DNA of 34,934 bases, taken from Bacteroidota bacterium. GTDB lineage: Bacteria > Bacteroidota > Bacteroidia > Flavobacteriales > JADGDT01. Below, piece by piece: positions 1 through 34,934 of the stretch. How positions within the stretch are numbered: the stretch's first letter is position 1; the number at the start of each line of letters is the position of its first letter. The DNA lies in the NCBI GenBank assembly GCA_039714315.1, contig JBDLJM010000016.1, positions 1 through 34,934 of the forward strand. Reading direction: 5' to 3'. The translations under genes and the position numbers were made by a program. Under the pieces are notes generated by a model, which saw only the letters and a program-made list of their open reading frames with translations, ran no database searches and was not told the DNA's origin.

Positions 1-2
1 AA

Positions 3-10
3 TACATTTG
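3..10 (+). promoter_or_regulatory. Candidate -7 promoter box for the susC-susD unit
   Basis: The bases TACATTTG match the Bacteroidota -7 consensus TAnnTTTG. The matching -33 element would lie outside the window, so it cannot be checked. If used, transcription would start near base 14 and leave a leader of about 147 nt before the SusC start codon. That leader holds an AT-only hairpin (arms 56-63 and 67-74) but nothing I recognise as a riboswitch. Confidence 0.4.
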
Positions 11-160
11 TCGAAATCAAACAGATGTATATCTATTCTCGTAGACCCTCCGTCGATATTTTTTTTAAAAATATTTATGATGTTGCACATTCGTATCGTA
101 TTCATCACACTATATAAAAAAATAGGAGTACATAAAATCTAACAAAACAAAAGACTATTT

Positions 161-3100
161 ATGAAAAGAACATTACAACTGATTGCATTTTTGATGTTTT
201 CCATGACAGCAGTTTCATGGGCTCAGAATGTAACAGGTACAGTAAGCGATGCTTCTGATGGAACAACTTTGCCGGGGGTAAATGTTGTTGCAAAGGGAAC
301 CTCTGTAGGTGTAACTACAGATTTCGACGGGAATTATGAAATTGAAATGCCGGAAGGTGCTACAATTTTGGAATTCTCATTTATGGGTTATGTAACACAG
401 GCTGTTGATATTTCGGGTAAGACGAATGTTGATGTTGCATTACAGGTAGATGCTAAATCTCTTGATGAGGTTGTTGTGACTGCTTTGGGGATTGAGAAAA
501 AGGCAAAAGGACTTACGTATTCTACTCAACAGGTAAATGGCGACGAGCTAACAAGGACTAAAGATGCAAACATGATGAATACCTTGGCAGGAAAAACTGC
601 AGGGGTTCAGATTACAAGATCATCTTCCGGTGTTGGCGGTTCAACAAAAGTTACTATTAGAGGTAACAAGTCTGCGACCGGAACAAACCAACCTTTATAT
701 GTTATAGATGGTATACCGATGATAAACAATTCTGCTGATCAGCCTTCTACTACTTTTGGAGGATCAAACGATGCAGGAGGAAGGGATGCAGGTGATGGTA
801 TCTCGAACCTTAATCCTGATGATATTAAAAGCATGAGTGTTTTGAAAGGGCCTGCAGCTGCGGCACTTTATGGATCACAGGCAGCAAATGGAGTTATCGT
901 TATCACTACAAAAAAAGGAGTAAGCGGTAGAACTGATGTAAACTTTTCATCAAACCTTACTTTTGATAATGTAATAACTGTACCTGAATTTCAAAACTCA
1001 TACGAAGGTGCTTTAGGAGGAAGCAGTTGGGGAGCAAAAACAAATAATTCCGGTTATAATCCGGAAGATTTTTTCCAAACTGGTGTTACTGCCATAAACT
1101 CTTTGTCAGTTTCGAAAGGTGGAGAAAAAACACAAACTTACTTCTCTTATGCTAATACAAGTAACAAGGGAGTAGTTGAAAATAGCGGATTAAACAAGCA
1201 TAATTTTAACATTAGAGCAACAACTAAGTTGTCAGATAAGTTAACAATCGATGGAAATATTAATGCTCTTTCCCAGAAAATGGAAAACCGTCCTGTAGCA
1301 GGAGGAATGTACTTTAACCCTCTAACAGGTCTGTATAAATTTGCAAGAGGGAATGATATTTCTGATTACAGAAATAATTATGCTGTTTATAGTACAGATA
1401 GAAATATGCCTGTTCAGAACTGGCATTCAGGCTTAGGAGATATGGATCAAAATCCATGGTGGTTAACAAATAAATATTTTTCTACAGATAAGAGAACACG
1501 TTTTATAACAAACCTTACTCTGAAGTATGAATTTAACGAGTTTTTAAATATTCAGGCACGTGGAAATATGGATTTTATTTCCGACAGATATGAAAATGGT
1601 GCCTGGGCAACTACAGCTCCAGCATTAGCGGGTGAAAATGGAAGATATATACATTTTACCGATCGTCAAACATTACTATATTCTGATGTTTTATTAAACT
1701 TTAACAAGACATGGGGCGACGTTGGAGTTGTTGCTTCTGTTGGAACAAGTATCAATGATTATCAGCAGGACGCATTGCGTCAGGATTCACATCCAACTGG
1801 TTTGAACATGGCAAATGTGTTTAACATGGCGAATATAACTAACCCTTATGTTGAGGAGACAAAACTTCATACTCAGGAACAATCAGTTTTTGCAACAGCT
1901 CAGGTATCTTATAAAGATTATTTGTTCTTTGATGTTACTGCACGTAACGACTGGTCTTCATCTTTGGCATATACAAACAGTATGGAAAGTGGTTTCTTTT
2001 ACCCATCTGTTGGTTTAACGGCCGTTGTGAGTGATATGATCAAAATGCCGGAATCTGTTTCAATGGTAAAACTTAGAGGAGCATTAAGTTCAGTAGGTAA
2101 TGATATTCCACCATACGTAAGTAGAAAACAACGAGATATTATCAACGGGAATTTAAATAACGTTCTATACCAGCCATTCGAAGATCTTAAACCTGAAATT
2201 ACAAATTCACTGGAATTTGGAGGGGAATTTGGCATGTTTGACAACAGAATTAGTTTAGATCTTACATGGTATAAAACAAATACTATTAATCAGTTCTTCC
2301 AATTACCGGCGCCTGCAGGATCGGGTTATTCATTCTATTTTGTAAATGCCGGAAATATAGAGAACAAGGGGATAGAAGTTATACTTGGAATCACACCGGT
2401 AGCTTCTGAAGATTTTTATTGGAATACTACTTTCAACTATTCTTCAAACAAAAACACAGTACTTGAACTTCATGAAGACCTTCCGGCATTTTCTTTTGGA
2501 AACCCGGGAAGTAACTCATATTGGATGCAGATGGAAGAGGGAGGATCGTATGGCGATATTTACGGTATTAAGTTTCAAAGAGACGATGCCGGAAAAATTA
2601 TGTTCGACAATGAAACCGGTTTACCTTTAAAAGGAACTGATTTCGAATATATCGGGAATCCAAATCCTAAATTTAATATTGGATGGAGTAATTCATTTAA
2701 CTTCAGAAACTTTAATCTCAACTTCTTAATTGATGCAAGAATAGGAGGAGATGTAATCTCAATAACACAGGCTGAAATAGACTTATATGGAACCTCAAAG
2801 GCTTCAGCCGATGCCAGAGATAAAGGTTATGTAATGTTGGAAGGAACAAAAGTAACGGATGTTCAGGGATTCTATGAAACAGTTGGTGGCCGTGCCGGTG
2901 TAACTGAGTATTATTCTTATTCGGGAACAAATATCAGACTTAGAGAATTGTCTTTTGGATATACGCTTCCTAAAGAAGTTAGCAAAAAAACAGGGTTTAT
3001 GAAGGGAGCAAGTTTTTCAATTGTTGCCAGAAACTTATTCTTCCTATACAATGAAGCACCATTCGATCCTGATGCAAGTTACTCAACAGGTAATGGTTTA

Positions 3101-3169
3101 CAAGGTGTTGATGTTTATGGGATGCCGAGTACAAGAAGCATAGGAGCTAATCTTAAAGTTAACTTCTAA
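161..3169 (+). CDS. SusC/RagA-family TonB-linked outer membrane transporter
   Basis: This 1002-residue protein is the pore of a SusCD glycan or peptide importer in the outer membrane, driven by TonB. It starts with a signal peptide (about residues 1-21, ending SWAQ). A carboxypeptidase-regulatory-like domain follows (about 24-98), then a TonB-box-like LDEVVVTALG at 101-110. The plug domain carries the SusC signature LYVIDGIP at 179-186, and a long beta-barrel ends in a terminal phenylalanine (KVNF), as outer-membrane barrels usually do. The length is normal for the family. The SusD partner follows after about 40 bases, and a GH20 hexosaminidase comes next, so a GlcNAc-containing glycan is the likely substrate. 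That substrate is inferred from context, not from the protein. No sensor or anti-sigma gene is visible on this side of the unit. Confidence 0.95.
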   Translation: MKRTLQLIAFLMFSMTAVSWAQNVTGTVSDASDGTTLPGVNVVAKGTSVGVTTDFDGNYEIEMPEGATILEFSFMGYVTQAVDISGKTNVDVALQVDAKSLDEVVVTALGIEKKAKGLTYSTQQVNGDELTRTKDANMMNTLAGKTAGVQITRSSSGVGGSTKVTIRGNKSATGTNQPLYVIDGIPMINNSADQPSTTFGGSNDAGGRDAGDGISNLNPDDIKSMSVLKGPAAAALYGSQAANGVIVITTKKGVSGRTDVNFSSNLTFDNVITVPEFQNSYEGALGGSSWGAKTNNSGYNPEDFFQTGVTAINSLSVSKGGEKTQTYFSYANTSNKGVVENSGLNKHNFNIRATTKLSDKLTIDGNINALSQKMENRPVAGGMYFNPLTGLYKFARGNDISDYRNNYAVYSTDRNMPVQNWHSGLGDMDQNPWWLTNKYFSTDKRTRFITNLTLKYEFNEFLNIQARGNMDFISDRYENGAWATTAPALAGENGRYIHFTDRQTLLYSDVLLNFNKTWGDVGVVASVGTSINDYQQDALRQDSHPTGLNMANVFNMANITNPYVEETKLHTQEQSVFATAQVSYKDYLFFDVTARNDWSSSLAYTNSMESGFFYPSVGLTAVVSDMIKMPESVSMVKLRGALSSVGNDIPPYVSRKQRDIINGNLNNVLYQPFEDLKPEITNSLEFGGEFGMFDNRISLDLTWYKTNTINQFFQLPAPAGSGYSFYFVNAGNIENKGIEVILGITPVASEDFYWNTTFNYSSNKNTVLELHEDLPAFSFGNPGSNSYWMQMEEGGSYGDIYGIKFQRDDAGKIMFDNETGLPLKGTDFEYIGNPNPKFNIGWSNSFNFRNFNLNFLIDARIGGDVISITQAEIDLYGTSKASADARDKGYVMLEGTKVTDVQGFYETVGGRAGVTEYYSYSGTNIRLRELSFGYTLPKEVSKKTGFMKGASFSIVARNLFFLYNEAPFDPDASYSTGNGLQGVDVYGMPSTRSIGANLKVNF

Positions 3170-3211
3170 TTAGAAAAGTTTGATTAGCTAATCAATATAA
3201 AATTGAAACTA

Positions 3212-4804
3212 ATGAAGAAAATATTAAAAAATAAATTGAGTATTCTTATTGTTGGCACAGCTACTTTAATGTCGTCGTGTACAAAGAATTTCGAAGAATA
3301 CAATACAGATTATTCCGGAGTAACCGAAGAGCAGGCTCAATTCGATTACAATCATATTGGGGGATACTTTCCTCAAATGCAACAAATGATTTACAGTAAT
3401 TATAACTGGGGCTGGGGTACCAACTGGCCTTTTCAAATAATGCAAAATTTAAATGCCGATATTTTTTCGGGATACATGATGACGCCAACTCCTTTTGCCG
3501 GGAATATTAATAATACAAACTATGCATTAGTCGATGGGTGGAATGCATCAGCCTGGGATTATACATATTGGTTTATGATGCCCGCATTAAAGTCTGTTGA
3601 AGATCTTACAGACAATGATAAGTATTTGCATTTTAATGCCGTGGCAAAAGTGCTAAAAGTTCTTGCTCTTTCAAGGGTTTCTGCTCAGTATGGTCCGGTT
3701 ATTTATACTCATTATGGGGAAAGTGCTACCGGTGGTGAGTACGATTCAGAACCTGAATTATATAATGCCTTCTTTTCCGATTTAGATATGGCTGATGAAA
3801 CGCTTAAAAGTTTTGTTGCCGCAAATCCTGATGCTAAACCATTTGCCAGATTTGATAATTTTTTTGGAGGAGATTATGATTTGTGGGCAAAATTTGCCAA
3901 CTCATTACGATTACGTTTAGCAATGCGAATTTCTAAAGTCAGCCCGGCTCTTGCACAGGAACAAGCCGAGAAAGCGATTGCTAATGGAGTATTTACCGAA
4001 GGAGAGATTGCTCAGGTTATTGCTCCCGGTTATACTCATCCTTTAGCCGCAATTAGCGGGTCGTGGGGAGATATTGCAATGAGTGCTGAAATGGAATCAA
4101 TTCTTACCGGATATAACGATCCTAGAATTTCCAAATTCTTTGCAAATGTTACTGATGAAACAATTACTAATGAATATAAAGGAATTCGTCAGGGTATTGA
4201 AATTGATGCTAAAGGAACTTATGGAGGACATTCTTTGGTGAACTTCTCACCTACCGAGCCGGTAGTACTTATGACATCGGCCGAGGTATTCTTTTTAAGA
4301 GCAGAAGGAGCTTTGAATGGTTGGAATATGGAAGGAACAGCATCCTCTTTATATGAATCAGGTGTTAATGAGTCATTTTCTCAATGGGGATTGGATGCAT
4401 CAGATTATCTGGAAAGCGATCTAATGCCTGCAGAATATGTTGATGTGAAGAATTCAACAAATAGTGTTGCATCTGATTCTGAATATATGAATAAAGTTTC
4501 TCCGAAATGGGATGATGCGACTGATGATGATATTAAACTTCAGAAAATAATCACTCAAAAATGGATAGCAATGTTCCCCGAAGGAAATGAAGCATGGACT
4601 GAGTACCGAAGAACAGGTTATCCGGTTTTGTTCCCATTAGTCATTAATAATAGTCAGGGTGTGATTGATTCTGATAATGGAATTAAGAGATTGAATTTTT
4701 CTGTAACAGAGAAAACTAATAATCCTGATGGTTATAACGAAGCAGTTAATAAACTAGGAGGTCCCGACAATGGAGCAACAGCTCTATGGTGGGATGTTGA
4801 CTAA
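3212..4804 (+). CDS. SusD/RagB-family substrate-binding outer membrane lipoprotein
   Basis: This 530-residue surface lipoprotein is the lid and ligand-binding partner of the upstream SusC protein. The first ATG is at 3212. An in-frame TTG at 3203 would add three residues and is less likely. A basic start, a hydrophobic stretch and the lipobox LMSSC place the acylated cysteine at residue 23, and KNFEEYN follows it as in many SusD proteins. The rest looks alpha-helical and rich in aromatic residues, as in the SusD-like group 2 family. It ends with WWDVD close to the stop codon. The gene sits directly behind susC and is followed by a clear terminator, so the pair is probably one transcript. The ligand cannot be read from the sequence. 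Confidence 0.9.
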   Translation: MKKILKNKLSILIVGTATLMSSCTKNFEEYNTDYSGVTEEQAQFDYNHIGGYFPQMQQMIYSNYNWGWGTNWPFQIMQNLNADIFSGYMMTPTPFAGNINNTNYALVDGWNASAWDYTYWFMMPALKSVEDLTDNDKYLHFNAVAKVLKVLALSRVSAQYGPVIYTHYGESATGGEYDSEPELYNAFFSDLDMADETLKSFVAANPDAKPFARFDNFFGGDYDLWAKFANSLRLRLAMRISKVSPALAQEQAEKAIANGVFTEGEIAQVIAPGYTHPLAAISGSWGDIAMSAEMESILTGYNDPRISKFFANVTDETITNEYKGIRQGIEIDAKGTYGGHSLVNFSPTEPVVLMTSAEVFFLRAEGALNGWNMEGTASSLYESGVNESFSQWGLDASDYLESDLMPAEYVDVKNSTNSVASDSEYMNKVSPKWDDATDDDIKLQKIITQKWIAMFPEGNEAWTEYRRTGYPVLFPLVINNSQGVIDSDNGIKRLNFSVTEKTNNPDGYNEAVNKLGGPDNGATALWWDVD

Positions 4805-4856
4805 AACCTTAGTAATTAAATAGTCTTTAATAATACAGTTAGTTATTATTAATAGG

Positions 4857-4884
4857 AAAAGGGCGTTTATCCAGCGCCCTTTTT
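4857..4884 (+). terminator. Rho-independent terminator after the SusD gene
   Basis: A nine-base stem (4857-4865 pairing with 4875-4883, core GGGCG/CGCCC) encloses a nine-base loop and ends in a T run. It lies about 50 bases past the SusD stop codon and separates the SusCD transcript from the hexosaminidase gene. Confidence 0.85.
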
Positions 4885-4946
4885 AATAAAGTGTTGACTC
4901 TATTTACCCGACCGGAGCATTTCACGTTAAATATTTATATACCATT

Positions 4947-6989
4947 ATGAGAAAACTAGTAATCGGCATATTGCTTTTTGCTGTTGCATTTGGCTATGCT
5001 CAAAATAAAGGGCGTAGTAGTGATCTGATGCCCTTACCTGCGGCAATTAGTTATGGAGATGGAGCTTATGTATTGAAAAAAGATTTTTCCATAAGTATCG
5101 AAGGATATAAATCAGACAGGCTGATAAAATATTCGAACAGAATCCTCAGACGCATTGACAATAAAACTGGTATTTTCTTTGATCAGGGAATTCTTAATAA
5201 AGAAAATGTTTCAGGAAATGGGGATGCAGTTGTAAAAGTAAAAAGAAAAGGAAAACTAGAAGTTGGAGAAGATGAATCTTACTCTCTTTCAATTACCGAA
5301 AAAGGAGTTGTAATAGATGCAGAAACAGATTTTGGGGCTCAATATGCCTTAGAAACATTATATCAGCTTGTAGATAGCAGGGAAGGGAAATATGTATTAC
5401 CTCTTATATCGATAAATGATTCTCCCCGTTTTGCATGGAGAGGTATTATGTTTGATGTAGCCCGCCATTTTATGCCCATTGGCGATTTGAAGCGTAATAT
5501 AGATTTGATGGCATCTGTGAAAATGAATGTTTTTCACTGGCACCTTTCCGATGATCAGGGTTTTAGGGTAGAACTTGATTCACATCCTATACATAAAAAA
5601 GGTTCGGATGGTAATTACTATACTAAAGCTCAAATCAGAGATATAGTAAAGTACGCCGGAGACAGAGGTATAAGAGTTATCCCCGAAATAGATGTTCCGG
5701 GGCACGGAACAGCAATATTAACTGTATTGCCACAAATTGCAAGTAAGGATACAAGCTATACTCTTGAAAGGAATGCGGGGATTTTTAAACCGGTATTGGA
5801 TCCGACAAATCCTCTTACCTACGAGGTATTGGACGATGTAATACGAGAAATGACGGAGTTGTTTCCCGATAAGTATTTTCACATTGGCGGAGATGAAACG
5901 GAAGGTGAAGATTGGTTGTCAAATCCAAAAATAACCTCCTTTATGAAGGAGAAAAATATAGATAATCCTCATGGGTTACAGGCCTATTTTAATGTTAAAC
6001 TTTATGATATTTTAAAGAAATACGGTAAGGAAATGATGGGATGGGAGGAAATACAATCAGAATATATCCCAAAAAGCGCACTTATACACTCATGGCGGGG
6101 AGTTAATGAAGGTATGAAGGCCGGAGAATCATTAGAGAAAGCTGTTAAAGGCGGTTATCGCGCAATTCTGTCAAATGGCTTTTATATTGATTTGATGCTG
6201 CCTGCAAAATCACATTATAACACGAAGTTTGTAGCTGATGATTCTGATCTGACCGATGAGCAGAAAAATATGATTCTCGGGGGAGAGGCCACTATGTGGA
6301 GCGAATTAATTACCCCCCTTACCCTTGATTCAAGAGTTTGGCCCAGAGCAGCTGCAATAGCCGAAAAATTTTGGTCGCCTAAGGAAAAAACAAAGGATAC
6401 TGATGATATGTACCGCCGATTGGACATAGCATCAAACAGACTAGAGATGATAGGTTCTCAGCATATAAGAAATCAGGATGTTATAATTAGAAATATTTCA
6501 AACAATACAAATACAGAAGCAATAAAAGTACTTGTTGATGTTTGTGAACCACTGAAAATATATACAAGAAACCCCGGAGGAACAATGTATAAGTCATATT
6601 CTCCCTTTACAAAATTTGCTGATGCCTGTGTGGCCGACGCAAAAGGAGCCAGAGAATTTGATGAAGCTGTGAAGAGTTTTATTTCAGAAAAGAATGAAGA
6701 AAATATCAGGAAGCTAAAGGATATTTTTGCGATTTGGGAATCGAATCATTCTAAGGTTGAAAAGAGTTTATCAGCTTCTCCAATACTTAATGAAATAGAA
6801 CAAAAATCCAGGAATCTGAGTAAACTCGGAAGAATTGGATTTAGACTAATCGAGGAAGATAAAATTCCGGTAAAAGATATTGATAATGCTCTGAAGCTGA
6901 TAGATGAAATGAGCAGAGAAGAGGGAGGACGTACTGAGTTAGTTGTTACTAAGAGTATGAATCTTTTTATAAAATCATTTCTTCGATAA
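4947..6989 (+). CDS. Secreted beta-N-acetylhexosaminidase, glycoside hydrolase family 20
   Basis: The 680-residue enzyme should cleave terminal beta-linked GlcNAc or GalNAc by substrate-assisted catalysis. Residues 1-19 look like a signal peptide (ending FGYAQ) with no lipobox, so the product is probably periplasmic or exported. A GH20b-type N-terminal domain covers about 25-155, and the catalytic barrel about 160-500. Visible family motifs are HWHLSDDQGFR near 197-207, IPEIDVPGHG at 245-254, the catalytic pair D316-E317 in HIGGDETEG, MGWEE near 364 and GGEATMWSE near 445. About 160 further residues at the C terminus are charged and partly helical, and I do not assign them a domain. No type IX secretion C-terminal signal is evident. 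The gene lies 142 bases after the SusD gene, beyond a terminator, so it may have its own promoter. Confidence 0.93.
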   Translation: MRKLVIGILLFAVAFGYAQNKGRSSDLMPLPAAISYGDGAYVLKKDFSISIEGYKSDRLIKYSNRILRRIDNKTGIFFDQGILNKENVSGNGDAVVKVKRKGKLEVGEDESYSLSITEKGVVIDAETDFGAQYALETLYQLVDSREGKYVLPLISINDSPRFAWRGIMFDVARHFMPIGDLKRNIDLMASVKMNVFHWHLSDDQGFRVELDSHPIHKKGSDGNYYTKAQIRDIVKYAGDRGIRVIPEIDVPGHGTAILTVLPQIASKDTSYTLERNAGIFKPVLDPTNPLTYEVLDDVIREMTELFPDKYFHIGGDETEGEDWLSNPKITSFMKEKNIDNPHGLQAYFNVKLYDILKKYGKEMMGWEEIQSEYIPKSALIHSWRGVNEGMKAGESLEKAVKGGYRAILSNGFYIDLMLPAKSHYNTKFVADDSDLTDEQKNMILGGEATMWSELITPLTLDSRVWPRAAAIAEKFWSPKEKTKDTDDMYRRLDIASNRLEMIGSQHIRNQDVIIRNISNNTNTEAIKVLVDVCEPLKIYTRNPGGTMYKSYSPFTKFADACVADAKGAREFDEAVKSFISEKNEENIRKLKDIFAIWESNHSKVEKSLSASPILNEIEQKSRNLSKLGRIGFRLIEEDKIPVKDIDNALKLIDEMSREEGGRTELVVTKSMNLFIKSFLR

Positions 6990-7016
6990 AATTATCTGTT
7001 TTGGTGATTGGAAAAT

Positions 7017-7066
7017 AAACTTCCCCTCTAGTCAAAGCCATTAGTGTTTGATTAGAGGGGAAGTTT
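7017..7066. terminator. Bidirectional terminator between hexosaminidase gene and dusB
   Basis: A 20-base-pair stem (7017-7036 with 7047-7066, containing one G-T pair) surrounds a 10-base loop. The core TTCCCCTCTA pairs with TAGAGGGGAA. It sits between two convergent genes and can stop transcription from both sides. Confidence 0.85.
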
Positions 7067-7093
7067 TATCATAAAGTATTTATTCATTTTTAT

Positions 7094-8080
7094 CTAGCTA
7101 AAAAAATCAAAATATTTATCCAGAACAGTATCCAGCTCTTTATATATCATTTCAGGATCATCCTCTGTAACCATCCTCATCCGATGCTCTTTAATATTTG
7201 GAAGTCCCTTAAAGTAATTTGTGTAATGCCTTCTCATTTCCCTTACTCCAAGTAATTCTCCTTTCCATTCTATCTCCCACTGCAAATGATTTCTGGCAGC
7301 ATCTACTCTCTCTTTCATAGTTGGCTGGGCATGGTGCTCCCCCGTTTCTATATAGTGCTTTACCTCTCTAAAAATCCATGGATTACCGATGGCTGCCCTT
7401 CCGATCATTACACCGTCTAGGTTGTGATCTTCGAAAAGCATTTTTGCCTTCTCAGGAGTATCAATATCACCGTTTATAATAATAGGTATTTCTATATTCT
7501 TATTTTGTTTAAGCTTAATAATAGGTTCCCAGTTAGCTTCTCCCTTATACATTTGGGTTCTTGTACGTCCGTGATAAGCCAGAGCTTTTACTCCGATCTC
7601 CTGCATCCTTTCTGCTACCTCTAAAGTGACATCATGGCCATGTTCCCATCCCAGACGGGTTTTAATAGTTACCGGTAAATCTGTGGCATCAACAACAGCT
7701 TTGGTCACTTCAACCATTTTGTTGATATCCTTCAGTATTGCTGATCCTGCACCTTTAGCCACAACTTTTTTAACAGGACAGCCCCAATTTATATCAATAA
7801 CATCAGGTTTTGCCTGCTCAACTATTTTGGTTGTTTGTGCCATAACGTCAGGGTTGGCTCCAAAAATCTGAATAGCTACCGGACGCTCGTATTCAAATAT
7901 ATCAAGCTTTACCTTACTCTTTTCAGCATCACGTATCAATCCTTCAGACGATATAAACTCAGTGTAAAGCATATCAACCCCAAACTGTTTGCAAAGTCTT
8001 CTAAATGGAGGATCAGTAACATCTTCCATCGGGGCTAAAAAAAGGGGGTATTTACCCAGGTCTATATTTTCAATTTTCAT
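7094..8080 (-). CDS. dusB: tRNA-dihydrouridine synthase DusB
   Basis: This FMN-dependent enzyme reduces specific uridines in the tRNA D-loop. It has a TIM-barrel fold with LFLAPMEDVTDPPFR near the N terminus, INWGCPVKKV holding the catalytic cysteine (residue 101 from this start) and the phosphate-binding DGVMIGRAAIGNPWIF. The start is placed at 8080 (328 residues, beginning MKIENIDLG). An upstream in-frame ATG at 8101 lies inside a good TAnnTTTG promoter box at 8099-8106, so it would be upstream of the transcript start. The family also usually begins with a short K-I-x-x-I stretch like this one. The gene faces the hexosaminidase gene and shares its terminator. Confidence 0.92.
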   Translation of the reverse strand: MKIENIDLGKYPLFLAPMEDVTDPPFRRLCKQFGVDMLYTEFISSEGLIRDAEKSKVKLDIFEYERPVAIQIFGANPDVMAQTTKIVEQAKPDVIDINWGCPVKKVVAKGAGSAILKDINKMVEVTKAVVDATDLPVTIKTRLGWEHGHDVTLEVAERMQEIGVKALAYHGRTRTQMYKGEANWEPIIKLKQNKNIEIPIIINGDIDTPEKAKMLFEDHNLDGVMIGRAAIGNPWIFREVKHYIETGEHHAQPTMKERVDAARNHLQWEIEWKGELLGVREMRRHYTNYFKGLPNIKEHRMRMVTEDDPEMIYKELDTVLDKYFDFFS

Positions 8081-8098
8081 TATTGCGCTATTTTCAGG

Positions 8099-8106
8099 CA
8101 AATTTA
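8099..8106 (-). promoter_or_regulatory. Candidate -7 promoter box for dusB
   Basis: On the minus strand the bases read TAAATTTG, a full match to TAnnTTTG. Transcription would start near 8095, giving a leader of about 15 nt before the ATG at 8080. No TTG sits at the expected -33 spacing, so the support is partial. Confidence 0.45.
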
Positions 8107-8168
8107 CAAAAAGAAGCTAAGTACATCGAGTAATTATGTATCAAGTCTGTTTTCCGGGGAGGGCAACC

Positions 8169-8231
8169 AGTAAAAAGTAAAAAGTAAAAAGTAAAAAGTA
8201 AAAAGTAAAAAGTAAAAAGTAAAAAGTAAAA
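8169..8231. repeat. Heptamer tandem repeat, nine perfect copies of AGTAAAA
   Basis: Sixty-three bases consist of nine uninterrupted copies of the seven-base unit AGTAAAA. The array lies in the gap between dusB and the upstream beta-barrel gene. It is not coding in any supported frame and lies about 60 bases upstream of the dusB promoter box. Perfect heptamer arrays are prone to slippage, so copy number may vary between strains. Confidence 0.97.
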
Positions 8232-8308
8232 CGGAGTGCCAGCGAGCTAAAGTTGTAAGTGATGTGTGATTAATTTAGCTTAGGTGAAAAAAGAAATAGG
8301 CTAAAATA

Positions 8309-8340
8309 AAAATGAGCTTCCGGTTACAGAAGCTCATTTT
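8309..8340 (-). terminator. Terminator of the outer-membrane beta-barrel gene
   Basis: A perfect 12-base stem (8309-8320 with 8329-8340, core TGAGCTTC/GAAGCTCA) has an eight-base loop. Read on the minus strand it is followed by TTTTTATTTTAG, a T-rich tail. It lies 26 bases past the stop codon of the gene at 8366. Confidence 0.8.
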
Positions 8341-8365
8341 AGCGTAAAAAAAACTAGATCCCACT

Positions 8366-8821
8366 CTAGAATATATTAAAGTTAACTCCAATGGACGCAA
8401 AATTTGATCCGCTGACGGTTCTGTCCAAAGCGAGTTGTATGTCGTATTTTTCATTAATGTGATAGAGTGCAGCTAATTCAAGCCCCACACTTCCTGCAGC
8501 CGAAGGCAGGAAAAATCTGTATGCGAATCCTCCACCTAAATCAAAGTTACCAACATTAAAAAGAATAACCGATGCAATACTAAGGTGGTGTATGTCAGAA
8601 TTTGTTATTACACCATCTATTGCAGTGAATTCGTGGTTGTACTCATATGAGTAACTTGCAGATGTTTTAATCATGAAACCTCCTTCATCGAAATACTCTG
8701 TCAAACCAAATTCAGCTTTAGGTCCAACATTCGAATAAGCTAATCCTCCATATAGTTTTGACTGACCATATGACACAGATGTGATGGCGATAAACGCAAT
8801 TAGTATCAGAATTTTTTTCAT
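8366..8821 (-). CDS. Small outer-membrane beta-barrel protein, function unknown
   Basis: This 151-residue protein begins with a clear signal peptide (about residues 1-20, MKKIL... ending VSYGQ). The mature part alternates hydrophobic and polar residues with many glycine and aromatic positions (GGLAYSNVG, GGFAYRFF), and it ends with GVNFNIF, a terminal phenylalanine. This fits a small porin-family or OmpW-like eight-stranded barrel. I cannot assign a ligand or function. The gene is probably transcribed alone, with its own promoter box at 8895-8902 and a terminator at 8309-8340. Confidence 0.8.
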   Translation of the reverse strand: MKKILILIAFIAITSVSYGQSKLYGGLAYSNVGPKAEFGLTEYFDEGGFMIKTSASYSYEYNHEFTAIDGVITNSDIHHLSIASVILFNVGNFDLGGGFAYRFFLPSAAGSVGLELAALYHINEKYDIQLALDRTVSGSNFASIGVNFNIF

Positions 8822-8894
8822 ATCAAGGATTGTTATTTAAGATTAAACAACATTAAATTAATGGTTAAGGTTAACGGCTAATTAGTGATCATAC

Positions 8895-8902
8895 CAAAAT
8901 TA
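8895..8902 (-). promoter_or_regulatory. Candidate -7 promoter box for the beta-barrel gene
   Basis: The minus strand reads TAATTTTG, matching TAnnTTTG. The predicted transcript start near 8891 gives a leader of about 70 nt. No clear -33 TTG is visible. Confidence 0.4.
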
Positions 8903-9100
8903 ATAATGTTATTATACCGGCGATAATTATAAAAGTTAAAGTCTTGTAAGAATATTCTTTTACGCTTTCCGTAGTCTTAACTTACGTACTTGTTAGTCTT
9001 TAATTATTGAAGTAAAATATATAGAATCTTAGGTTTAGAATAGGGTGTTTACTTTTAATATGCCTTATTTTACAGGGGGTATAAGATGTTTTTGTCCGAA

Positions 9101-9118
9101 ATACCCAGTACTGGGTAT
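9101..9118. promoter_or_regulatory. 18-bp perfect palindrome, candidate regulator binding site
   Basis: The bases ATACCCAGTACTGGGTAT are identical to their reverse complement. The core is two TACCCAG heptamers in inverted orientation, separated by TA. This is the 7-2-7 layout known for NarL-type (LuxR-fold) response regulators, whose heptamer TACYYMT is matched at six of seven positions. It stands out in an AT-rich gap. The bound protein is an inference, and no such regulator is encoded in this window. Confidence 0.55.
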
Positions 9119-9261
9119 ATTATTATGCTTTCCTACAAAATTACTTTGGATAGATATATGTATATCAAACACTTATCTAATTATTTATATACCTCTATTT
9201 TCAGTGCATAATATTTTTCTTACACATGTTTTCCTGAACTTACTATTTGTAATATTTTATC

Positions 9262-9269
9262 TAAGTTTG
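9262..9269 (+). promoter_or_regulatory. Candidate -7 promoter box for the small protein and CPBP protease genes
   Basis: TAAGTTTG matches TAnnTTTG. Transcription near 9273 would give a leader of about 50 nt before the ATG at 9323. The nearest upstream TTG (9247-9249) is only 12 bases away, too close for a standard -33 element. Confidence 0.35.
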
Positions 9270-9322
9270 TCTGAAATCTAAAACAATAATTTATTTGGTA
9301 TAAATAGTAAACTGTCGTAAAA

Positions 9323-9502
9323 ATGGAGTTGTTGAAAAAATTTGATGTCAGAGTATTCATAATATTATTTGTCCTTACAGTAGGAGTTGATTATTTTAAG
9401 GATACTAATTTTGGTAGAAATGATATTTTATCCGGTAGTGGAGCTGCCTTAATCGGTACTTTATTATGGGGAGCTTTTAAAGATAAACTGGGCTTTAAAT
9501 AA
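9323..9502 (+). CDS. Small hydrophobic protein of 59 residues, next to a CPBP protease
   Basis: An ATG at 9323 opens a 59-codon frame ending in TAA eight bases before the CPBP protease gene. The protein starts MELLKKFDVR and has a hydrophobic stretch at about 11-25. A short polar linker (DYFKDTNFGRND) follows, then a glycine-rich second hydrophobic stretch at about 37-51 (SGSGAALIGTLLWGAF), and it ends KDKLGFK. It is likely a two-pass membrane protein. The close spacing suggests co-transcription with the protease, for which it could be a partner or substrate. I do not recognise a family. Size, membrane pattern and operon position support a real gene, but no homology was checked. Confidence 0.6.
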   Translation: MELLKKFDVRVFIILFVLTVGVDYFKDTNFGRNDILSGSGAALIGTLLWGAFKDKLGFK

Positions 9503-9510
9503 CATAAACA

Positions 9511-10425
9511 ATGTTGAAAATTGATCAGTCCGGAAAAAGGTACCAATTTCTTGTCTTTATTGTCGTTACAATAATTAGTGCACAGCTATTTGGATTACTG
9601 GGTAAATTATTGTCCATTTTATTTCTTGACATAAATGTTTTTGATTCCTCATTTACTTTATCAATGTTGTCAATGGAGGACGAAATCCGTTTTTTAAGAT
9701 TCAATCAGCCTTTTAGTACCATTGGGATTTTTCTTATTCCCCCTTTAATTTTTAGGTATTTATTGAATGACAGATTTGGTCTGACTTTTTCTAAATTTCG
9801 TATTTCAAACTCCACACTGTTGAGTACAGTTGTTTTAATTATAGTTGTTAGACCTATAGTTTCGTGGTTGGCAATACTCAATAGTACAATAGATTTGAGT
9901 TTTTTAGGCAAACTTGGCGAGTATGTGATTTCTACTTCTGATCTAATCGCTGAAAAAACTTTGCTCTTGGCCAGGGCAGACTCTATTGACAAGTTATTAA
10001 TAAATATTTTCATCATTGCAATTTTACCGGCAATTGGCGAAGAGTTATTTTTTAGGGCAATTATTCAGCGGTTGTTGTACAAAGTAAGTGGGAGGTTTCA
10101 TCTCTCAATTTGGGTGACAGCTATCGTGTTTGGAGTAATGCATTTTAATGTAAGAGGTGTTTTGCCAATAATATTTCTGGGTTTAATATTAGGATATATA
10201 TATTTTTATACTGAGAATATTTGGTTGGCTATACTTGCACATTTTATTAATAATGCGAGTTTACTGTTAATATTTTTTAAGTTTCCGGTAGAGACCGAAT
10301 CGGTCGTTTCTGATAATATATCCATACCGTCATTATTGTTTTCTGTTTTAATGTCATTCTCATTATTATTTTTTCTATACACGGTTTGGGAGAAACGCAA
10401 AAGTGCGAATTCTTTGAAGCAGTGA
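9511..10425 (+). CDS. CPBP-family intramembrane metalloprotease (Abi/CAAX protease type)
   Basis: The 304-residue polytopic membrane protein carries the three motifs of the CPBP (PF02517-type) family: EELFFR at residues 177-182 (EExxxR), FGVMH at 207-211 (FxxxH) and HFINN at 244-248 (HxxxN). Hydrophobic segments near 12-38, 67-83, 102-123, 160-175, 198-212, 214-231, 236-256 and 273-292 suggest about eight membrane spans. Family members cleave within or near the membrane. Known roles include CAAX processing in eukaryotes and bacteriocin self-immunity or peptide maturation in bacteria. The role here is unknown, but the small membrane protein encoded just upstream is a natural candidate partner. 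A stem-loop at 10463-10490 follows. Confidence 0.88.
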   Translation: MLKIDQSGKRYQFLVFIVVTIISAQLFGLLGKLLSILFLDINVFDSSFTLSMLSMEDEIRFLRFNQPFSTIGIFLIPPLIFRYLLNDRFGLTFSKFRISNSTLLSTVVLIIVVRPIVSWLAILNSTIDLSFLGKLGEYVISTSDLIAEKTLLLARADSIDKLLINIFIIAILPAIGEELFFRAIIQRLLYKVSGRFHLSIWVTAIVFGVMHFNVRGVLPIIFLGLILGYIYFYTENIWLAILAHFINNASLLLIFFKFPVETESVVSDNISIPSLLFSVLMSFSLLFFLYTVWEKRKSANSLKQ

Positions 10426-10462
10426 TTCCCTTTTTGATTTGTGGGCTTTTATTAAAAATGGG

Positions 10463-10490
10463 GACCTGTTTGTATAATGTTATACAGGTC
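10463..10490 (+). terminator. Stem-loop after the CPBP protease gene
   Basis: GACCTGT at 10463-10469 pairs with ACAGGTC at 10484-10490, with further partial pairing inside the loop. There is no strong T run after it, so it may be a weak terminator or an mRNA-stabilising hairpin. Confidence 0.45.
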
Positions 10491-10545
10491 TGTAATCTGT
10501 GTTATTAATGTAAAGAGTTTGCATAAAATATAATCGGCTAATTAT

Positions 10546-10553
10546 TAGTTTTG
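10546..10553 (+). promoter_or_regulatory. Candidate -7 promoter box for lepA
   Basis: TAGTTTTG matches TAnnTTTG. A TTTG at 10518-10521 lies 24 bases upstream, slightly more than the usual -33 spacing. The predicted start near 10557 gives an 11-nt leader to the ATG at 10568 or a 41-nt leader to the ATG at 10598. Confidence 0.5.
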
Positions 10554-10597
10554 CACATACATTAATAATGAGTAATTTTGCAAATCAAATTTTAGGA

Positions 10598-12394
10598 ATG
10601 AAGAGAATTAGGAATTTTTGCATAATTGCACATATCGACCATGGTAAAAGTACTTTGGCCGACAGAATGTTAGAATATACAAGTACTGTTACGGATCGTG
10701 AAAAGCAGGATCAATTGCTCGATAATATGGATCTCGAAAGGGAGAGGGGTATTACGATAAAGAGTCATGCTATTCAAATGGAGTACATGTATAAAGGAGA
10801 AGAATACGTTCTAAACCTAATTGATACTCCCGGGCATGTGGATTTTTCGTACGAAGTTTCGCGTTCTATAGCGGCTTGCGAGGGAGCTCTTCTTATTGTT
10901 GATGCCGCACAGAGTATTCAGGCACAGACAATTTCGAATTTGTATTTGGCTTTAGATAATGATCTTGAAATCATTCCGGTTCTTAATAAAGTAGATCTTC
11001 CCAGTGCTAATCCTGAAGAAGTTACAGATGATATCGTCAATCTAATTGACTGTGAACCCGAGGATGTTATACGCGCCAGTGCTAAAACAGGACTGGGTAT
11101 TCAGGATATTCTTGATGCGATAATAGAAAGAGTGCCGGCTCCCGAAGGAGATCCGGATGCACCATTACAGGCTTTGGTTTTCGATTCTGTATTTAATCAG
11201 TTTAGAGGTATTGAAGCTTATTTCCGTGTTATTAACGGTTCGATAAAGAAAGGTCAGAAAGTGAAATTTCTGGCAACAGATAAAGAATATTTTGCCGATG
11301 AAATCGGTACTCTTAAACTTGAACAGGTTCCGAGAAAAACTATCGGTACAGGCGATGTTGGATATATTATCTCCGGTATAAAGGAAGCTCTCGATGTAAA
11401 GGTTGGTGATACCATTACCGATGCACTGAATCCTACAGAAGAAGCTATTGAAGGTTTTGAGGATGTGAAACCAATGGTTTTTGCCGGGATTTATCCTGTA
11501 GTTAACGATGATTTTGAAGAATTGAGAAATTCTTTGGAAAAGCTTCAGCTAAACGATGCATCACTTACATACGAAGCAGAGTCGTCAGCGGCTTTAGGTT
11601 TTGGCTTTCGTTGTGGCTTTCTTGGAATGCTCCACCTGGAAATCATTCAGGAGCGTCTGGAACGTGAGTTTGATATGACTGTTATAACTACTGTTCCTAA
11701 TGTTGGTTATACAGCCTACCTTAATAAGGAGCCTGATACACCTATAAAAGTTAATAATCCTTCAGACTTGCCTGATTCTACTGTAATGAACAGGGTTGAG
11801 GAACCTTATATTACTGCCTCAATTATTACCAAAGCAGATTATGTAGGAGCCGTTATCGGACTTTGTATCGAGAAACGCGGTGAGATGAGAAATCAGGTTT
11901 ATCTCACTCCTGACAGGGTTGAGTTAACATTCCACCTGCCTCTTGCAGAGATTGTATTTGATTTTTACGACAGGTTGAAGACTATTTCCCGTGGATATGC
12001 ATCATTCGATTATTCGCCAATAGGCAAGAAAGAATCTCATTTGGTTAAAGTAGATATTTTGATTAACGGGGATAATGTTGATGCCTTATCAGCCCTGATA
12101 CACAAAGACAATGCTTATAATATAGGGAAGAAGATGTGTGAGAAGCTGCGCAAGCTTATTCCCCGTCAACAATTCGATATTGCTATTCAGGCAGCTATTG
12201 GTGCCAAGATTATTTCGCGTGAAACCGTAAAAGCACTTCGAAAAGATGTAACAGCAAAATGTTATGGAGGTGATATCTCGCGTAAACGTAAGCTCCTGGA
12301 AAAACAAAAGAAAGGGAAGAAAAAGATGCGTCAGATCGGTAATGTAGAAGTGCCGCAATCAGCATTTATGGCAGTTCTTAAGTTAAACGAGTAG
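10598..12394 (+). CDS. lepA: Elongation factor 4 (LepA) GTPase
   Basis: LepA is a ribosome-associated translational GTPase that back-translocates or helps stalled ribosomes. GTP-binding motifs are AHIDHGKST at residues 11-19, [13 protein letters not shown] and SAKTG. The C-terminal LepA-specific domain follows ([20 protein letters not shown]), and the protein ends VLKLNE. From the ATG at 10598 it has 598 residues, the usual length, and begins [16 protein letters not shown] like other LepA proteins. An in-frame ATG at 10568 would add ten residues ([10 protein letters not shown]) and cannot be excluded, since the promoter box precedes both. A T-tailed hairpin follows the stop codon. Confidence 0.96.
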
Positions 12395-12418
12395 CATTTA
12401 AGATAATATTATATTCAG

Positions 12419-12456
12419 GTCTTGATTTTCTTATTGGAGAGTCAAGGCTTTTTTTT
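12419..12456 (+). terminator. lepA terminator
   Basis: The arms at 12419-12425 and 12442-12448 (GTCTTGA/TCAAGGC, one G-T pair) can extend inward with weaker pairs. They are followed at once by eight T residues. Confidence 0.85.
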
Positions 12457-12833
12457 ATCCATTTGGTCACCTTCCTCGAAGGCATCAGGCTTTTCAATAG
12501 AGTTTTTGCAGCATTGGCTACTCAAAATCTGCCGCTTCAATTGCGAAGTAATTATGAGTGCAAAATATAATTATTTGCGAATAATCCTTGGTTGAAGTAT
12601 ATACTTGCTACAGCAAAACAATATTAATATGAACGTTACTTTGTAGATGTATATTTTACTGAAATACAGAAAATTATAATGATATATTGAAGAGGTATAA
12701 TTAATAATTTAGCATTTTTCTGTTTGTTCTTCTAGTACATCGATAAATAAAAACTCTGCTATAGCTGGTGTTTTCATGATATATACCCTGTAAAAAAAGC
12801 AATTTGTAAAAAAAAACCACAAAATTCTGTTAG

Positions 12834-12874
12834 ATAATATTATTTACATACATTTGTAGCAAATAATATTATTT
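12834..12874. promoter_or_regulatory. Paired palindromes flanking the csp -7 box
   Basis: ATAATATTATTT occurs at 12834-12845 and again at 12863-12874, 29 bases apart. The right copy lies within the 14-base perfect palindrome AAATAATATTATTT (12861-12874). Because each unit is nearly self-complementary, the two copies also form a 12-bp inverted repeat (12834-12845 with 12861-12872). The 15-base loop contains the -7 box TACATTTG. The layout suggests either two operator sites or a cold-sensitive structure around the transcript start. Confidence 0.5.
12849..12856 (+). promoter_or_regulatory. Candidate -7 promoter box for the cold-shock gene
   Basis: TACATTTG matches TAnnTTTG. The predicted start near 12860 gives a leader of only about 28 nt, much shorter than the long leader of enterobacterial cspA. 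No good -33 TTG is seen. Confidence 0.5.
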
Positions 12875-12888
12875 AATTTTAGAGTAAA

Positions 12889-13080
12889 ATGATTAAAGGC
12901 ACAGTAAAATTCTTCAACGAGTCTAAAGGTTTTGGATTCATTACAGAAGACGGTACAAGTAAAGAACATTTTGTACACATTTCAGGTTTAGTAGACGAAA
13001 TCCGTGAAGGTGATGTTGTAGAATTTGATTTAAAAGAAGGTAAAAGAGGAATGAACGCAGTTAATGTTAAAGTAATTTAA
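12889..13080 (+). CDS. Cold-shock domain protein, CspA family
   Basis: The 63-residue protein is a single cold-shock domain that binds single-stranded RNA or DNA and melts RNA structure. RNP-1 is KGFGFIT and RNP-2 is EHFVHIS. It begins MIKGTVKFFNESKGFGF like typical family members and is slightly shorter than the 65-70 residues usual elsewhere. It is transcribed alone between its own promoter box and a T-tailed terminator. The AT-only palindromes at its promoter suggest specific control. A housekeeping role instead of a cold-induced one cannot be excluded. Confidence 0.95.
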   Translation: MIKGTVKFFNESKGFGFITEDGTSKEHFVHISGLVDEIREGDVVEFDLKEGKRGMNAVNVKVI

Positions 13081-13111
13081 TATTTACACTCACTTTTTTT
13101 TACAAAGTAAT

Positions 13112-13141
13112 AGCCTGTCATGAGTGATGGGCTTTTTTTTT
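13112..13141 (+). terminator. Cold-shock gene terminator
   Basis: AGCCTGTCA (13112-13120) pairs with TGATGGGCT (13125-13133) through two G-T pairs around the loop TGAG. A run of nine T residues follows. Confidence 0.88.
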
Positions 13142-13152
13142 GCCCAAAATTT

Positions 13153-13199
13153 AAAGTCTAAAGTCTAAAGTACACTTTGTACTTTAGACTTTAGACTTT
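13153..13199. repeat. 21-bp perfect hairpin built from heptamer units
   Basis: The arm 13153-13173 is the exact reverse complement of 13179-13199, with a five-base loop. Each arm is made of repeated AAAGTCT units ending in AAAGTAC, so the element is both a tandem heptamer repeat and a hairpin. A further partial unit (GTACTTTA) follows at 13200-13207. It ends 13 bases before the ctp stop codon, between the convergent csp and ctp genes, and may serve as the ctp terminator. Confidence 0.9.
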
Positions 13200-13212
13200 G
13201 TACTTTATTACT

Positions 13213-15300
13213 CTATCGTAAATCCTTCAATACGTTAACTGCTTCTTCAACATAAGCATCTTTCTTAAGAAGTTTATGCCACGATTCTCTTTTCATTGCC
13301 AGTACAGTATCATTTTCAATTAGCTTAATTTCGTTTTGTGGTGATACAAAAGTAAGTCTGTTGTCGTATTTGTTAATAGGTTTAAATTTAGCAACTTCTT
13401 TCTCGAATTCATTATTCTCTTTTTTGAAGCTTTCTATATCTAAGGCTATTTTATCGTTCTCACGTCTGTTTTTTAACCACTTTGCATTCTCGTCAATCAG
13501 ACTAAATTGTTCTGAATTAGCAACGCGTTTTGCACTTTTAGATTTAATAAAGTTAATATCGTGTTTTAAGGTCCACTTATCATATTTTAAAGGAGAAATA
13601 GTATCCCATGGCATTGGGTTTTCCTGTTCTTTTTCTCCAACGTTGAGATAAGTGTACCTGTCCGGTAGAGGAATATCCGATTTAACACCTTTTAATTGTG
13701 TGGCACCACCATCTATCCTGTAAAACTTCTGAATAGTTAGTTTTAACGATCCCAGTGGTTTTACCTCTAATCTTGGATTTATCAGTCTGTCCAAATCCCA
13801 TATGTTTTGAACAGTTCCTTTACCATAGGTATGATCACTTCCAATAATAATTGCTCTTCCGTAATCTTTAAGAGCAGCTGCCAAAATCTCCGAAGCAGAG
13901 GCAGAATATTCGTTAACCATTACAACAAGAGGTCCGTCCCAAAGTATATCGGAACTTTCATCTTTAAGAATCTGAGGTTTTTTATCTCTCGATTTCACCT
14001 GTACAATCGGACCTTCTTTTATAAACAGACCGGACATCTTTACCGCAGTTTGCAGCGATCCTCCTCCGTTATTTCTTAAGTCTAAAATGATTCCTTCTAC
14101 TCCTTCTTTTTTAAGATATTTAACTTCCTTTTCTACATCGTCACCCGCATTTCTCGCATTCTTGTCCATGAAGTTTATATAAAACTTCGGTAGATTAATA
14201 ATGCCGAATTTCATTCCGTTTTTTTGGATTATAGCGCTTTTGGCAAAAGTTTCCTCAATTTCAACTACATCTCTTGTTATAAGTATTTCTTTCTTGCTTC
14301 CATCAAGTTTCTTAACAAATAAACGGACTTTAGTTCCCTTTTTACCTTTGATTAAATCTACAGCATCATCAAGACGCATTCCAACAATGTTTACAGGCTC
14401 ACCCTTGTCTTGGGCAACTTTTAGTATCTTATCCTCTACTTCCAAATCTCCCTGTTTCCATGCGGGACTTCCGCTTATAACCTCTATAATTGTTACATAC
14501 CCGTCTTTCGACTGTAGTCGGGCACCAATTCCTTCCAGCTGACCCGACATATCCTGATCAAACCTGTCTTTGTCGCGTGGAGCAAAATATGTTGTGTGAG
14601 GATCGAATTGCGAAGTAAGAATATTTAAATAAACCGAAAACCAATCGTCCCTATCCAGTTCCATTAATCTTTCGTTCCAACCATCAAAAGTTTTGAGGAC
14701 TGACTCACGGGCTTCTTTTTCAATTTCATCATAGCTTTTAGCCTTGTAATCAGGATTATCTTTAAGTTCTTTTTCCTGAGATTCTTCAGCATCAGAAATT
14801 CTTACAAGAACATTATATTTAAGGTATAACCTCCATCTGTCTACAAGTTCCTCATGACTGTTTGCATAATCTAAACTGTCAGTGTTTGATTCTAAATATT
14901 CTTTTTTCGAAAAATCAAATGGTTCACTTAAAATATCCGTGTAAATAACTTTCACATCTTCAATTCTTTTTGAAACTCTTTGATAGGTTAAATCAAAAAA
15001 TGTTAAGTCTCCGAATTTTAACTGATCATCAATCAGGGTGTTGAATGGTTCAAATTCCTCTATATCTGATTTAAGAAAATATCGTTTAGAGTAGTCTAAG
15101 CTTTTTATGTAGTTATCGTAAAATGTCAGTGAAAAATTATTGTCCATCTTACTCGGACTGTAATGTCCCTCCTCTAAAACATATTGAACCAACTCTAATA
15201 GTACCCTGTCTTTATCTGGTTTTCTGCTATAAAAACCATATGCCGCACCAATTCCAACAATGATCGATAGTAATAGAGTAAGTTTTAGGATTTTCTTCAT
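13213..15300 (-). CDS. Tail-specific carboxy-terminal processing protease (Prc/Tsp type, family S41)
   Basis: The product is a 695-residue periplasmic serine protease that degrades or trims proteins from the C terminus. From the ATG at 15300 it starts MKKILKLTLLLSI, a signal peptide or anchor. An in-frame ATG at 15321 would add seven residues and weaken that signal. A Tsp-type helical N-terminal domain is followed by a PDZ domain (about 240-330) and the S41 domain with LDLRNNGGGS. The motif YSASASEIL holds the catalytic serine (near 468) and TYGKGTVQ the catalytic lysine (near 494). A C-terminal Tsp-associated region runs to the end. The length fits the large Prc/Tsp group. The gene is divergent from surE. 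Confidence 0.93.
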   Translation of the reverse strand: MKKILKLTLLLSIIVGIGAAYGFYSRKPDKDRVLLELVQYVLEEGHYSPSKMDNNFSLTFYDNYIKSLDYSKRYFLKSDIEEFEPFNTLIDDQLKFGDLTFFDLTYQRVSKRIEDVKVIYTDILSEPFDFSKKEYLESNTDSLDYANSHEELVDRWRLYLKYNVLVRISDAEESQEKELKDNPDYKAKSYDEIEKEARESVLKTFDGWNERLMELDRDDWFSVYLNILTSQFDPHTTYFAPRDKDRFDQDMSGQLEGIGARLQSKDGYVTIIEVISGSPAWKQGDLEVEDKILKVAQDKGEPVNIVGMRLDDAVDLIKGKKGTKVRLFVKKLDGSKKEILITRDVVEIEETFAKSAIIQKNGMKFGIINLPKFYINFMDKNARNAGDDVEKEVKYLKKEGVEGIILDLRNNGGGSLQTAVKMSGLFIKEGPIVQVKSRDKKPQILKDESSDILWDGPLVVMVNEYSASASEILAAALKDYGRAIIIGSDHTYGKGTVQNIWDLDRLINPRLEVKPLGSLKLTIQKFYRIDGGATQLKGVKSDIPLPDRYTYLNVGEKEQENPMPWDTISPLKYDKWTLKHDINFIKSKSAKRVANSEQFSLIDENAKWLKNRRENDKIALDIESFKKENNEFEKEVAKFKPINKYDNRLTFVSPQNEIKLIENDTVLAMKRESWHKLLKKDAYVEEAVNVLKDLR

Positions 15301-15349
15301 TATTTTAATTTTTAGTTGCAATATATTATATATATCCGTTCTGCGTTTA

Positions 15350-15357
15350 CAAAAATA
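15350..15357 (-). promoter_or_regulatory. Candidate -7 promoter box for the tail-specific protease gene
   Basis: On the minus strand the bases read TATTTTTG, matching TAnnTTTG. The start near 15346 gives a leader of about 46 nt to the ATG at 15300. A TTG lies 13 bases upstream, closer than usual. Confidence 0.4.
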
Positions 15358-15432
15358 AGAATAAACTAGGCAAGAATTCTATATAACGTAATTTCTTATG
15401 TGTTTATTATCATTAAGCTTAATAGTATTCCG

Positions 15433-15440
15433 TAATTTTG
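15433..15440 (+). promoter_or_regulatory. Candidate -7 promoter box for the surE-lpxB unit
   Basis: TAATTTTG matches TAnnTTTG in the divergent ctp/surE gap. Transcription near 15444 would leave a leader of about 108 nt. No clear -33 TTG is present. Confidence 0.4.
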
Positions 15441-15551
15441 TCATAAATATGTAGTTTATGTACACGAAATAACAGAATGTTATTAGGAGCTTATTGTTTG
15501 ATTGAACTATAGTATATATTAGTAATTAATAAATTTAAGAAGGATAAAGCT

Positions 15552-16331
15552 ATGGCGAATGAAAAGCCTTTGATACTAATTACGAATGATGACGGTATTA
15601 CCGCACCCGGTATTAGGAATCTGATTTCGGTAATGAATGAATTAGGAGATGTTTGGGTAGTAGCACCCGACAAAGGACAATCAGGAATGGGACATGCCAT
15701 AACTGTAAATTCTACTTTACATGTCGACGAAATTAATATTGATGATGGTCCACAGAAAGAATTTAGCTGCAGTGGTACTCCTGCCGATTGTGTAAAACTG
15801 GCTATAAGTGAGTTGCTGCCAAAAAAACCGGATTTATGTGTTTCCGGGATAAATCACGGTTCAAATTCGGCCATTAATGTAATATATTCAGGTACTATGT
15901 CGGCGGCGATAGAAGCAGGTATGGAAGGTATACCGGCTATAGGCTTTTCACTTTTAGATTATTCTCTGGGAGCAAATTTTGAGCACAGTAAACCTTTTGT
16001 AAAGAGAATAGCTGAGAATACGTTGAATAATGGAGTTCCGCAGGGAGTTATTTTGAATGTAAATATTCCTAATCTGACATTAGAAGAAATTAAAGGGGTA
16101 AAAGTATGTCGACAGGCAAAAGCTACCTGGGAAGAGGAGTTTGATCGCAGAATTGATCCCAGAGGCAGAACCTACTTCTGGCTTACCGGAAAATTTGTGA
16201 ATCTTGATAAAGGAGAAGATACTGATGAATGGGCTCTTGAAAATGGATATATTTCCATAGTGCCGGTACAGTACGATTTAACAGCACATTTTGCTATTCA
16301 ACGACTTAATGCATGGAATAATGAAGGATAA
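15552..16331 (+). CDS. surE: 5'/3'-nucleotidase SurE
   Basis: SurE is a metal-dependent phosphatase that removes phosphate from nucleoside monophosphates and some short polyphosphates. The 259-residue protein has the family motifs ITNDDGITAPG at residues 10-20 (metal-binding N12, D13, D14), APDKGQSGMGHAIT, CSGTPADCVKLAI and SGINHGSNSAINVIYSGTMS. It is the first gene of a plus-strand run. The next gene starts inside its last codons (11-base overlap), which suggests coupled translation, and lpxB follows that gene. Confidence 0.95.
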   Translation: MANEKPLILITNDDGITAPGIRNLISVMNELGDVWVVAPDKGQSGMGHAITVNSTLHVDEINIDDGPQKEFSCSGTPADCVKLAISELLPKKPDLCVSGINHGSNSAINVIYSGTMSAAIEAGMEGIPAIGFSLLDYSLGANFEHSKPFVKRIAENTLNNGVPQGVILNVNIPNLTLEEIKGVKVCRQAKATWEEEFDRRIDPRGRTYFWLTGKFVNLDKGEDTDEWALENGYISIVPVQYDLTAHFAIQRLNAWNNEG

Positions 16332-16605
16332 AATACAACTTTTATATGGGGCAATTGCCGGACTTGTAACTCCCCCGATAGCATTTGCCATCTGGATATT
16401 TTCTTTTACTGATTACGACTTGTCACAAGCTTTAGATCTGGTTGAAAAAGGTAGCTTATACAGTGAAGTGTTGAGCTTATCGGCTGTTTCTAACATGCTT
16501 GTGTTTTATCTTTTTATAAATAAGAAAAATTACTCAGCAGCACGTGGAGTTCTATTAATTACAATATTTTTGTCGTTTATTGTTATAGCTACTAAGTTGT
16601 TTTAA
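16321..16605 (+). CDS. Small three-span membrane protein between surE and lpxB
   Basis: The 94-residue protein starts MKDKIQLLYGAIAGL from an ATG that overlaps the surE stop codon by 11 bases. Three hydrophobic segments are visible at about 6-26, 45-61 and 67-90. Earlier in-frame ATGs lie deep inside surE and are less likely. I do not recognise a family. Tight placement between surE and lpxB suggests shared transcription and possibly a role linked to the lipid A step or the envelope, but nothing in the residues proves this. Confidence 0.75.
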   Translation: MKDKIQLLYGAIAGLVTPPIAFAIWIFSFTDYDLSQALDLVEKGSLYSEVLSLSAVSNMLVFYLFINKKNYSAARGVLLITIFLSFIVIATKLF

Positions 16606-16628
16606 CAGGACATAAATTATAATAAAGA

Positions 16629-17756
16629 ATGAAATATTATATAATAGCAGGAGAAGCTTCCGGCGATTTGCATGGAGCCAATTTGATGAAGGCTTTAAAG
16701 GAGGAGGATAATCAGTCCGAATTTAGGTTTTGGGGAGGAGATTTAATGGCTGCCAACGGTGGAGAATTAATAAAACATTATCGCGACCTTGCTTTTATGG
16801 GATTTGCGGAGGTGCTGATGAATATAAGAACCATTTTGGGTAATATTTCATTCTGTAAAAAAGATATTCTCGAATACAAACCCGATGCAATAATTTTGAT
16901 TGATTATCCAGGGTTTAATTTACGGATTGCAAAATTTGCAAAGCGTAATGGAATAAAGGTTTTTTATTATATATCGCCTCAAATATGGGCTTGGAAAGAA
17001 GCAAGGATAACCGAAATAAAGAATAATGTTGATAAGATGTTTGTGATTCTTCCTTTCGAAAAAGACTTCTATAAAAAACATGATTATGAGGTAGATTTCG
17101 TCGGGCATCCGTTGATTGATGCAATAGATTCAAGAAAAGCAATTGAAGACAGAAAATTCAAGGAAGAATATAATATTGATAACAGACCGGTTATTGCTAT
17201 TTTGCCGGGAAGCAGAAAGCAGGAGATAACTAAGTCGTTGCCAATAATGCTAAGTGTTAAGGATAATTTCAAAGATTATCAGTTTGTAATTGCCGGGGCA
17301 CCATCGCAGGAATATTCGTTTTATGAGAAGTTTATTAAAGATGATCAGGTTAAGTTTATAAGCAACCGCACATACGATCTGTTGCAGGTGTCAGAAGCAG
17401 CGCTAGTTACATCGGGAACAGCTACGCTGGAAGCAGCATTGTTTAAGGTGCCTGAAATTGTCTGTTATAAGGCTAATTTTATTTCATATCATATCGGTAA
17501 AAAGTTGGTTAAAATCGACTATATTTCGCTTGTAAATCTGATTATGGGTTCTGAAGTTGTTACGGAGTTGATACAGGAAGATTTTAATTCAAATCGTCTT
17601 TCTCTGGAATTGAAAAATATATTGGAAGGAGAAGGAAGAAAGAAAATGCTTGACAACTTTGATAAACTAATTTCAATCCTCGGGGGAGCCGGAGCATCGA
17701 AAAATACAGCCCGGTTGATGTATAAGTATTTGCACGAAATACCTAAAAGGAATTAG
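16629..17756 (+). CDS. lpxB: Lipid-A-disaccharide synthase
   Basis: LpxB joins UDP-2,3-diacylglucosamine to lipid X (2,3-diacylglucosamine 1-phosphate) to form the disaccharide core of lipid A at the inner membrane. The 375-residue protein is of normal size. It carries the GT19 motifs GEASGDLHGANL at the N terminus, PQIWAWKEARI, ILPGSRKQEI and SGTATLEAAL. It confirms a Gram-negative envelope. It follows the 94-residue membrane protein by 23 bases and precedes the SpoIID-domain gene by 86 bases. Confidence 0.96.
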   Translation: MKYYIIAGEASGDLHGANLMKALKEEDNQSEFRFWGGDLMAANGGELIKHYRDLAFMGFAEVLMNIRTILGNISFCKKDILEYKPDAIILIDYPGFNLRIAKFAKRNGIKVFYYISPQIWAWKEARITEIKNNVDKMFVILPFEKDFYKKHDYEVDFVGHPLIDAIDSRKAIEDRKFKEEYNIDNRPVIAILPGSRKQEITKSLPIMLSVKDNFKDYQFVIAGAPSQEYSFYEKFIKDDQVKFISNRTYDLLQVSEAALVTSGTATLEAALFKVPEIVCYKANFISYHIGKKLVKIDYISLVNLIMGSEVVTELIQEDFNSNRLSLELKNILEGEGRKKMLDNFDKLISILGGAGASKNTARLMYKYLHEIPKRN

Positions 17757-17842
17757 AGTTACAGCAATTTACAACGGATGGAATGCCTGTCTGAATTATA
17801 CTGACAGAAAGGCAAATGAGCAAAACATAAAATAATTAACAC

Positions 17843-19036
17843 GTGAATAGATTTTTGATATCAATATTTTTTCTATTATTCACTATAACTTATTCTAATG
17901 CTGATATTGTAGAGAATATTAAGGTGAGGTTGTTTTCTACCTACAATGGTAATAAAGCAATTATAAGCGTAGCTAAAGGAGATTATTTTCTTTTGGCAAA
18001 CGATGTTAAAGGAAAATTGATCGATACAATTGCAAAAGTAAGTTCATTAGATAAAGAAAGTAATACAGTATATTTTAGCTTGAAGTCAGGAAAAATATCA
18101 TTGCTACATGATAATAGGAATTTAGGTAGTTTCGATAAGGTTTATTTCGTTGCCGTACAAGACACAAGTTCATTTGTTATCAGATATGAATCTCAAAAAG
18201 AACGGTTTTACGAAGGATCATTATTAATGAGTCCAAAGAATAACAATCTGGAGATAGTAAATAAAGTGGGACTGGATAGTTATGTGGCAGGGGTTGTAGA
18301 ATCGGAAGTTGGCAGTAAAGGGAATCTTGAATTTTACAAGGCGCAAGCAATTATAGCAAGAACCTATGCCATTAAAAACTTAAATAAATTTATAAGTAAT
18401 GGCTATAACCTAACCGATGATGTGAGGAGTCAGGTGTATTTTTCGAAAAGCTATTATGTTGAGAATAATTTAATATTGAAGGCCGTAGAAGAAACTAAAA
18501 GCAAGGTTATTGTAGATTTTAACAACAGACTTATTCTTCCTGTTTTTCATGCTAATAGCGGAGGTCAGACTTCTAACGCCAAAGAAGTATGGGTTACAGA
18601 TTTGCCCTATCTGAAATCAAAAAGAGATCCGTATAGTACTACATCTCCTGGGGATAGCACTTTTTGGGAAGTTGAAATTCCAAAAGACAGGTTTCTTCTT
18701 TATTTCAATAAACGGGCTCCTGAATTTAAGAATAACAGCAAGTATTATAATGCTATACTTAGCTTTAAACAGGAGCAGAGAAAGTCTCATTTATCATATA
18801 GAAATGTAAAAATACCGCTAAAAGAAATCAGGTCACAGTTTAAACTGCGATCTACATTTTTCGATATTTCTGATAGGGGAGATAAAGTGTTAATTTCCGG
18901 AAAAGGTTATGGACATGGTGTAGGTTTATCGCAGATTGGCGCCATACATATGGCGGAAAGAGGCTATACTTACGATCAAATAATAAAGTTTTATTACCAT
19001 AATGTAAAAGTGGTTGATTATAAAGAGGTTATATAA
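17843..19036 (+). CDS. SpoIID/LytB-domain protein, putative peptidoglycan lytic enzyme or amidase enhancer
   Basis: The 397-residue protein uses a GTG start at 17843, which gives a good signal peptide (MNRFLISIFFLLFTITYSNA). The SpoIID/LytB domain is shown by YVAGVVESEVGS, FYKAQAIIARTYAIKN, HANSGGQT and, near the C terminus, GYGHGVGLSQIGAIHMAERG. In Bacillus SpoIID is a lytic transglycosylase acting on denuded glycan strands, and LytB enhances amidase activity. Homologues are common in non-sporulating Bacteroidota, where the role is less clear. The likely place of action is the periplasm. The DUF6427-like membrane protein follows after three bases, so the two are probably co-translated. Confidence 0.88.
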   Translation: MNRFLISIFFLLFTITYSNADIVENIKVRLFSTYNGNKAIISVAKGDYFLLANDVKGKLIDTIAKVSSLDKESNTVYFSLKSGKISLLHDNRNLGSFDKVYFVAVQDTSSFVIRYESQKERFYEGSLLMSPKNNNLEIVNKVGLDSYVAGVVESEVGSKGNLEFYKAQAIIARTYAIKNLNKFISNGYNLTDDVRSQVYFSKSYYVENNLILKAVEETKSKVIVDFNNRLILPVFHANSGGQTSNAKEVWVTDLPYLKSKRDPYSTTSPGDSTFWEVEIPKDRFLLYFNKRAPEFKNNSKYYNAILSFKQEQRKSHLSYRNVKIPLKEIRSQFKLRSTFFDISDRGDKVLISGKGYGHGVGLSQIGAIHMAERGYTYDQIIKFYYHNVKVVDYKEVI

Positions 19037-19039
19037 ATT

Positions 19040-20020
19040 ATGCTTACAAAAGTTTTTAATAATACACATCCTATAACAATTTTATTATTGTTTTTGTTTC
19101 TGGTATTGGTTTCCGCGAGTAGTTTTTATGGCTACTTTAATATAGAAAGTTTTCACAATGAATTTTTGGTTCAAAATCACTACCCAAACCTTGGGGATGT
19201 AATACCTGTTGTTCTTTCGCTTTTCTTTGTAGTTTCGTTGGGGGTGCTTGTAAATTACATAGTTCATGAGAATTCCATTACCGGTGACAACTCATTTGCT
19301 TTGTTGTTTTTTGTGTTGCTGATATCTTCTTTTCCCGGTATAGTAATTTTTAATCCAATATTAGCATCTACATTTTTTGTGGTGCTTGCTCTTAAGAACT
19401 TGCTTAGCCTCCACGTACATAAAAAAATGACGATAAAATTGTTTAATGCAGGTTTTCTTATCGGTATAGCTGCGGTTATTTATCCTTATTCTATTTTATA
19501 TGGTATTTTGATATATTTGGGAATAATAATTTATGGAGCCGATAATTGGCGTCAGTGGTTTTTGCCTATTGTTGGAATACTTATTCCTTTTTATCTTTTG
19601 TTTACCGGGTATTTTTGGTTCGATAATTTGGGAGAATATTGGGATAGGTTTTTTATTCATTCTTTTCGCTATAGAGAAAATGATTTTTATGGTTCAAAGA
19701 ACGTAATGATAGTTCTGGGAATTTATTTGTTGATTACAATCTTCGCAATTTTTGATTATAGCAGTAATATGCGGCTTCACAAACTCGATACGCGTAAAAG
19801 TTATGCTATGACATACCTGGGGCTTTTTATCGGTGTAATTATCGCAATGTTTGGCACTATCACAAATGGTCAGGAGCTGATAATCCTTTTTCTTCCAATA
19901 TCCGCAATTTGGGCGAAGTTTATTCAACACAAGAAAAAACCCATATGGAGAAATGTTTTTATGGGGTTGATTATAATAATAATAATTGTCAGCTATATTA
20001 CATCTTTTAATATTACATAA
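19040..20020 (+). CDS. Polytopic membrane protein, probable DUF6427 family
   Basis: The 326-residue protein is almost all hydrophobic segments, about nine or ten spans, with short charged loops (YRENDFYGSKN, MRLHKLDTRKS). The start MLTKVFNNTHPI and the overall pattern resemble the flavobacterial family called DUF6427. That identification is from memory and unverified. It begins three bases after the SpoIID-domain gene, which suggests a shared envelope role. No catalytic motif is visible. Confidence 0.75.
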   Translation: MLTKVFNNTHPITILLLFLFLVLVSASSFYGYFNIESFHNEFLVQNHYPNLGDVIPVVLSLFFVVSLGVLVNYIVHENSITGDNSFALLFFVLLISSFPGIVIFNPILASTFFVVLALKNLLSLHVHKKMTIKLFNAGFLIGIAAVIYPYSILYGILIYLGIIIYGADNWRQWFLPIVGILIPFYLLFTGYFWFDNLGEYWDRFFIHSFRYRENDFYGSKNVMIVLGIYLLITIFAIFDYSSNMRLHKLDTRKSYAMTYLGLFIGVIIAMFGTITNGQELIILFLPISAIWAKFIQHKKKPIWRNVFMGLIIIIIIVSYITSFNIT

Positions 20021-20050
20021 CCGGGTTATTAATAGGTGAATATAAGAAAA

Positions 20051-20563
20051 CTATAAAATTCTCTGATAAAAATATACATCACTGAGTTTTTTGTCACTTA
20101 GCCACCAATCTTTTTTGACACCTGTTTTTTTAAAGTTATTGCTCTCAAAAAAACTGATACTAGCTTTGTTATTACATTGAATATCGCAGTATAATTGATG
20201 TAGGTTTAGCGTTTTCTTACAGTATACAACTAAGAGGTCAAGAGCTTCTTTTCCATAACCAAGACTCTGGTGTTTATCATTTATAATTATACCAATCCCA
20301 CTTCGTTTATGGATTGGATCAAAGTCAAATAAATCAATTAGTCCTACTGTTTCTCCGTTTTTTATATTTTCGATCACCAACCTTAGTTGTCCTGTTTTAG
20401 TAATATCCCGGTCGATATTTTCCAAATACTGATGCAACAGATATTTGGAGAATGGAATTTTTGTTTCTGAAATTTTCCAGTTATCAACATCATTTTCTAC
20501 CATGTAAAGAAAGCTGAGGTCATCCGGCTCTAGAGCCCTTAATTTTATTTTGTCTCCAATCAT
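20051..20563 (-). CDS. GNAT-family N-acetyltransferase
   Basis: The 170-residue protein has the RimJ/RimL-like GNAT layout. It starts MIGDKIKLRALEPDDLSFLY, has a central beta strand GIGIIINDKHQS, the acetyl-CoA loop LGYGKEALDLLVVYC and the C-terminal SISFFESNNFKKTG. Such enzymes acetylate protein N termini, amines or antibiotics, and the substrate cannot be told here. The start codon shares one base with the stop codon of the upstream gene (TAATG), so translation is probably coupled. It is the last gene of the minus-strand run. Confidence 0.88.
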   Translation of the reverse strand: MIGDKIKLRALEPDDLSFLYMVENDVDNWKISETKIPFSKYLLHQYLENIDRDITKTGQLRLVIENIKNGETVGLIDLFDFDPIHKRSGIGIIINDKHQSLGYGKEALDLLVVYCKKTLNLHQLYCDIQCNNKASISFFESNNFKKTGVKKDWWLSDKKLSDVYFYQRIL

Positions 20564-21621
20564 TATCTAATGTTATATGAAGCCATCACCGGGTAGTGGT
20601 CAGAGAGAGCTTTATTATTTAAGGTCTTAAATCCTACTACTCTAAAGTTTGGATCGCCAAATACAAAATCAATTCTCAGTGGGAAATATTTAAAATCGAA
20701 TGTTTTTCCAAATCCTTGTCCTCCAACTTCGAATGCATCAACTAAATCACCTCTTATCTCCCTGTATTCATAAGAGAATGCACTTGAATTAAAATCACCC
20801 ATTACAATTACCGGATATGGGGAACTGTTTATATGTTCGCGTAATAAATCGGCTTGTTCACCATGTCGTCCGAACCCTTTATCTATCTTAGAGGCAATTG
20901 ATCTCACATTGTTTCCAATATTATTTTTTGAGTCCGAAATGTCGAAGGCTTTATCAAGAGCCAAATCACTCTTGTCTAAGCTTAAGGTTTCAAGGTGAAT
21001 ACTGTAAACTCTAACATAGTCACCATTCACATCAATATCAATATAAACAGCACTATTTGAAGTGGAAGGAAACTTTACGTTTCCATTACTAATAATTTTA
21101 TATTTTGAGAATATAGCCTGACCCCAGTATTTTTCCGTTCCCGGGTAATAAAAGTGGGTGTATTCATAATCTCCAATGTCGAAATTTTTCATCTGATGGT
21201 ATTCCTGAAAAGCGACAATATCGGGACTTTCATTTTTTACTAAATCATATATTTCGTTTTCTATACCCGGCTCTTTAATCCAATTGAAAACATTGAACAT
21301 TCTAACATTGAAGGTCATTACTTTCAGATCTTCACTTCCTACAAATTGGCTGTTAGACCATCTGAAGAAATTATCAATATGGTTAATACCTAAAATAAGT
21401 ATCACTAATGAAAATATGAATCGGATGTTCAAATTCATAATCCACAACAGAACAAATACTATATTGATTATCATCAACACTGGCATAAGTAAACTTAGTG
21501 TAGCTATAAATGGAATTGTTCCCGGGTAAATTAGGGGAACAAAGTAACTCGCAATGAGTAAAAGCCCAAATACGATGTTAACGAAGTAAAACATTTTGCC
21601 AAAGAAGCCAAGCTTTTTCAT
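20563..21621 (-). CDS. Membrane-anchored endonuclease/exonuclease/phosphatase-family protein
   Basis: The 352-residue protein has two or three hydrophobic segments in its first 80 residues, followed by an exonuclease III-like phosphoesterase domain. Motifs visible are MTFNVRMFN, AFQEYHQ, YSIHLETLS, MGDFNSSAFS, RIDFVFGD and the C-terminal SDHYPV, which together supply the metal-binding and catalytic residues. The catalytic domain probably faces the periplasm. Substrates could be nucleic acid, a phospholipid or an inositol-type phosphate. The start codon is preceded by a leader nearly identical to that of the gene at 25643. The rhomboid gene upstream ends 20 bases before. Confidence 0.88.
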   Translation of the reverse strand: MKKLGFFGKMFYFVNIVFGLLLIASYFVPLIYPGTIPFIATLSLLMPVLMIINIVFVLLWIMNLNIRFIFSLVILILGINHIDNFFRWSNSQFVGSEDLKVMTFNVRMFNVFNWIKEPGIENEIYDLVKNESPDIVAFQEYHQMKNFDIGDYEYTHFYYPGTEKYWGQAIFSKYKIISNGNVKFPSTSNSAVYIDIDVNGDYVRVYSIHLETLSLDKSDLALDKAFDISDSKNNIGNNVRSIASKIDKGFGRHGEQADLLREHINSSPYPVIVMGDFNSSAFSYEYREIRGDLVDAFEVGGQGFGKTFDFKYFPLRIDFVFGDPNFRVVGFKTLNNKALSDHYPVMASYNIR

Positions 21622-21640
21622 CTGTTAATAGTTTGTTTTA

Positions 21641-22531
21641 TTATTTCTTTCCTGCCTTAAACAGAAATTCTTTTTCATCGGCACTTAAACTTTCGTAGCC
21701 AGATTTTGATATTTTACCAAGAATATCATCGATCTTTTCTTCTTCTTCTCTTTTACTTAAATTGTAATCGTAATCATTTCGGGGTGTTTGGTTTTTATAG
21801 ACTTTTTGAAATGGGTTCTTTTTTTTGTTGAATATATTATTGAATCGGTCAATAATATTATTTATCCATCGGCCTATATCTTTATTGTGCTGAAGTTGTT
21901 TCCCGTAAATAAACCCTATGAGAGCACCCCCAATATGCGACAGATGACCTCCCTCATTCCCATCACCCTGAAAATTTAAGAAGTCAAGAAATATGAAGAA
22001 AGCTGCAAGATGCCAAAGTTTTACGCGTCCAATCAGGAACAGTCGTATTGAATAGTTTGGCACATAGGTTGCTATTGCAATAAGTACGGCCATTACTCCG
22101 GCTGATGCACCTATAATTCTGTAATATGAAACCGGATTGTCAAATAAAGGGAATATGTTTATTGCAACAACAAAAAACAGACCACCTACAATAATACCTA
22201 AAATGTATAAACTCAATAATTGTTTCTGACTTAAGTATTGGAGAAAAATCTGCCCTGAGAGGTAGAGCAAAACCATATTAAAAAAGATATGACCAAATCC
22301 GCTATGAAAAATACTGTATGTTAGTATTGTCCATGGCTTTGTGATAAAATCTACACCATCAGCATGTAATGCAAACCACGACCATAAGAAGGTTTGATCG
22401 GTATTAAATAAACGTAGAAAAAAGTTTAGAATTAACATCAAAATAAATACACCAACATTCAGGTATATTAGCTTTATAAGCGATGTTCCTTTCGAAAACT
22501 CATATTTCAGTCTTTTTAAAACTTCATTCAT
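21641..22531 (-). CDS. Rhomboid-family intramembrane serine protease with cytoplasmic tail
   Basis: The 296-residue protein has a six-span rhomboid core. HIFFN at 81-85 supplies the conserved His and Asn of the oxyanion region. GASAG at 141-145 holds the catalytic Ser143, and HLSHIGG holds the catalytic His199. About 85 residues follow the last membrane span, rich in lysine, asparagine and glutamate, ending SGYESLSADEKEFLFKAG. This resembles the DUF6576 tail common on Bacteroidota rhomboids. It stands in tandem with a second rhomboid gene 34 bases upstream, which suggests an old duplication. Confidence 0.92.
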   Translation of the reverse strand: MNEVLKRLKYEFSKGTSLIKLIYLNVGVFILMLILNFFLRLFNTDQTFLWSWFALHADGVDFITKPWTILTYSIFHSGFGHIFFNMVLLYLSGQIFLQYLSQKQLLSLYILGIIVGGLFFVVAINIFPLFDNPVSYYRIIGASAGVMAVLIAIATYVPNYSIRLFLIGRVKLWHLAAFFIFLDFLNFQGDGNEGGHLSHIGGALIGFIYGKQLQHNKDIGRWINNIIDRFNNIFNKKKNPFQKVYKNQTPRNDYDYNLSKREEEEKIDDILGKISKSGYESLSADEKEFLFKAGKK

Positions 22532-22565
22532 TATCTTACAGTTTATTCTTTCTTTAAATATTCAG

Positions 22566-23336
22566 TTAATACATCGGATTTCCCATTCCCTTTTTTTGCC
22601 AGTATTTAATCAACAGGTATCCAAATAGCATTCCTCCCAAATGAGCAAAGTGTGCTACATTACTTCCACTGGAGTTGAAACCCTGGAAAAATTCAACAGC
22701 ACCTAAAATTATTACTAACCACTTAGCCTTGATAGGGAATAAGAAGTATATATATATCATCATATTCGGGAAAATCATTCCAAAGGCCATTAATACTCCA
22801 TAAACCGCCCCCGAGGCTCCAATGACAGGAGTGTTGAAAGCAAGCCAGTAATCACGTAAAACATCTTCTGTTACGGAACTTAAGACTGCAGGATTATATC
22901 TCATGGTTGTAACCAGATTCATTAAATCGGATTGACTCATACCTGCCTCCATAAGCTGGTTCTGTAACATCATTGCTTCTGTATAATGCACAGCCGTGTA
23001 GAGTAATCCGGCTCCCAGTCCGGTAACCATATAAAATACCAGAAATCTCTTTGCACCCCAAATATTTTCGAGCATATTACCAAACATCCAAAGCATAAAC
23101 ATATTCATAAATATGTGTCCCGGATTCGAGATACTGTGCATAAACATATGAGTAATAAACTGATGAGGGGCAAAGTTTGTACTTCCCGGTAAGAACAGTC
23201 CAAAAGCTTTTATCAGATCAATACCAAAATTGCGCAGTACAATTGTTCCTAAAAAGAACAGACCATTTATGATAATCAGATTCTTAATTACATCAGGTAA
23301 TCTTTTAAATGTTGTAGGCTGAAAGTTGTATGACAT
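22566..23336 (-). CDS. Rhomboid-family intramembrane serine protease
   Basis: The 256-residue protein has the rhomboid core with HIFMN near 74-78, GASGAVYG with catalytic Ser175, and HFAHLGG with catalytic His232. A loop of about 50 residues (116-165) between two membrane spans is longer than in its neighbour. It lacks the cytoplasmic tail of the other rhomboid and ends KKGMGNPMY. The gene follows mutL after a 135-base gap in which I see no terminator or clear promoter box. The two rhomboids probably share expression but differ in substrate access. Confidence 0.92.
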   Translation of the reverse strand: MSYNFQPTTFKRLPDVIKNLIIINGLFFLGTIVLRNFGIDLIKAFGLFLPGSTNFAPHQFITHMFMHSISNPGHIFMNMFMLWMFGNMLENIWGAKRFLVFYMVTGLGAGLLYTAVHYTEAMMLQNQLMEAGMSQSDLMNLVTTMRYNPAVLSSVTEDVLRDYWLAFNTPVIGASGAVYGVLMAFGMIFPNMMIYIYFLFPIKAKWLVIILGAVEFFQGFNSSGSNVAHFAHLGGMLFGYLLIKYWQKKGMGNPMY

Positions 23337-23471
23337 TTTAATCTATTATTTTTTATAAAATTTTTAAATACACCTGATTATCTGTTAGTTGCTATTTCAA
23401 TACCGGTCTGTTTTACTATGTGTAATTTACTAAAATATGATGAGATAATACTTACTAATATTTTCATTCTA

Positions 23472-25367
23472 TCATATAAATCTCTTTTCAATATCTTCGA
23501 GAGAAATTATGCTAGTTATCATTTTTCCCGATGGACTATAGTTTGGATTTTCGCATGCGAACAATTTATTTACTATATCCGACATTTGATTTTGCTGTAG
23601 AGCAACGCCATATTTCACCGCTTTGGTTTTAGCAAACGACAGTGCCAGGAGGTGTAGTTTGTTTTCTATCACATCTGTTTCAGCAAATTCTAAATCGTTT
23701 AAGACTTTTTCAATCATGTTTTTCGAGTCGTTCTCAGAAAATTCGGCAGGGATGCCAATTATGGTAACTATATTAGTTGAAAAGCCTGTAAATGTAAAGC
23801 CTATTTTTTCCAGATCGGGTAGTACCTGTTGCAATAACGCCCATTGGGCTTCGTTCATTTCTATATCAATAGGAAACAGAAGTTGTTGACTTGCAAAATT
23901 ATCATGCGTTATGTTGTTGTAAAACTGATCGTATAAGATTCGTTCATGTGCATTGTTCTGATCAATTGTCAGCATTCCTGATCGTACATGGCTCAGGATA
24001 TACTTTTTGTGGAGCTGAAAGTGGATGTCACTTTTCTGTTCAAAAGAGCTGTCGTCATTTTCTAAACCGGATTGTTCAGTTTCCTCATCCCAGGTTATGT
24101 TTGAGGTGTCGATTGAATTTGTCGGACTAACTATAAAGGAGTCATCCGGCGACAGATTTTCTAATCCGCTGTATAAGGCATCCCATCCCGAAGTATCTGC
24201 TTTTTTGAATGATGCAGATCCTCCTCCGTAATTCTTTTGACCGGAATAACTGTTGTCTTCCTTAAAAGGATTGTATTCAGGGTTAACATCAATTGAAGGT
24301 TGTGAGAAATTATCGGAAGGCCTCATTAGTTCCTCATCTAGGTTGCCGTCTACCGAAAAATCAAGCGAAGGTGAAATGTTGTATTGGCCTAAAGAATGTT
24401 TTATGGTAGAACGTAAAATAGCATAAATACTTCTTTCATCCTCAAATTTTATTTCAGTTTTTGTCGGATGGATATTAATATCGATCGACTTTGGATCAAT
24501 ATCCAGATAAATAAAATATGACGGATAGCTGTCAGGAGGTAAAAGACTTTCAAAAGCAGCACTAACTGCATGATTCAGATAAGTACTCTTGATAAAGCGG
24601 TTGTTTACAAAAAAATATTGTTCACCTCTTCTTCGTTTAGAGAATTCCGGTTTACCTACATAACCTCTTAATGATACAATCTCTGTATCTTCTTCGATAG
24701 GGAAGAATTTATCGTTGGTTTTTGATCCGAATATTGAATCAATCCTTTTTTTGAGTTTAGCGGCTTCAAGACTGTAAACAGTATTACCATTGTGTGTCAG
24801 CGAGAATTTTATGTCGGGATGAGCAAGTGATATTCTTAAAAATTCATCAACTATATGTTTTGTCTCTGCTTTCTCCGATTTTAGAAAGTTTCGACGGGCA
24901 GGAATGTTAAAAAATAGATTTTTAACCGAAATATTAGTCCCTTCCGGTGAAGAACATACATCTTGCGATTTTACTTTTGAACCTTCAATTTTTATACATG
25001 TTGCTAAATCATCACCCTCTTTTCTTGTTTTTAATTCTACCTGACTAATAGCAGCAATCGAAGCCAACGCTTCTCCTCTGAAACCTTTTGTACTGAGGTT
25101 AAAAAGATCTTCGGCCGATGAAATTTTTGAAGTTGCATGTCGTTCAAAACTCATTCGGGCGTCTGTGGCACTCATACCTTTGCCATTATCTATAACCTGG
25201 ATTAGAGTTTTCCCTGAATCTTTAATTATTAGCTTTAATTCAGTGGCGCCGGCATCTATTGAATTTTCAAGTAGTTCTTTTACAGCCGAAGCAGGTCGTT
25301 GAACTACCTCACCGGCCGCAATTTGGTTAGCCACACTATCGGGTAACAGTTTTATTATATCTGCCAT
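23472..25367 (-). CDS. mutL: DNA mismatch repair protein MutL
   Basis: MutL links mismatch recognition by MutS to strand removal. The 631-residue protein has the GHKL ATPase domain at the N terminus (QVIDNGKGM and STKGFRGEALASIAAIS), the MutL transducer domain and a C-terminal dimerisation domain after a polar linker (about 345-445). The metal-binding endonuclease motif DQHAx2Ex4E is altered to DQNNAHERILYD at 469, and the later CPHGRP site reads YSPSGK near 610. The nicking activity of this copy is therefore doubtful. I believe such changes are common in the phylum. It starts 18 bases after the upstream 85-residue gene. Confidence 0.95.
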   Translation of the reverse strand: MADIIKLLPDSVANQIAAGEVVQRPASAVKELLENSIDAGATELKLIIKDSGKTLIQVIDNGKGMSATDARMSFERHATSKISSAEDLFNLSTKGFRGEALASIAAISQVELKTRKEGDDLATCIKIEGSKVKSQDVCSSPEGTNISVKNLFFNIPARRNFLKSEKAETKHIVDEFLRISLAHPDIKFSLTHNGNTVYSLEAAKLKKRIDSIFGSKTNDKFFPIEEDTEIVSLRGYVGKPEFSKRRRGEQYFFVNNRFIKSTYLNHAVSAAFESLLPPDSYPSYFIYLDIDPKSIDINIHPTKTEIKFEDERSIYAILRSTIKHSLGQYNISPSLDFSVDGNLDEELMRPSDNFSQPSIDVNPEYNPFKEDNSYSGQKNYGGGSASFKKADTSGWDALYSGLENLSPDDSFIVSPTNSIDTSNITWDEETEQSGLENDDSSFEQKSDIHFQLHKKYILSHVRSGMLTIDQNNAHERILYDQFYNNITHDNFASQQLLFPIDIEMNEAQWALLQQVLPDLEKIGFTFTGFSTNIVTIIGIPAEFSENDSKNMIEKVLNDLEFAETDVIENKLHLLALSFAKTKAVKYGVALQQNQMSDIVNKLFACENPNYSPSGKMITSIISLEDIEKRFI

Positions 25368-25385
25368 GTATATTATTCAGGAGCT

Positions 25386-25643
25386 TTATTTATACAAAAA
25401 ATACCATGCTAAGAACAATAGCCCGGCTATTATTAATAACAATCTAATGTTGGAACTTCCGGTCTTTCTTTTAGAGCTTTTTTTAAAACTTCCACGGATT
25501 CTTTCCTTGGTAGCCTCCGGACTGTTCTCGCCTTTGTATTTTGCTTTTATTCTTTCCAGACGCTCCTTGCGTTCATCGTAGTAGCGAGGTTGGAAATCAA
25601 AACGCTTATAACTATTTAACTTTATGAATGAAGGTAATTTCAT
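25386..25643 (-). CDS. Small single-span membrane protein upstream of mutL
   Basis: The 85-residue protein starts MKLPSFIKLNSYKRFDFQPRY. It has a highly charged middle (ERKERLERIKAKYKGE), a basic linker (FKKSSKRKTGSS) and one C-terminal membrane span (about 65-83). The start K-x-F-x-(Y/F)-x-PRYYD resembles a flavobacterial family often named riboflavin synthase subunit beta in databases. That name seems to be a neighbour-based mistake, since nothing here resembles riboflavin or lumazine synthase. It is the first gene of the mutL-rhomboid run. Its function is unknown. Confidence 0.8.
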   Translation of the reverse strand: MKLPSFIKLNSYKRFDFQPRYYDERKERLERIKAKYKGENSPEATKERIRGSFKKSSKRKTGSSNIRLLLIIAGLLFLAWYFLYK

Positions 25644-25670
25644 CTGTTAATAATTTGTTTTATTCGGTCA

Positions 25671-25697
25671 CCTGCCTGACTGCGTCTTGCAGGCAGG
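25671..25697. repeat. GC-rich inverted repeat
   Basis: CCTGCCTG (25671-25678) is the exact reverse complement of CAGGCAGG (25690-25697), with an 11-base spacer. It stands out in an AT-rich gap and could be a member of a dispersed palindromic repeat family or a hairpin in the leader of the mutL run. Confidence 0.6.
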
Positions 25698-25867
25698 GAT
25701 GGTACATTCATGTATTATCATTTCCCTGAGTGAGGAAAAATTTACTCATACTCGTTCATCTGTAAATAAATTTCAGCCATGTACTTATTTCATGGACTGT
25801 CTTTCTTAGATTATAATCACTGTATTGTGAAAAGTTGTACTTATGAGTATTCAATAATACAACGATG

Positions 25868-25875
25868 CAAATTTA
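25868..25875 (-). promoter_or_regulatory. Candidate -7 promoter box for the mutL-rhomboid run
   Basis: The minus strand reads TAAATTTG, with a TTG 16 bases upstream, near the expected -33 place. The start near 25864 gives a long leader of about 221 nt that includes the GC-rich inverted repeat. Confidence 0.45.
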
Positions 25876-25968
25876 AGTAAATTATAATTGACAATATTAT
25901 TTTGACAGCTTAGTATTTTTATAATAAATAACAGGTGCTAAAAAGTGAAGTTTGATGCTGATTTTGTA

Positions 25969-26904
25969 TTAGACTTCTTCAGAATCACTCTTAACTTCCA
26001 GATATTTATTCAAAGCTACCCCGGGTTTTTTGTTTTTATCAAAGTAGAAATCTATTCTCCCTATATTGATGCCTGCAAAACCTGCCTGACTCACTATTGT
26101 ATCTTCTCCGGCTTTGTTTTTAATTACATCGGGTTCCTTCATAAATGTGTGTGTATGACCCCCAACAATCAAATCAATATTATTGGTGTTTTCTGCCACA
26201 ACCACATCCGAAACTTTATCACCTCTGTATTTATATCCCAAATGCGAAAGCATTATTACCAAATCGCATTTTTCTTCTTCTTTAAGAATCCTTGCATAAT
26301 TATTGGCCGATTCTATCGGGTCGAGATACTTTATTGCGTTATAATTTTTAGGATCAACCAAGCCCTCCAGCTCTATCCCTATACCAAATACCCCAACTTT
26401 TATACCCGAGAACATGAATGTTTTATACGCTTCTAATTTTCCTTCTAAAACTGTGTTTGTAAAATCATAGTTGCAGTTTACAAAAGGGAAATTAGCATGC
26501 TTTAGGTGTTTGGCAAATCCATCTATCCCATTGTCGAGATCGTGATTCCCAATTGTAGCCACATCGTATTTCAGCATGCTCATCAGCTTAAAATTAAGCT
26601 CTCCACCATAATAGTTAAAATAAGGTGTTCCCTGAAAAATATCTCCGGCATCTACAAGAAGAACATTTTCATCAGTATTCCTGATGTCCTCAACAATTTT
26701 AGCTCTTTTAGCCATTCCTCCCATACCCGGATACTTAGGGTGATCATCGGGGAAAGGTTCAAACCTCGAGTGAGTATCATTTGTATGTAGTATCGTAATT
26801 TTAACAGGGTCATTCGACATACAGGAACTCAATGTAGAAACTCCCGATGCTAAAAAAGCACTCCCGGCTCCGGCAACTTTTATAAATTTTCTTCTATTCT
26901 GCAT
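25969..26904 (-). CDS. Metallophosphatase half of a split 5'-nucleotidase
   Basis: The 311-residue protein is the catalytic domain of a UshA-like 5'-nucleotidase. It begins with a twin-arginine-like signal (NRRKFIKVAG) and a possible lipobox ending at Cys28 (LSSC), so it is likely a Tat-exported lipoprotein. Metal-binding motifs are HTNDTH (D43, H45), VDAGD (D88), GNHD (120-122), LSHLG and GGHTHTF. It lacks the C-terminal substrate-binding domain, which is encoded by the gene just upstream. The two overlap by 11 bases, so they are probably translated together and act as one enzyme in the periplasm to release phosphate from nucleotides. Confidence 0.92.
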   Translation of the reverse strand: MQNRRKFIKVAGAGSAFLASGVSTLSSCMSNDPVKITILHTNDTHSRFEPFPDDHPKYPGMGGMAKRAKIVEDIRNTDENVLLVDAGDIFQGTPYFNYYGGELNFKLMSMLKYDVATIGNHDLDNGIDGFAKHLKHANFPFVNCNYDFTNTVLEGKLEAYKTFMFSGIKVGVFGIGIELEGLVDPKNYNAIKYLDPIESANNYARILKEEEKCDLVIMLSHLGYKYRGDKVSDVVVAENTNNIDLIVGGHTHTFMKEPDVIKNKAGEDTIVSQAGFAGINIGRIDFYFDKNKKPGVALNKYLEVKSDSEEV

Positions 26905-27661
26905 ATGTAAATCTTCCGTCTAATTCAACATTTACCGTATCGGTTTTTTCAAAATAATCGATCATAGCATCTCTCATTTTATAGTCCAGTGTATCAATAG
27001 ATAGTGGATCACTAAAAAAGTACATTCTGTCGCCACCATGCTGAAGGTAGTCGGTCGTAACTATTTTATACTGTTTTGTTTTGTCGTAATCTTTACCGCC
27101 TATTGAAACGTCGGTGGCCATATTGTCTTTTATCTTTAACCTGATGTTCGACATGGGGTGACCTTTACTGTTAGCCATATAGTTTAGCAGTTCAGTCATT
27201 TTGACACTATCTAAAGTTACTACAATAAGAGTGTTTTCGAATGGCATAATTTCGAACATATGCCTGAGGGTAATATCTCCTTTTGCTATTGGAGTCCTAA
27301 TACCCCCTCTATTGAAAACAGCAAAATCTATTTGCTTCCCGAAATTATTTTTGTAACGCTCACTGGCCTGTTCATATACCAGATCGGAGATCAAATTACC
27401 TAAAGTACTTTCAAGCTTTCCGGTACCTCTTGAAGTTAGCAGATCTTCTTTCGAATAAGAGATAACCTTGTTTAACTCTACTTCCAGAGTATCGTGGTAT
27501 GGCTTTATGAAATTCTCAATTTTTTTTACTCCTTCCAAACTATCGCTCACTTCAATGTAGCTGAAATCTGAACGACTCTTAGAGGGTTTATCGCTATTGC
27601 ATGATGCTATTAGGAAGATTGTCAATATGCCCAATAGATAAAGCGCTTTTTTATACGACAT
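26894..27661 (-). CDS. Substrate-binding half of a split 5'-nucleotidase, lipoprotein
   Basis: The 255-residue protein matches the 5'-nucleotidase C-terminal domain, shown by GNLISDLVYEQA, AVFNRGGIRTPIAKGDIT, FEIMPFENTLIVV and YKIVTTDYLQHGGDRM. From the ATG at 27661 it has a lipoprotein signal (MSYKKALYLLGI ... LIASC). A longer frame upstream to 27784 has no signal and overlaps the divergent gene, so I reject it. The NRGGIR motif is the region that binds the nucleobase or phosphate in UshA. The gene order is reversed relative to the domain order of fused enzymes. Its start faces the divergent gene at 27722 across about 60 bases. Confidence 0.9.
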   Translation of the reverse strand: MSYKKALYLLGILTIFLIASCNSDKPSKSRSDFSYIEVSDSLEGVKKIENFIKPYHDTLEVELNKVISYSKEDLLTSRGTGKLESTLGNLISDLVYEQASERYKNNFGKQIDFAVFNRGGIRTPIAKGDITLRHMFEIMPFENTLIVVTLDSVKMTELLNYMANSKGHPMSNIRLKIKDNMATDVSIGGKDYDKTKQYKIVTTDYLQHGGDRMYFFSDPLSIDTLDYKMRDAMIDYFEKTDTVNVELDGRFTYAE

Positions 27662-27721
27662 CGGAACTTTTTTTGTTAAAAAATCTTTTCGAGTAAAATA
27701 AAAATGTATAACCTTGCATGT

Positions 27722-28279
27722 ATGAGTAACAGCTTTGGAAATAACAGGACAAAAATAGCGCAATTTTTTTATAATAAGATTCAAAAAAAGGCTAAAGAGA
27801 CTAAGGTAGATGATTTTGCATTCGTTAATGTGAAGTCAATAGGGATTATATTTGACGAAAATAGTGAAGGTATTAACGAATTTATTCAGGATATTTCTCA
27901 GGAATTTAAAAGTAAGTCGGGCGTAATATCAATTTTTGAACTCGCTTATAATGTTAGCGAAGCGAAGAAACCCGAGCCCAACGGAATTCCAACTGTATAT
28001 TTCACAGATGAGGATGTTAATAGATATGGGAAGCCAAAATTTAAGGATGTGATCAATTTTATTGAAACTCCTTTCGACCTATTGATAAATCTTGCAGAAA
28101 ACGGGCATTGGCCAATCAGGTTTAGTGCAGTTATGTCTAAAGCGAAGTTCAAAGTTGGCCGATACGAAGATAATAGTGATGTTTATGATTTTATGGTCGA
28201 TACTGGTGAAAATATAAGTATGAAGAGTTTTTACGGTCTTATTTTGAATTATTTAAAGATCATTAATGCATCCGGATAA
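27722..28279 (+). CDS. Conserved protein of unknown function, possibly DUF6913 family
   Basis: The 185-residue soluble protein starts at MSNSFGNNRTKIAQFF. An in-frame ATG at 27704 would add six residues. It has no signal peptide or membrane span. It shows an alpha/beta pattern (VKSIGIIFDENSEGINEFI, SGVISIFELAYN) and later NFIETPFDLLINLAENGHWPIR, where motif-like conservation might be expected. The place between the 5'-nucleotidase pair and dapA, and the general look, match a flavobacterial family I remember as DUF6913, but I could not verify this. No enzymatic motif is visible. Confidence 0.75.
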   Translation: MSNSFGNNRTKIAQFFYNKIQKKAKETKVDDFAFVNVKSIGIIFDENSEGINEFIQDISQEFKSKSGVISIFELAYNVSEAKKPEPNGIPTVYFTDEDVNRYGKPKFKDVINFIETPFDLLINLAENGHWPIRFSAVMSKAKFKVGRYEDNSDVYDFMVDTGENISMKSFYGLILNYLKIINASG

Positions 28280-28425
28280 TTAGAGTTATTATTTCTTACA
28301 CTTTTTATTATATCTGCTATTTAACTTATATAGCTTAGATTCCAATTGTTTTTTAGTTATTCTAAACCAAACCATATAATTCTGTTATATTTATAACAAA
28401 ATGTTTATTCTATAAATAGAACTTG

Positions 28426-28433
28426 TATATTTG
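28426..28433 (+). promoter_or_regulatory. Candidate -7 promoter box for dapA
   Basis: TATATTTG matches TAnnTTTG. The start near 28437 gives a leader of about 83 nt to the ATG at 28520. The leader contains a short CA dinucleotide run at 28492-28503. No clear -33 TTG is seen. Confidence 0.45.
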
Positions 28434-28519
28434 ATTAATAAAGTATTCCGGATTTTTATTAGAATTGAAAGGAAAGAGTATTTTTGTTAACCACACACAC
28501 ACATTTTATTGATAAACAA

Positions 28520-29422
28520 ATGGTATTAACAGGAACCGGGGTTGCTTTGGTAACTCCATTTTACAATGATGGTAGCATTGACTTTGCAGGGTTGAAAAAA
28601 CTGATAAACTACGTTACTGACGGTGGGGTAGAATATTTGGTAGTTATGGGAACTACTGCAGAGGTGGCTACATTATCCCGATCGGAAAAGAAAGAGCTTA
28701 TTGATTTTATTATTAAGAATAATAACAAGAAACTTCCTTTAGTTCTTGGGATAGGGGGAAATAATACGAGAGAGATTATAGAAGAAATATCATATACAGA
28801 TCTCAGTAAATTCGAGGCTATTCTTTCTGTTTCGCCATACTACAACAAGCCTTCGCAAGAGGGGATTTACCGACATTTTGCAGCAATTGCCGAAGCATGT
28901 CCGATCGATGTAATTCTTTATAATGTACCGGGTCGTACAGCCTCAAATATTAAGCCGGAGACAATAATTAGATTAGCCGAGAATTTTGAAAATATCGTTG
29001 CGGTGAAAGAAGCTTCAGGCGATATGGTTCAGGCAATGACACTGATACAAAATAAACCGGAAGGCTTTCATGTAATTTCAGGAGATGATGCTTTAGCTCT
29101 TCCTATTACCTTTATGGGCGGCAGCGGAGTAATTTCGGTTATTGGTCAGGCTATTCCGGCAGATTTCTCTAATATGATACGTTTGGCGATGGAAGGAGAA
29201 ATTAACGAGTCGAATAGCTTGCAATATAAGGTATTGGAGTTGATAGCTTTGATATTTGAAGAAGGAAATCCCACGGGAATAAAATCTCTGCTAAAAAAAT
29301 TAAATATTTGTTCTGATTTTGTAAGATTACCACTAATTTCGGCATCAAATTCATTAAGCGGTAAAATAGATTTGGAAATTGACCGTTTATACGAGAAGGA
29401 TTTGGAATTTTTCCATAATTAA
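28520..29422 (+). CDS. dapA: 4-hydroxy-tetrahydrodipicolinate synthase
   Basis: DapA condenses pyruvate with aspartate semialdehyde, the first committed step to diaminopimelate and lysine. From the ATG at 28520 the protein has 300 residues and begins MVLTGTGVALVTPF, the usual family start. A TTG at 28484 would add 12 unlikely residues encoded by the CA repeat. Visible active-site features are GTTAE at 44-48, Tyr134 in LYNVPGRT and the Schiff-base Lys163 in VAVKEASGD. GTTAE replaces the more common GTTGE. Ferritin follows after 12 bases, which suggests a shared transcript. Confidence 0.95.
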   Translation: MVLTGTGVALVTPFYNDGSIDFAGLKKLINYVTDGGVEYLVVMGTTAEVATLSRSEKKELIDFIIKNNNKKLPLVLGIGGNNTREIIEEISYTDLSKFEAILSVSPYYNKPSQEGIYRHFAAIAEACPIDVILYNVPGRTASNIKPETIIRLAENFENIVAVKEASGDMVQAMTLIQNKPEGFHVISGDDALALPITFMGGSGVISVIGQAIPADFSNMIRLAMEGEINESNSLQYKVLELIALIFEEGNPTGIKSLLKKLNICSDFVRLPLISASNSLSGKIDLEIDRLYEKDLEFFHN

Positions 29423-29434
29423 AACAAGTTAGTT

Positions 29435-29947
29435 ATGTTATCAGAGAAAATGCAGAAGGCATTAAATGATCAAATAAAACTAGAAGGCGACTCTTCACAG
29501 ATTTATCTTTCAATGGCTGTATGGTCGGAGAATCAGGGAATGGAGGGAGTAGCCAAATTTATGTATGATCACGCAGATGAGGAAAGGGAGCATATGTTGA
29601 AAATCATTCGTTTTGTAAACGAAAGAGGAGGTGAAGCTATAGTTCCTGAAGTTGCAAAGCCGATCAGTGAGTTTAAGTCTTTGAAAAAGATGTTCGAAAT
29701 TCTTTTCAAACACGAAGTAATGGTTTCTAAAAAGATCAACGATATTGTTCACGTTACTCTGGAAGAGAGAGATTATGCAAGCCATAATTTCCTTCAGTGG
29801 TATGTTTCTGAGCAAATTGAAGAAGAGGCTCTTGCAAGAATGATATTGGACAAAATTAATATGATTGGTGACGATAAAGGAGGACTTTATTTGTTCGATA
29901 ATGATATTAAAACCATAGTTGCTCAAGGAGGAACAGATCAGCAATAA
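29435..29947 (+). CDS. ftnA: Ferritin (FtnA type), non-haem iron storage
   Basis: The 170-residue four-helix protein stores iron as a 24-mer shell and oxidises Fe(II). Ferroxidase ligands fall at the same numbers as in E. coli FtnA: Glu17, Glu50, His53 (DEEREHM), Glu94, and Gln127 with Glu129 and Glu130 (SEQIEEEA). Tyr24 is also present. The length is normal. There is no haem-binding bacterioferritin methionine pattern that I can see. It follows dapA by 12 bases, an unusual functional pairing that probably only reflects shared transcription. Confidence 0.95.
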   Translation: MLSEKMQKALNDQIKLEGDSSQIYLSMAVWSENQGMEGVAKFMYDHADEEREHMLKIIRFVNERGGEAIVPEVAKPISEFKSLKKMFEILFKHEVMVSKKINDIVHVTLEERDYASHNFLQWYVSEQIEEEALARMILDKINMIGDDKGGLYLFDNDIKTIVAQGGTDQQ

Positions 29948-30027
29948 ATATAAAAACATAGTATATATGTGGGTTTTCGGGGTTAAATAGACCTGTTAAC
30001 CCATTGATTTTCTATGCTTAAAATTCA

Positions 30028-30060
30028 TTTGATTAATAAATAAATTAATCCTTATCTTTG
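30028..30060 (+). promoter_or_regulatory. Strong Bacteroidota-type promoter for bamD
   Basis: TTTG at 30028-30031 and TATCTTTG at 30053-30060 are separated by 21 bases, a textbook -33/-7 pair for this phylum and the best promoter in the window. The expected transcript start, about four bases past the -7 box, falls at 30064, one base before the ATG at 30065. The bamD message therefore seems to have no leader. Confidence 0.7.
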
Positions 30061-30064
30061 CACG

Positions 30065-30868
30065 ATGTTTAAGAAATTGAAACTCTTTATATATTTAGGT
30101 GTTTTCGCCCTTATTACTGTTTCATGTAGTGAGTATGAAAAAGTACTAAAAAGTAATGATACAAATGCTAAATTAAAAATGGCTAATGAGCTTTTCGAAG
30201 AAGGAAAGTACAGTAAAGCCAATAAACTTTTTGAGCAGGTACTGCCAAGTTATCGAGGGATGCCTCAGGCAGAGAGAATTACTTTTATGATGGCAGAATC
30301 GTATTATGAAATGGGCGACTATTTATTAGCAGCCTATTTTTATGAGCGATTTGTAAAATCATACCCTGAAAGTTCCAAAGTGGAGGAAGCAGCTTACAAG
30401 CAGGCTTATTGTTATTATTTAGATTCACCAAGATATACTCTTGATCAGGAAAATACAAATAAGGCAATTTCGGAAATGCAGAAGTTTATTAATAGATATT
30501 CTGATTCTGAAAAAGAGAAAGAAGCAAATGAAATTATCAGGGAACTGAGGATAAAGCTTGAAAAGAAAGATTTTGGTGTTGCACAGCAGTATATGAAACT
30601 GGAGGAATATCAGGCGGCAGATATTGCTTATGGTAACTTTATTAGTGACTTTCCCGATAGTGATTTAAGAGAGGATGCTTTCTATTATAAATTTGAATCT
30701 TTGTATATGTATGCCAAAAATAGCTTTTACACCAAGCAACAAGAGAGGTATACAAGTGCAAAAACTGCCTTTTTGGTATTTGAAAAAAGGTATCCTGAGT
30801 CGGAAAAAATGAAGAAGGCTAAAAAGTATTATGCAGAAGTACTTGAAGCTTTGGAAAATGCATCGTAA
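30065..30868 (+). CDS. bamD: Outer membrane protein assembly factor BamD
   Basis: BamD is the essential lipoprotein of the BAM complex that folds beta-barrel proteins into the outer membrane. The 267-residue protein starts MFKKLKLFIYLGVFALITVSC, a lipoprotein signal with Cys21 as the acylated residue. Tetratricopeptide-type helical repeats follow (LFEEGKYSKANKLFEQVLP, YEMGDYLLAAYFYERFVKSYP, KLEEYQAADIAYGNFISDFP). The length is close to E. coli BamD (about 245). No other start codon fits the signal. It leads the bamD-rpoZ-coaBC-porD-like run seen in Flavobacteriia. Confidence 0.94.
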   Translation: MFKKLKLFIYLGVFALITVSCSEYEKVLKSNDTNAKLKMANELFEEGKYSKANKLFEQVLPSYRGMPQAERITFMMAESYYEMGDYLLAAYFYERFVKSYPESSKVEEAAYKQAYCYYLDSPRYTLDQENTNKAISEMQKFINRYSDSEKEKEANEIIRELRIKLEKKDFGVAQQYMKLEEYQAADIAYGNFISDFPDSDLREDAFYYKFESLYMYAKNSFYTKQQERYTSAKTAFLVFEKRYPESEKMKKAKKYYAEVLEALENAS

Positions 30869-30903
30869 TTTTAATTAGAATTAAGTTTAATCAGATATAT
30901 AAA

Positions 30904-31224
30904 ATGGATTATAAAAAAAGTACAGCGGCTGTTTCTACTATCACAAGAGATAGAAATGAAATTGATAAAGCTACAGACAACATTTATGAGTCTATTGTAA
31001 TCATGGCTAAAAGAGCCAATCAGATCAATGCCGATATAAAAAAGGAGTTGATTGACAAATTAGAAGAATTTGCTTCAAATTCTGATAGTCTTGATGAGGT
31101 TTTTGAAAACAACGAGCAGATAGAAGTTTCCCGCTTTTATGAGCGTTTACCAAAAGCTCATGCTATGGCAATAGAAGAGTGGTTAAATGACAAAATTTAT
31201 TATAGAAAATCGGATTCTCAATAA
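30904..31224 (+). CDS. rpoZ: DNA-directed RNA polymerase omega subunit, Bacteroidota type
   Basis: The 106-residue protein starts MDYKKSTAAVSTITRD. It has the omega/Rpb6 core (IDKATDNIYESIVIMAKRANQIN) that helps assemble the polymerase, then a C-terminal part with RFYERLPKAHAMAIEEWLN. This form differs from proteobacterial omega and is typical for the phylum. It lies 35 bases after bamD and is followed by a 160-base gap with attenuator-like pairing before coaBC. Confidence 0.9.
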   Translation: MDYKKSTAAVSTITRDRNEIDKATDNIYESIVIMAKRANQINADIKKELIDKLEEFASNSDSLDEVFENNEQIEVSRFYERLPKAHAMAIEEWLNDKIYYRKSDSQ

Positions 31225-31238
31225 GAATTATTTTTTAT

Positions 31239-31345
31239 AAAGGCTATTTTTAAATAGTTAAAGAGTGAATCAATTGTGCGATATTATTTCGTTACATTAA
31301 TTGTTTTTATTTTCTTTGATAAACTATTTTGGAATAGCCTTTTTT
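31239..31345 (+). promoter_or_regulatory. Attenuator-like set of pairing segments between rpoZ and coaBC
   Basis: AAAGGCTATT (31239-31248) is the exact reverse complement of AATAGCCTTT (31333-31342), and the latter runs into six T residues. The left arm can instead pair locally (CTATTT 31244-31249 with AAATAG 31252-31257), and the right arm can pair with CTATT at 31324-31328. Mutually exclusive pairings next to a T run resemble a transcription attenuator. The sequence is AT-rich, so chance is possible. Confidence 0.35.
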
Positions 31346-31384
31346 GGGCTTTATACTATAGCAGTCGCTAAAATATTTTGGATT

Positions 31385-32587
31385 ATGCAAGAAGTATTAA
31401 AAGGTAAGAACGTACTAATCGGTGTTACAGCCAGTATTGCAGCTTATAAATCTGCAATGTTGATTAGAGAGTTTGTTAAGGTAGGTGCCAATGTTAAAGT
31501 TGTAATGACAAAGGCCGCAACAGAGTTTATTACTCCATTAACCCTGTCAACGCTTTCAAAAAATCCTGTGCATACAAAGTTTACCACGGGAGAAGAGGGT
31601 GTTTGGAACAGTCATGTTGACCTGGGAATTTGGGCAGATTTTATGGTAGTTGCACCTGCAACAGCTAATACTTTGTCTAAAATGGCCAATGGGATTGCAG
31701 ATAATCTTCTTGTTGCGACTTATTTATCGGCAAGGTGTCCTGTATATTTTGCTCCTGCAATGGACCTGGATATGTATAAGCATCCTACAACAGCCGGAAG
31801 TGTTAAGAAGCTTAAATCTTTTGGTAACATTTTTATAGATGCAAATTTTGGGGAATTGGCATCCGGACTGGTGGGAGAAGGTAGAATGGCCGAACCTGTA
31901 GAGATAGTTGATTTTATTGCAAAACATATTGCCATTGATTTACCGTTAAAAGGAAAAAAAGTTCTAATTACTGCAGGTCCGACATACGAAGCTATAGACC
32001 CTGTACGTTTTATCGGTAATCATTCTTCGGGAAAGATGGGATTTGAGATAGCTAATGAATGTGCTGTTCAGGGTGCAGAAGTGATTCTGATATCAGGACC
32101 AACGTCTTTATCGGTTAATAATCCCGGAATTAAAAAAATTGATGTTAGTTCTGCCGGAGAGATGTATGACGAAGTACACAATAATTTTTCCGGAGTGGAT
32201 ATCGGTATATTTTCGGCTGCAGTAGCCGATTACAGACCCAAAAATGTAGCTTCAGAAAAAATTAAAAAGAAGGATACTTCAATGGTTATTGAGCTGGAAC
32301 CAAATTCCGATATATTGGCATCTGTCGGTAAAATAAAAACTAATCAGCTATTGGTTGGTTTTGCATTGGAGACCGAAAATGAGCTGGATAATGCAAAAAG
32401 CAAGTTGGAGAGAAAAAATCTTGATTTTATTGTATTGAACTCTCTAAAAGATAGTGGTGCAGGATTTAAGCACGACACAAATAAAATTACGATTGTTGAA
32501 CGCTCTGGAGAGCTTACAAAATACGATTTAAAAACAAAAAAAGAGGTTGCAGCTGATATTGTAACCAAAGTTATTTCAAAACTATAG
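31385..32587 (+). CDS. coaBC: Bifunctional phosphopantothenoylcysteine decarboxylase / phosphopantothenate-cysteine ligase
   Basis: The enzyme makes 4'-phosphopantetheine for coenzyme A in two steps. From the ATG at 31385 it has 400 residues (MQEVLKGKNVLIGVTAS). An upstream in-frame stretch from 31301 is hydrophobic and unlike the family. The CoaC flavoprotein domain (1-180) has NSHVDLG with catalytic His77, APATANT and APAMDLDMY. The catalytic cysteine region of E. coli CoaC (ACG) reads LASG here, with Ser160 in place of Cys158. The CoaB domain (about 185-400) has LITAGPTYEAIDPVRFI, NHSSGKMG and SAAVADYRP. The porD-like gene begins one base after the stop codon. Confidence 0.95.
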   Translation: MQEVLKGKNVLIGVTASIAAYKSAMLIREFVKVGANVKVVMTKAATEFITPLTLSTLSKNPVHTKFTTGEEGVWNSHVDLGIWADFMVVAPATANTLSKMANGIADNLLVATYLSARCPVYFAPAMDLDMYKHPTTAGSVKKLKSFGNIFIDANFGELASGLVGEGRMAEPVEIVDFIAKHIAIDLPLKGKKVLITAGPTYEAIDPVRFIGNHSSGKMGFEIANECAVQGAEVILISGPTSLSVNNPGIKKIDVSSAGEMYDEVHNNFSGVDIGIFSAAVADYRPKNVASEKIKKKDTSMVIELEPNSDILASVGKIKTNQLLVGFALETENELDNAKSKLERKNLDFIVLNSLKDSGAGFKHDTNKITIVERSGELTKYDLKTKKEVAADIVTKVISKL

Positions 32588-32588
32588 T

Positions 32589-33476
32589 ATGCGTAAACTA
32601 ACTTTCTTATTATTGATTTTCTTGAATAGCTCATTGTGGGCTCAAGAACTTAACTGTGAAATTGTGGTTAATTCCGATCGGATCGGTGGCACTAATAAGC
32701 AGCGATTCGAAACTCTGCAGACTTCACTTACCGAGTTTATGAATTCCACCGTGTGGACGCAATATAGCTATGAAGTAGAAGAGCGTATCGATGTGATTAT
32801 TAGTTTGATATTGATGCAGGAGATTTCGTCAGATCAGTTCACGGCCACTATTCAGGTTCAGAGCCGTCGTCCGGTTTATGATACAGATTATTTTAGCCCA
32901 ACATATAATTTTAAGGATACTAAATTTCAGTTTAAATATACTGAGTTTGAACCCTTGGTATATAATGAGCAAAGTTTCACAAGTAATTTGGTCTCCACAA
33001 TGGCATTTTACGCATACCTGATGCTGGGAATAGATGATGATACCTTTAAGGAAAATGGAGGAACACCATATTTTGAAAAGGCCAGAAAAGTTGTTGAATT
33101 TGCACAAAACCAGGGTTTTTCGGGATGGGATCCAACATCAAACAGAACTAATCGATATTGGATTGTAGAAAATTTATTATCGGAAACTTATTCTGAGGCC
33201 CGACAGGCTTCTTATCAGTATCACAGATTGGGACTGGATATAATGAGTAAAGATCCTGTAGGAGGAAAAAACCAGATCATTGAATCGATAAAGAAACTTG
33301 AAAAAGTTGCACAAAGCAGGTCAAACGCCAATATTGTGAGAAACTTCATGGATGCTAAGGCAGATGAGATAGTGGAAATATTTAGCGCAGGGCCACCCGT
33401 TGATATCGAAGCTCTTAGAGAATCATTAACTAATATAAGTCCGACTAATCAGTCAAATTGGGCAAAATTGAAGTAG
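32589..33476 (+). CDS. PorD-like protein (DUF4835), probable type IX secretion accessory factor
   Basis: The 295-residue protein starts with a signal peptide (MRKLTFLLLIFLNSSLWAQ) and continues LNCEIVVNSDRIGGTNKQRF. Motif-like stretches include QSRRPVYDTDYFSP, AFYAYLMLGIDDDTF and GWDPTSNRTNRYWIVENLLS. These features and the position behind coaBC match the DUF4835/PorD family of Bacteroidota. In Porphyromonas gingivalis PorD is needed for type IX secretion, but its molecular job is unclear. It is probably periplasmic or outer-membrane associated. In many flavobacteria recN follows; here a terminator and a convergent alkaline phosphatase gene follow instead. Confidence 0.88.
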   Translation: MRKLTFLLLIFLNSSLWAQELNCEIVVNSDRIGGTNKQRFETLQTSLTEFMNSTVWTQYSYEVEERIDVIISLILMQEISSDQFTATIQVQSRRPVYDTDYFSPTYNFKDTKFQFKYTEFEPLVYNEQSFTSNLVSTMAFYAYLMLGIDDDTFKENGGTPYFEKARKVVEFAQNQGFSGWDPTSNRTNRYWIVENLLSETYSEARQASYQYHRLGLDIMSKDPVGGKNQIIESIKKLEKVAQSRSNANIVRNFMDAKADEIVEIFSAGPPVDIEALRESLTNISPTNQSNWAKLK

Positions 33477-33496
33477 ATTGTTGTAAATTATAGTAT

Positions 33497-33540
33497 AAAA
33501 AAAAGCATTAGAAAAATATATTTTTCTAATGCTTTTTTTT
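33497..33540. terminator. Bidirectional terminator between the porD-like gene and alkaline phosphatase gene
   Basis: A 20-base arm (33497-33516) is the exact reverse complement of 33521-33540, with loop TATA. The core GCATTAG/CTAATGC is flanked by A and T runs, so it works on both strands for the two convergent genes. Confidence 0.9.
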
Positions 33541-33565
33541 TGATTAAGCTGTTTGTTTCTATGGT

Positions 33566-34753
33566 CTATTTATTTACTAATTCAACAGGTGAAAACCCAA
33601 AAGCCTTCATCATCTTATAAAACAATTCAGTATTATCGTAAATACCTTTAAACTGCTCTGCTCCCGGTCCATAAGCGAAAACCGGAACCATCATTCCTGT
33701 ATGGCTTTTTGAAGTGTATTTGCCTTCTACGTATCCTTCTTCACTATTTCCGCCATTTACCGAAAGTCCTCCTGTTTCGTGGTCGGCAGTAACTATTACG
33801 AGTGTATTTCCGTCTTTCTCTGCAAATTTTAAGGCCTCACCAACTGCTCTGTCAAATTCAGCCATTTCGTCCAGAAGATCTTTGGTGTTATTGTCGTGTG
33901 CTGCCCAGTCTATTTGTGACCCTTCAACCATTAAGAAGAATCCATTTTCACTTTTATTTAGCAAATCAATAGATTTTTTTGTTGCGGGAACCAGCATCTC
34001 ACCTCTATCGCTGTATTTTCCCGGATGTTTTGGATAAATTAACCCTGCAAGTTTATTACCGTTATACTTTTCTATATTTTCTAAACTCTCAAGAACTGTA
34101 TATCCTTTTTCTTCCAGTTTTTTAATCAGGTCAACTCCATCTTCGCGTGATTTGAAGTTATCCATTCCCCCGCCGATAAAAATTTCTATGTCGGTATTAA
34201 GGAAGTCTTTTGCTATTTCCTCATACATCCTTCTGCTTGGCTGATGAGCTATAAACGAAGCCGGAGTGGCATGTGTTATCGAGGAAGCCGCAACCATACC
34301 GGTATACTTACCGTTTTTATCGGCAATTTCCAGAATAGTTTCTGCTGTTTTACCTTCAGTATCTACTCCAATTGCACCTTTATTTGTTTTTTCTCCGGTA
34401 GCTATAGCTGTTCCACCGGCAGCAGAATCAGTATTAAATTTGTCGGCACTTTGTGTTTTTGAGAAACCTATATTGTAGAACTTTTCGAAGTAAGCATTGC
34501 CGTTATTGGCTGTTATTGCCGCAAAAACATGCGAAATTCCCATTCCGTCTCCAATCAACAGAATAATATTTTTGGCTGTGGTTTTATCACCCTTGTAATC
34601 GGTAATTTCTTCAACTTCATATTTTTTATCCAGTGAATATGTACCTGCCGGAATTTCTTTTGCATATTTACCGTCTTTGAAATCTTGCGCTTCTATACCG
34701 GAAACGCTTATAAGCAATGCAGCTATGAATAATTGTATTTTAAATAAATTCAT
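33566..34753 (-). CDS. Secreted alkaline phosphatase (PhoA-like)
   Basis: The 395-residue enzyme removes phosphate from many monoesters in the periplasm or outside the cell. Residues 1-23 form a signal peptide (ending GIEAQ). Family motifs are LLIGDGMG with metal-binding Asp69, TDSAAGGTA with the nucleophile Ser110, HATPASFIAHQ, MVEGSQIDWAAHDN, VTADHETGG and SHTGMMVPVFAYG, which together supply the zinc and magnesium ligands. It is shorter than E. coli PhoA (about 470), and the C terminus (FSPVELVNK) carries no visible type IX secretion signal. Phosphate-limited control is likely for such genes, but I see no proven Pho box. Confidence 0.94.
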   Translation of the reverse strand: MNLFKIQLFIAALLISVSGIEAQDFKDGKYAKEIPAGTYSLDKKYEVEEITDYKGDKTTAKNIILLIGDGMGISHVFAAITANNGNAYFEKFYNIGFSKTQSADKFNTDSAAGGTAIATGEKTNKGAIGVDTEGKTAETILEIADKNGKYTGMVAASSITHATPASFIAHQPSRRMYEEIAKDFLNTDIEIFIGGGMDNFKSREDGVDLIKKLEEKGYTVLESLENIEKYNGNKLAGLIYPKHPGKYSDRGEMLVPATKKSIDLLNKSENGFFLMVEGSQIDWAAHDNNTKDLLDEMAEFDRAVGEALKFAEKDGNTLVIVTADHETGGLSVNGGNSEEGYVEGKYTSKSHTGMMVPVFAYGPGAEQFKGIYDNTELFYKMMKAFGFSPVELVNK

Positions 34754-34780
34754 TATTATTGATATTAAGTTTTAGACATA

Positions 34781-34788
34781 CAAATATC
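34781..34788 (-). promoter_or_regulatory. Weak -7-like box for the alkaline phosphatase gene
   Basis: The minus strand reads GATATTTG, which differs from TAnnTTTG only at the first base. The predicted start near 34777 would give a leader of about 24 nt. No -33 TTG is seen. Confidence 0.25.
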
Positions 34789-34902
34789 GGTCTATTATTT
34801 ATATTTAATATTAATAAGAGTTATAAAAAAATCTTTTTTGTTTTAAGGGCTGTTAAGTCTAATAATCTGAATTCAATTTTATCGTTGAACTTAGGTAATA
34901 TA

Positions 34903-34934
34903 AATCCGTGGCTTTTTATATGTTGCCACAGATT
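34903..34934. repeat. Inverted repeat at the window edge
   Basis: AATCCGTGGC (34903-34912) and GCCACAGATT (34925-34934) are reverse complements except for one position, with a 12-base spacer. The right arm ends exactly at the window border, so the element may continue. It could be part of a dispersed CCACAGATT-type repeat or a terminator of a gene outside the window. Confidence 0.5.

Follow-up and report, generated by a model that had tools for sequence, protein, structure and literature searches.

The window analysed here, a stretch of 34,934 nucleotides with a G + C content of 35%, contains at positions 9101-9118 the sequence ATACCCAGTACTGGGTAT, a perfect 18-bp palindrome in which two inverted heptamers, TACCCAG and CTGGGTA (9102-9117), are separated by a TA spacer, just as an earlier note on this DNA had described. 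The palindrome lies within a gap of 501 bp between two divergent genes. On the minus strand, this gap is bordered by a gene coding for a beta-barrel-like protein of 151 aa without a Pfam family (8366-8821), and on the plus strand by an open reading frame coding for a small membrane-type protein of 59 aa (9323-9502), which is followed by a gene for a CPBP (Rce1-like) intramembrane protease of 304 aa (9511-10425; Pfam PF02517, E = 3.7e-21) and then by lepA. An Rfam scan of positions 8100-10600 returned just two chance snoRNA matches (E = 4.5), and no repeat array was listed at 9101-9118 by TRF. Towards the end of the window, at 33497-33540, there is also a 44-bp perfect palindrome with A8/T8 ends, which is probably a bidirectional terminator.

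With respect to its symmetry alone, the palindrome is unremarkable and by itself constitutes weak evidence. The earlier note had claimed that a perfect 18-bp palindrome would arise by chance far less than once per window, which is overstated: Markov copies of the window contain on average 0.27 (order 1) and 0.35 (order 3) perfect palindromes of 18 bp or more, and a 50-kb sample of the non-coding DNA of the same genome yielded three where 1.1 are expected. Only if at least eight G or C are required among the 18 inner bases does the expectation in the Markov copies fall to 0.03 per window. The site stands above chance because it recurs in other genomes and does so with a preferred placement relative to promoter elements, not because it is a palindrome.

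The exact 18-mer was found in 84 GTDB stretches. Among the 80 loci listed, with taxa read from the record titles, 73 belong to Algoriphagus, one to an uncultured member of the Cyclobacteriaceae and four to other Bacteroidota (Nonlabens, Mesonia, Pedobacter and a Flavobacteriaceae MAG), while two lie outside the phylum; viral contigs contained no exact 18-mer. When up to two mismatches to the core were allowed, 12, 9, 7 and 12 copies were counted in four Algoriphagus genomes (7, 7, 5 and 5 of them exact) and 1-7 in the other genomes, compared to 0-3 for the reversed control (nine genomes in total). Variants that keep the symmetry, for example TACCCAATATTGGGTA and TACCCTGTACAGGGTA, were seen as well, which fits the expectation for a dimer site. 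The GTDB copies are mostly flanked by AAAA on the 5' side and TTTT on the 3' side. At one orthologous place the flanks have diverged among Algoriphagus species with the palindrome unchanged, in a scan that demanded exact matches, and this pattern points to selection on the palindrome. Eight of the Algoriphagus loci gave no Rfam match at gathering level, and in the searched literature neither a text with the 16-mer, 14-mer or 12-mer core nor a description of the site was found.

In addition to its recurrence, the palindrome keeps a preferred distance to a sequence resembling the -7 box of Bacteroidota promoters. Over 83 sites in the 80 GTDB loci, TAnnTTTG follows the palindrome at exactly 21 nt in 13 cases, compared to 0-2 cases at any other offset. 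If these sites are taken together with the window, a box with at least 7 of 8 matching bases is present at 21 or 22 nt in 40 of the 84 sites, as against 1-7 at ten control offset pairs, and absent there from the remaining 44. When the sites were scored with a weight matrix built from the 21-nt boxes of this set, 36 of the 84 attained at least 6 bits, compared to 0.46 sites on average and never more than 2 at 24 control pairs. The box of the window, which lies at 22 nt and thus outside the training data, scores 7.3 bits, and 7 bits are reached at control offsets by 0.375 of 84 sites on average.

Outside the Cyclobacteriaceae, all five copies from Bacteroidota (the window, Nonlabens, Pedobacter, Mesonia and the Flavobacteriaceae MAG) have a box with at least 7 of 8 matches at 22 nt. 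The chance of this is 0.024-0.035 for each copy, and 2.3e-8 jointly or 4.6e-7 after allowing for 20 offsets, for a set of copies and offsets of 21/22 nt that were chosen after looking at the data; at no other offset from 0 to 60 do two of the five copies have a box. The two copies from outside the phylum have no box at 22 nt, one of them having a box at 23 nt, and the Pedobacter and Nonlabens copies face convergent neighbours, with no open reading frame just downstream. As six of the 80 listed copies lie outside the Cyclobacteriaceae, and about four would be expected for any 18-mer in 257 Gb by a hand estimate, the lone copy in the window, taken by itself, could be a coincidence; against this, four of the six come from Bacteroidota and all four of these have the box.

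As a counterweight to this post hoc choice of offsets, a scan of 395 Bacteroidia genomes, in which the 22-nt spacing had been fixed beforehand and one mismatch to ATACCnAnTAnTnGGTAT-N22-TAnnTTTG was allowed, bore out the spacing. In particular, 52 matches were found in 31 of the 395 genomes (28 of 339 good genomes and 21 of 197 genera), compared to none with the reversed control and about 0.7 expected by chance according to a hand estimate for 40% G + C. Three of the 52 matches had already been seen, namely the window, the Pedobacter copy and one of the A. boritolerans type, with L219 recurring as L087 and L205 as L117 among these. Positions 6 and 13 of the palindrome, which are left free by the pattern, are complementary in 27 of 41 distinct sequences, a value reached in 5 of 5000 shuffles; for positions 8 and 11 no clear effect was seen (13 of 41, reached in 985 of 5000 shuffles). 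In 17 of the 41 sequences the palindrome is followed by TG, so that a TTG overlaps its last base, and this feature is thus not universal. Judged by sequence, the matches make up a promoter class that is found in several families of Bacteroidia.

In the genome to which the window belongs, the exact 16-base core has only this one copy in 3.41 Mb, and the one other site with up to two mismatches lies inside a coding frame. The other two genomes of the genus, one of them only 68% complete, have no copy of the core with up to one mismatch. In the sister genome (G001) the barrel and 59-aa genes are again divergent neighbours, with 54% identity each, whereas the CPBP gene is located elsewhere; the orthologous gap aligns poorly, and its best match to the palindrome (11 of 18) is at the level of shuffled sequence. 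A search of 196 genomes of the order at E 0.001 yielded neither the barrel nor the 59-aa protein beyond the genus. Out of 395 genomes of the order, two contain the exact 16-mer, namely the one under study and another designated G237. The earlier note had stated that a site unique in the genome and not conserved upstream of orthologous genes would speak against its proposal; taken literally this is what is found for the exact core, but as the motif class is found repeatedly in Bacteroidia, uniqueness and the orthologous gap appear to be an unsuitable test. The composite of palindrome and box with up to three mismatches is barely above the control in the own genome (4 and 3 on the two strands compared to 2 and 1). 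A second class match is present on contig C3, together with a third related copy 579 bp away. In each case a 7/8 box follows at 22 nt, the leaders predicted up to the small open reading frames measure 40 and 48 nt, and the near-identical upstream DNA of these twin promoters (G000 locus L033, 4251-4298 and 4830-4877) precedes reading frames of 104 and 138 aa without a Pfam family. On contig C81 a looser copy, followed at 22 nt by an exact TATTTTTG, is situated upstream of a 7TMR-DISM/HisKA_3 kinase gene adjoining one for a NarL-type regulator, the promoter being directed away from the kinase gene.

Taken together, the most probable reading, to which we assign a probability of roughly 0.7, is that a dimeric activator binds the palindrome within the -33 region of a promoter that lies on the plus strand and serves the 59-aa protein and the CPBP protease, an assignment based on the computed recurrence, preferred spacing and two-fold symmetry, from which we infer activation, transcription start and target genes. 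The proposed layout reads ATACCCAGTACTGGGTAT, 22 nt and TTACTTTG at 9141-9148, a candidate -7 box that matches TAnnTTTG in seven of eight positions; the chance of such a box at this distance with one mismatch is about 0.03. All 14 fixed palindrome bases of ATACCnAnTAnTnGGTAT are present in the window copy, which would thus be representative of the class ATACCnAnTAnTnGGTAT-N22-TAnnTTTG, with N21 in most oriented Cyclobacteriaceae copies. In PMC9723704, the -7 box of F. psychrophilum is reported to span -12 to -5; the sigma-A promoter of Bacteroidota described there shares its -7 element TAnnTTTG with the palindrome promoters and differs from them in that the palindrome fills the -33 region. If the box at 9141-9148 is likewise taken as -12 to -5, transcription is predicted to start at 9153, leaving a leader of about 170 nt to the 59-aa gene as the first gene downstream. 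The centre of the palindrome would then come to lie at about -42.5 to -43.5 in the class, and at about -43.5 in the window, which is the place of a class II activator over the -33 element. A dimeric activator would bind ATACCCAGTACTGGGTAT, occupy the -33 region of a promoter of the sigma-A type in this class II-like position, and most likely turn on the gene for the 59-aa membrane protein and that for the CPBP protease, the latter probably on the same transcript. In the window copy no -33 TTG is present at the end of the palindrome, where the sequence reads TAT-ATT. A scan of the gap for promoters with the E. coli-type consensus gave six hits, compared to 7.0 in shuffles.

The earlier note had offered both the small-protein/CPBP genes and the divergent barrel gene as possible targets and had pointed to a -7 box on the minus strand just beside the palindrome. 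This box, TAATTTTG, is indeed present at 9143-9136, and a TTG lies 22 nt upstream of it (9168-9166), a pairing of which 0.10 per gap are expected as the mean of simulations. The box might be a separate promoter of the barrel gene, in which case the palindrome would be located downstream of its start, and the TTG-N22-TAATTTTG arrangement at 9168-9136 would be in keeping with a repressor operator of that gene, covering DNA just behind the minus-strand start. On the other hand, the geometry of the family indicates the plus strand, there is no -7 box 21-22 nt out on the minus side of the palindrome, and the barrel gene of the sister species has no such site. Since it is the plus strand that has a -7 box matching the family, neither the minus-strand box nor the barrel gene is the target one would expect, so that of the two proposed targets the small protein and protease are the likely ones, and a barrel-gene operator is improbable. 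Somewhat less improbable, though still unlikely, is that the palindrome arose by chance and has no function. The 0.27-0.35 such palindromes expected per window would allow for this, as would the near uniqueness of the core in the genome and its absence from the sister species; yet the sequence agrees in every letter with a motif whose core is found without mismatch 5-7 times per genome in four genomes of Algoriphagus, and its -7 box stands at the very spacing seen in the other non-Cyclobacteriaceae Bacteroidota copies.

An intrinsic terminator hairpin, suggested by a mechanical scan that lists the palindrome as terminator-like and by an RNA fold of -8.4 kcal/mol, is very unlikely in view of a z-score of only -1.67, a T-run that is interrupted, and the distance to a -7 box that is preferred elsewhere in other genomes. 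Scarcely better is the prospect that the palindrome is a remnant of the intergenic heptamer repeats of this species, i.e., two 7-mers that came to stand head to head. The sampled non-coding DNA does have a strong 7-base periodicity and arrays of heptamers folding back on themselves, and the 16-mer copy in G237 is itself part of a run of GTACNNN heptamers. But that copy has no -7 box at 20-23 nt, and the 83 GTDB sites, mostly from Algoriphagus (73 of the 80 listed loci), combine a lack of heptamer arrays, as judged by eye, with the preferred -7 spacing, for which reason this explanation was dropped.

Regarding the regulator that would bind the site, a NarL/LuxR-type (GerE) protein is a first guess, and a tentative one. 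The earlier note had read the palindrome as a NarL-type site, and in its 7-2-7, dimer-like layout this description holds. Like the sites of NarL and NarP, the palindrome consists of two inverted TACCCA half-sites with a 2-base spacer upstream of a promoter; it differs from them in having G as the seventh base of each arm, where TACYYMT has T, in its flanking A and T, and in the preferred 21/22-nt spacing to a Bacteroidota -7 box seen elsewhere. A NarL-family site in the proper sense, bound by a nitrate/nitrite-type or another two-component GerE regulator, is possible but doubtful. In its favour, apart from the layout, are the C3 pair, the sole sites in the genome to match the NarL consensus exactly, each again with a 7/8 box 22 nt away; the C81 copy, placed as it is upstream of a 7TMR-DISM/HisKA_3 kinase gene and near a NarL-type regulator; and GerE genes that adjoin two of 30 class-scan loci and lie about 2 kb from the site in one of 13 further loci. 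Against it, the consensus TACYYMTNNAKRRGTA is not enriched: with up to one mismatch it has 50 matches in the genome, which do not include the window site, and the reversed control has 47. Using a GerE profile built from three fragments in one search round, genes of this type were no more common near the 80 exact 18-mer loci than in controls (two in 624 kb compared to one in 140 kb), and none was found in the window, with five GerE domains over the cut-off in the own genome.

Other known systems offer likenesses of a different kind. The tra box and lux box bound by TraR and LuxR are near-perfect palindromes of 18-20 bp, centred at about -42.5 and overlapping the upstream promoter element. They are thus similar to the palindrome of the window in length, symmetry and position, and different in sequence. 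BrxR and CapW are repressors encoded beside the systems they control. BrxR/CapW and RptR (PMC9122601, PMC9122588, PMC9122589 and PMC12255303), the last of which is called a repressor in the title of its paper, share with the proposed role of the sites described here the transcriptional control of diverse anti-phage systems; the sites described here differ by the geometry of an activator site and by the fact that no common adjacent regulator gene was found among the neighbours clustered or scanned.

The genes behind the sites are varied. In Algoriphagus and one other member of the Cyclobacteriaceae, oriented promoters are followed, 12-22 nt from the predicted start, by the gene for a protein of 81-84 aa, which begins with MIIQT in most cases (L119, 4959-5213; orthologues in L072, L077, L085, L095, L111, L122 and L123). 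Pfam gave no family for the one such protein scanned; next comes a protein of some 415 aa, the start of which we read as PAS-like. A second family of small proteins (100-121 aa) and various unknown proteins are likewise found behind the oriented promoters of this group, as are two Cas9 genes and one Cas6 gene with longer leaders of 143, 250 and 83 nt. At one syntenic place, represented by 11 loci (L078, L080, L088, L092, L104, L118, L124, L130, L131, L135 and L138), there is no nearby open reading frame, nor any ATG-started frame of at least 40 aa in the first 300 nt, and the 19 bases GGGTGATTAAGCAACTTTT are identical in all 11. The conserved transcript predicted there is a putative small RNA of Algoriphagus starting at about GATCAGGGTGATTAAGCAACTTTTCTCA.

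A possible link to anti-phage defence comes from the neighbours of these sites. Ten Algoriphagus proteins picked for their defence-like look, a choice that serves to identify and not to count, gave PADLOC matches to Cas8b, Cas9, type I methyltransferases, IetA, ThsB, AbiLii and cll; the Pfam matches of neighbours include Cas_TM1802 and Cas6. In four Algoriphagus genomes, up to two nearest open reading frames of at least 100 aa on each side were collected for 23 of the 24 exact sites, and these 74 neighbours matched 153 PADLOC families at 1e-8, compared to 10 for 69 control proteins, counts that are pooled over sites and inflated by related models. The controls came from 20 stretches, one of which gave none, with reading frames across the centre left out, and matched a CARF/RtcR-type regulator as well as AriA, ATPase-Toprim, RmuC-type and mads models. 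In one genome of the class scan (G525), four of the six class matches have PADLOC matches downstream (SIR2; PDC-S18 with NERD-UvrD; a weak Mrr-like match; SspA/DndA with PbeA), and a fifth is followed by an Mrr-NACHT protein according to Pfam. In a genome with five class matches (G584), the two downstream proteins scanned were a weak SIR2 match and a DUF3575 protein. For 19 of 30 class-scan loci, Pfam families of the first downstream protein were TonB plug (2), DUF4856 (2), FeoB, CbiX, DUF5723, lipocalin, Lcl_C, TPR, DUF3575 and Mrr-NACHT, and seven proteins had no family.

As these first genes include TonB receptors, DUF4856, FeoB and CbiX, with iron genes among those that copies precede, membership of the class does not in itself signal defence, and the notion that all sites are defence sites was rejected in view of the conserved non-defence groups, i.e., the 81-84-aa and 100-121-aa proteins and the putative small RNA. 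We suspect that several regulators of one family, each with its own duties, are at work. Rather speculative is the wider proposal that an undescribed activator of Bacteroidia, binding ATACC-N8-GGTAT at about -43, might jointly control numerous anti-phage systems of unrelated kinds (type II and I-B CRISPR-Cas, type I restriction, Thoeris, SIR2 and phosphorothioation-linked systems) along with small proteins and a small RNA, with the 59-aa protein and CPBP protease of the window as one more, so far overlooked, part of this immune-type response; neither of these two proteins has a PADLOC match, so that no known defence gene lies directly downstream of the window site. If the link to defence were true, it would amount to a trans-acting switch common to unrelated immune systems. 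To our knowledge, few activator sites are known in Bacteroidota, and the rigid preferred distance to the -7 box in several families provides a concrete handle, in the form of one DNA probe for the regulator and one reporter for the response to phage, DNA damage or metal limitation.

The heptamer repeats are a mark of the species in their own right. In the non-coding DNA sampled (G000 loci L036-L055), 5-mers recur 242, 202, 168 and 128 times at lags of 7, 14, 21 and 28, compared to 29-80 at other lags, and the period is absent from coding DNA and from the sampled sister genome. In the window, such repeats are found at 8169-8231 and at 13152-13207, the latter being a fold-back of (CTAAAGT)n and its near-complement. 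The G237 copy of the 16-mer lies within an intergenic series of five GTACNNN heptamers (L034, about 2012-2046) between genes read as pcm-like and smpB-like. Finally, a REP-like hairpin (CCTGCCTGACTGAGTCACGCAGGCAGG, near copies of it or its complement) occurs several times inside heptamer arrays of the (TATCTTT)n type, at L038 2441-2630, L042 4421-4670 and 5391-5620, L051 7581-7720 and L054 1-270.
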